Assembly (NCBI RefSeq): GCF_002276225.1 | Contig: NZ_NQNY01000011.1 | Location: 1-48,926 of the forward strand | Direction of reading: 5' to 3' | Length of the DNA: 48,926 bases | Source: Mycoplasmopsis agassizii | GTDB lineage: Bacteria > Bacillota_I > Bacilli_A > Mycoplasmatales > Metamycoplasmataceae | Shown here: positions 1 to 48,926 of the stretch, piece by piece | How positions within the stretch are numbered: position 1 is the first letter of the stretch | Layout of the letters: the number at the start of each line of letters is the position of its first letter | Program-made: the position numbers and the translations under genes | Notes under the pieces: generated by a model | Seen by the model: the letters and a program-made list of their open reading frames with translations, nothing else | Told to the model about the DNA's origin: nothing | The model's database searches: none

Positions 1-366
1 AATAATAAAAATGAACTTTCGAATGAAAGTCCATTAAAATAAAAATGTAAGAGTTGCAGTTATTAGAACACTCTAGGAACCTAAAAAATTTTTTGGTTTA
101 ATTTTGATTTTTTTCATATGTAATCCTTTTACACTTGTTTGTATTTAAGGTAATCATGTTCACATATAAGAAATGGTTTAAGAAATAAATTGAACACCAA
201 ATTTCTTTGCTAACTCGCTTTCATTCGTAAGTCTACTTTATCAGCGAAAATAGTCGATGAATTTATAAAATATTTTTTTAACTTTCATTAAATGAATATT
301 AGTAGTAAAATTAAAACCTAATTTTTTTCTAACATAATAAAGGGTTCTTTAATACAAAAAAATAAA
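1..366. other. Left-edge stretch without a supported gene
   Basis: No convincing gene is seen. Frame 1 of the plus strand is open from base 1 to a TAA at 40-42 and could be the last codons of a gene entering from the left, but 13 codons are too few to judge. A small hairpin (ACTTTC-GAAT-GAAAGT, 15-30) lies inside it. On the minus strand around 180-240 a short peptide with an ELAKKFGV-like helix can be read but is closed by stops on both sides. Confidence 0.4.
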
Positions 367-390
367 AACCCTTAGTAAAATCTAAGGGTT
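367..390 (-). terminator. Rho-independent terminator of the pot operon
   Basis: A 9-bp perfect stem (AACCCTTAG / CTAAGGGTT) with a 6-nt loop is followed on the minus strand by a T-rich run. It lies 29 nt past the potD stop codon. Confidence 0.85.
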
Positions 391-418
391 AATTGATAAA
401 TAAGTTTTTAGTTATTCA

Positions 419-2074
419 CTAAGTTTTAAACCTATTTACATAGTAAACTTGAGCTGCTGAAACTAATAAGTCACTTGAAGGATGCATAAAGGCAGGAACT
501 TTTATACCATCAAAATCTACTATACCCATTTCTGAGGCGATATTGACAAATTTAGCAAAGTCACTATTATCATAATTTCCAGTTGGTTTTTCATATCCGT
601 AATCTGATTGCTCTAATTGTCAAGCAATATAATTATCTTTATAAAGATCACTTTTATTTGCTAGTTGCTCTTTACTAGGATCTGCTACTTGATTATAAAA
701 AACAATGTTGTTAGCGATCTTAGTAGGTGGTGTATAGTTGACAAAGAAGAAATTTTCAAAACCTGGTTTTGAAAATGATTCTTCATCTTCATCATACATC
801 GCAACTTCTTCAGTTGAATTATTGTTTTGATAAGTACCTAGTAAACCAGTAGGTAAACCACTACTTCCGTTATAGTCTTCAGCATATCAGCCATCATAGA
901 TGTCTTGATGTGCTAATCTGGCAACTTCGTTAGCTTCTTGATCTGTTAGATAAGAAGGAATTATGTAACCATCTGTTAAAGTAATGCGACTTTTTAAATT
1001 AACAATTCTAATAGGGGTTCGATCATAACCTGATGAATTTCTTAAATCATCGTCATTATCAACTGCAAAGAAAGCATCTAGAGCATCCCCATTATAAATT
1101 ACACCGACTGAAGTGTTTAGAGTTTGATCGACTAGTGAGTTTAAAATAATACTACTATCATTATTAAATATGATACGTGCAGTATTTTTTAAAGTTGTGT
1201 TTAGACCACTTTGCACGTTATTGATGAAGTCATTAACGTATGTTTGATAGGTAGAAAGTCCTAGTTTACCATCAAAATTTTCTTGATTTTGAGTAACCAC
1301 ATCTTCTGAACCATAAGCAATATTATCGCGCATTTCATCGTGAATTTGTACTAGTGAATCTTGGGGGATCAAATCTCTTAAAATGGTAAAAAGATTTCTA
1401 AAATCTCTTCCATTTGCTTTTTCTTGTGCAGTTAGGGTTGTTGAATTAGCAATTCTTGTGTCAAAATCAATTTCAAAATTTGCTTTTTCTTGATCGGTCA
1501 ATTTTGATTTATCAATGTCACGATAATCATAAGCCAAGATTTTATCCTGCGTAAAATAAGGAACCATGAAGTTTCACATATGGAGCGGTTGATCACTTCC
1601 ATAACGCGCTTCCAAAGTCTTTTTCAAATTTTCTTCTTGGAAGAATTGGTCAAAAAAACTTAGTTGTTGAAAGACTGCGTCGGTATAAGTTGCACGCGCT
1701 CAATCAGCATTATAAAAGGCTTTACCTCTAGCTGTATCACCTTCTAAATTAAAGAAAGCATCATAGTTAATTGGTCTTACTAAACCTAGTTCAATAAAGG
1801 TAAAAATCTGGTAAGAACTAGTAATACCTGCAGCTATTTTTTGGCTTAATAATTGATCTCTAAAGTCATTAATGTCTGCATAAGTACGATATGTGAAATT
1901 TTCAGAAATTTTTGCAATGTTACTTTCTGCCGCATAGTTAGCAAAGTTTAAAAAAACTTTTTTTGGTGGGTGAACTGCTTTAAAACCAATTGCACCAGCA
2001 ACACCCAAAGCAGTCAAACCGACCGTCGATAATGGAAGGATAATTTTTAAAAGTCAAGTCTTACGATTCAACAT
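419..2074 (-). CDS. potD: Spermidine/putrescine ABC transporter substrate-binding protein
   Basis: Extracellular, membrane-anchored binding protein that hands polyamines to the PotBC permease. The reading frame is continuous over about 551 codons with TGA as Trp. The start is ATG with GGAAG 6 nt upstream, and it overlaps the potC end by 14 nt. The N-terminus has a basic start (MLNRKTW) and a hydrophobic segment at residues 8-32, but no lipobox cysteine, so it is probably held by an uncleaved anchor. Its identity rests mainly on being the last gene of a potABC operon; sequence similarity to PotD is weak by eye. It is longer than the E. coli protein (about 350 residues). The middle (residues 200-330) is rich in charged residues and may be a mycoplasma-specific insertion. 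Confidence 0.75.
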
Positions 2075-2990
2075 TGTTGACTTCCTTTTTATTTTTTCTA
2101 ACTAGATTTGTAAGCTGTTTGACAGTAATTTTAGAAATTCTAGAAGCACGTTTTTCATTGTCTTGAACTTCTTTTCTGATAGCAATATTTTTCTTGATTT
2201 TTAATAAGATATAAACAATATTTCCGATTAAAGTTGCGACTAATAAGAAGGTTCCTAGAGCAAGTGCTCAAGGTCTAAAAGTACCCCCATAAAGCTGAAC
2301 TCCTAAGGTCTCAACATTTGATGTAATACGAGCCAAAATGAAGTCATCAAAACTAAGCACAACAGTGACAACAGTTGCTAGAAAAATAGGTAATGCCATG
2401 TATTTTAAATAGGTATTAAATCAGGTTCTAATTTTTCCATAACCTAGATCTTGACTAGCTTTAAATAGGCTAGGATTGAACTTTTCACTACGTGGAAAAA
2501 GCATTAAAATAACAAAAGGTAAGATCACAACTACGTGTGAAATTACTGCTCTAATTAACCCTTCATCTGTTAAAGAAAACGCGCCAAAAAAGCTGGTCAT
2601 TAAAATCCCTAAACCTAGTGCTGTAATAATGTCGGGATTAACTAAAGCGATATTGGCAAGCCCTTCAACAACGACACGATGTGCTTTTTGTCTTTGTCTT
2701 CATAGACCAAAGACAATTAATAAAGAAAGTGGAATAATAATAATAACTGTTAAAAACGCAATAATTGTTGAATTAGCGATTGCATTTAACACTGAATCAG
2801 AAAATAATTCTGAATATGCACCTGTGTAAACTGAACCATCACTTGCATAGTTAAAACTTGTAAAGCTTAAAAAACCTCTTTGTGAAGGTGATGAAAAAGA
2901 AAAGACAACTGCAAAGAAAATAGGAATATAAGTTAATAAAACTATTAACGAAATAAAGATTAATTTTCAAATATTTTGGATCTTAAACAT
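2061..2990 (-). CDS. potC: Spermidine/putrescine ABC transporter permease PotC
   Basis: Inner-membrane permease subunit, 309 aa with TGA read as Trp. Hydrophobic segments alternate with short loops. The permease coupling loop region (DLGYGKIRTWFNTYLKYMALP, about residues 180-200) matches the EAA motif that docks on PotA. The C-terminal tail (about 35 residues) is strongly basic. The start ATG overlaps the potB stop by 8 nt (ATGTTTAA), and the end overlaps the potD start by 14 nt, so translation is probably coupled along the operon. Confidence 0.88.
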
Positions 2991-3846
2991 TTTTAAATCC
3001 TTTCAGTTTCATGATTAAACGGGGAATAAAATAGATCAGTAAATAAGCGAGCGTCATCAATGCTAAAGTAATGATAACAACGTTTGAAACTGAAGCAACT
3101 TTAAAGATATTTGCAGGCACTGCAAAAGTATCTATCAAGTTACCAACTAACTGAGTTTGGCTAGCATTAGGTAATAATTTATGGCTAATTCCAACGCTGG
3201 TTGCGCTTAGTAAAAACACTAGAACAAACCCTGATAAAATGGCCTTAATTGAGTAAGGTAAAACCACTTTTATGAAGGTCATAAATAGGTTGTAACCTAA
3301 GTCCTCACTTGAGTTAATAATGTTTTTAGGCATATCACGAAAGACTGTATAAAGGGGAATAATCATGAATGGTAAATAGACATAAATCATTCCGATAATT
3401 AGAAAAATTTCATTGTTCAATAATGCTTCATTACCACTGATTGCAGTCGAAACACCACGTAGTGCAAGCACACGCACCAATGTTAAAATAAACATTGGTG
3501 AAATGATTAATGATAAGCCTGCAACCCTGAAAATTGAGTTATTGCTGCGTGCGATAAAGTATGAATAAGGTAGTGCCACCATTAAAGATAAAATTGCTGC
3601 AACTAAACCTGTTCAAACTGAGCGACCTATAATATTTCACAGATTTTCATTGATTAAGTTGTAGTTATCATTAACGACAACTTCGCCATCTACGACCTCA
3701 GAAATAGGTGTAAAAGCTTTTACAAAAATAAAAATTAAAGGGATTACAATAAAGATAATTGCAAAGATTAAAAAGGGTATAACTAGTGATAGACGAATAT
3801 TTAAATCTAGTTTTTCAATTAAAAACTTCTTAGTTTTTAATAACAT
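2983..3846 (-). CDS. potB: Spermidine/putrescine ABC transporter permease PotB
   Basis: Inner-membrane permease partner of PotC, 287 aa. The first transmembrane helix is at about residues 17-42. An EAA-like coupling loop (EDLGYNLFMTFIKVVLPYS) lies in the second half. One TGA near position 3613 is read as Trp and joins the two open segments. The start lies 4 nt past the last base of the potA stop codon. Assignment follows from position between potA and potC and from the permease pattern; PotB and PotC could in principle be swapped, but the order A-B-C-D is the usual one. Confidence 0.87.
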
Positions 3847-3849
3847 AAG

Positions 3850-5448
3850 TTAAACGCTAGCAGGTGAAAATTCACTGGTTTTGCTAGTTCCTTCTTCAAT
3901 TGCCATTAAGTGCATATCATCAATATCTCAAGTTAAATAAACATCTTGATCAACATCAAAAAAGTCTGTTGATTCAGTTTGTAAAACACGGTCATTGATC
4001 TCTACATCAGTAATATAGTAACTTCCTTTATAAGTTCAGTTAACTACTTTTCCTTTAAATAAACCTTGTTTCTTATTCAAATGAATATCTTCAGGTCTGA
4101 TTAAAACATCGACTTTGTCGCCTTTATTGAACTCTTTATCAGTATGAATAGTTTTAAAAGTTTTGTCTAAGAAACTAACAAAACCATCACCTTGATAGAC
4201 ACCATCAAAAAAGTTTGATTCACCAATAAAATTAGCAACTCACTTATTAACAGGAAAATCGTAGATTTTTTCAGGATGGTCAAATTGTTCAATTCTTCCA
4301 TCTCTTACAACGATTACTCTAGAAGATAGTTCTAGCGCTTCACGTTGATCGTGAGTGACAAAAATAAAAGTTAAACCTAGTTCCTCTTGCAGAGAAACTA
4401 ATAATTTTTGCATTTGTGATCTAATTTTTGCATCTAGAGCTGATAATGGCTCATCTAGTAACAAGATTTTAGGACTAATTGCTAAAGAACGAGCTAGCGC
4501 CACACGCTGTTTCATTCCCCCTGAAAGTGCCAAGATATTTGAATCAGCACTATCTTGCAAACCAACTAATGAAAGCATTAGTTGGACTCTTTCATCGATT
4601 TCTTTTCTAGTTAAGGCACGGCTCGTTTTACTTTTTGTAAACTGTTCAGTTTTTAAGTTTACATAGTTTTCTCAGTAAGAATATTTAAAATCACTATCAT
4701 CTAGTCATTTTTGCATTTTCTTACGTTTGCTAGGACTCATTGAAGTTCTTAAATCTTTTTCTTTTTCTTTAAAAACTCGCTTGATTTCTTTTTTTTCTGC
4801 TTCAGATGTTGCAGCCTTGATTTGGCTTTGATATTCTGCTTGCAGAGTTTTTTTCTCTTCACTAGTTAAAGCACGACCACTAAGTTGGGCGCGATACTCT
4901 GCTTGAGTTTTATCTAGTTTATCCATTTCTAGATCTGCTTTTTGTGATCAAACTTTTTGATTTTGCTTTAACACATCTTTATATTTTTCAACTAATTCTG
5001 CAACTGGCTTACGAATTAGTTTAAGACCATATTTAACATTACCTTTCACATCCAAGTGTGGAAATAACGCATAATCTTGAAAAATAGTTGATGTAGGTCT
5101 TTTATATGAAGATAGGTCTTTAACATCATGACCTTGGAAAATAATTTCACCACGGGTTGGATATTCAAAACCCCCTAGTAAGGATAGGATTGTACTTTTA
5201 CCTGACCCAGAAGGACCTAGAATTGTAATAAATTCACCTTCATAGATTTTGGCATTTACAGATTTTAAAACTTTTTTGCTACCAAAGTTTTTCTCTAAAT
5301 TCTTTAGTTCAATAATTGGTAGCTTTTTAGCTTTTTCGGCAAGAATTTGCTCTTTTTTTTCGAGCTTTTCTTTAATGTTTTTATAAGTTGTTTCGTTTGT
5401 AACTTCATCAGGAGACGGATCTTCTGAAAAAAATGCTTGCTGGCTCAT
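3850..5448 (-). CDS. potA: Spermidine/putrescine ABC transporter ATPase with internal insertion
   Basis: ATP-hydrolysing subunit that powers polyamine import, 532 aa. Walker [10 protein letters not shown] is at residues 78-86, the Q-loop FQDYALFPH follows, signature LSGGMKQR is at about 309, Walker B ILLLDEP and the switch His (FVTHDQ) come after, and the C-terminal 110 residues look like a TOBE domain. Two oddities: a 43-residue charged N-terminal extension, and an insertion of about 95 residues, very rich in K, E and Q and predicted coiled coil, between Q-loop and signature (about 165-265). E. coli PotA is about 378 aa; long mycoplasmal PotA proteins are known. A GAGGGG ribosome site lies just before the ATG. 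First gene of the operon. Confidence 0.93.
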
Positions 5449-5572
5449 TCACCCCTCTTTTTTAATATTGATATATAAAATAAAATGTTGTTTTTTATTA
5501 AGATATTTCTTTCAATGCTCGCACTAAAAACTGTCCGTAAAGATAAGTTTTACTTAATTGAAAAATTCTATA

Positions 5573-5613
5573 AAAAAAATTAACTTTTGCGTAAAAAAAG
5601 TTAATTTTTTCAT
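5573..5613 (-). terminator. Hairpin ending the ribose operon / upstream of potA
   Basis: A perfect AT-rich inverted repeat (AATTAACTTT ... AAAGTTAATT) has T-runs on both sides. On the minus strand it lies about 107 nt past the rbsA stop and works as a terminator. Its centre also holds the TTTTACGCAAAA core described separately, so it may double as a regulatory site for potA. Confidence 0.6.
5583..5602 (-). promoter_or_regulatory. Shared element ACTTTT-RCGY-AAAAAAAGTT, copy 1
   Basis: ACTTTTGCGTAAAAAAAGTT differs at only two bases from 35482-35501, which lies before the amino-acid permease gene. The central ten bases of one copy are the exact reverse complement of those of the other (TTTGCGTAAA / TTTACGCAAA). 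Both copies precede minus-strand genes for import of nitrogen compounds. A dyad-binding regulator is an inference. Confidence 0.35.
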
Positions 5614-5719
5614 GTTTGGTTGATTTATTTTCACATGTGTTTTAGGAAAATCTTTTGATAAGCCACAAACTGAAAAAATAAGTAGATTTTCAGTTTTATT
5701 TTTTAAATTTACTTAGTTC

Positions 5720-7225
5720 TTAAATAAATTTATTTGAAACGCCAAAAGCATATTTCATAATTTCATTTTGGTCTAATTTATCGTAAGTATCATGCATAAT
5801 TTTTCCTTCACGCATAACTATTAAGCGATCATATAAACCAATAACTTCAGGTAAGTCTGATGAGATTACAACAACTGCTTTTCCTGATTTTTTAAGCTCA
5901 TGCATTAATTTATAAATTTCTTTTCTAGCACCTACATCAACACCTCTAGTTGGCTCATCAAAAAAGATAATTTCAGGCTTAGTTAATAAGGCTTTTCCAA
6001 TAGCAATTTTTTGCTGATTACCACCTGATAAACTATCCACATTATTTAAAGTACTTGACATTCTAACTTTTAATTTATCGGTAATTGATTTATTTTCAAT
6101 TTTCTCTTTTGCTAAATTAATTAGTGAAGTATATTTATTTGAAAAACTTTTTAGTGAAGCTAAAGTTAAATTAAAGGCAATGCTTTTTTCTAAATGTAAG
6201 CCTTCCTCTTTTCTATTTTCTGACAAATAATAAACACCGTTATCAATTGCATTTTTAGGATGATTAAAATAAATATTTTTGTTTTTATATTCAATTGATC
6301 CATAGTCAAAAGAATAATAACCTGCAATTGTTTTTGCTAGTTCACTTCTTCCTGATCCGACTAAACCGCTGATAACTAATATTTCATTTGCTTTGATTTC
6401 AAATGAAATATTTGAGACAAATTTATTTCCTAAATTATTTACTTTCATCAAAGTAAATAATTCATCATTTTTAAATTTAAGAGGAAATTGTTGCTCTAAT
6501 TTTCGACCAACCATTTGTTCAATTATTTTGTCTTCACTAGTGTCTTCTATTTTTGATTCACTAACAAAATTCCCGTCTCTAAAAACAGTAATATAGTCAC
6601 CTATTTTTTCTAATTCATTCATCCTGTGAGTGATATATAAAATTGCTACACCACTTTCTTTTAATTTATGAATTATTTTAAATAGTTGTTCACTTTCTTC
6701 GGGACCAATTGATGAAGTGGGCTCATCTAGAATTAAGACTTTTGATTTTTGAGAAATGCCTTTTGCAATTTCAATCATTTGCTTTTGTGCAATTGAAAGA
6801 TCTTTAACCAGAGTTTTTGGATTAAGATCCATATCAATTGATTTCAAAATTTCTTTTGTAATTGCATACATCTTTTTGTAATCAATTGTTTTGAAAATAG
6901 TTAAGGGTTCACGAGTTAATAAAATATTTTCAGCAATACTAAGATCATCAACTAATTTTAATTCTTGATGAACAATTGTAATTCCTAATTTTTTGAATTT
7001 ATTAATTGAAAAATCTTCAATTCTATTTCCTTCAAAATAAACGCTCCCACTATCAGGTGCAAACATACCAGAAATAATATTTAAAATAGTTGATTTACCA
7101 GCTCCATTTTCACCCATTAAGATATTAACTTTTGAACGAAAAGCCCTGATTTCACCGTTGTTTAAGGCTTTTACACCTGAAAAAGTTTTGACTATATTTT
7201 TAGCTTCTAAAATTATTTCATCCAC
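5720..7225 (-). CDS. rbsA: Ribose ABC transporter ATP-binding protein
   Basis: Two fused ABC ATPase domains, 501 aa, the full family length. Domain 1 has Walker A GENGAGKST (about 37-45), signature LSIAQKQ and Walker B LILDEPTSS. Domain 2 has the degenerate P-loop SGLVGSGRSE usual in RbsA-type proteins, the signature LSGGNQQK and FFDEPTRGVD. It energises sugar uptake through RbsC. Start is GTG, sharing its G with the TAG stop of rbsD, with GGAG about 9 nt upstream; last gene of the operon. Other pentose or galactoside specificities are possible for the family, but rbsK and rbsD next door favour ribose. Confidence 0.93.
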   Translation of the reverse strand: MDEIILEAKNIVKTFSGVKALNNGEIRAFRSKVNILMGENGAGKSTILNIISGMFAPDSGSVYFEGNRIEDFSINKFKKLGITIVHQELKLVDDLSIAENILLTREPLTIFKTIDYKKMYAITKEILKSIDMDLNPKTLVKDLSIAQKQMIEIAKGISQKSKVLILDEPTSSIGPEESEQLFKIIHKLKESGVAILYITHRMNELEKIGDYITVFRDGNFVSESKIEDTSEDKIIEQMVGRKLEQQFPLKFKNDELFTLMKVNNLGNKFVSNISFEIKANEILVISGLVGSGRSELAKTIAGYYSFDYGSIEYKNKNIYFNHPKNAIDNGVYYLSENRKEEGLHLEKSIAFNLTLASLKSFSNKYTSLINLAKEKIENKSITDKLKVRMSSTLNNVDSLSGGNQQKIAIGKALLTKPEIIFFDEPTRGVDVGARKEIYKLMHELKKSGKAVVVISSDLPEVIGLYDRLIVMREGKIMHDTYDKLDQNEIMKYAFGVSNKFI

Positions 7226-7635
7226 TAAAAGTTAACTCCACATTCGATGATAGCATTTGCATAAGGACTTGTTTCAGACGTTCTAATTATTAACATTGTT
7301 TTAGTTAATAATTCTTTTAACTCATCATGATTAGAAACAAATGTAATTTCTCTATTTGCATTATCTAAAATAGTTTTATAAATAACTGGATTTATTTCTT
7401 CAGTTTCAGGAGCTACATAAATTCTTTGATATTCTAACTCTTCTAAAACTTTTTTAAATACATCACTAAAAGATGGAACTCCTGGATAAAAAGATAAATC
7501 AATGATTTCTATATTTTTCTTTTTATAAGGAAGTGGCATTCCTGCATCCACAACTGCAATTAAATCAAAGTGACCCAATTTAGCAATTGATGCTACCAAT
7601 TTTGGATTTAATATTCTATTTCTGTCTTTAAACAT
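7225..7635 (-). CDS. rbsD: D-ribose pyranase
   Basis: Converts beta-pyranose ribose to the furanose form used by ribokinase. 136 aa from the ATG at 7635, close to the family size. Family features seen: N-terminal ILNPKLVASIAKLGHFD with the catalytic-region His, then VVDAGMPLP. A TTG start 18 nt upstream is possible, but AGAAAGG is well placed for the ATG. The start overlaps the rbsK stop by 8 nt, using the same ATGTTTAA junction as potB/potC. Confidence 0.9.
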   Translation of the reverse strand: MFKDRNRILNPKLVASIAKLGHFDLIAVVDAGMPLPYKKKNIEIIDLSFYPGVPSFSDVFKKVLEELEYQRIYVAPETEEINPVIYKTILDNANREITFVSNHDELKELLTKTMLIIRTSETSPYANAIIECGVNF

Positions 7636-8569
7636 TTTTAAACCTTTCTTCAACTTCTTCTAGAGTTGGAATCGATTCACTTGAACCATTTTTTGTGACA
7701 CTTATACTTGCAACTTTATTAGCAAAAATAATTGCTTCCTCGAGACTTTTATACTCACTTATTTTTTTAATAAAACCAGCAATAAAACTGTCTCCTGCAG
7801 CAGTTGTATCAACTACTTTTATACCTTTAATTACACCTATATTTTTTAATTCATCTTTCTCTAAATAGAAGACACCTTTTTCTCCATAGGTTACAACTAT
7901 TATAGTATTTTTAAACTTATGTTTTAATTCAATTAATTTATTTTTTAATGTCTTGATCGTTGTGTTTAGAACAGAAAATAATAAATTAAATTCTGTTTCA
8001 TTAGGAATTAAGTAGTCACATAAATTAATTATTTCATCACTTAATTTAATTGCAGGTGCAGGATTTAAGATGGTAATTTTGTTATGGTTTTTTGCAAGTT
8101 TTAAAACATCAAAAACAAAATTAAGATCAATTTCTAATTGCAATAAAATAATGTCTGAATTTAAAATTTGCTTTTCATATTTAATTGCTTTTTCATTTGC
8201 AAAATTTGCGTTTGCTCCCGAATTTAAAATAATATAGTTATTTCCTTTTTCATTAACAGGAATAAATGCTCTACCTGTGAAACTGTTTTTTACAATTTCA
8301 ATTTCATCTAAATTCAAATTGTTTTTAATTAGATTCGGTAGCAAAATATCTTGATCTTTTTCGCCTATTTTGGCAATGAATTTACTATTAACTTTTAGCT
8401 TATTTAAAGCAATAGCTTGGTTTAAACCTTTACCACCTAAACTCTCGCTATATGATTTTGAATTAATGGTTTCTCCTATTTTGGGAAACCTTTCTAAATT
8501 TATGAAATGATCTCAATTTATAGAACCAATTGTGAGAACTTTTAAAGGATTTTTTTTATAAGTATTCAT
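7628..8569 (-). CDS. rbsK: Ribokinase
   Basis: PfkB-family kinase that makes ribose-5-phosphate from imported ribose, 313 aa. Seen: N-terminal substrate-binding GGKGLNQA (about 43-50), NPAP, and the C-terminal ATP/anion-hole motif DTTAAGDSF with the catalytic Asp. One TGA codon in the first 20 residues is Trp. The start overlaps the rbsB end by 14 nt. The product can be turned to PRPP by the Prs encoded at 23391-24368. Confidence 0.92.
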
Positions 8570-9569
8570 CAACATTTTCCTTACTTACAATAACTGTATC
8601 TGCTGCTTTAATTTCATCAATGGTTTCGCCATTTAAAAGTGAAACCATTGAATTGAAGGCGATTTCACCCATCAGTTTTGGTTGTTGAGCAACGGTTGCC
8701 ACCATCTTGTCTTCCTTGATAGCGTTTAAAGCATCCGCATCACCATCAAAACCTAAGACATAATAATTATTTCCGATAACTCTTTCAAATGGTTTTTTAG
8801 TTGAAACAGTTTTATTTGAAGTAGTAATTGCATTAATAGCTCCAAGTGCCATTTGGTCATTATCTGCAAAAATTAAACTAAAGTTATTACCTTGTGAAGG
8901 TAAAGTATTTTGCGTTACTTGCTGAGCAGTCGCACGATTAAAATCACCACGTTGTTCAACTGCATATGGACCACCTAGACCTTCTAAAAAGCCTTTAGAA
9001 CGATCATTTGCAGCTTGAGCACCTGCAACACCTTGAAGGTGAAAAACACCTTCATTGTAGCTAAAATTATAATTAGATATAAATCACTGTGCTAGTGATT
9101 TTGAAGCTGCCACGTTATCTGAAGCAATTGTTTGTTTAACTGCACCAGCAGTTGCATTATTAACACCACGGTCGACAGCAATAATAGGAATATTATTGCG
9201 ATAAGCAGCAGCTAGAGAACTATTTCAGGCAGTTTCTGAATTAACAACATTAATGATAATACCTTTTACACCTTGAGAAATAGCGTTATTGACATTTTCA
9301 ATTTCTTTTTGTTGATCATCTTGAGAATCAAGAATTTGCACTTTATATTTTTTATTATTAACAGCAACGCTATTAACACCGTTTGCTACTGCTGCAAAAT
9401 AAGGGTTATTACGAGTTGATAAAATTAAAGCAATTGTTTCTAACTTTTCACTGTGACTAGATACGCCTGCTGCAATTCCTGCACCGATACCAGTAGCAGC
9501 ACCAACTGCTACTAACAAAGTAAGCCCACTAGTTTTCAGAAATTTTTTAGTTATAAGTAATTTAAACAT
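8556..9569 (-). CDS. rbsB: Ribose-type ABC transporter substrate-binding protein
   Basis: Periplasmic-binding-protein type I fold, 337 aa. After an N-terminal hydrophobic segment (residues 12-36) come ALILSTRNNPYF, a DSQDDQQKEIENV stretch and GIIINVVNSETA, typical of ribose/galactose-binding proteins, and later FADNDQMALGA. There is no lipobox cysteine, so the protein is probably fixed by its N-terminal helix; potD in the next operon is built the same way. AAAGGAA lies before the ATG. Confidence 0.9.
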
Positions 9570-9581
9570 TTTGATTCCTTT

Positions 9582-11344
9582 CTAAACCCTTGACAGTTTC
9601 ATAACAACTCTTTTGGCTTTAGTTCTAAAGTCAAAATTTTTGTCTAGTAAAACTGCTACTAAGATAATTATTCCTCTGAAAACTAGTTGCAAGTTTGAAT
9701 CTACATTTAAGAAAACTAAAGCATTATTTAAAACACTGATTAATAATCAACCAATAATAGTTTTAGTAATAGTTCCTTTACCACCTGTTAAACTTGTACC
9801 ACCAAGCACAACTGCAGCAATTGCTGATAATTCAAAACCATTACCTGTTTGTGGTTCAACTGATTGTACATTACCAATATAAGCCACACTAGCTAAACCT
9901 ACTAAAATTCCACCAATTACAAATGCTGAAGTAACAATTCATTTAGTTTTAATACCACTTGCTTTAGCAGAGTTTTTATTAGATCCTGTTGCATAAATAT
10001 ATCTTCCAAATCTTGTGAACTTTAAAATAAATATTAAGAATATAGTTATGAAGATGAAGATAAATAAGGCTGAAGGTAAAACTCCGATTGTCCCTGTATT
10101 CAAGAAACTAATAGTATCATTATTTGAAATTGAAACAGGATACCACCTAACACAACATTTAGTAAACCACGGAAAACTAGTAAGCCAACTAAAGTTACAA
10201 TAAAGGATTGTAACTTTCCATAGGAACTTAAAAACCCATTAAATAAACCAATGCTAATTGCTAGTAAAAAACCTATAACTATAGAGCCACCTAAATTAAT
10301 ACCAACTACTTGATTTAAGTATAGAATTAATCCTGCTGAAAAGCCGATTGCACTACCAACTGATAAATCTATGCCACCAGTTAGAATGATAAATGTCATT
10401 CCAATTGCTAAAAGTCCCACTGCAATATTTTGATTTAAAATATTATTTAATCAGTTTTGTGAGCTGAAAAATAAAGGATGAATTGCACCAACTATAATAG
10501 CAAAAATGATGATTACAAAAATTAATTTGTTATTTAAAATTCAGGTTTTAATTTTCTTATCAAAATTAATTAAATTATTTATGCTAAATAAATTTGCAAA
10601 ATAACTACTAATTCTTTTCTTAAAAATTAAGACTTCATTTTTAATGTTGTAAACAGTATTTAATTTTTTAATTTGTTTCTCTTTTTTATTTTGTAATTCT
10701 AAAATTTTCATTTTTTTATTTTCATCAGAGACAACATTTTTACTAATCGAATTAATATAATTAATTTCTTTTTGATAGTCATTATTTATTTGATTTTCTT
10801 TAGAAGTTAATTCAGTGGCTAACTTATTAAAACTAGTTTTTAATTTGTTAAGTTGATTTTGATTTTGTTTTTTAATTTGATGAATTTGTTTTTTTAGATC
10901 ATTAGATTTTTTAAAATTATGATCTTCTAATTCCTTTTTAAGAACTTCAACTTTTAATCTTTGTTTTTTAGTAAATTCTAGAAGTTGTTCATCAAATAAT
11001 TTGCTTTTAGAGATATATAAATTTTTATAATAAGTTTTGGTTTCTTTTATCTTATGTAAAAATTCTTGTTTACGTTTTTTGAATTCCTCATTAGAAATTT
11101 TTTGATTTAAATAAGCAACATCCGATTTGTTTATTTGCTTATTTAATTTATTAATTTTATTTTGAGCTTTACTAACAATGTTTTCTTTTTTATTATTCAC
11201 TTTCATTGCTAACTTATGAACTTTGTCTTGCTCTTCTAAAACTAAATTTTCATATTTTAATTTGTTTAATTCAAATTCTTTTTCAAGATTATTAATACGA
11301 TCTTGATCAATATTTTCGAATTTTTTAATGAACTGATTTTCCAT
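9582..11344 (-). pseudogene. rbsC: Ribose permease RbsC fused to an N-terminal coiled coil, frameshifted
   Basis: Residues 1 to about 255 are a highly charged, K/E/N/Q-rich predicted coiled coil with no membrane segment. At Trp268 (a TGA codon) the same frame runs into a normal RbsC permease: first membrane helix, then VGLLAIGMTFIILTGGIDLSVGS. No stop or suitable start separates the two parts. Near 10138-10148 the frame breaks after NVVLGG. The true continuation (YPVSISNNDTISF... to GGTSLTGGKGT and the end) lies in another frame, so one base seems to be missing. Repaired length would be 587 aa, against about 320 for E. coli RbsC. The uncorrected frame ends at 10046. The break is either a real mutation or a sequencing error. 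The start chosen is the ATG at 11344; another ATG lies at 11359, inside the promoter. Confidence 0.82.
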
Positions 11345-11350
11345 AAAAAA

Positions 11351-11356
11351 ATTATA
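11351..11356 (-). promoter_or_regulatory. -10 box for a leaderless rbsC transcript
   Basis: TATAAT ends 6 nt before the ATG at 11344, and no ribosome-binding site is present. Transcription should start at or next to the start codon. Confidence 0.6.
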
Positions 11357-11433
11357 CATGTTACATAAATTAGACTTAAATAATGAACCTAAAAATACCT
11401 AAAATAGGGGATAATTGTCATTATTTAATAAAT

Positions 11434-11453
11434 TTGTGAAAATCTTTTCACAA
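11434..11453. promoter_or_regulatory. Perfect dyad upstream of the ribose operon
   Basis: TTGTGAAAATCTTTTCACAA has 9-bp perfect arms and a 2-nt centre, 90 nt before the rbsC start. A related site, TGCAAAATTTTTCACA, with the same right half and the same flank ending in TTTC, lies 74 nt before the PTS gene (29888-29909). It looks like an operator for a sugar-responsive regulator (inference). Confidence 0.45.
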
Positions 11454-11552
11454 TTTCAAAAAATTAAAATAAATGCTTTAACATTTTATTTTTTAGGTTA
11501 ATATTAGCAGTTATATATGTTCAAAATTATACAAATAAAATTGATATAAAAT

Positions 11553-11572
11553 ACCCGAAAATAATTTCGGGT
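11553..11572 (-). terminator. Hairpin terminator after the 113-aa unknown gene
   Basis: Stem ACCCGAAA / TTTCGGGT with a 4-nt loop is followed on the minus strand by ATTTTAT, 19 nt past the stop at 11591. Confidence 0.65.
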
Positions 11573-11590
11573 AAGGATTTAAAAATAATA

Positions 11591-11932
11591 TTATTCATAT
11601 TCTAATTCTTCACCGTTATGGTTATAAGCTAGGTTATCATAATATTCCTGAGTTACTCTATCATTTTTTACATAAGTTGATCTAGGTTCCATAGGTGTAT
11701 ATCTTAAATAGGTTACAAAATATTCATCGAATAAATATCCGTATTTGTGGTAATCCAAATTATGGTTGAATCTTCATTCTTCGTATCTAGCTTCAGAAAG
11801 CAAGAATTTTATTGCGTATAAAATATTCCATAATAATTTAATTATTAATCAAACTATTTTCAAAGCATATTTAAATACCAAAAATATAAAAGTAAAATAA
11901 ACAACTATAACTTTTAAAACTACACCAAGCAT
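11591..11932 (-). CDS. Small membrane-anchored protein, unknown
   Basis: Not recognised. 113 aa when two TGA codons are read as Trp. Residues 3-50 are strongly hydrophobic (probably one or two membrane helices). Residues 52-113 are soluble and unusually rich in Tyr, Glu and Asp (YHKYGYLFDEYF, EEWRFNHN, QEYYDNLAYNHNGEELEYE). The start is the ATG at 11932, preceded by AAGAG. It has its own terminator. It is too short and too split by TGA to be found with the standard code. Confidence 0.6.
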
Positions 11933-11983
11933 AACACTCTTTTTATTTATTTAACAGAACATAATCTTGACTTGCTTTATCTA

Positions 11984-12106
11984 CTAATAAATTAGATCTA
12001 ACAATCAATTTTTTTTAACACTTTTCATGAAAGTAAAAGGTATCATCGATTTATCAGATTTAGTAAGTGTATTAATATAAGCAACTTTGAAAACACCAAT
12101 AATTTT
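11984..12106 (-). pseudogene. 5'-truncated gene remnant
   Basis: Forty open codons with natural-looking mycoplasma composition (IIGVFKVAYINTLTKSDK..., then VKKNWLLDLIY, with TGA as Trp) run directly from an in-frame stop at 12107-12109 without any start codon. They lie just beyond a 45-bp repeat that also abuts the remnant at 15063-15355. Function unknown. Confidence 0.4.
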
Positions 12107-12111
12107 TTATG

Positions 12112-12156
12112 AATTGTAATATTTAACTCAACGTTTATAATGATATTATAATTCAA
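12112..12156. repeat. 45-bp dispersed repeat, copy A
   Basis: Matches 15346-15389 except for three substitutions and one 1-nt indel (counted by eye). It contains TATAATATCAT in minus orientation and ATGATATTATAAT in plus orientation, so it may be a promoter unit copied along the chromosome. On the minus strand each copy points into a gene remnant lacking a start. Confidence 0.6.
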
Positions 12157-12198
12157 GGAAAAAACTGAAAAATCAACTTAATAGTTATTTTCTTTAGT

Positions 12199-12204
12199 TA
12201 TAAT
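12199..12204 (+). promoter_or_regulatory. -10 box of the 12214 gene
   Basis: TATAATTAAATTAATA starts here; the ATG follows 9 nt after TATAAT with no ribosome-binding site. The same 16-base sequence stands before the coiled-coil gene at 26987. Confidence 0.5.
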
Positions 12205-12213
12205 TAAATTAAT

Positions 12214-12717
12214 ATGAGCAATAAAGATTCAAAAATAGTAGTTAACAGACCGTGTGCAGAAGTGAAAAAGTTAACAAAGACACATGATATGAAAGAAACA
12301 GTTAATTCAGTTGAAATTCACCCATTCACAAATAAAGCCAGATACAAATATGAAGCAGAAGGTGACCCATTACCCCCTATATTACCTCCACCGCTAGGTC
12401 CTACTGATGATGAAGATTTTAACAAAGAATGAGTGCTGAAGCAAATAAGATTAGCTGCAAGTGAATTAAGATCTGAAATGAAAGATGGTAATGAACAGAT
12501 TCGTTCTGAAATGAATCAAAAATTTGATGAAGCAAAGTCTGAAAACCTACAAATAGAAAAAAGAATAGAGAAAAAGTTTGATGCTAAATTGAAAAAAGCA
12601 ACAAACGAAATTCGTTCTGAAATGAAAGAAGGTTTTTCAAGAGCAGAAAAACAAAATAAAGAAACTAATGAAAAGCTTGAAGAAATTTTAGATTTTCTAA
12701 AAAAGAAGGATAAATAA
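12214..12717 (+). CDS. Coiled-coil protein with proline-rich hinge, unknown
   Basis: 167 aa with TGA at 12430 read as Trp. Residues 1-48 form a polar head (NRPCAEVKKLTKTHDMK, EIHPFTNKARYKYEAEG). Residues 49-66 are a Pro-rich hinge (DPLPPILPPPLGPTDD). Residues 73-167 form a long predicted coiled coil with repeated (N)E(Q)IRSEM(N/K) units at about 88, 122 and similar positions. The plan, a small head plus long coiled coil, is like the gene at 26987 and recalls the DUF16-type proteins of M. pneumoniae, but homology is not shown. It stands alone with its own promoter; the next plus-strand unit is the RNA gene. Confidence 0.75.
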
Positions 12718-12807
12718 AAAACTACGAATCTTATTTAAATGTATTAACTTTCAACCAAATCAAAATCTACATTTTTGCAGAAATGCAGTAAAAATTTTAA
12801 AACATTG

Positions 12808-12813
12808 TATAAT
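12808..12813 (+). promoter_or_regulatory. -10 box of the RNA gene
   Basis: TTGTATAAT ending at 12813 is a strong mycoplasma -10 box, and predicts a transcript start near 12820. No good -35 box is seen, as is common in this group. Confidence 0.5.
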
Positions 12814-12819
12814 TTACAC

Positions 12820-13054
12820 AGCATAGGTTATTCTAAACAAAACTTATTTCTTAACTATATGCAAAAAAATTGATCCCCCTCATTAGTTTTAAAACTATCA
12901 CCTAGTACGCCCCATTGCTGTGATAGAAGTTGCTAAAGGCATGAGATATGAGAAAGAGTTAAATTTAATTAACTGTCTAACTAGCGTGTCCTCAAGTGTT
13001 GGATTGGGCTGTCATGCAAGTGGCAGATAAAAGAGCCTTTTTTGGCTCTTTTTT
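12820..13054 (+). ncRNA. Structured, independently terminated RNA of unknown family
   Basis: No protein gene explains 12820-13054. It has a promoter at 12808 and a strong terminator at 13030-13054. The core (about 12870-13028) is clearly richer in G and C than everything around it, a common mark of structured RNA in AT-rich genomes. Pairings seen: CACCTAGT (12899-12906) with ACTAG-C-GTG (12980-12988), one bulge; GTTAA/TTAAC inside it; CTGTCA/TGGCAG (13009-13026); TAGTTTT/AAAACTA near 12885-12897. GCCCCAT with ATTGGGC could add a pseudoknot. I could not match it to tmRNA, RNase P RNA, SRP RNA or 6S RNA signatures, and it is not a tRNA. Confidence 0.55.
13030..13054 (+). terminator. Terminator of the RNA gene
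   Basis: Eight-base-pair stem AAAGAGCC / GGCTCTTT with a T6 loop and a following T-run; the strongest terminator in this region. Confidence 0.85.
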
Positions 13055-13094
13055 ATTAAAACTCAAATTAACTACTTATTTTTATTAAAAATAA

Positions 13095-13118
13095 ACACCA
13101 ATTAATAATGATCGGTGT
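13095..13118 (-). terminator. Weak terminator after the 98-aa unknown gene
   Basis: ACACC/GGTGT stem with a long loop is followed on the minus strand by TTATTTTT, 24 nt past the stop at 13142. Confidence 0.4.
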
Positions 13119-13141
13119 CTATTTGAATAAGTTTTAGATAA

Positions 13142-13438
13142 TTAATTTTTCTTCTTTTTAGGTTCTAGAACAGATATTCTATCTTCCAATTCAAAAACCA
13201 TCTTTTCTAGATCTCAATATCTATCAGCAAGCATTTTCATAGTATCTTCAAAAGTTTTTTGAATATCATCCTGTGTATCAACCATATTGTTATAAGTCTT
13301 AGTTAATTTAAGAAAAGTTGCTTTTAGCCTTGTACTATAACCACCTTGTCTTTTAAGGTCTTCTATTAATTTATTTGCTAACTTTTCCAATTGTTTAATA
13401 CCTAAAGTAGTTTTTCCTAATTTTCTTGATCTTTCCAT
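13142..13438 (-). CDS. Small coiled-coil protein, unknown
   Basis: 98 aa from the ATG at 13438 (MERSRKLGKTTL). TGA at 13214 is Trp. Charged and helical throughout, no signal or membrane segment. The last 25 residues (WDLEKMVFELEDRISVLEP) read as a coiled coil and end in a K-rich tail. A longer frame with a TTG start at 13495 exists but its extra part is hydrophobic and lacks a ribosome site. Size and layout resemble the next gene (13541-13840), so the two may be distant paralogues. Not recognised. Confidence 0.6.
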
Positions 13439-13540
13439 ATTATGCAAATAATACAGTAAAAAAACGAGTTTTTCAATAATTTTCAAGAAGAACAACTATA
13501 AAATCGGCTTATTTAGATTTACATAAGTGTGAGAATTCAA

Positions 13541-13840
13541 CTATTTCACTAAAAATAATTCTAGATCTTTTACTCTTGTTATCAGCACAGAAATATAATC
13601 AAGTGAATCATTAACATTAGCAAAAACTTCTCTTACTATGTCCATTCTTTCTCTTGAACGAGTGTCTAAAAATTGGCGATATTCATCAATTCTATCTAAA
13701 AAAACATTAATATTTTCTGCAACAAAGAATATATCACCTTGAATTTTCTCAACTTCTCGAGCGATAATTCTTAATTGAATTTCATGTCTTTTTAATCTGT
13801 TTGCTAGTTTAACTGGTTTCTTTCTTCTTTTAAATCTCAT
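13541..13840 (-). CDS. Small basic coiled-coil protein, unknown
   Basis: 99 aa from the ATG at 13840. A very basic N-terminus (MRFKRRKKPVKLANRLKRH) precedes a continuous amphipathic helix region. The frame is open further up to 13933, but that part only translates two hairpins (13876-13932), one of which ends the lipoprotein gene, so the shorter start is chosen. The basic head could bind nucleic acid or membrane; this is a guess. No TGA codons. Confidence 0.55.
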   Translation of the reverse strand: MRFKRRKKPVKLANRLKRHEIQLRIIAREVEKIQGDIFFVAENINVFLDRIDEYRQFLDTRSRERMDIVREVFANVNDSLDYISVLITRVKDLELFLVK

Positions 13841-13875
13841 AGTGCTTAAAATGTTACAACAAAATTTACAAATTT

Positions 13876-13905
13876 TACTGATTTCATTTGAAGATGAAAT
13901 CAGTA
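13876..13905. repeat. Perfect 12-bp inverted repeat
   Basis: TACTGATTTCAT / ATGAAATCAGTA with a 6-nt loop, between a lipoprotein terminator and the 99-aa gene. No T-run follows on the minus strand, so it is a candidate leader structure or operator of the 99-aa gene. Confidence 0.5.
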
Positions 13906-13912
13906 ATAAAAA

Positions 13913-13932
13913 TGGAATCAATTTTGATTCCA
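13913..13932 (-). terminator. Terminator of lipoprotein 1 of the tandem pair
   Basis: TGGAATCAA / TTGATTCCA, 9 bp, 2-nt centre, then ATTTTTATT on the minus strand. Almost identical to the hairpin after the paralogue (14550-14569). Confidence 0.75.
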
Positions 13933-13937
13933 TTAAT

Positions 13938-14426
13938 TTAGATTAATTTAATTTGATTAGCTAGTTCACAGACTTCGTGAAAAATATCTATAGTTTTTTG
14001 ATAGTGCGCATCAGTTTCTTCGATAGATGTTGTGATTGGAATTTCATTTACTAGTTTAGTTATTTGATCCATTTTAGTTTTGATTGATGAAGGGTAAGTG
14101 ATCTTACCTTCATATGTCTCAAAAAATTTGTTTAGATTATCTAAAATATAACCATACGAACCAAGTAAGGCTGATTTTAAAGATTGGCTCATACCATCAG
14201 GATGTTTTTCTATTTTTAATTTAGCAACTTCAAAACCATAATCTTGAACAGCAAATCCCATGTAGCCTAAAATGTAAGTGTTTATGTCTTTATCAAAATT
14301 TACTTCTAAAGTTCATCTTTTAATTTGTTCATCAGCTTTAGGATTAGTGCAAGCCGCTGCAATTGCTGATATTGCCAAAGTTTCAATAGTGGCGAAAGAT
14401 AAATTTAAATATAGTTTCTTTTTCAT
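13938..14426 (-). CDS. Small lipoprotein, tandem paralogue 1
   Basis: 162 aa surface lipoprotein of unknown role. Signal peptide MKKKLYLNLSFATIETLAIS is followed by the lipobox AIAAAC with Cys at about 26. The mature part contains WTLE-NF--DINTY--GY and ends with EGKITYPSSIK...NEIPIT...ELANQIKLI. It shares roughly half its residues with the next gene (by eye), the C-terminal eight residues being identical. One TGA is Trp. The paralogues and their terminators lie head to tail, so they arose by tandem duplication. Mycoplasma lipoproteins of this kind are usually exposed and antigenic. Confidence 0.75.
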
Positions 14427-14549
14427 AAATTCTTTTAACTTCTATAAGCAATTATGCTTAAGATTTTAGCGAATTCAAAGACATCATAAAAGCATTAATT
14501 TCAATATTTTATTTAAAAAATATTTATAAAAAATTGTTTTATTTAAAAA

Positions 14550-14569
14550 TGGAATCAAAATTGATTCCA
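14550..14569 (-). terminator. Terminator of lipoprotein 2 of the tandem pair
   Basis: TGGAATCAA / TTGATTCCA, 2-nt centre, followed on the minus strand by ATTTTTAAAT. Same stem as 13913-13932. Confidence 0.75.
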
Positions 14570-14574
14570 TTAAT

Positions 14575-15060
14575 TTAAATTAATTTAATCTGATTAGCTA
14601 GTTCACGCACTTCTTGAAACATAGCATAAGTATTTTTATAATAAGATTCAACTTCCTTGACTACATTAGTTAAGGGAATATCATTTACTACTTTTGTTAT
14701 TTCTTTAATCTTATTTTTAATAGATACAGGATAAGTAATTTTACCTTCGTATTCCTCAAAGAAATTATTGATGTTTTTTAAAATTGAATTATATGATTTA
14801 AGTAGTGATGACTTGACTGATTGAGTCATTCCATCTTTATTTTCCCCAACTTGAATTGCTAAAACATCTACATTGTAATTTACTCCTGCTCAGCCTAGAT
14901 AACCCGTTACATCTGTATTAATGTCATTTTTAAAGTTAGTTTCTAGAGTTCAACGTTCAATTTGTTTGTCAGCAGTTTGATTATTACAAGCAACTGCAAT
15001 TACTCCTATTGACAATGTCGAAATAACTGTTATTGATAATTTTAAATATAATCGCTTCAT
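14575..15060 (-). CDS. Small lipoprotein, tandem paralogue 2
   Basis: 161 aa lipoprotein. Signal MKRLYLKLSITVISTLSIGV, lipobox VIAVAC with Cys at about 25. The mature domain is parallel to that of 13938-14426: ERWTLETNF, DIN, GYLGWAG, MTQSVKSSLLKSY, EEYEGKITYP, ELANQIKLI. Two TGA codons are Trp. The start is 2 nt past the end of a degraded upstream gene (15063-15355), whose last codons supply the AGAAAG ribosome site. Function unknown. Confidence 0.75.
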
Positions 15061-15062
15061 TT

Positions 15063-15355
15063 TTATTTCTTTCTAAAAGGGACTCTGTTGCCTCAGTTGA
15101 AATTGAATAATTCTACTTCTCGATCTCCATCTTTTTGTGTTCTAATGAATAACCTTGGTAAAGCAAACCAACCATCCACAACTTTCCATTCCATTCCTTC
15201 ATAATAGTCTTCTGATCATTCTACCTGTAGTTTGATCATAGTTTCTAGGTTATTAGACATTTGGCTTTTAAAATCATTTAAACCATGATCATGCATATTT
15301 TCAACTCATGAATAGCTATTTCCTGCTGGAATATTTTTTATCTTTAATTGTAATA
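15063..15355 (-). pseudogene. Gene remnant without N-terminus, unknown
   Basis: Open for about 97 codons from an in-frame stop near 15358 to TAA at 15063, with two TGA as Trp. No ATG, GTG or TTG exists before the ATG at 15296, yet the reading upstream of it looks like protein (LQLKIKNIPAGNSYSWVEN). From 15296 it could still make a 77-residue product (YYEGMEWKVVDGWFALP, FNFNWGNRVPFRKK). The 5' edge is next to copy B of the 45-bp repeat, the same arrangement as at 11984-12156. Probably the C-terminal part of a lost lipoprotein-type gene. Confidence 0.5.
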
Positions 15356-15389
15356 TTTAATTAAATGTTTATAATGATATTATAATCAA
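15346..15389. repeat. 45-bp dispersed repeat, copy B
   Basis: Second copy of the sequence at 12112-12156; the sequence diverges on both sides. See copy A. The rest of 15390-15584 is AT-rich and shows no gene; ATTATGAATTGTAAT at about 15486 repeats the edge of copy A once more. Confidence 0.6.
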
Positions 15390-15584
15390 TTTTATTCTTA
15401 AAATAAAACATTCATCAATTTTCAAATAAAAATTTTTTAAATTCATTTTTAGTGCTTATTTAAACAGATTATTTCAAATTTTGCATTATGAATTGTAATA
15501 AGATTTGAAAAAATTGAAAATATAAAATTTGTAATAAGGGAGCCAATCTTCTTAAGATAAAAAATAGATACAAAAACAAAAAAA

Positions 15585-15599
15585 TCGCTAAACTAGCGA
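15585..15599 (-). terminator. Terminator of the trpS-thrS operon
   Basis: TCGCTA-AAC-TAGCGA stem followed on the minus strand by TTTTTTTG, 9 nt past the stop at 15608. Confidence 0.8.
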
Positions 15600-15607
15600 C
15601 TTAAATG

Positions 15608-16219
15608 TTATTTTCTTCTGTTTTTACTTTTAGCTTTTTTACGTTTTGAAGTATCTAGAATTTCAGCTTGATTTTTTTGAACTTCTTCAATTTGTAAATC
15701 AGCAATTTCTTGAAGTTGAGTGGTTTGAGATACCTCTGGAAAAACAGGATTTTCCATTTCTTCAATTGGGTCTAAAAATTTTGTTGCTTTTTTATTTTTT
15801 CTTGTTCATGAAGAAATCTTTGCATCGAATTTATAAGCAACAACTAATAAGACAAATGAAATAAGTAAAACAACTACGAAAGGTACAATTAAAATTCATT
15901 GTTGTTCTGTTTGTGCATATTGATAAGTCAAAATAATAATTGATAGTAATAAGTAGGCAGAAAAAGAAATTACAATTCCTTGAATCTTAATCAAGCGATA
16001 TCAAAACATGACAAAGTTAGCAACCATTACAACAACTGAGACAGCAGTTAATAAACCAAAATTGATACCTAAATAACTATCTTCTGGAAAAGGATCATTT
16101 GCTCTTGAAGCAGCTAAAATAACTAATCCTGAAATACCTATAATAACTGTAGAAATTACGATAATTGCATTCATTATAAATGAATGATTTTTGTAAAAAG
16201 CAATTTTATTTTTACTCAT
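15608..16219 (-). CDS. Four-helix membrane protein, unknown
   Basis: 203 aa with TGA as Trp. Hydrophobic segments at about 15-36, 53-75, 82-97 and 106-126 suggest four membrane helices. The C-terminal 75 residues are hydrophilic and charged, presumably cytoplasmic, and end in a basic string (SKRKKAKSKNRRK). The start overlaps the thrS stop by 8 nt, so it is co-transcribed with the synthetases. No family recognised. Confidence 0.75.
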
Positions 16220-17969
16220 AATTTTCTACTTTCTTCTTAAATATTTCAATCAGTTCATCAACTTTATAAGTAGTTGAAGTTTGCTCTCCATATGCTCTAA
16301 TTGTTAGTGTTTGATTTTCAATTTCTGAATCACCAATTACGACTTGATATTTAGCTTTAGACATTTGTCAATGTCTAATTTTTTTAGCAACACTTTCATT
16401 TCTACTATCTAATTTTACATCATAATTTAAATTAAATAATTTTTCATAAATAGCCTTTGCATATTCTTGATGTTTTTCTCCAAGAGGAATTATAACTGCT
16501 TGAATAGGAGCTAATCAAAAGGGTAAATTACCTTTACTTTGTTCTAATAAAATTGAAATAAATCTTTCATAAGTTCCAATTAAACCACGATGAATTAAGA
16601 CAGGATGAATTTTAGTTTCATCATTTGAAATATAAGTTAAATTAAATTTTTGTGGAAGAGAAAAATCAAGTTGTAAAGTTGAAACTGTAATTTCATGATT
16701 TAAAACTGTTTTAACTTGGAAGTCAATTTTAGGTCCATAAAAAGCTGCTTCTCCGTATTTGATTTCATATTTTAAACCTGCTTCATCAAGCACTGCTTTT
16801 AATGCTTTTTCGGATTCGACTCACATCTGTTCATCATCAATAAATTTAGATTTATCTTTATCACGAAGAGAAAGAGAAATGTAATCTAAATCTAATTTTA
16901 GAATTTTTTGAATCTCTAAAATTAATTTTAATTGATGCATCATTTCTTCATGAATTTTGTCACGAGCAACAAAAATATGACCTTCAGTTAACTCCATTGC
17001 ACGCACTCTTTCAAGTCCTGTTAAGGCACCAGATTTTTCATATCTATAAAGTCTAGATTGCTCATTTAAACGAAGAGGTAAATCACGATATGAACGTCTT
17101 GTTGCAGAATAAATTAAGGTATGATGTGGACATGTCATAGGTCGTGGAATTAAGCGTTCATTTTCAACAATTAAAGGAGTAAACATGTCTGCACGATAAT
17201 GGTCTAAATGACCTGAAGTTTTATATAAACTTTCTTCTCCAAAAGGAGGTGTATAAACTTCATGATAACCGTATTTACGATCTAATTTTAAAACTAAAGA
17301 TTGTAATTTATTTTTAATAATCATTCCGTTAGGAAGTCAAATAGGAAAGCCTTGACCTGACATTGGATGGAACATAAAAATCTCCATATCAGCCCCTATT
17401 TTACGGTGATCTCGTTCTTTTCTCTCTTTTAAAATTTCTAAATAATTTGCTAATTCTTCTTCAGTATCTCAGGCTGTTCCATAAATTCTAGTTAGCTGTT
17501 TATTATTGCTATCTCCCCTTCAATATGCACCTGCAATTGAAAGCAATTTAAAGTTTTTTACGTCCTTAGTTTGGTCAATATGACCTCCTGCACAAAGGTC
17601 GACAAAAATGTCTTTTTGATCTTTATTTTGAAGGGAATAAAAAGTAATATTACGACCGTCTTTTACATACTCATCATATAGCTCTTTTTTATAAGGTTGA
17701 TGATCAAAAGAATAGTGTTCAATTCCTACTTTTTTCATTGCTAAATTTTGTTTAGCAATGTTTCTCATTTCCTTTTCAATTTTTAAAAGATCACGATCAT
17801 TAATAGGTTGTGCAAAATCAAAATCATAATAAAAACCTTCATCAATTGTTGGACCAAATCCTAGCTTAGTATTTGGAAATAGTTTTAAAACAGCAGTTGC
17901 TAATAAGTGCGATGCTGTATGATTTAATTCTTTATTTAATTTAAATTTTCAATTTAAGTAGTTTGCCAT
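16212..17969 (-). CDS. thrS: Threonine--tRNA ligase
   Basis: Charges tRNA-Thr, 585 aa. The editing domain has HTASH (HxxxH) near the N-terminus and a later CAGGHID. The class II core has TCPHH (zinc ligand Cys), motif 2 [15 protein letters not shown] and motif 3 [11 protein letters not shown]. The N-terminal TGS domain of the 642-aa E. coli enzyme is absent; the start [21 protein letters not shown] goes straight into the editing domain, as expected for shortened mycoplasma enzymes. Several TGA codons are Trp. It begins 1 nt after the trpS stop. Confidence 0.95.
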
Positions 17970-17970
17970 T

Positions 17971-18981
17971 TTATTTATCTTTCAAGCCAATTTTTATCAT
18001 TAATTGATTAAGATAAAAACTTGCTCTTTCCTTTGCTTGTTTTGCTCCATTCTCTAAAATACGATCAACATCTTTTAAAGATTCGTGATATTTAGTTTGG
18101 ATAATTGTTAAAAAGTTTACAACAATTTCTGCAGTCTCATCTTTTAAATTTTTATAGTTTTTATTTTCAAAATGTTTTTCTAATTCTTCAATTGTACGAT
18201 TAGATAAAACAGCATTAATTGTTAGTAAATTACTTACTCCTGGTTTATCTTTTGAAAAGTAAATTTTATTTTCACTATCAGTTAAAGCAGATAAGATTTT
18301 TTTTCTTGCTTCTTCAGGTTTATCTAATAGAAAAATAGTTTCTTTTTTATTTAAAGATGACTTTGACATTTTCTTATCAGGGCTAAGAAGAGACATAATT
18401 TTTTGCCCTTCTTTAACTAAAGAAATTTCAGGAATTGTAAATTTAGTTTTATATTTATTATTAATTTTTTTAGCTAAATTTTGCGTAAGTTCTAGGTGTT
18501 GTTTTTGATCAATTCCTACTGGCACAAAATCAGGATTATAAAGTAAAATGTCACCTGCCATTAAGACTGGATAAATCAATAAACCAGTTGGAATACTGCT
18601 TGTGCCATTAGCAATTTTTACCCCTTGACTTTTATCTTTAAATTGTGTCATTCGAGATAGTTCGCCGATTGTTGTTTGGTTTAAAAGTAATCACTGCATT
18701 AAAGCATGTTCAGAAACATCGCTTTGTTTAAAGATTACAACTTTTTCAGGATCAAGTCCACAAGCTAAATATAAGGCAGTGATGTTGCGGATATTGTTTC
18801 TTAATTCTTCAGGTTTAACTTCTCCAGTTAAGGCATGTAGATCAGCGACAAAGATATACATTTTTGAATTATCCTGATAATTCAAAAAGTTCTTAATAGC
18901 GCCAATATAATTTCCTAAAGTCAAGTTACCAGTAGCAGTAATTCCACTTACTGCAATCTTTTTCTTAATCGCTTCGTTCAT
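17971..18981 (-). CDS. trpS: Tryptophan--tRNA ligase
   Basis: Charges tRNA-Trp, 336 aa. Class I signatures: TGNLTLGN at 17-24 (HIGH equivalent) and KMSKS at 204-208. In a code 4 organism the enzyme also serves the tRNA that reads TGA. The codon joining the two open segments (18688-18690) is itself such a TGA. It heads the trpS-thrS-membrane protein unit and appears to start from a leaderless transcript. Confidence 0.95.
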
Positions 18982-18988
18982 AAATTAA

Positions 18989-18994
18989 ATTATA
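18989..18994 (-). promoter_or_regulatory. -10 box for leaderless trpS
   Basis: TATAAT followed by exactly 7 nt (TTAATTT) and the ATG of trpS, with no Shine-Dalgarno sequence. Confidence 0.65.
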
Positions 18995-19171
18995 TAAGAT
19001 TTTTACCGTTCTTTCTTAGTGTTTTTAAATTGATGTTTATCAATTTAAAAAGGTATTTTTTGCTTTTAAATTAGTTATTAAAATTAAATAAAGTTAATAA
19101 GTATTGAGCCATGATAATAACCATTAATTTGGAATTTTTAAGACTTCTAGGAGTAATATTTAAAAAGTATT

Positions 19172-19203
19172 AATTTTGTTTAAAGAGGTGTTTAAACAAA
19201 ATT
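19172..19203 (+). promoter_or_regulatory. Perfect 13-bp leader hairpin before a lipoprotein gene
   Basis: AATTTTGTTTAAA / TTTAAACAAAATT with loop GAGGTG, 33 nt before the ATG of the 607-aa lipoprotein. No T-run follows on the plus strand, so it is not a plain terminator. A TAATAT box at 19154-19159 would place it inside the leader RNA. The loop resembles a ribosome-binding sequence. Confidence 0.55.
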
Positions 19204-19236
19204 GAGTACAAAAACTAAAACAAGAAAGAGAACAAA

Positions 19237-21060
19237 ATGAAATTATATTTTAAGAAAAAACTGCTATTAGTTACAACTACAGCAGTTACTGCTATTTCAA
19301 CAGCTGCAATTGCTTGTACAGCAATTACTCCAAAAGAAAAAACTCCAGATGTTGATAAACCTTCTAAACCTGTAGAAAAACCAAAAGATGTAGGTGATAA
19401 ACCTAAACAGGTCGATGGTAAAGAAGTTGATAAACCATCTGATACCAAAAAGGTAGATCAACCTAAAGATAAACCTAGCGAAGTCAAAGATACTCAAAAG
19501 TCTAAGCAGGGTGATGCTACAACTAAATCTGAAAAACCTAAACAAGGTGATGGTACAACTAAATTTGAAAAGCCTAGAACTAATCCAGATAAACCTGTAT
19601 CAAGAACTATCTCAATTGACACTAAGAAATTAGAAGAAATTGCTGCTAAATTAAGGGTAGGAAATTATCAAAGTACTTACCCAGGTCAAGGCGATAATCC
19701 TAAATTAGGTAATGCTGAACAGTCAATTGAAGGTGTTACAAGAATTTATTCTAGACCCAATCACCGTTTTTCAGTTGCTGATCGTTTAACTAAAAATTTT
19801 ACTGAAGATTTAGGACAAGCCAAAATCACTAAAATCAAGTTGAGTCTAAATAAGAACAAAAGTTCAATTGATGTTGTTGCGACATTAAAACTTAATGAAG
19901 CAATTAAAGAAAATGTTACTTGAACAATGCACAACTTAGCAAGAGTGGCTACTCAAGCAGAACTTACTCAACTTGCAGAAGTGCTTGGTAAGTTGGAAAT
20001 TAATGCCCAATACGCAATAAGAGATATAAAAGCAAAAAAACATCTTAACCTTGGTGTTTACTCTGTATTTAAAAAATGGGTCGAAGAAAATAATAAAGAT
20101 AATTACTTAATTTTTCTACATAAATTATTTGATGCAGAAAAAGAAAGAAAAACTCCTAAAGAAGTTCAAGATATTGCTAATCAATATCTTGATAATTATC
20201 AAAATAAGATGACTTTCAGTAACTGAAAACCTGATGAAACTGAAGAAAATTTCACTGTGGATGTCACTTTAAGTAATGCTAGTGATCCCACAATAAAAGC
20301 TACAACTACTCTGCGTTTTGTTAAGTTTGATGGTAAGGAAAGTTATAAAAAAATTCTAGATTTAGAAAAAGAGTTAAACGCTGAACCATCTTATTCACCT
20401 AATCCAGCATGGAATGAATATCAAACAACCTTGTCAGCTTTTTACAAGTTATATAAGGATAATGTTGCTAAAATCAGAAATAGTACTCCACAAGGCACTT
20501 ATAGTAAATTTAAACCACTTATAGAATTAATGTTTGAGCCCAAATTAATTGAAAAATTAAAAGATTTTGAAGTTCTTAACACTTATATAACTCCATCTAA
20601 AGATGGAACAGAATTGCGTTTTGCATTGTTGATAGTTATACCAGAACCTAAAAAAACTGCATTCATTCAGGTTGACTTAAAAGTGGCTAATCTTAAACCA
20701 AATCTTGAATCTAACAAAGAAAATTTAGATTTTCTTGCAAGCGATATTAATGATAAAACTTATAAGTGAGCAAGAAAAGAAAAATCACTTGCAGATCTTA
20801 AAAAGAATTTTGATAAAATTTACAAAAAAGATAAAAATGGGCTCGTACCATTAGATAGACTATTTGATAATTTAATAATTACAGGTCTTGATAGTAGATC
20901 ATTCGCTCTAGTTTCAAAACTATCTCATGCTGTCCAAGATTTAACATCAAAAGTGAATGAAACTGAGAATTATTTAGAAGTTACTTTCAAAATTGGTGGC
21001 AAAGATAACTCAAAAACAGAGGTTTTTAGCACTCCAGTCACTCTAAAAATTACACTTTAA
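19237..21060 (+). CDS. Large lipoprotein with repetitive lysine/proline linker
   Basis: 607 aa surface lipoprotein with TGA as Trp at three positions. Signal sequence residues 1-26, lipobox AAIAC with Cys27. Residues 30-125 are a low-complexity linker of K, P, D, T and Q with short repeats (DKPSKPVEKPKD, QGD-TTK-EKPK). Residues 130-607 form the folded part, probably with two related halves, each beginning after a beta-rich stretch ending in WTMHNL or NWKPDETEENF. The function is unknown; such proteins are adhesins or antigens in other mycoplasmas. It is transcribed toward another lipoprotein gene, with two terminators in between. Confidence 0.85.
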
Positions 21061-21083
21061 TTCAATAAAAAATTAAAAATTTT

Positions 21084-21114
21084 CCTTGTTCACAAATAAA
21101 TGAACAAGGTTTTT
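21084..21114 (+). terminator. Terminator of the 607-aa lipoprotein gene
   Basis: CCTTGTTCA / TGAACAAGG, 7-nt loop, then TTTTT. Confidence 0.9.
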
Positions 21115-21118
21115 AATA

Positions 21119-21144
21119 CAAAAAAACTGGTTTTCACCAGTTTT
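21119..21144 (-). terminator. Terminator of the frameshifted lipoprotein gene
   Basis: AAAACTGGT / ACCAGTTTT with a 4-nt loop, followed by T7 on the minus strand, right after the stop at 21146. Confidence 0.85.
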
Positions 21145-21145
21145 C

Positions 21146-22464
21146 TTAATCAAATTTTTTAAAACCAAAAAGAAGAATTTCTACAGATGTAGAAAATTTT
21201 AATTTGCTAATTGATTTTTTAGGAAGTTTGAAAAATAAGGTGCTTCCTCTATATGCAAAATTATTATGGTTATTAAATTTAGTTATATCTTTTTCATAAG
21301 TGACAAGATCATAAGTTTGTGGAACAACTATATCAGGTACTTTTACAGCAGATTTATAAACTTTAAAGTTTGCATTATTAAAATCTAAACTAGTATAAAA
21401 AGAGTTTTCAATAAACTCATCAAAAAGTTGAAATTGGTTTTGATATTTATCAGCAACTAATAAAAGCAAGTCATTATCTTTGAAAAATTCCTCGCTATAT
21501 TCTTCGAGTAGTTGTTTCTTAACTGTTTCAGAAAAATCTTTTTGATAGTCTTTTTTGTAGCCTTCAATAAAACTATTTAATAGTGTTTCAAATTCAGATT
21601 TTTCTTTAATATGTGTTGCTGTAAAGTAACTTTTTGTTTCAGGACCATCTTCAGTTTTAAACCATTTTAAGGCCGAAGTTTCTGTATTCAGGTGCAAGTT
21701 TTGTGAAAGTGCTGAATTAATTTTTAAGTTTCTTTTTTCTATAGGAGTTGGTTCTGAATAATTATAAAGTTGTTTTTTGACTTGATAGCCATCACCATTA
21801 ATATTAAAATCTTTTTTGTTTAACGAATAAACAATTCCGTAATTTTCTACATGTTGATGTTCTTGAAGTGATTTATAATATCGAAAATTTTTATAAGAAT
21901 ATGTAAGGGTTATATCTTTACCTTTAACTTCAAGATTGTTTAAATTAACAATCTCACCAGCTTTTTCTCTAAAGTCTTCTTCATCGACAATAACTCTTGC
22001 ACTAGCATTATTTCCATAGTCAAAAATTATGATTTTTTCAGCGAAAAAATCATCTGTGAATTTATCTTTCATGAAAGAAATATATTTGTCTAGTTGTTGA
22101 ATTATATCTATTAAAGGATAGCCTGGAGAACCTGTTTTTGTTCTTTCTTCGTAGTATTTAACAATAGATTTTCTTCAGTTTTGTAAGATTCCAACATCTG
22201 ATTCGAGTTATAAATAATAACAGGTTTAATTCTATCGAGACTTTTATTATAGATAGCAGGATAACCACTACTTTTGAATTCAAAATATTCCACAGTTTTT
22301 GAATCAGGTAATGTATATGTATTAAATTTATCGAAAAGCTCAATATTTACACCAGGTTCATCACCATAAACAACTTTATCACCACAAGCAATCGCAGTAC
22401 CAGAAACTGCTAATAAAGATACAGTTGACAGCGTAAAGATTATTTTTTTCTTAGTAATTTTCAT
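21146..22464 (-). pseudogene. Lipoprotein gene with a frameshift near its start
   Basis: The N-terminal part (22464 to about 22205) encodes a signal peptide with lipobox TAIAC (Cys27) and a mature start of about 60 residues. The frame then drifts into a stop near 22111. The rest of the protein lies in another frame, open from about 22200 (DVGILQNWRKSIVKYYEERTK) through to 21146. Joining them needs one extra base near 22200-22208, giving about 440 aa. An ATG at 22072 could start only a truncated, signal-less product. AAAGGTG precedes the first ATG. Unknown function; either a recent loss, an on/off switch or a base-calling error. Confidence 0.75.
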
Positions 22465-22493
22465 ATAACACCTTTAAAAAATTTTGAATCAAG

Positions 22494-22549
22494 TCTCATG
22501 TTTCTTTGAACAAGTTGGTTAGTTTTAATTAACTAAAAACTACATGAGA
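22494..22549 (-). promoter_or_regulatory. Leader stem-loop before the frameshifted lipoprotein gene
   Basis: TCTCATGT (22494-22501) pairs with ACATGAGA (22542-22549); the enclosed 40 nt can form a second stem around AGTTAATTAAAACT. It ends 30 nt upstream of the start codon. Confidence 0.4.
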
Positions 22550-22681
22550 TAAAAATGAAGCAAGGTTTTTAACACCTATTATGATTATACTTTCTGGTAA
22601 AAGTTTTCTCAATTTATAAAAAACTTATGATCTTTCAAAAAGTAGTGCTTTAAAATATCTAGTTAAAACATCAATTGAAAA

Positions 22682-22704
22682 AAGTTAGCACTCAATGCTA
22701 ACTT
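22682..22704 (-). terminator. Terminator of the sucrose/prs/rsmG operon
   Basis: AAGTTAGCA / TGCTAACTT with a 5-nt loop and TTTTTT following on the minus strand, 26 nt past the rsmG stop. It contains TTAGCACTC but is not a CIRCE site. Confidence 0.85.
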
Positions 22705-22729
22705 ATTTGAAATAAAATTACCCAGTTTT

Positions 22730-23401
22730 TTATAATGGTTGAGTCTTAATTTTGATTCATGCTCTCGGAAAACCAATTGGTTCTGTTCTAGTTTTTCGAT
22801 ATTTAACTAGGTTAATTGTATGATCGCTTTTATTTTCGATGTGCTCAACTTCAGGTGTTAAACCAAAAAAATTAGCTGTGTTTTTTGCTTCACGAATTTC
22901 TTTTTCAACATTTAAACCTTTTAAAAATAAATATTCAGCATTATTTTTTCCAATGTGAATAGTTGCTTCCATCAGTTGTTGCAATGACATCACGGCTCTT
23001 GCTGTAATCAGGTCAAAATAATTAGTTTTAGTTGTATAAGATTCAATTCTTTCCTGCACAATTTCAAAGGGAATATCTATTAAACGTTTAACCTTACTCA
23101 AAAAAATCGCACGCTTTTTTTGAGGTTCAAAAACAGTTAATTTAATAGTGCTATTGGCAATTAAAACAGGAATAATAGGAAAACCTGCACCAGTACCAAT
23201 ATCTGCTACAAGGATGTTTTCAGAGATTTTATTGCGATAAGCAATTAAAGATTGATAAATACCATGCTCTCAAAGTTCATCACCTTTAAAGCCTGTTAAA
23301 TTATAGTGAGCATTATCTTGCTCAATCAGTTTTACATATTCATTCAGTTTTGAAAACTGCTCATTTGTTACCAAATACCGACACTGTTCCTTAAATGTCA
23401 T
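22730..23401 (-). CDS. rsmG: 16S rRNA (guanine527-N7) methyltransferase
   Basis: SAM-dependent methyltransferase acting on 16S rRNA, 223 aa, the family size. The SAM-binding loop DIGTGAGFP is at residues 67-75, followed by VFEPQKKRAIFL and the family stretch DLITARAVMSLQQLME. The start overlaps the prs stop by 11 nt. TGA codons are Trp at two positions, one at 22754-22756 near the C-terminus. Last gene of the operon. In many genomes rsmG lies near oriC or parAB; here it rides with sugar genes. Confidence 0.92.
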
Positions 23402-24368
23402 TTATAACTCCATCTCGTAGTTTTTTATAAATATCTGAAATACTTCTGTTTTCAGTCATTGCCACAATTACTTGTGAAATAAAGTCTGCTAGACTAATAA
23501 TTGTTAATTTTTTGAATTGCTTAAACATTTTTTCTTGTCTGATTGAGTCAGTAATAATTACTTCATCAACTACTTCTGAATTTTCAAAAATTTCAAAACC
23601 TTTTGTAAAAATTCCGTGACTAGCAGCAACAATTATTTTCTTAGCGCCATATTTTTTAAGTGTTTCAGCAGCTTTTATAATAGTTCCGCCAGTATCAATA
23701 ATGTCATCAACGATGACAACATTTTTACCACGTACATCACCAATTAAACCTAGCACTTCAGTTTTATTAATACCTGTACGGCGCTTATCAACGATTGCGA
23801 TTTGAATATCGTTACTAATTAATTCAGCAGTTAATCTTGCTCTAACTGTACCACCATAATCAGGTGAAACAATAGTAAAACGTTCATTTCTACTTGCTAA
23901 CTCAGTTGATAAAACATAGTGAGCTCTTAAGTCATCAACTGGTACATCAAAGAATCCTTGGATGCTAGGATTATGTAAATCCACCGCAACTACTTTTGTC
24001 ACGCCAGCACTTTCTAAAAGATTAGCCACTAACTTTGCAGTAATAGGTTCTCTCCCTTTTGACTTACGATCTTGTCTTGCATATCCAAAGTAAGTAAAAA
24101 TAACCGTAATTGATTTTGCAGAAGCTCTTTTTAATGAGTCGACAAAAATTAATAATTCCATCAAACGATCATTAACGCTTAGTGAAGTTGAAACAACAAT
24201 ATAAACATCTAGATTTCTAACGGTGGTTTTTGATTTTATCAAAACTTCACCATCTGCAAATCTGGTGTATTCAGTTTCTGCTAAATTTGTGTTTAGACAA
24301 CTACATATTTTATTGGCTAAATGTTCAGTTCCTGGTAGGGCAAATAATAAGAAATTTTTATTAGGCAT
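23391..24368 (-). CDS. prs: Ribose-phosphate pyrophosphokinase
   Basis: Makes PRPP from ribose-5-phosphate and ATP for nucleotide salvage. 325 aa without TGA codons. Seen: RFADGE (36-41), the flexible-loop region YARQDRKSKGREPITAKL (96-113) and the PRPP-binding motif VVIVDDIIDTGGTI (217-230). Starts 1 nt after the fructokinase stop and overlaps rsmG by 11 nt. It links ribose import (rbs genes) with nucleotide metabolism. Confidence 0.96.
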   Translation of the reverse strand: MPNKNFLLFALPGTEHLANKICSCLNTNLAETEYTRFADGEVLIKSKTTVRNLDVYIVVSTSLSVNDRLMELLIFVDSLKRASAKSITVIFTYFGYARQDRKSKGREPITAKLVANLLESAGVTKVVAVDLHNPSIQGFFDVPVDDLRAHYVLSTELASRNERFTIVSPDYGGTVRARLTAELISNDIQIAIVDKRRTGINKTEVLGLIGDVRGKNVVIVDDIIDTGGTIIKAAETLKKYGAKKIIVAASHGIFTKGFEIFENSEVVDEVIITDSIRQEKMFKQFKKLTIISLADFISQVIVAMTENRSISDIYKKLRDGVINDI

Positions 24369-24369
24369 G

Positions 24370-25299
24370 TTAGTTTCCTTGGGTTTTTGTATAAGTGTCT
24401 TCGATCTCGTTTAATTCAGGCATTGCTTCTGCTGCACCATCTCTAGTAGTGGTAATTGCTGCAGCAATATTTGCCTTCTTAACAATCTCTTTAATTGATT
24501 CAACTTTGATCTTTTTTAGCTTATCTAAGTTAGGATATTTTTTTAATAATTGAGCAGTCACATTTGCAATAAATGCATCTCCTGCACCAGTTGTATCTAC
24601 TTGATTAATTTTAATTGATTCAATTAAATGAACACCGTTATCTTTGTCAACTATCATGCATCCATCTTTACCTAAAGTAATAAAAATAAGGATGCTATTT
24701 TCAAATGCTAAATTTTTAAATTCATGTTTTTTAGATAAGATATTTGCTTCTTCCTCTGATAGTTTTATAATGTGTGCTTTATTTAAATATGGTAATGCAA
24801 TTTCTTTAAATTTTTCAGGATCATCATTAAATAAAAAGGCACGATAATTAGGATCATAAATTATTATCTTTTTTTGTTCTGTTGCTTTATCTAAATATTG
24901 TTTGTAAACTTTAGCACTCTTTTCTGTTGCAACAGAAGTTGCTGAAGATAAAAATAGGACATCGAAATTTTCGTTAACAAATTCTAAATCTTCATCCGCT
25001 CCTCTTTCAAATAAAAATGATCTTTCACCATTATCTGCAAGAGTTTTAATTGCAATAGTTGTTGGTTTTTCAATAGTCTTTAAATATGTTTTTTTAATAT
25101 TATTTTTGTCAGCAAAATCATTTATTAATTTTCCATATTTATCATTACCGACTGAGCCTATAAAAAAAGTTTCTAGATAATCATATCTACTTAAAGCATG
25201 AGCAACATTAAAGGTTGCACCACCAATGCTATTAATTTCACGATCTGATTTTCTAATCTGATCAATTAAGGCTTCACCTGGTAAAAAAATTTTAATCAT
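24370..25299 (-). CDS. scrK: Fructokinase (PfkB family)
   Basis: Phosphorylates the fructose released from sucrose-6-phosphate. 309 aa. N-terminal GEALIDQI and GGATFNVA, then DTTGAGDAF with the catalytic Asp near residue 235. No TGA codon. Its ATG shares one base with the stop of the hydrolase gene (TAATG), so the two are translationally coupled, and this context decides fructose over other PfkB substrates. Confidence 0.88.
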   Translation of the reverse strand: MIKIFLPGEALIDQIRKSDREINSIGGATFNVAHALSRYDYLETFFIGSVGNDKYGKLINDFADKNNIKKTYLKTIEKPTTIAIKTLADNGERSFLFERGADEDLEFVNENFDVLFLSSATSVATEKSAKVYKQYLDKATEQKKIIIYDPNYRAFLFNDDPEKFKEIALPYLNKAHIIKLSEEEANILSKKHEFKNLAFENSILIFITLGKDGCMIVDKDNGVHLIESIKINQVDTTGAGDAFIANVTAQLLKKYPNLDKLKKIKVESIKEIVKKANIAAAITTTRDGAAEAMPELNEIEDTYTKTQGN

Positions 25300-26789
25300 T
25301 ATTTGACCTCTATCTTTGGTATTTCAAAAACTAAATTTGTTTTTATATTTTTAGTTTTTATATATAAATCTCCACTTATAAAATATTTACTGCTAAATGA
25401 ATATTCACCATCATTTATAAATATTTCAATCAATGAATTATCTAAAAAAATTTCTAATTTATCTATACGCAAATTACGTATTTTTCGAGTGTTTGAGAAG
25501 TTTTCCCCGTGTAAATAAGACATCTTTGATTTATCAATTTCAAAATCATTATTTTGATATTTAATTTCAAATTTTTCATCTTTTTCATTACATAAAATAA
25601 TTTCAAAATTATTTTTTATTTCAAATTCTAGGAACATATTTCTGAAAGGTAATTCAGTTTTTATATTTTCGTCTAAAATCAAATTTAATTTTTTCAAATT
25701 ATCATAATAAGGTTTTGCCACTTTTGAATAAACATAATTATCTTTTAAGGAAAGTACTCTTGGTAAGGATAAATTATGTGCTCACATATGTTCAAAGGTT
25801 GCGTACTGTTCAGTATCAGGCATTCCTAATCAAGCAAAAAGCATTTTTGTTTTTTCATTAGGAGCAACAATTTGTGAAGCATAAAAATCAAAACCATAAT
25901 CTATAATTTGATAGTTATTTACCTCAAAAATATTATTTTCAAAATCATATTTTCCATTTAAAAAGACATTTACATGTGGAGATAAATTAATGTCATGATT
26001 TTCTCTAAAATATTTTTTTCCTTGAGTTGAAACTAAAAGTGAAAAATAATTTTCATTTCATCTAATCATGTCTGGACACTCAAACATGTAAACATCTTGA
26101 GTGTCAAAATTTCCAATTTTCATTACTGATTTAAACGAAAAATTTTTGTCAGGAAATGATGATTCATAAACACCAATATGACCCTTTAAATTAGTATCCT
26201 GAACACCTAAAAACAAATAATATTTTTTTCCATGTTTGAAAACTTTTGGATCTCTAAAATGACGTGTAAATTTAGATTTGTCAGTTTCAAATAACCTATT
26301 TCTATTTACTATTTTTGCATCAACTAATTCTCCAACTCATATTGATGAATTATCATCTTCATCTTCAGTTGTTTTTTTAAAATTACCTGTTCAGTAAATG
26401 TAAGTTTTTTGATCATCATCAAGTAGGGCACCCCCTGAATATAAGCCATTTCTTTCATCATGTTTTTCAATTTCTAAACCTAGTTTTTTATCTTCAAAAC
26501 TTAATAAGTTTTCGCTAGTATATAGACCTCATTTTTTGACATGATGAAGTGGTAAATAGGGGCTTCATTGATAAAAAATAAAGTATTTTCCATCTTTGTA
26601 AACTAACCCATTTGGGTCGTTTATTAAGCCTGAATGCGCAGATAAATGCACAACATTAAAGTAAGGATCTTTACGGGCAAGTAAATGCTTTTGCTTGATT
26701 TCCTCTAGGTTATTAGAATTTCTTTTAAAATAAGAATTTGCTTTTTCTTTCATTCAAGAAGCAAATAAATTCTGATCATGTGGTTTCAT
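25299..26789 (-). CDS. sacA: Sucrose-6-phosphate hydrolase (GH32)
   Basis: Splits sucrose-6-phosphate into glucose-6-phosphate and fructose in the cytoplasm. 496 aa with many TGA codons as Trp. GH32 active-site signatures: NDPNG (57-61) with the nucleophile Asp58, RDP with Asp180, and ECPD with the acid/base Glu237. The C-terminal 120 residues form the usual beta-sandwich. No signal peptide, consistent with a PTS-imported substrate. TATAAT stands about 13 nt before the ATG at 26789. First gene of sacA-scrK-prs-rsmG. Confidence 0.93.
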
Positions 26790-26947
26790 ATTTATGTTAA
26801 TTATTATATGTAATTTTTTAAACTGTTAATGATTTTATTAAATTAATATTTAAGAAGTTTAGAATTTATTCCAAAACTGATTTTGAATAGTGTTTTAGGT
26901 TTTTTTGGTTTTTTAAATGCTACACATATTTGAACCTAAAATTAGTG

Positions 26948-26953
26948 TATAAT
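26948..26953 (+). promoter_or_regulatory. -10 box of the coiled-coil repeat gene
   Basis: GTGTATAATTAAATTAATA repeats the promoter sequence before the 12214 gene; here a ribosome site (GGAG, 26978-26981) and a GTG start follow. Confidence 0.55.
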
Positions 26954-26986
26954 TAAATTAATAAAAAAACTTACGCAGGAGAATTA

Positions 26987-27583
26987 GTGAAATACGACAA
27001 AGATTTTAGGACATCTAAGCAAGCAAGCAAAAAAGTTGAAGAATTGTTCATTGAATACCAAAATATAAAGATTAATTGTTTTCCAAATGATGAACATCTA
27101 AAATTTTGTACAATATCATCGAATGAATATAAAGAAGGTGATATAGATAGAACTGGAGGAAAAGTGAAAGTAGAAGATTTAGCAAAAATTTTAATTGCGT
27201 TCCAAGCAGAGCAAAGAGAGTTTAATAAACAAGTTGTTGGCTTTATAGGTGAACAAAAGCAATTCAACGAAAAAGTAGAAGCTTTTATGGTGGAGCAACA
27301 AAAAACTAATGCCGAACAAAAGCAATTCAATAAAAAAGTTGAAGCTTTCATGGAAGAGCAAAAACAAACTAATGCTGAACAAAAACAATTCAATAAAAAA
27401 GTAGAAGCTTTCATGGAAGAACAAAAACAAACTAATGCTGAACAAAAACAATTTAACAATAAAGTTGAAAACTTTATGGAAAATCAGATCAAATTCAACG
27501 AGCGCATTGAAAAAGATGTTAAACGCATCGATGAAGATGTTAAAAAGATCCACAAGGTTTTAGACAAAAACAATATTAGATAG
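26987..27583 (+). CDS. Coiled-coil protein with 21-residue repeats, unknown
   Basis: 198 aa, GTG start chosen for GGAG upstream. The N-terminal 65 residues form a head (KQASKKVEELFIEYQ, NDEHLKFCTISSNEY). Then comes a coiled coil with four 21-residue repeats of the type NAEQKQFNKKVEAFMEEQKQT at 87-170. Twenty-one residues are exactly three heptads, so copies can be added or lost without breaking the coil. The tail (ERIEKDVKRIDEDVKKIHKVL) is again heptad-like. No signal or membrane segment. The layout resembles the gene at 12214. It splits the sucrose PTS from the sucrose hydrolase operon. Role unknown. Confidence 0.8.
   Translation: MKYDKDFRTSKQASKKVEELFIEYQNIKINCFPNDEHLKFCTISSNEYKEGDIDRTGGKVKVEDLAKILIAFQAEQREFNKQVVGFIGEQKQFNEKVEAFMVEQQKTNAEQKQFNKKVEAFMEEQKQTNAEQKQFNKKVEAFMEEQKQTNAEQKQFNNKVENFMENQIKFNERIEKDVKRIDEDVKKIHKVLDKNNIR
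27245..27496 (+). repeat. Four tandem 63-nt repeats inside the coiled-coil gene
   Basis: Units begin near 27245, 27308, 27371 and 27434. The second and third are nearly identical at DNA level; the first and fourth are diverged. The unit length is a multiple of three and of a heptad. Confidence 0.8.
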
Positions 27584-27598
27584 TTTAAAGGATTAAAA

Positions 27599-27625
27599 AA
27601 TATTCGCTTGCTGGCGAATATTTTT
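27599..27625. terminator. Bidirectional terminator between the repeat gene and the PTS gene
   Basis: AATATTCGC / GCGAATATT, 6-nt loop, A-run before and T-run after, so it serves both converging genes. Confidence 0.85.
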
Positions 27626-27630
27626 ATTGT

Positions 27631-29814
27631 CTATTTTTTCACTACAAAAGCAAATTGTCTTGCTTGTACATCACGATACATACGTTTATCAATGTTTTTA
27701 TATTGTGATTCATCAAGCACAACCATTGCCACATCAACACTTTTAACTCGATGGCGAATAGCATTTGCTTCATAAGTAGCAATTAGTTGTCCTGCTTTAA
27801 CAAAATCACCTTGCGAAACTAAAGGTTTAAAGCCTTCGCCGTTTAAGTTAACTGTGTCAACCCCAAGGTGCATAAAGACTGATATGTTATCATCATTTGT
27901 AATTCCATATGCATGACCTGTAGGTAAAACTGTTTCAACCTTACCGCTAATTGGTGCATAAACATTGACTGTACTTGCACTTGGATCAGGAATGAACATA
28001 ACTCCATCACCTAGCAATCTAGCTGCAAAAGTAGGGTCTGGAAAGTCTTCAATGCTTTTCATTTTACCTGCAATAGGTGAATAAACTTTTAACTCTTCAA
28101 ACTCTTTTTTTGGTGTATCTGCAGCTAAATTAACTGCCTGATTTGTGCCTGCTAAAACAACTTCTTGTTTTTTAGCACGTTTTTGTTTACGGTTTAATTT
28201 TTCTTCAACTGCTTCACCAAAAAACTCTTTGATTGCTCGTTTTCCTCATCTTGTAAGGGTTAAGCCATAGGTTGAAAAGAAAGCAAAGACTGTGGCAATT
28301 GCTGAAGCAATTCCGATATTAGCAACTGGTGCTAAATTTTTCAACATAGCATTTTTATCTGCCATGTATGCTAATCAGGCTTGTCCATTATTAGTAAAAT
28401 CAAATTGGATGAAACCTAATCATGAAGCAGAACCTAGTGAATTAGAAACGGTGTGAGTTGCTCCAATTCAATAACCCCCAGCTGCTGAACCAATCGCTGC
28501 TCCAATGAAAGCAAATTTTAAAGGTACGTTTAATCCATATAAAACTGGCTCAGTTATTCCTAGGTTAGCAGAAACAGCACCAGGGACATGTTTAATCGCT
28601 TCGGTGCGTTTTTTATGAACTAAGAATCAAACAATCATTGCTAACCCAGCCATTCCTTGCGAAATATTTGAAACGGTTGCAACTGGTGTAATTCATGAAA
28701 AACCTTGGTCAGCAATTAATTGGGTCTCTATTGGTAAGAAACCTTGATGAAGTCCTGTTACAACTAAGAATGGGTAGAAGAAGGCAAAAACTAGTCCACC
28801 AAAACCTAATCCTGCGATGTTAGTTGAATTAAACAATCACTTGAAGGCTTCTGATAAGCCGATCGCTACATATTTAAACGCAGGTCCTACGATTCAGAAT
28901 CCAAAGAACATTGTGATTAAAACTGTTCCTAGAGGAATTGCTAGAATTGCAATAAATTCTGGCAAGTATTTTTTTAGAACTTTTTCGATAAAGTAAGCCA
29001 TCAAGACAACAGCAATAACTGGGAAAACCTGTGCTTGGTAACCTACTAATCTGAATTGGAAGAATTCAGGAAAATCTGGGAATAGAGCATAAGTTGCAAT
29101 AGTTCCGTCTTCTAATCTTGATCCATTAGCTGGTGCTCCGATGATTGACATTGCTGACAATGTTCCGTTTACATTTCAAGAATTAACTAAGTTAGGCGCA
29201 ACCATAATCAGTCCAATTGCTAGACCGTAAAATGGATTACCTCCAAATTTTTTCATCGCCGTAAAACCAATAAAGGCAGGTAAGAAGCCAAAGACTGCTC
29301 CACCGACCATATCAAAAACTGTTCTAGCATTTGCTGCGTGGTAGTTAGTATTTACATCAGCAATTGCAGAAATAAAGTTTACAAGCGCTAGTGAAATACC
29401 ACCAACGATAAAAACTGGAATCAGCGGGATAAAAATATCTGCAAAGTAACGTACACCAAAACGAATCATTAAAAAGATGTTTGAGTATCACTTGTTTCTT
29501 TTATCTCAGTGAAAACCTTGTTTTTTTACAGGTTTATCATTGTTTGAAGCGGTATTTTTAGGTAGCATTTTTGAAAACTCATCAAAAACTTTGTTAACTG
29601 TCCCTGCTCCGAAAATGATCTGAAATTGATCGCCATCTCAATTTGTACCTTTGGCTAAGCCTAAAGATTTGATCTTTTTAACATCAACTTTAGATTTATC
29701 TTTAACATAACTTCTTAGCCGAGTAGCACAATGATAACTATCAACAATATTTTCCTTACCACCAAGAGCTTCTAAAGTTTTCTCGGCGGCATCAAAAAAT
29801 TGGGATTTTTTCAT
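27631..29814 (-). CDS. scrA: Sucrose-type PTS transporter, EIIBCA
   Basis: Single-chain PTS permease, 727 aa, domain order B-C-A. IIB: phosphorylation Cys29 in HCATRLR. IIC: about ten membrane segments, with GLHQGFLPIE and GAVSANLGITEPVLYGLN, matching the sucrose/trehalose branch. IIA (about 585-727): Crr-like with PTGHA (His634) and the phosphorylated His649 in FMHLGVDT. It imports and phosphorylates sucrose; the specificity is inferred from the nearby sacA and scrK, and trehalose is the alternative. AAGGAG precedes the ATG, and a dyad lies 74 nt upstream. Confidence 0.9.
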
Positions 29815-29887
29815 TTTTCTCCTTTTTTAAAGTCACCATTAAATATTATTAGAATAGTTAAAAATTTGGAAAAATAAATTGCACACC

Positions 29888-29909
29888 TGCAAAATTTTTC
29901 ACAAATTTC
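29888..29909. promoter_or_regulatory. Dyad upstream of the PTS gene related to the ribose-operon dyad
   Basis: TGCAAAATTTTTCACAAATTTC. The right half and flank match the perfect dyad at 11434-11457 and it sits at a similar distance and orientation. Its left arm is degenerate. Confidence 0.35.
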
Positions 29910-29982
29910 TAAATATTTATTTTTTATTTATTTTTGTGATATTTGTGCTGGTTCAATATAATTAAAAAAAGGTGGTTTATAC

Positions 29983-30333
29983 ATGTACGAAAGAAAATAC
30001 CAAGACTCTAGCAATAGCAATTATGTAAGTGCTAAAGAACTAAATTTATCATTTGATTTTCATGTTCATAAATTTGGTTGACAAAGTTTATGAATTGAGG
30101 TCAAAGGACCTCTTCGTGATTTAAGTGATTTAAGTGAAACTAAATATTTTGAGTTCTTCTATGAAGATCTTTATTATTATCTTCACAAAAACAAACACTT
30201 ACCAAAATGAGAGTTTAGCAAAATTTATTTATCAGGAATTGATAGCTTAAAACTGAATAAAGAAAAATTAGAATCATTTAAAAATAGTTGATTAACAGTT
30301 AGCAATTTTGAGACCTATATTGAGGAAAAATAA
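29983..30333 (+). CDS. Small soluble protein preceding lplA, unknown
   Basis: 116 aa with four TGA as Trp. No signal or membrane segment. It has the stretches FDFHVHKFGWQSLWIEVKG and YFEFFYEDLYYYLHKNKH and is rich in aromatic residues. TATAAT (29957-29962) and AAAGGTGG precede the ATG. Its stop codon touches the lplA start with no gap. Not recognised; the position suggests a role linked to lipoate metabolism, which is only inference. Confidence 0.7.
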
Positions 30334-31329
30334 ATGAAGAATGTCAAGTGATTATTAATTGATTCAACTGATCCATTTGTTAATTTAACTTTAGAAGAAT
30401 TGATTTTAAGAGACCCAGAAATTAAAGACGATGTTGTCTTTTTTTATCAAAATGATCATACAGTTTTTATTGGGAGAAATCAAAACGCTTACCAAGAAGT
30501 TAATCTAGATTATGCACATGAAAATGATGTCAAAATTTTTAGAAGAATTTCAGGTGGTGGAGCAGTTTATCAAGATATGGGAAACATTAATTTTTCATAT
30601 ATTACTCATTCAAAAGGTAACTATGAAACCTTCTTAAAACCTGTTGTAGGATTTCTTGAATCATTAGGTTTAGAAGTTGCTTATAAAGGTAGAAATGACT
30701 TATCAGTTAATGGTTTTAAGGTTAGTGGAAATGCTCAATATGCAACACCATCAAGAATGGTTCATCATGGTACCATTTTAATAAATATTAATTTAGATGT
30801 GATGCAAAAAGTCTTAAGAGTTAATCCCTTAAAATTAAAATCAAAAGGGATTAAATCAATTAGTCAAAGAGTTGCATCAATTAATTCTTTATTGAAAAAA
30901 CCAATGGAAGTTTCTGAATTTAAAAAGCAATTAGTTAATTGATTTATTGAAAAATATAATGCTCAAAAATTTGAAATTCCTTATGAAAGATATGCTTTAA
31001 AATGAGCATCTTTAGCAGCTGAAAAATCTTCTCATCAATGAATATATGGAAAGAGTCCATTGTTTGAAGTAAGTAACGAAGATAAATTTGAAGGTGGGAT
31101 TATGAAAGTAAATTACACCGTAAAAAATTCTCGTTTTGAGAATTTTAAATTCGAAGGAGACTACTTAAGTCAGACAGATACTGAAGATATTTCTAGTGCT
31201 TTAATTGGTGTTGAATATAACCGAAATAAGATTTATGAAACACTAGCAAAATTTAAATATTCAGATTATTTTGGAACAATAACTTTGGAAGAAATAATTG
31301 ATTTAATTATGGGTAAAAAAGAGGTTTAA
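30334..31329 (+). CDS. lplA: Lipoate--protein ligase
   Basis: Activates lipoate with ATP and attaches it to E2/H-protein lysines. 331 aa with TGA as Trp. Seen: FIGRNQNAYQEVN, RRISGGGAVYQDMGNINFS (the RRxSGGGxVxHDxGNxxxS family motif) and DLSVNGFKVSGNAQ with the catalytic Lys. The C-terminal accessory domain is present (EGGIMKVNYTVKN...). Directly follows the unknown gene and overlaps the hydrolase start by 1 nt. Confidence 0.95.
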
Positions 31330-32162
31330 TGTACGAAATTAAAAAGCTACAATTTGGTGAATGAACAACGCGTTATGCGATCGAAAACAACGGTAAACCG
31401 AAGGTTTTGTTCGTTCATGGCTTTGGTGCAAGTTACTCAACAATCATCCAAGTTTTGCAGTTTAAAAGAAGTTATGATTTAATCACTTTAGACCTTCCTT
31501 ATCACGGTCATTCTCATAACTCAAATCCTGAAATTAATAGGGTAGCAGACATTAATGAATTAATTCCATTTGTAAAAAATTTTATTCAAGAATTAGGCAT
31601 TAAAATTGACTTAATAATTTGTCATTCTATGGGTGCAATTCCAACTTTAAAAGTATTAAATGATGGTATCGTAGATGAAGCCATATTTTTCGCTCCACAT
31701 AATTATTTTGCAGATGAAGAGCAAAATATTGATGAAGTAAAAACTTGATTAATACCACAAACTTTAGAGCAAGCAAAAACATCTTTATTAAATTTATCTT
31801 ACACAAAGATACCACAATATTTAAGTAGTGTTGATCGCTTAGCAATTCAAAGTGTAGCAGCTTCAAAAATAAAATATGAAAAATATTCAAACTTGCTTGA
31901 AGAGATGTTTGATAAAAATTTTTTAGAAAATTATTCTCATTTATATTTTAAAAATAATAGTAAAAAAATTACTATCGTCGCTGCGGAAAATGATTTATAT
32001 GTTCCCCTTATTCAACTACAAAAAATAGGTCAAGAACTAAATATAAAATTAGAAATTATTCATAATGCAGGTCACGCAATTTTCTTTGATCAAATAAAAA
32101 GATGTGCTGAAATTATTGAAAATAAAATGTTGCAAATAATAGCAAATAAGGACTGGAGTTAA
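31329..32162 (+). CDS. Alpha/beta hydrolase
   Basis: 277 aa. Oxyanion region VHGFGAS near residue 28, nucleophile elbow CHSMGA, Asp in AENDLYVP and His in NAGHAIF complete a catalytic triad. No signal peptide, so it is cytoplasmic. Substrate unknown (an ester, lysophospholipid or amide). The 1-nt overlap with lplA (TAATG) makes a link to lipoate scavenging, such as release of lipoate from an ester or amide, worth considering but unproven. Confidence 0.85.
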
Positions 32163-32165
32163 TTC

Positions 32166-32624
32166 ATGTTTGGTGGATTTAGAAAACGTGCTAGAAGAAA
32201 TTTTATAGCAATAATTATTCTTGCATTTTTTGTAATCGGAGCAATTGTTGCTCTTCATTATCGAGCTGAAATTATTACAAAAATTGCAAACGCAAACGAA
32301 ACAGTTGGAACATTTATTGCAAATAATCCTCAGATCATAAATTGGTTATTTACGATCATAACTAATATTATTTCTTGAATAATTTTAGCCGCTATTTTTA
32401 TCAGAACTTTATTCATGTCCTTGACATTTAAAGCAATACCAATTCTCTTAAGAATTTTTGTAATTTTACAATTTGCAGCAATTGCTCTTTATATAATAGT
32501 TAGCATTTTACAAGTAGAAGCTGCTTGACTATATTGATTTATGCTTTTCTTTTATATTGGCTTATTTGTTTCAACATTAATAACTTGAATTGTCGCAATT
32601 AAGATTGACAAAAAACCAGTTTAA
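32166..32624 (+). CDS. Four-helix membrane protein, unknown
   Basis: 152 aa with TGA as Trp. Basic N-terminus (FRKRARRNF) and hydrophobic segments at about 13-31, 60-85, 95-115 and 122-145. It starts 3 nt after the hydrolase stop and ends the operon, followed by a terminator. No family recognised. Confidence 0.7.
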
Positions 32625-32626
32625 TT

Positions 32627-32650
32627 AAAACACCGACAAGGTGTTTTTTA
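32627..32650 (+). terminator. Terminator of the lplA operon
   Basis: AAAACACC / GGTGTTTT with a 5-nt loop and a following T-run. Confidence 0.85.
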
Positions 32651-32739
32651 TTTACCTTTTTTGAAAGATAACAAATAAAATTTTTATGCTTTTTGTAGAA
32701 AAAGCTAAAAACTTTCAGTTTAAAAAATATAAATATCAT

Positions 32740-32766
32740 TTAGCACTCTCGGGTGTTTTGTGCTAA
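32740..32766 (+). promoter_or_regulatory. CIRCE operator overlapping the dnaJ promoter
   Basis: TTAGCACTC, 9-nt spacer, TTGTGCTAA. The consensus is TTAGCACTC-N9-GAGTGCTAA, so the left arm is perfect and the right arm 7 of 9. HrcA binding here would block the TAAAAT box that begins inside the right arm (32764-32769). Confidence 0.85.
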
Positions 32767-32775
32767 AATGAATTT

Positions 32776-33903
32776 ATGAGTAAAAAAAACGACTATTATG
32801 AAATTCTCGGCGTTTCTAGAGATGCAGATGATAAGACAATCAAAACTGCTTATAGAAAGCTAGCAAAAGAGTATCATCCCGATGTAAATAAATCAGCTGA
32901 TGCTGAACAAAAAATGAAAGACATCAATGAAGCATATGAAGTTTTAAGTGATTCAAGCAAGCGTGCTGCCTATGATAAATACGGACATGATGGAGCAAAT
33001 AATCCATTTGGAAGTGGTTTCCAAGCAGGTGGCTTTGAAGATTTTGGCGGAAGTATGAGCGACATCTTTGAATCTTTTTTCGGAGGGCGTTCACCTTTTG
33101 GTGGTAGAGAATCAGGGTATTCTCGTGCAGGTTATGGACCTAGAAAATCCAAGGGTGAATCATACAGAATTAGATTATCAATTTCATTTTTAGACGCAGT
33201 TTTAGGAACTGAAATTGAGCAAACTATTGACCATTATGAAAACTGTAATGTCTGTTCAGGAAAAGGTTACGAAAAACCTGAAGATGTAAGAACCTGTTCA
33301 ACCTGTAAAGGAAAAGGTTATGAAAACCACCAAACAAAAACTATGTTTGGTACTTTCCAACAGCAAAGCATTTGTCATACTTGTGGTGGTGAAGGTCATG
33401 AAATTTTGAAAAAATGTTCAAAATGTCATGGTAAACAAACTATCAAAACTAAGAAAAATATTAAGATCAAAATTCCCGCAGGAATTACAAGTGGTCAGGA
33501 TTTAGTAGTTACAGGTTATGGTGGACCAGGCTTTAATGGTGGAGATAATGGTGACTTATATTTAACAGTTTATGTTGAAGAGCATAAATATTACAGAAGA
33601 GTTAATAACGATATCTACATCAACTTACCTGTTTCAATTAGAGATATTATTCTCGAAAACACAATCAGTGTACCTACTCCACATGGTAATGAAAAAATTA
33701 AGATGAAGTCATCTTATACCAATGATTTAGTAGTAAGTATTAAGGGAAAAGGTGTAAGAACCCAACGTGGTAACGGTGACTTAAAAATAGTCTTGAAATT
33801 TACAGTTGCTTCTTACGATAAGAAAACTACTAAAAAACTTAAAGACATTCTTGAATCTGCAAAAGATGATATCAATGAAGAATTCATGAAAAACTTTGAC
33901 TAA
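32776..33903 (+). CDS. dnaJ: Chaperone protein DnaJ
   Basis: Hsp40 co-chaperone stimulating DnaK. 375 aa without TGA. J domain with HPD at 34-36, a G/F-rich region at about 75-125, four zinc-centre repeats CNVCSGKG, CSTCKGKG, CHTCGGEG and CSKCHGKQ at about 155-225, and the C-terminal substrate-binding domains. The ATG is only 6 nt from the -10 box and no ribosome site is seen, so the mRNA is probably leaderless. Heat-shock control by HrcA is indicated by the CIRCE site. Single-gene unit. Confidence 0.97.
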   Translation: MSKKNDYYEILGVSRDADDKTIKTAYRKLAKEYHPDVNKSADAEQKMKDINEAYEVLSDSSKRAAYDKYGHDGANNPFGSGFQAGGFEDFGGSMSDIFESFFGGRSPFGGRESGYSRAGYGPRKSKGESYRIRLSISFLDAVLGTEIEQTIDHYENCNVCSGKGYEKPEDVRTCSTCKGKGYENHQTKTMFGTFQQQSICHTCGGEGHEILKKCSKCHGKQTIKTKKNIKIKIPAGITSGQDLVVTGYGGPGFNGGDNGDLYLTVYVEEHKYYRRVNNDIYINLPVSIRDIILENTISVPTPHGNEKIKMKSSYTNDLVVSIKGKGVRTQRGNGDLKIVLKFTVASYDKKTTKKLKDILESAKDDINEEFMKNFD

Positions 33904-33913
33904 AAACTAATAA

Positions 33914-33940
33914 AAAATGGTGCTCGCAAAGCACCATTTT
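33914..33940. terminator. Bidirectional terminator between dnaJ and the permease gene
   Basis: AAAATGGTGCT / AGCACCATTTT with a 5-nt loop, flanked by A and T runs, between two converging genes. Confidence 0.85.
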
Positions 33941-33948
33941 CATTTAAT

Positions 33949-35457
33949 TTATTTAGCAACTATCTTTTTATTAAAAATAGTTTTTAAGGAAAAAGTAGGT
34001 TTTTCTTGATTTCAAGCTCAGAATTTCTTGTTTTCATTCTCAATTAAGACAACTATTAAAGGTGCAACTAAAGTGAAAACAAAAAAAACAAATTTAATAA
34101 TAGCGTTAACTTGGTCACTACCATCAGTTGCAAACATATTAACAATCGCTTCTAAAGTAAAGTAACCAACTGATAAGAAAACAAAGATTGAACCAATAAT
34201 TGCTGTAGGAATAAAAAATTTATTTTTCTTAACTTCAACCTTATTTGTTCAGCGATTTCTCAAAGCACCAACAAGTGCTCATGCTAATCAAAAGAAAATA
34301 ACTAGTGAACTAAAGCCTGTAATTAAGTCAGCAATATCATATAAATTAGCTGCCAATTGTCCATAGTCTGCACCACTTGAACTGGTTAAAGCATATAAAC
34401 CAATTGGTACACAAACTGCAAAATATGATAATACAATAGTTATAAAGAAAGCAAATGCTGAATTTCGTGTTGATTTAAATTTAAATAAGTCATGGAATCA
34501 TTTTAAAAAGTAAAATTCTTTTTCTTCTAAAGAGACTCTATAAATTCTAGGTAGTGACATAACTTGGTTATTAATCAGACCTAAAATTGACATTGAAACT
34601 AAAACATTCATAGTAATAACTACTCAGTTAGGCACGGCACCTTCATAAATTCCGCCGATAGTTCCACTGCTTGTTCCAATACCAAAAGCAATAGTTAAGA
34701 ATAAGTAAGTTGCAGTTACAATTACAATTGCAATTACCATTAATCAACCTAAAGAATTTTTATTATTTAAATTTGAACGTAGTGAAGTTGTTGTGTAAAA
34801 ACCATCATAAACAAAAATAATTGAAGGCATTGCCGCTAGTAAACCAAGTCAGCGTGAATAAGAAGATAAACTTCCACTAGGTAATGAGCCACGATTTGCT
34901 AGTGGTATCTGATTAGAAAAAGCCGCATTACCACTTGCTACATAAGCAATAATTGGAGCAACTACTAAAGGTATGTACTTTAAGAAAGTAAAAAATCATG
35001 CTAATGTCTCTCCTGCTCTAAGTGAATAAAAGTTCATGAATGAAAGTCATGAGAAAATTCCTAGAGCAATTAGGGCTACAAATCAACCATTTAGTTGAAA
35101 CCCACCTGCATCTTGCAAGGTTTGCACGACAAATAAAGGTAGAGTTAAAAACTGTAAAGGAAGTGAAATTAAAAGCATGTAACTAGAAGTATAACGACTG
35201 AAAAAACGGTAGTTAAACTTCTTAATTCACGCTAAAAAACCTTTATCATCACGGCTGACTGAAGAAACTTCAATTAAAGCCAAGGCTAGAAAAATAACAC
35301 CTACTGCAGCGATGATTCAAGAAGCAATAATAAAGCCTAAATCACCCTGTGCATAACGTGCAATATTTCTATTTTTAAAAAATATCCCAGCACCAATAGT
35401 TGAACCAATAATGATTATTAGGGCTGACATATAACTAATTTGTTTAATTTTTTGCAT
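33949..35457 (-). CDS. APC-family amino-acid permease
   Basis: 502 aa with at least twelve TGA as Trp, which hides it from standard-code ORF calling. The N-terminus MSALIIIIGSTIGAGIFFKN carries the APC substrate-binding GSTIGAGIF motif in helix 1. About 12 hydrophobic segments. The C-terminal tail is charged. Imports amino acids or a related cationic compound; the substrate is not evident. The leader contains the element shared with the potA upstream region. Confidence 0.88.
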
Positions 35458-35481
35458 AATGTGATTTTAGAGTAAAAAGTC

Positions 35482-35501
35482 ACTTTTACGCAAAAAAAGT
35501 T
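35482..35501. promoter_or_regulatory. Shared element ACTTTT-RCGY-AAAAAAAGTT, copy 2
   Basis: ACTTTTACGCAAAAAAAGTT, 25-44 nt upstream of the permease start. See copy 1 at 5583-5602. Confidence 0.35.
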
Positions 35502-35573
35502 GTCTTTTTTAACCTTTTTGTTTTTTTAAGGCTTATCATCTAAAAAAATAATTGCCTATTCAGCAATTAAAAA

Positions 35574-35595
35574 AAGCAGAAAATATTTTCTGCTT
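35574..35595 (-). terminator. Terminator of the DegV gene
   Basis: AAGCAGAAAA / TTTTCTGCTT perfect 10-bp stem with a 2-nt centre, then T7 on the minus strand. It begins inside the stop codon of the gene. Confidence 0.88.
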
Positions 35596-36439
35596 AATTT
35601 ATTTTAGGAGTGATACAGATACCAACACTTGTAGGTCCAGTATGAGCCATAACTGTTAATGATCCTCATAAGTTTGAAGCGTAAGTTATCTTATTATTTT
35701 CAGCTTGTTTAATTGCTTCACTATAGATTTCTCCATCAAAATAGTGCATGATGTGAAAGTCATATAGGTCAACATTATTTCAGCCTCCAATTTGCTTTTC
35801 AATAATTGAAAACATCTTTGTAACCATGTTACTTGAAGTAAATTTAAAGCCTTTAAATGAATTTTTTTCTTTAAATTCTAAAATAGGTTTGATCTTAATC
35901 AGTTTTAAAACGGCAGGTGGGATTTTTTGTAATCTTCCACCTTTAGCAATGTAATCAAGACTTTCAAGACCAACTAAAGTAAAGGTTTGGTCGCTCAATT
36001 TTTTAACCTTTTTAAGAATTTCAGCAAGAGCCATTCCTGATTCATAAAGTCTTTGTGCTTCTTTGGCAATTGCAATAATTGCACCACAACTGAAGTTATG
36101 ATCAAAAACTGTAACGTTTTTGTAGTTTTTTGCAACCTGAGAAGCTGCGTTAAAGGTACCACTTAAATTTGAAGGAATAGGTAGAACTAAAACTTCATCA
36201 TATTTTTGTGCTTTGTCTTTGATTGTTTCCTCAATCTTAGTAAGGTTAGGCAATGAAGTTCTAATAATTTTTGCATCTTCAAAAGCGTTTCTAGTTTCTT
36301 TGTTGTGAACTTTGATAATGTCTTCGTGAAGAATACCATCTAGTTCGTAGTTAAGTTTTAACATTCCATAGTCAAATTGATTTGCTTCCTCATCCGTAAG
36401 AGTTGAGAATGAATCAAGAATAATTCCAAGTTTTTTCAT
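35594..36439 (-). CDS. DegV family fatty-acid-binding protein
   Basis: 281 aa. The N-terminus KKLGIILDSFSTLTDEEA matches the DegV start (I-x-x-DS). PIPSNLSGTFNAA, the central lipid-head-group motif (S-x-LSGT), is at about residue 90, followed by LESLDYIAKGGRL (YL-KGGRI type). The C-terminus holds the ATP-free half ending MAHTGPTSVGICITP. Such proteins carry fatty acids to FakA kinase. TATAAT with 7-nt spacing to the ATG predicts a leaderless mRNA. Confidence 0.9.
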
Positions 36440-36446
36440 AATCTTA

Positions 36447-36452
36447 ATTATA
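36447..36452 (-). promoter_or_regulatory. -10 box for the leaderless DegV gene
   Basis: TATAAT, 7 nt, ATG; no ribosome-binding site. Confidence 0.6.
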
Positions 36453-36478
36453 AACTATTTTTTATTTTTTCCTTTTTT

Positions 36479-38050
36479 CTAATTTTCTAACCAATAAGTT
36501 AATCCTGTCTTCTTAACAATGTTTTCTTCAAGGTTTGCAGGAACATTTTCGATTATCATATTGGTGTGATTTAAGTTGTTTAAATAGTTTAAATAACTTA
36601 AATATAAGTAGTTTTTTTCATTGCTAATATTCATACCAATTTCTTTAGCAATTACTAGAAAATTGGGTTTTACATTCATTACAAAATCAAATATTCTTTC
36701 GTTAATAGAATGTAATTTAACTCCTAAACGAACGTTAAAGTTATTACTTTTTAAAAACTTTTCGACTGGATCAATCATATCAATATCAATTATATTAATA
36801 ATATAAGCAACTTGCGTATTTTTTAAATTATGACCAATTGATAAAAAAGTTTCATCACGAATATCTATAAAAATACGGCGTGTTTCTTTGTAATTTTCTT
36901 CAACAAAACTGACAAAAAAATCATTGATTAAATTTTTATAATAAATACTTTTTGTAATGTTTTCTACTTCAGATTTTTCAACATTTTTGATCTTATATTT
37001 TGCATAAGTATTTGATAAAACTTTATTAGTTCCATACTCACGAATTCTTTTAAGATCATAATCAAAACTAGATAACTCGCGCATGATATTTACGACATTA
37101 CTTTTGAAAATTTCATACTCTGTAAAATCAATAGTATCAATTTCAAATCAATATGTTTCTTTGTCAACTTTACTTTCAGTTAAAGCATATCTCATTCTTA
37201 ATTCAAGGTTTTCTAAATCATCTACAAACTTAACATTTTTCATTTCAACAACAGCAAGATGACTGTAAAAATTTTTTAAAAATCAGCCATTATTTTCTGA
37301 TTTAATTGCTTGCAAAATTCCATGAATATGTTTCTTAACTAACTTCAAATTTTGATCATTAACCATGATAAAAACAAGGTCATTTTTTAAAAGTATGTAA
37401 GTCTTTTTACGATGGTAGAGTGAATTTAATTTTTTAATCAAATATTTTAAGTTATCTCTTTTACCAGCCTTAATTTCTAGTCCAATAAAACTTTTAAAAG
37501 TACCTCTAATATTTAAAATTTGATTTCATTCTAAAATCTCATCACGATAATCTGTCTGTTGAGAAACTAAATCTTTTGATCATTTAAAGTTAGCAATAAT
37601 CTTATTATCTTCTGCTTGTCTGAAAATAATTCTGATACTATTTTTTTTATTAAAAGAGAACCAATTAAGCACTTTTAGGGGCTTTTCAGATGTTTGGCGA
37701 TTGTCAATAAAAATTTGCTGAGTAGTTTTTTGATTCTCATTTCAGTTATTTAAAATGTCTTTTATTTTAGTTTTAATTTCATCATTAAAATTTGCTCTAG
37801 CAAAAAAAGCTTCATAAGCTATTCAGTATCCTTTTGAAAATTTATCCTTTTCATTTCCGTTTTCAAATGAACCAAAATTAAAAGGATCAAAAGTCATTTT
37901 TGAAACACGTTTATTATGAAGATCAAAAACTAGGTTACTTACACCATAAATTTTTGAGTTATAAATTCACTCTACATTTAAAAAAGTTAGTAATATGAAA
38001 AGTGCTACAAAACATAAAACAACGATCAAAATAATAAAGGATTGAAGCAT
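36479..38050 (-). CDS. Membrane protein resembling a degenerate GGDEF-EAL protein
   Basis: 523 aa with TGA as Trp. One N-terminal membrane helix (4-27). About 110-215 is unassigned. About 200-275 (FKSFIGLEIKAGKRDNLKYL, YILLKNDLVFIMVND) has the strand-helix layout of a GGDEF domain but lacks GGDEF. The C-terminal 200 residues follow the EAL layout: RIFIDIRDETFLS, VEKFLKSNNFNVRLGVKLHS, PNFLVIAKEIG, MIIENVPANLEE. The metal-binding EAL and DDFGTG residues are not conserved, so enzyme activity is unlikely. Its ATG overlaps the pcrA stop (TAATG). The domain assignment is inference by eye; a mycoplasma-specific membrane protein is the fallback. Confidence 0.6.
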
Positions 38051-40233
38051 TATTTTTGCCTCGGAATTAATCTAATTGCTTCGTGATTTTTCTTAATAAC
38101 TTTTAGCCCTTCTTTTTGAAAGACAACAACAATATCATCTTTATTTTTAATGTCAACAATTTCACCTTCACCAAAACTTCTGTGGGTAACATGATCACCA
38201 ATTACTCAAATTTTTTCTTTTAAATTATGATCTAATTCTTGACCTAAAGAATCTAAATTCATAATATGTTTTTCAAGATCAATATTCATTTCTTTAATAA
38301 ATCTTGAAGGTATCTTTTGCTTGTGAGTTGTTAAATCAACACCTCTTGCGTTTGAGATATATAAGCGCTCTTTTGCTCTTGTAATTGCAACATAAGCAAG
38401 TCTTCTTTCCTCTTCAATTTTGTCTTCATCTTCATTACCATTTTCATCTTGTGTTCTTGAATAAAAAGGGAACGTAGTATCTGACATAGACATTAAAAAT
38501 ACGTTTTCAAATTCCAGTCCTTTTGAATTATGAACTGTCATTAATGAAACATAATTATTACCTTTATTAACTTCTTCATTTTCACTAAATAAGGTTACAT
38601 ATTCAAACCAATCTTTTAGTGTTGCATCAGGATTTTCGTTTTGTCATTTATCTGCAGCACTATAAAGTTCGTTAATAATTTGAATTGCATCATCTTCATC
38701 TTGAGTGTGTTTTTCAAGGTGATTATAAAAGTCAATATTGATTAAAAAGTTTTCTAAAATATAAGAAATTTTTGCTTTGCTTCCTTCGTTAGCAAAGATT
38801 TTTTTGAACTTAGCAATTTCCTTTAAAAAGGCTAATAAGGATTTTCTTTCCTTCGCAGAAATTTTTAATTTGCTATAGTTTTGTAAAAGATACTTATAAA
38901 TTCCATTAGTTTTTTCTAAATCACTTGCATCGATAATCTTTTTCAGTGAATCAGGAGTTACTCTTTGCACAGGTAAATTAATAACATTTTCAAAAGCAAT
39001 GTTACTTGTATCATATAAAACTCTTAAAAATCACATAACTTGTTTTACGATCGGTTGCTCGTAGAATTTAACACCACCATACACAATATGGTTGATGTTT
39101 TCTAAAACAAGTTGTTGTTCAAGTGCTCTAATTAAATAGTTAGAGCGATAAAGAATAGCAATGTTTTTTAATTGAATTTTTTGCTTTTTAAGTTCATTTA
39201 TTTTTGAAACTATTCAGCGAGCTTCAGCTTCAGAACTAAAAGCGTGATTAAATTCAATTTCATGGCCACCTGCTTTACTTGTAAATAAGTTTTTGTCAAA
39301 ACGTAACTTATTTTTTGAAATTAAGCTATTAGCTGCTTCCAAAATTTTCTCGTTAGAACGATAATTCTCAGTTAGCATGATAGTTGTTAAATTAGGGTAA
39401 TCTTGATCAAAGTTTAAAAACAACTTAACATCAGCACCTCGCCATGAATAAATGGTTTGATCAGAATCACCCACTACTGTAACATTAGATTTTTTACTAA
39501 TGATTTCTAAGATACCGTATTGAATAATATTGATATCTTGAAATTCATCAACTAATACATATTTAAATTTATCTTGTCATTCTTCAGCAATTTGCGGGTA
39601 AAAGACTAATAAGCGGTGAGTTAAAATTAGTAGATCTTCTAAATCTAAAATATTATGATTTTTTAAATAAGCATTATAAGCAGCAATTATTTTTTGAATT
39701 GCCACTTCTTCTTCAGGAGTTAAACGAATTCCACTAAGTAGTTGTGAATCAAAAAAATCATTTAATTTGTCATGAGAAATTGCTCTAATAGCAAACTTAT
39801 AACTGATTAAGGTTTCATCGATATTCAGCCTTTTGTAGATTCTTTTCATGATTTCAAGTGTTTCGATATCATCTAGAATTGTGAAATCATTTTTAATTTT
39901 AATTAAATGACTGTCTTTTCTTAGAATCTTTGTACACAAAGTATAAAAAGTTTCCACGTAAACTTTTTTAACTAATTTACCAAGGTGTCGTTGCAAACGA
40001 CGTCGCATGGCGATTGCTGCTTTATTTGTAAAAGTAATTGCTAAAATACTTTCTGGAGCAACATCCATTCTTGTAATTAGATATGAAATCTTACGAGTTA
40101 AAACTTTTGTTTTACCTGTTCCAGCACCTGCAATAATTCTTAGCGAATTAGAGTTATGCAGCACAGCAATTTTTTGTTGTGGATTTAAATCATCAATTAA
40201 AGAATCAATTTTCTTTTCCTCGTTATTAGACAT
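38050..40233 (-). CDS. pcrA: ATP-dependent DNA helicase PcrA/UvrD
   Basis: SF1A 3'-5' helicase for repair and replication, 727 aa with TGA as Trp. Q motif LNPQQKIAV, Walker A GAGTGKT at about 38-44, GDSDQTIYSWRGA (motif III region), TVHNSKGLEFENVFL (motif V) and VAITRAKERLYIS (motif VI). The C-terminal VIGDHVTHRSFGEGEIVDI is the Tudor-like tail of PcrA that contacts RNA polymerase, which the second helicase here lacks. The ATG at 40233 is chosen because GGAAGG sits 8 nt upstream; another ATG lies 6 nt earlier. Overlaps the RDD gene by 8 nt. Confidence 0.93.
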
Positions 40234-40852
40234 TTTCATTTCCTTCCCAAATAATTTTTTTGTGTTGATGAAAAATTATTTTTAATTCTTTCGAACTAAC
40301 TTCAATGACCTTTTTGTTAGTGTAAAGTGTGCTTTTGTGAATGCGATCAACGATTGAAATTTTCGATATTGAAAACATTGATGTCATAATATTTATAAAT
40401 GAAAAAATAATTATGACACCTGCAAAACCTGATGGTAATGCATATAAAACTTGTTCTCAATAAGTTTGTTCGACTTTATTTTTGACCTTGTTAGCAAGGT
40501 CTGGAGATACTGCTGCCATCAAAACGATGAACGTAAATATAATAGCTCCACTTAGCATTGCTTGTCGTTTTACTAATTTTTTATAAGTGATTGAATCACC
40601 TTCAAAAGTTCTAAAACTTAAGTTCCAAATTCACAAAGATAATGTTCTATTTTTAAAGATTAAAGGAACTATATAAAAGTAAATAAATAATTCAATAATT
40701 GAAGTTGCTAAAAAAATATAATAGCTATTAAATTCAATTAAATCATTTTCAATCTTAATTATAAAACTTAGCAGTCAAATTACTAATGCATTAAAACCAA
40801 CGTCAATTACAAAAACACCTAATCTTAAAAAATAGTTTGCTTTTTTATACAT
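40226..40852 (-). CDS. RDD family membrane protein
   Basis: 208 aa with TGA as Trp. N-terminal LRLGVFVIDVGFNALVIW carries the R and D of the RDD motif in helix 1. A second helix follows near 48-70. LWIWNLSFRTFEGDSITYKKLVKRQAML matches the G-x-x-x-x-D-G-x-x-x-S region before helix 3, and a fourth helix is near 150. The C-terminal 45 residues are basic and cytoplasmic. Function unknown for most of the family. Between a glycosyltransferase gene and pcrA in one operon. Confidence 0.7.
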
Positions 40853-40855
40853 TTA

Positions 40856-41833
40856 TTATTGTAACTTTTCAAAAATATCTTTTCAATCTTTTTTACTTGT
40901 TCTTTTTTTCATCAGTGCAATTTCTAATAAATTATTTTTTAAATATTTATTATTTTGAAATTCTAAAAATTTTTGTTTTGCAAAAAATTTGTCAATTTCA
41001 ATTTCAATTTTTTCTGAAATACTTTGTTTGCTTGCGGCAATTTTTTTCAAGTATGATGACTTCAAAATTTCAGAAACTAATGCAGGTAAAAAGACAACAA
41101 AAAAGTAATGTTTAGCATATTCAATTTCTGATGTAAATTGACTTTTTACTTTTTCATTTTCTTCAATTAATTTTCACTCTTTTATAAAGTTATTTAAGCT
41201 AAATGTTTTTTCAGAATGAACAAGGTATTTTCTAAAATTTAAATTTAAATATAAATATGTTTTTGCATTAATTAAAAGGTTGTATAAAAGTGAAATTGAA
41301 TACTTTGAATTAGACAATAAAACCTGTGAAGAATCTATTGATTTAAATAGTTCTTTTTTAAAAACTTTATTAAAAATAATTGGATAGGAAAGTGCGATAA
41401 ATGCAGGGGTTTCGTCAGTTTTATAAACTTTATTTGGTGCTATTCTTTGCCTTGGATATCAGTCAATTTTACGATCTCAAAAAGGCTGAAATTCAATTAC
41501 ATCCGCATCATTTTTATTAAGCACATCAACCAGTTTGTTTAAGTCAGTTTCTCCAGTAACAGTTGATACACTTACAAAAGAAACATACTCGCCTTTTGCG
41601 TACCTAATGGCATCAAAATAATTTCTTCCTGTGCCATTTCTTTTCTTATGAAAAACGAGTTGTATCTGATCAGAATAGACCTTCTTAATTTCATAAATTT
41701 TTTGATAATCTTCAGGGTATAAATCATCAATCATAAAAATAAATTCAACATCTTTATTTATTGATTTTTTTAAGTTATCAAAAATATTTAAATGGTAATT
41801 TTTATAAAAGGAAACAATAATAGATAATTTCAT
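40856..41833 (-). CDS. Family 2 glycosyltransferase-like protein
   Basis: 325 aa with TGA as Trp. The N-terminal 110 residues follow the GT-A nucleotide-binding fold: KLSIIVSFYKN, VEFIFMIDDLYPEDY (position of the first DxD-side Asp), GTGRNYFDAIRYAKGEYVSFVS. The usual DxD is replaced by SVST, so metal binding may be altered. The C-terminal half is helical and lysine-rich, without membrane segments. It may modify lipids or make capsule sugars, but this cannot be decided. Starts 2 nt after the asnS stop. Confidence 0.72.
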
Positions 41834-41835
41834 AA

Positions 41836-43185
41836 TTACATTTTTAAAGTGTTTGGAGTTCTTGGAAAAGGAAGAACATCACGAATATTTTCCATGCCTG
41901 TTATATACATAACTAAACGTTCTAATCCTAAACCAAATCCTGCACTTGATTTATAACCATACTTTCTAAGGTCAACATATCATTGAAGAGATTCTAAACT
42001 GATATTTAATTCCTTGATTCTTTGAAGAAGTTTTTCATAACGATCTTCACGTTGTGATCCACCAATAATTTCACCTATTCCAGGCACTAATAAATCAAAG
42101 GCTGCAACTGTTTCATTATCATCATTTTGATACATATAAAATGCTTTAAATGATTTAGGATAATTGATTATTCCAACTGGTCCTTTAAAATATTCTTCTG
42201 CTAAATATCTTTCGTGTTCAGTTGATAAATCTGTTCCAAATTTGATGTCATTATTTTCAAATTGTTTGTCTGCTTTTTGCAAAATTTTAATTGCTTTTTT
42301 ATATTCAATAACTTGCAATTTATTTGCAATTAAATGGTTTAATCTTTCAACTAAATTTACATTATTTACTTTCTGAAGAAATTCTAATTCAGCTTGATTT
42401 TTACTTAAAACTCTTTTAACAATAAACCTTAACATGTCGTCTGCTAATTTAATATTGTCATCTAAATTATTAAAACTCACCTCAGGTTCTATCATTCAAA
42501 ATTCAGCAGCATGTTTTGTCGTGTTTGATTTCTCAGCTCTAAAAGTAGGAGCAAATGTGTAAGACTTTTTCATTCCTAGAGCATATGCTTCAGCATGTAG
42601 TTGACCAGAAACTGATAAATAAGGTGTTGAATTTGAACCAAAAAATTCTTCTTCTCTACCATCATCTAGTTTTCACATTTCACCAGCACCTTCGCCATCT
42701 GTACCAGTAATAATAGGTGATGCAACCAAGGTAAAACCTTCACCTTGAAAAAATTCATGAATTGCAAATGAGATAGTTGATCGTACTAATGTTACTGCCC
42801 TTAAAGTGTTAGTTCTATGCCGAATATGAGGAATACTTCTTAGAAATTCCAAAGAAGTTTCCTTCTTTTGAATTGGATAATCTTCATCAGATTTGGCAAC
42901 TAGTTTAATTTGCTCAACTTCTAATTCACCAACTTGTTTAGCACTAGGTGTATATTTAAAATCTCCAATAACTTCAAGAGCTGACCCCAAGCTTCAACTT
43001 TCAACTTCTTCTAAGTTAATTGATTCTGAGTTTTTTACTACTAACTGCAGACTTTCCACGGTTGACCCATCGTTTAACTCGATAAATCTAACCTTGTTAT
43101 TTCCACGGTTATTAGCAATTCAACCTTTTAATAAAAATTTTCGACCATCATTTTCAGCCGCTAGCATTAAGATATTTTTAATCAT
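41836..43185 (-). CDS. asnS: Asparagine--tRNA ligase
   Basis: Class IIb synthetase, 449 aa with TGA as Trp. N-terminal OB-fold anticodon-binding domain ([24 protein letters not shown]), then [17 protein letters not shown], the motif 1 region [25 protein letters not shown], and a final motif 3 segment [14 protein letters not shown]. The start is the ATG at 43185, after a leader with TATAAT at 43217-43222. Opens the operon asnS-glycosyltransferase-RDD-pcrA-GGDEF/EAL-like. Confidence 0.95.
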
Positions 43186-43230
43186 CTGTTTCACTTTCAC
43201 TATTGTTTATTTTTTAATTATATCAAAAAT

Positions 43231-43249
43231 AACCTATTTAAAATAGGCT
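43231..43249 (-). terminator. Terminator between the uvrD-like gene and asnS
   Basis: AACCTATTT / AAATAGGCT hairpin followed on the minus strand by ATTTTTG; the asnS promoter begins right behind it. Confidence 0.65.
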
Positions 43250-43266
43250 AATTATTTTAAGTAGTT

Positions 43267-45276
43267 TTAGTTCTTAATTTCTGCAAAAGGATTACGTTTT
43301 CTCTCGACACGATCACGTGCTTTGCTAATGCCATCACGATATTGCTGCTTATATTGCATTTCAGCAATAAAAGTCGAACGAGTACGACTTTGTGATGAAT
43401 ATTCAGTCACCATATTAAGGGGGTAAGTTATGTAAGCTTTTTTTCTTGCTCTAGTTAAAGCAACATAAGCAAGACGCCTTTCTTCTTCTAGGTGTTTAAT
43501 ATCATAGGTGGGATTTTTAAAACCGTTTGAATAGTTTGGAATAGGAAATGAATGCTGAGCAAAGTTAACTATGAAAACATAGTCAAATTCAAGCCCTTTT
43601 GCACCATGCACTGTCATCATTTTAACTTTTTGCTTGTTTTGTTCGATTTCACTAACTGGTTCAAAAGAAACACTTAAATCATCTAGGTATTCTTGTAATG
43701 TCTTATCAGGATTTTGTTCTTGAAAAAGGTTGATGCTATCGAAAAATTCTCTAATATTTTCATCAACTGTTTCGGAGTAAAAGTTTTTTCGTTCAGCAAC
43801 TGAAGTTAGATAACCTATTTCGTTTAAATATTCTTTAAGAATAAAAGATCAAGGTACTGCTTTATCTTGAAAAGCATGAGATGCTTTGCGAATAGCTTCG
43901 AACAAATTTTTAATGCTGTTTTTTGCATTGGCTCTTCAACTAAGTTCATCTAGATCATTAAGCAAAGTATCAAAAATACTTTGTTCTTTATCGCTTGCTA
44001 GTTTTTCTAGTTCAGCAATTGAAACAGCACCAATACCACGTGGTGGCGTGTTTAAAATTTCTGTTCAAAGAAAATCATTCTTAGTGTTTTCGTTGTTTAA
44101 AATTTTTGTTAATAGAATGATTTCCTTGATTTCTTTTCTCTCATAAAAACCTACTCCACTAAGAACTTGGTAGTCAACTTTTTTAGTTCGTAGGGCATCT
44201 TCAAAAGGTCTAGAACTGCGATGTTGGCGATAAAAAACAACTATTTCGCTAGGATCAACACCTTGTTTTAATAAATCCTGAATTTCATCAGCAACAAAAT
44301 TACTTTCTAAAAATGGATTGTTAAATCCTTTTGTGATTAAAGATTCACCTTGTTCATTATTTGTAAAAAGGCTTTTTTCAAAACGGTTTAAGTTTTTAGA
44401 AATTAAAGCGTTTGAATGTTCAAGAATAACTTTGGTTGAACGATAGTTTTGATTCATAACTATCGTTTTCATATTGGGAAAATCTTTTTCAAGATTTAAG
44501 ATGATATCCATTTTTGCACCCCTTCAGGTGTAAATAGTTTGGTCTGGATCGCCAACAATTGTTAGTAAAGAAAATCTTGAAAGATACTTGACAATTCGAT
44601 ATTGAATTTCATCAGTATCTTGAAATTCATCAACTAAAATTGCCTTATATCTTTTTGCTCATTTAATTCTAATCGCTTCATAATCTCTCAAAATCTGATA
44701 AGTATAAAAAAGCATTAAGTCATAATCTAATAAGGCAAACTCTTTCAATTTTTTCTTAAATGCTTGATAAATTTCTTCCCTGGTTCTGACATAACCACTA
44801 GTTAATTGAATTAATTGTTTGTCTAAAAATTCTTCTTCACGGCGTTTTTTAATATGTGCTTTGACTGAAGCAAATTCAATTACATCTCCAACATTTAATT
44901 CCTTCATAACTTTTTTTAGTAATGAATTAAAATCACTTTCACTTAAGATATCAAAGTTTTTGCTAATTCCTAAAACTTCAATTTCTTGTTTAAGAAAAAT
45001 TAAGCATCATTTATGATAAGTGGAAATTGACATGTCACTTTTATTTTGCAACATGTCTTCAATTCTTTCTTTCATTTCTCTAGCAGCTTTTTTAGTAAAA
45101 GTCATTGCTAAAATTTCAGATTCTCTGAAATTTAATTCATCTAAAAGATAAACTATTTTTGTTGTTAAGGTTCTAGTTTTTCCTGAACCTGCACCTGATA
45201 TTAAACGCAAAGGACCATTGTTATATAAGACTGCTTCAAGTTGTTTTTCATTAAGTGATTTTAAATATTGTTTCAT
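43267..45276 (-). CDS. uvrD: UvrD/Rep-like DNA helicase (second SF1A helicase)
   Basis: 669 aa with TGA as Trp. LNEKQLEAV Q motif, Walker A SGAGSGKT at about 27-34, GDPDQTIYTW, MMTVHGAKGLEFDYVFI, ERRLAYVALTRARKKAYI. The C-terminus stops soon after motif VI (VERKRNPFAEIKN), so there is no Tudor-like tail. Mycoplasmas commonly keep two UvrD-type helicases; the symbol is tentative. The start at 45276 (MKQYLKSLNEKQ) is chosen because TATAAT lies 7 nt upstream. A longer frame to 45351 would run through this promoter. Confidence 0.9.
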
Positions 45277-45283
45277 ATATTTA

Positions 45284-45289
45284 ATTATA
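45284..45289 (-). promoter_or_regulatory. -10 box for the leaderless uvrD-like gene
   Basis: TATAAT, 7 nt (TAAATAT), ATG; no ribosome-binding site. Confidence 0.65.
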
Positions 45290-45762
45290 AACTCTTTTTT
45301 TAATCTTCTTGTTTTTTGTTTGGAAATGTTTATTGATGAATTAATTTTCAAATAATACTTTTTTAAAAATCAAATTTTTAGTTTGTATTTAATGATTGAT
45401 TTTAATTAGCAATAAATTAATTTTGATGAAGATAAAAATTAAAAAAATTAATTCAAAAATATAATACATGTACCAGTTTTTGCATTAATAATTTAATCAT
45501 TAAAAAATTGATTATGCTCTAATTTCATACAATCAAAATTGAATCATTTAGTTAACTAAAAACATAATCATCTTATCTATAAATGAAACTAAAATTGACG
45601 AAAAAAATATTTTATTTTACAGATCTTTTTTAAATTTGAATTACTTAAAACATTAATTTAATTAATAAATTTAAATCTGTTTTTTTCTAAAAATAGATTT
45701 AAAAATTTTTTGATTTTTGAATCTGAATTCAAAAAATAAGACACGTATTTATTTTGAAAAAC
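45290..45762. other. Gene-free AT-rich stretch
   Basis: About 470 bases without a supported gene in either strand under code 4. Strings of A and T dominate, and AAATTTAAATCT ... AGATTTAAAAATTT near 45665-45705 can pair. No clear DnaA-box cluster, tRNA or repeat family was seen. Confidence 0.5.
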
Positions 45763-45767
45763 AAAAA

Positions 45768-45786
45768 CTAGGTTTTAAAAACCTAG
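45768..45786 (-). terminator. Terminator of the P-type ATPase gene
   Basis: CTAGGTTT / AAACCTAG followed on the minus strand by TTTTTG, immediately after the stop at 45788. Confidence 0.88.
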
Positions 45787-45787
45787 C

Positions 45788-48631
45788 TTAAATTGATATC
45801 TTATTATTTTTTCTTGATGGCTTTTTAATTAGTTCAAAAGATGTAATTTGTTCTGACTTAATTTTCTTAAATAATTTTTTTCTAATTAATTTATATACTT
45901 CTAAAATTGGGAAAATACTAATTCCAAAAAAGAAAGAAATAAGGACTAAATTAGTGTTTTCAAAAAAGTCTTTTGGCATGTGAAATAGTTGTGCTAAATT
46001 AGAAACACCTACAGCAATTAATAGCATTATAAAACTAAATAAAACAGATGATAAGACTATATATGAATCTCTCAGTTTCACCTTAAACAAACTATCTTCA
46101 CTAATTAAATTTAAACTGTTGAAAACTGCTGCAATACCTACAACTAAGAATCCAACTGCTGAACCATAATAATTCATTAAGTGGCCCATAACTGCATTTG
46201 GTGATAATGAATTATCAACATTATTTAATGTTACTAAATAAAGATATTGCACTGGATCATTTTCTGCTAATGATTTAATATATTCAATTCCTAGTGCATA
46301 TCCTAGAAGTGCTAAAAAAGAAATTATTAATGATTGTCAAATTAAATCTATTCCCATTCTTCTTGCAAAAATTGATTCAAATTTAGAATAAGGTCGCACA
46401 TCCATAACATAATTTTTGGATTCTTGAAGACCTAGAGCAACTGCAGGAAAGCCATGCGTTAACAAGTTAATTCAAAGTAATTGTGCTGCACTAAACACTG
46501 CAAAATCGGCACCTTTAAGATATTCTCCATAAACTAAAGTAAAAATAATCATTCCTAAAAATGCAACAATTAATTCAACTAATGATGTTGTAATTAAGTT
46601 CTGAATTACTCGTTTAATTTTTAAATAAATTTTGCGACCATTATCAACTGCTTTGACAATTGTTGCAAAATTATCGTCAACAATAATCATGTCTGCTGCA
46701 TCTTTTGAAACTTCCGTTCCTGTAATTCCCATGGCAGTTCCAACATCAGCAGCTTTTAATGCAGGAGCATCATTAACTCCATCACCTGTCATTGCAACAA
46801 CTTGATCAAGTTCTTGTCAAGCTTTAACAATTCTAATTTTATCACTAGGATTAACACGCGCATAAACACTAATTTTAATTAACTTTTCTTTTAATTCTTG
46901 ATCACTTAATTTTGCTAATTGTTCACCACTTAAAGCAATATCACCATCTTGAAAAATTTTTAATTCTTTAGCAATTGCAACTGCAGTATCAACATGATCA
47001 CCTGTGATCATGATTGTTTTAATACCTGCATTAATTGTTTCTTGAATAGCAATTTTTGCTTCTTCTCGTGGTGGATCGATCATTGCAACTAGTCCTAAAA
47101 ATTGCAAGTCATTTTCTATAAATTCGTGATTAAAATTATTTGCTAAATCTTTCTCTGAAATAACTTTTTGAGCAATTGCAAGTGTGCGATATGCTTTGTC
47201 ATTGTATGACTTAATAGTACTTTTAATTTCATTAACTTTAGCACTATTTAAATTGCTACAACAATTTAATAAAACATCAGGAGCACCTTTTGTAATTGCA
47301 TAAATTTGACCATCAATTTTATTTATAACAGTCATTAATTTACGGTCACTATCAAAAGGTAAACTTGCTAATCTAGGACTCTTATTTAGCAAATCATCTT
47401 TTTCAATTTTATACTTATGCGCAAAACCTAAAATGCTTGTTTCGGTTGGATCTCCAATTAAATTTTCTGATCCATCTTTTAAAATTTCATAACTAGCATC
47501 TGTACATAAAACAGACTTTTTAATTAAGTCATTTTCTGCTTCACGTTTTAAGGTAGATGTTGATTTATTTTCAAGTGTAAATAAATTAACTAAGGTCATT
47601 TTATTTTGAGTTAAAGTACCAGTTTTATCACTACAAATAATTGCTAAATTACCTAGCGTTTCAACTATATTTAATTCTTTAATAATGGCGTTTTTATGAG
47701 CCATGTTTTTCATGCCTAAAGTTTGAATAATAGTTGTAAAAGTTATTAAACCTTCAGGTATAGCAGCAACTGCTAATGAAATTCCACCTACCAAAGCAGT
47801 TGATCAAGAACTGCTAACATTTTCAACGCCTAGTAAAAGAATTGCAATAATAAAATAAGCAACAAATAAAGTTAAACCACTTATAAAAAAGATTTTACCT
47901 AACTTATCTAATTTAATTTCAAGAGGTGATTTTAATTTTTTCTCTTGATTAACCATTTGTGAAATTTTTCCAATTTCACTGTTATCGCCGATAGCATCAA
48001 CGATTGCTTTTCCAGTTCCGTTGATAACACTTGTAGCACTAAAAACTCTGTTTAATTGTTCACCTAAAATTTCACTTTTGATTTTAACTGGATCAGCATT
48101 TTTTTCGATCGCTAAAGATTCACCTGTTAAGATTGATTCATTAATTCTAAGTTGTGATGCTTCAACAATTTGAGCATCAGCAGCAATTTTTTCGCCACTT
48201 TCAAAAACTATTAAGTCGCCAATTACTAATTCTTCACTATCAATCAGTTGCAATTTAGAATCACGGATAACTCTAACTTGACTCTGGCTAAGTTTGGATA
48301 AACTTTTAACAGCCTTATTAGCTTTGAGCGTTTGAAATGTTCCAATTAAGGCATTAACAATGATTACAAAAATAATGATAAAGGTTTCAAAAAAACCTAC
48401 ATGCACAGATGTTTGGTCAAAACCATTTTTTACTCCATTATCAATTGTTAAACCTAAACTAATGATTGCAGCAGCAAACAATAAAATTGTCATTAAGTCA
48501 AATAAATTTTTCAGAAAAATTTGAAAAGCATTTTTTTGTTTTTTCTCAGCCAATTTATTTGAACCATATTTATTACGAGACTCAATAACTTCTTGAGAAG
48601 TTAGCCCCGTGTTTAAAAAGTCGTTCTTCAT
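45788..48631 (-). CDS. Cation-transporting P-type ATPase (calcium type, P2)
   Basis: 947 aa with few TGA codons. N-terminal cation-ATPase domain, actuator motif LTGES at about 175, helix-4 AAIPEGL, phosphorylation site CSDKTGTLT with Asp335, and hinge [16 protein letters not shown]. Helix 5 keeps a Glu (TTSLVELIV). In helix 6 the [13 protein letters not shown] stretch has His726 where calcium pumps have Asp (LTDG). Exports Ca2+ or a similar ion using ATP. Single-gene unit with its own terminator; TAAAAT lies about 8 nt before the ATG. Confidence 0.92.
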
Positions 48632-48812
48632 ATTTTAAAATTTTACGGTATAAAAGCGATTTTGAAAATATTTATTGAAGAGATGTTTTTTAAGTTTTTT
48701 AAAAAGTTTTTGAGATAAGAAAATAAGAATTGCTTTATAAAAATCCAGACAAATATTATAATTCGGAAAAATATAAATTATTTTTGATGTATTCATTGAT
48801 ATTATTAAAAGT

Positions 48813-48926
48813 ATGAACGAAGTTAGCAAATTAGTGAAAGAAATAAATACAAGCGAAATTGAATACAAAAAAATTGGTGACTTAATTGATAGTGTAGGTT
48901 CTGCAAGATATAGAGTGAAAACAACC
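48813..48926 (+). CDS. hsdS: Probable type I restriction specificity subunit, N-terminus only
   Basis: 38 codons run off the right edge. MNEVSKLVKEINTSEIEYKKIGDLIDS has the usual opening of HsdS proteins (a short helix, then a VEYKKLGD-like start of the first target-recognition domain). TATTAT lies 7 nt before the ATG, so the gene may be leaderless. The call rests on a short stretch only. In mycoplasmas such genes often vary by inversion. Confidence 0.45.
   Translation, partial: MNEVSKLVKEINTSEIEYKKIGDLIDSVGSARYRVKTT

What the first reader, a model, noticed from the sequence alone, without database searches (positions are those of the whole stretch)
12820..13054. Orphan structured RNA gene, possible new mycoplasma RNA family
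A 235-nt stretch has a promoter (TATAAT at 12808), a strong terminator (13030-13054), no convincing protein reading, and a core clearly richer in G+C than the AT-rich surroundings. Paired segments are visible: 12899-12906 with 12980-12988, 13009-13014 with 13021-13026, and a possible pseudoknot of GCCCCAT with ATTGGGC. Near its 5' side GATCCCCCTCATT resembles the 3' end of 16S rRNA, so it might pair with G-rich ribosome sites, or this could be chance. It does not show the hallmarks of tmRNA, RNase P RNA, SRP RNA or 6S RNA.
Basis: partly seen in the sequence, partly recalled or inferred. Interest (0 to 1): 0.72.

Follow-up and report, generated by a model that had tools for sequence, protein, structure and literature searches.

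The report
Multicopy pseudoknot RNA in tortoise mycoplasma
The stretch is a genuine small non-coding RNA gene, one of 23 related copies in two strains of a tortoise pathogen, and its place directly in front of genes resembling MazF-type RNA-cutting toxins suggests it is the RNA half of a toxin-antitoxin-like pair.

Summary
In detail: 12820-13054 is a structured RNA gene with its own -10 box and terminator. The window is from Mycoplasmopsis agassizii strain 723. A covariance model finds 8 copies there and 15 in strain PS6, and none credible in 117 other family genomes. Across 21 copies a fold of P1, a pseudoknot, P2, P3, P4 and the terminator keeps 94% of pairs, with 14 pairs changed on both sides (shuffles 5.0). 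There is no conserved ORF and no Rfam match. In PS6 all four genes of the Mbov_0400 family have this RNA directly upstream, terminator between. Mbov_0400 proteins align with MazF/PemK toxins (profile probability 92.5%). In other mycoplasmas a subset of Mbov_0400 genes has other small RNAs in the same place, including the known sRNA MCS4. Best explanation: RNA antitoxin of a type III-like module with one large RNA instead of tandem repeats. The RNA gene is near certain, the pairing with Mbov_0400 well supported, the antitoxin role inferred. In strain 723 no Mbov_0400 gene was found, so the window copy is an orphan.

The parts
12808..12813 (+). -10 box TATAAT (extended TGTATAAT)
   Evidence: sequence; a TATAAT-like box 20-75 nt upstream of the core in nearly all copies, not seen in A3 and A10
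12820..13054 (+). the RNA gene (inferred transcript about 235 nt)
   Evidence: model R1, 200 bits for this copy; 23 copies in two strains
12821..12862 (+). 5' hairpin P0 (GCATAGGTTA 12821-12830 with TAACTATATGC 12852-12862), kept as a hairpin with varying sequence in many copies
   Evidence: minimum-energy fold; upstream sequences
12895..12926 (+). P1: CTATCAC 12895-12901 with GTGATAG 12920-12926
   Evidence: 98.6% of cells paired, 2 pairs changed on both sides
12909..13009 (+). pseudoknot: GCCC-C-ATT 12909-12916 with ATTGGGC 13003-13009 (one U.U mismatch in this copy)
   Evidence: A-U in 12 copies, G-C in 7; rewritten but still pairing in diverged copy L117
12937..12992 (+). P2: AGGCAT 12937-12942 with GTGTCCT 12986-12992
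   Evidence: 97% of cells paired
12957..12974 (+). P3 hairpin: AGTTAA 12957-12962 with TTAACT 12969-12974
   Evidence: 5 of 6 pairs changed on both sides
13010..13025 (+). P4: TGTC 13010-13013 with GGCA 13022-13025; much longer in some copies
   Evidence: 95% of cells paired in the inner part, 8 cells changed on both sides at one pair
13030..13054 (+). intrinsic terminator
   Evidence: 94.7% of cells paired, 2 pairs changed on both sides

Best explanation
A small, independently transcribed, pseudoknotted RNA of about 200-235 nt. It is the RNA half of a module whose protein half is an Mbov_0400-family protein with a MazF/PemK-like N-terminal domain. Most likely the folded RNA binds and restrains that protein, as ToxI restrains the RNase ToxN in type III toxin-antitoxin systems. 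It differs in being one large RNA rather than a row of tandem repeats, and the protein gene often has its own -10 box just after the RNA's terminator. The copy in this window, like all eight in strain 723, is an orphan: no Mbov_0400 gene was found in that draft genome. Shown here: the RNA family and its fold, its place in front of all four Mbov_0400 genes of PS6, recurrence of RNA-terminator-Mbov_0400 in other species, and the profile match to MazF/PemK. Inferred: transcription, binding, toxicity and neutralisation.
For: Fold with compensatory changes: 14 pairs vs 5.0 in shuffles, 0/500. All four PS6 Mbov_0400 genes have the RNA upstream, terminator T-run 22-30 nt before the ATG, kept while proteins diverged to 37-54% identity and RNAs to 61-87%; the closest RNA pair is the closest protein pair. 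Over all Mbov_0400 loci examined (the four of PS6 included) 16 of 46 have a terminator at -70 to -12 against 10 of 164 other ORFs, p=3e-6. In the RNA-linked subgroup a promoter, RNA and terminator are visible. Rfam MCS4 lies directly upstream of Mbov_0400 in G099 and G060 and before a truncated one in G060. Mbov_0400 vs PemK/MazF: hhalign 92.5%, E 4.8e-7, reversed controls 0.2% or less; an HMM of PemK hits Mbov_0400 at 1.4e-5 against 0.12 for reversed.
Against: 11 of 15 RNAs in PS6 and all 8 in strain 723 have no Mbov_0400 beside them, yet many keep their fold. No tandem repeats. ToxN itself is not recovered by profile (0.35%), and the RNA-linked subfamily alone matches PemK poorly (0.48%; the link runs through the wider family at 98.8%). 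The structure model failed (pLDDT 40). Many ICE-type Mbov_0400 genes have no RNA upstream. The four PS6 modules may descend from one duplicated module. Nothing shows expression, toxicity or binding.
Confidence: 0.5

Rival explanations
1. Independent trans-acting regulatory RNA family of M. agassizii (for example controlling lipoprotein or coiled-coil genes), with Mbov_0400 genes only hitchhiking beside a few copies.
For: Most copies are not beside Mbov_0400; several lie at conserved positions in both strains; the coiled-coil family F0 lies within about 1.2 kb of the RNA at 6 of some 14 PS6 loci.
Against: 4 of 4 Mbov_0400 genes in PS6 have it directly upstream, and other small RNAs take the same place in other species. 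F0 has many copies without the RNA. Several orphan copies are decaying: B5 and B6 score low, and one 723 copy has lost its 5' part.
Confidence: 0.22
2. Cis-acting leader: the RNA and its terminator control read-through into the downstream Mbov_0400 gene, like an attenuator or riboswitch.
For: The terminator lies between RNA and gene in all four PS6 modules.
Against: Most copies have no gene, or a convergent gene, downstream; many of the RNA-linked Mbov_0400 genes have a separate TATAAT-like box 8-20 nt before the ATG.
Confidence: 0.12
3. Guide or scaffold RNA: RNA and MazF-like protein form an effector complex whose RNA is needed for activity rather than inhibiting it.
For: Long conserved unpaired blocks (ATCCCCCACATTAGTGTTAAAG, GTTGCTAAAG, CTCAAGT) survive even in the most diverged copy.
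Against: No variable spacer-like segment that would act as a guide is seen; such blocks also fit an inhibitor's binding sites.
Confidence: 0.08
4. A mobile repetitive element spreading without a cellular role.
For: Dispersed, multicopy, differing in copy number between strains.
Against: Compensatory evolution; promoter and terminator kept; at the A13 site strain 723 shows a ragged 5' deletion leaving P4 and the terminator, not a clean empty site.
Confidence: 0.06

Closest known systems
Type III toxin-antitoxin systems (ToxIN; ToxN fold similar to type II RNase toxins, PMC8860590)
   Same: Promoter, pseudoknotted RNA, terminator, then a toxin-like gene in the same direction; a MazF/PemK-like protein domain.
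   Different: One 200-235 nt RNA without tandem repeats; frequent separate promoter-like box for the protein gene; protein not recovered as ToxN by profile; many orphan RNA copies.
MCS4, Mycoplasma sRNA (Rfam RF02713)
   Same: Mycoplasma sRNA with terminator; at its three above-threshold hits here, directly upstream of an Mbov_0400-family gene or its truncated remnant.
   Different: About 120 nt; the MCS4 model does not match this RNA and model R1 finds nothing in the MCS4-bearing genomes that were among those searched (one search lists no match for them); not found in M. agassizii.
MazF/PemK type II toxins (PF02452)
   Same: N-terminal domain of Mbov_0400 aligns over 111 columns.
   Different: Type II partners are antitoxin proteins; here the consistent neighbour is an RNA. 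The long C-terminal part is specific to Mbov_0400.
Mbov_0400 family ICE protein (NF045891)
   Same: The four PS6 neighbours belong to it (71-90 bits, cut-off 55).
   Different: Described only as an ICE protein; no RNA partner is recorded in the model's name.

Membership tests
Type III toxin-antitoxin (ToxIN) | Antitoxin RNA made of tandem nucleotide repeats | tested here: not met
   Tandem Repeats Finder: 0 arrays in 12700-13150
Type III toxin-antitoxin (ToxIN) | RNA forms a pseudoknot | tested here: met
   Covarying pseudoknot, rewritten but pairing in L117; by comparison only, no probing
Type III toxin-antitoxin (ToxIN) | Terminator between RNA and downstream toxin gene | tested here: met
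   All four PS6 modules, T-run 22-30 nt before the ATG; not for the window copy, which has no Mbov_0400 gene
Type III toxin-antitoxin (ToxIN) | Toxin with a MazF/CcdB-like endoribonuclease fold | tested here: inconclusive
   Profile match to PemK/MazF 92.5% but failed structure model and no match to the ToxN profile
Type III toxin-antitoxin (ToxIN) | Toxicity relieved by the RNA through direct binding | not testable with these tools
   Needs expression and binding experiments
MCS4 (RF02713) | Match to the covariance model at gathering score | tested here: not met
   No match in the window, even at E 10 over 12700-13150, nor at E<=0.001 in G000 or G001
Known Rfam RNA families in general (tmRNA, RNase P, SRP, 6S and others) | Match at gathering score | tested here: not met

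The most novel reading that the evidence does not exclude
Mollicutes carry a widespread RNA-protein toxin-antitoxin class: MazF-like Mbov_0400 proteins each restrained by a dedicated folded sRNA. The RNAs belong to several families with no detectable similarity, including this one and MCS4, a named mycoplasma sRNA for which I found no described function. In M. agassizii the RNA half has multiplied into 8-15 copies, orphan copies acting as spare antitoxins.
Probability: 0.35. Interest if true: 0.85.

Novelty: new variant of a known kind. Interest (0 to 1): 0.7.

Why it matters
It would add an RNA family absent from Rfam with strong comparative support, give a testable role to the sRNA MCS4, and show that type III-like RNA antitoxins can be single large RNAs exchanged for dissimilar RNAs between species while the protein partner stays the same. 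It would also offer a reason why a reduced genome keeps many copies of one sRNA gene.

Tried and rejected
Rfam at gathering and relaxed thresholds: nothing credible. Phage, plasmid and viral collections: no relatives; three viral pattern hits lie in what looks like one near-identical coding sequence and were set aside. R1 hits in G107 (within a predicted ORF that looks like ribosomal protein S20) and G112 (its sequence resembles RNase P RNA, by eye, not tested) rejected. Structure prediction of the Mbov_0400 protein: pLDDT 40, not used, no fold search run. Profile against solved structures: nothing useful. Coiled-coil gene F0 as partner: enriched but many copies lack the RNA. Clean mobile insertion: the one site examined shows partial deletion in strain 723. 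Homology of this RNA to MCS4: not detected.

Full report
Identity. The window is contig C2 of a 1,211,209-base, 40-contig assembly, which matches M. agassizii strain 723 in PMC5921776. The close relative G001 is strain PS6 (its contig of 571,355 bases matches NQMN01000002).

The observation. Promoter, terminator, GC rise and lack of ORF were confirmed. DNA search found related copies in the same genome and in PS6; a covariance model raised this to 8 and 15, with two further weak hits among 119 family genomes that I judged false. Nearly every copy carries a TATAAT-like box upstream (exceptions A3, A10) and a terminator.

Structure. On 21 aligned copies the fold has 40 pairs: 94.3% of cells pair (shuffled 90.3), 14 pairs change on both sides (5.0), covariation score 0.183 (0.124; slid versions 0.077 or less). 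A fifteenth PS6 copy, 61-65% identical to the other toxin-linked copies, keeps the unpaired blocks almost unchanged while the pseudoknot, P2, P4 and part of P1 are rewritten and still pair. Conserved unpaired blocks with variable but pairing stems suggest binding sites.

Surroundings. Several copies are syntenic between strains. Three PS6 copies precede a gene of about 256 aa, which is NF045891 Mbov_0400; the fourth Mbov_0400 gene of PS6 is preceded by the diverged copy. No Mbov_0400 match was found in strain 723, so the window copy is an orphan, following a coiled-coil gene of a larger paralogous family.

Other species. Reading upstream of Mbov_0400 genes on the correct strand showed, for a subgroup with sequences like RPYVVFYSNDKVYYL, a -10 box, a short GC-richer RNA, a terminator, then often another TATAAT just before the ATG. 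One such RNA is MCS4; all three above-threshold MCS4 hits found sit before an Mbov_0400 gene or its truncated start, and two weaker hits inspected do not. Terminators are enriched before Mbov_0400 genes (16/46, PS6 included, vs 10/164, p=3e-6). My terminator scan missed L121 and L144, where one is visible by eye. For these other RNAs I have no covariation analysis; their minimum-energy folds are mostly not better than shuffled.

The protein. Pfam PF02452 is hit by 2 of 21 members, best E 0.0074. A profile of 56 members aligns with 13 PemK/MazF proteins over 111 columns at 92.5% probability; the known fold relatives PemK and ToxN reach only 12.6% in the same test, and reversed controls 0.2% or less. 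AlphaFold2 with three sequences failed. So a MazF-like domain is likely, not proven. The shared residues include the R-S/T pair after YY; catalysis is untested.

Mechanism. RNA, terminator and MazF-like gene in one direction resemble type III systems (features from PMC8860590), but tandem repeats are absent and the protein gene often has its own -10 box. I therefore say it works like a type III antitoxin, not that it is a member. The main difficulty is the excess of orphan RNAs; some are decaying, others intact. They could be remnants, spare antitoxins, or evidence for another role.

Literature. The searches run found no description of Mbov_0400 or of MCS4's function, and an open paper on mycoplasma toxin-antitoxin systems does not name this pair in the passages searched. 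Subscription papers were not searchable.

Noticed in passing
window 38344-38442 (-): Rfam RF03531 (n00280, C. difficile sRNA within a helicase gene) just over threshold, 65.8 vs 65.2 bits; probably conserved coding sequence.
   Followed up: no
L216 (G000:C36 about 67525): Strain 723 keeps only P4 and the terminator of the RNA copy that is complete in PS6 (L046:3850-4085).
   Followed up: yes
L083 upstream of its Mbov_0400 gene: Two tandem RNA-plus-terminator units in front of one Mbov_0400 gene.
   Followed up: partly
L121:1580-2470: A run of several sRNA units, the first (MCS4) followed by a truncated Mbov_0400 start; looks like a decayed array.
   Followed up: partly
G070, G082, G094: Matches to ToxN proper (PF13958) above cut-off in three genomes of this mycoplasma family.
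   Followed up: no
window 12214-12717 (+): Coiled-coil gene of a paralogous family with many matches in strains 723 and PS6, none in G002 or G003.
   Followed up: partly
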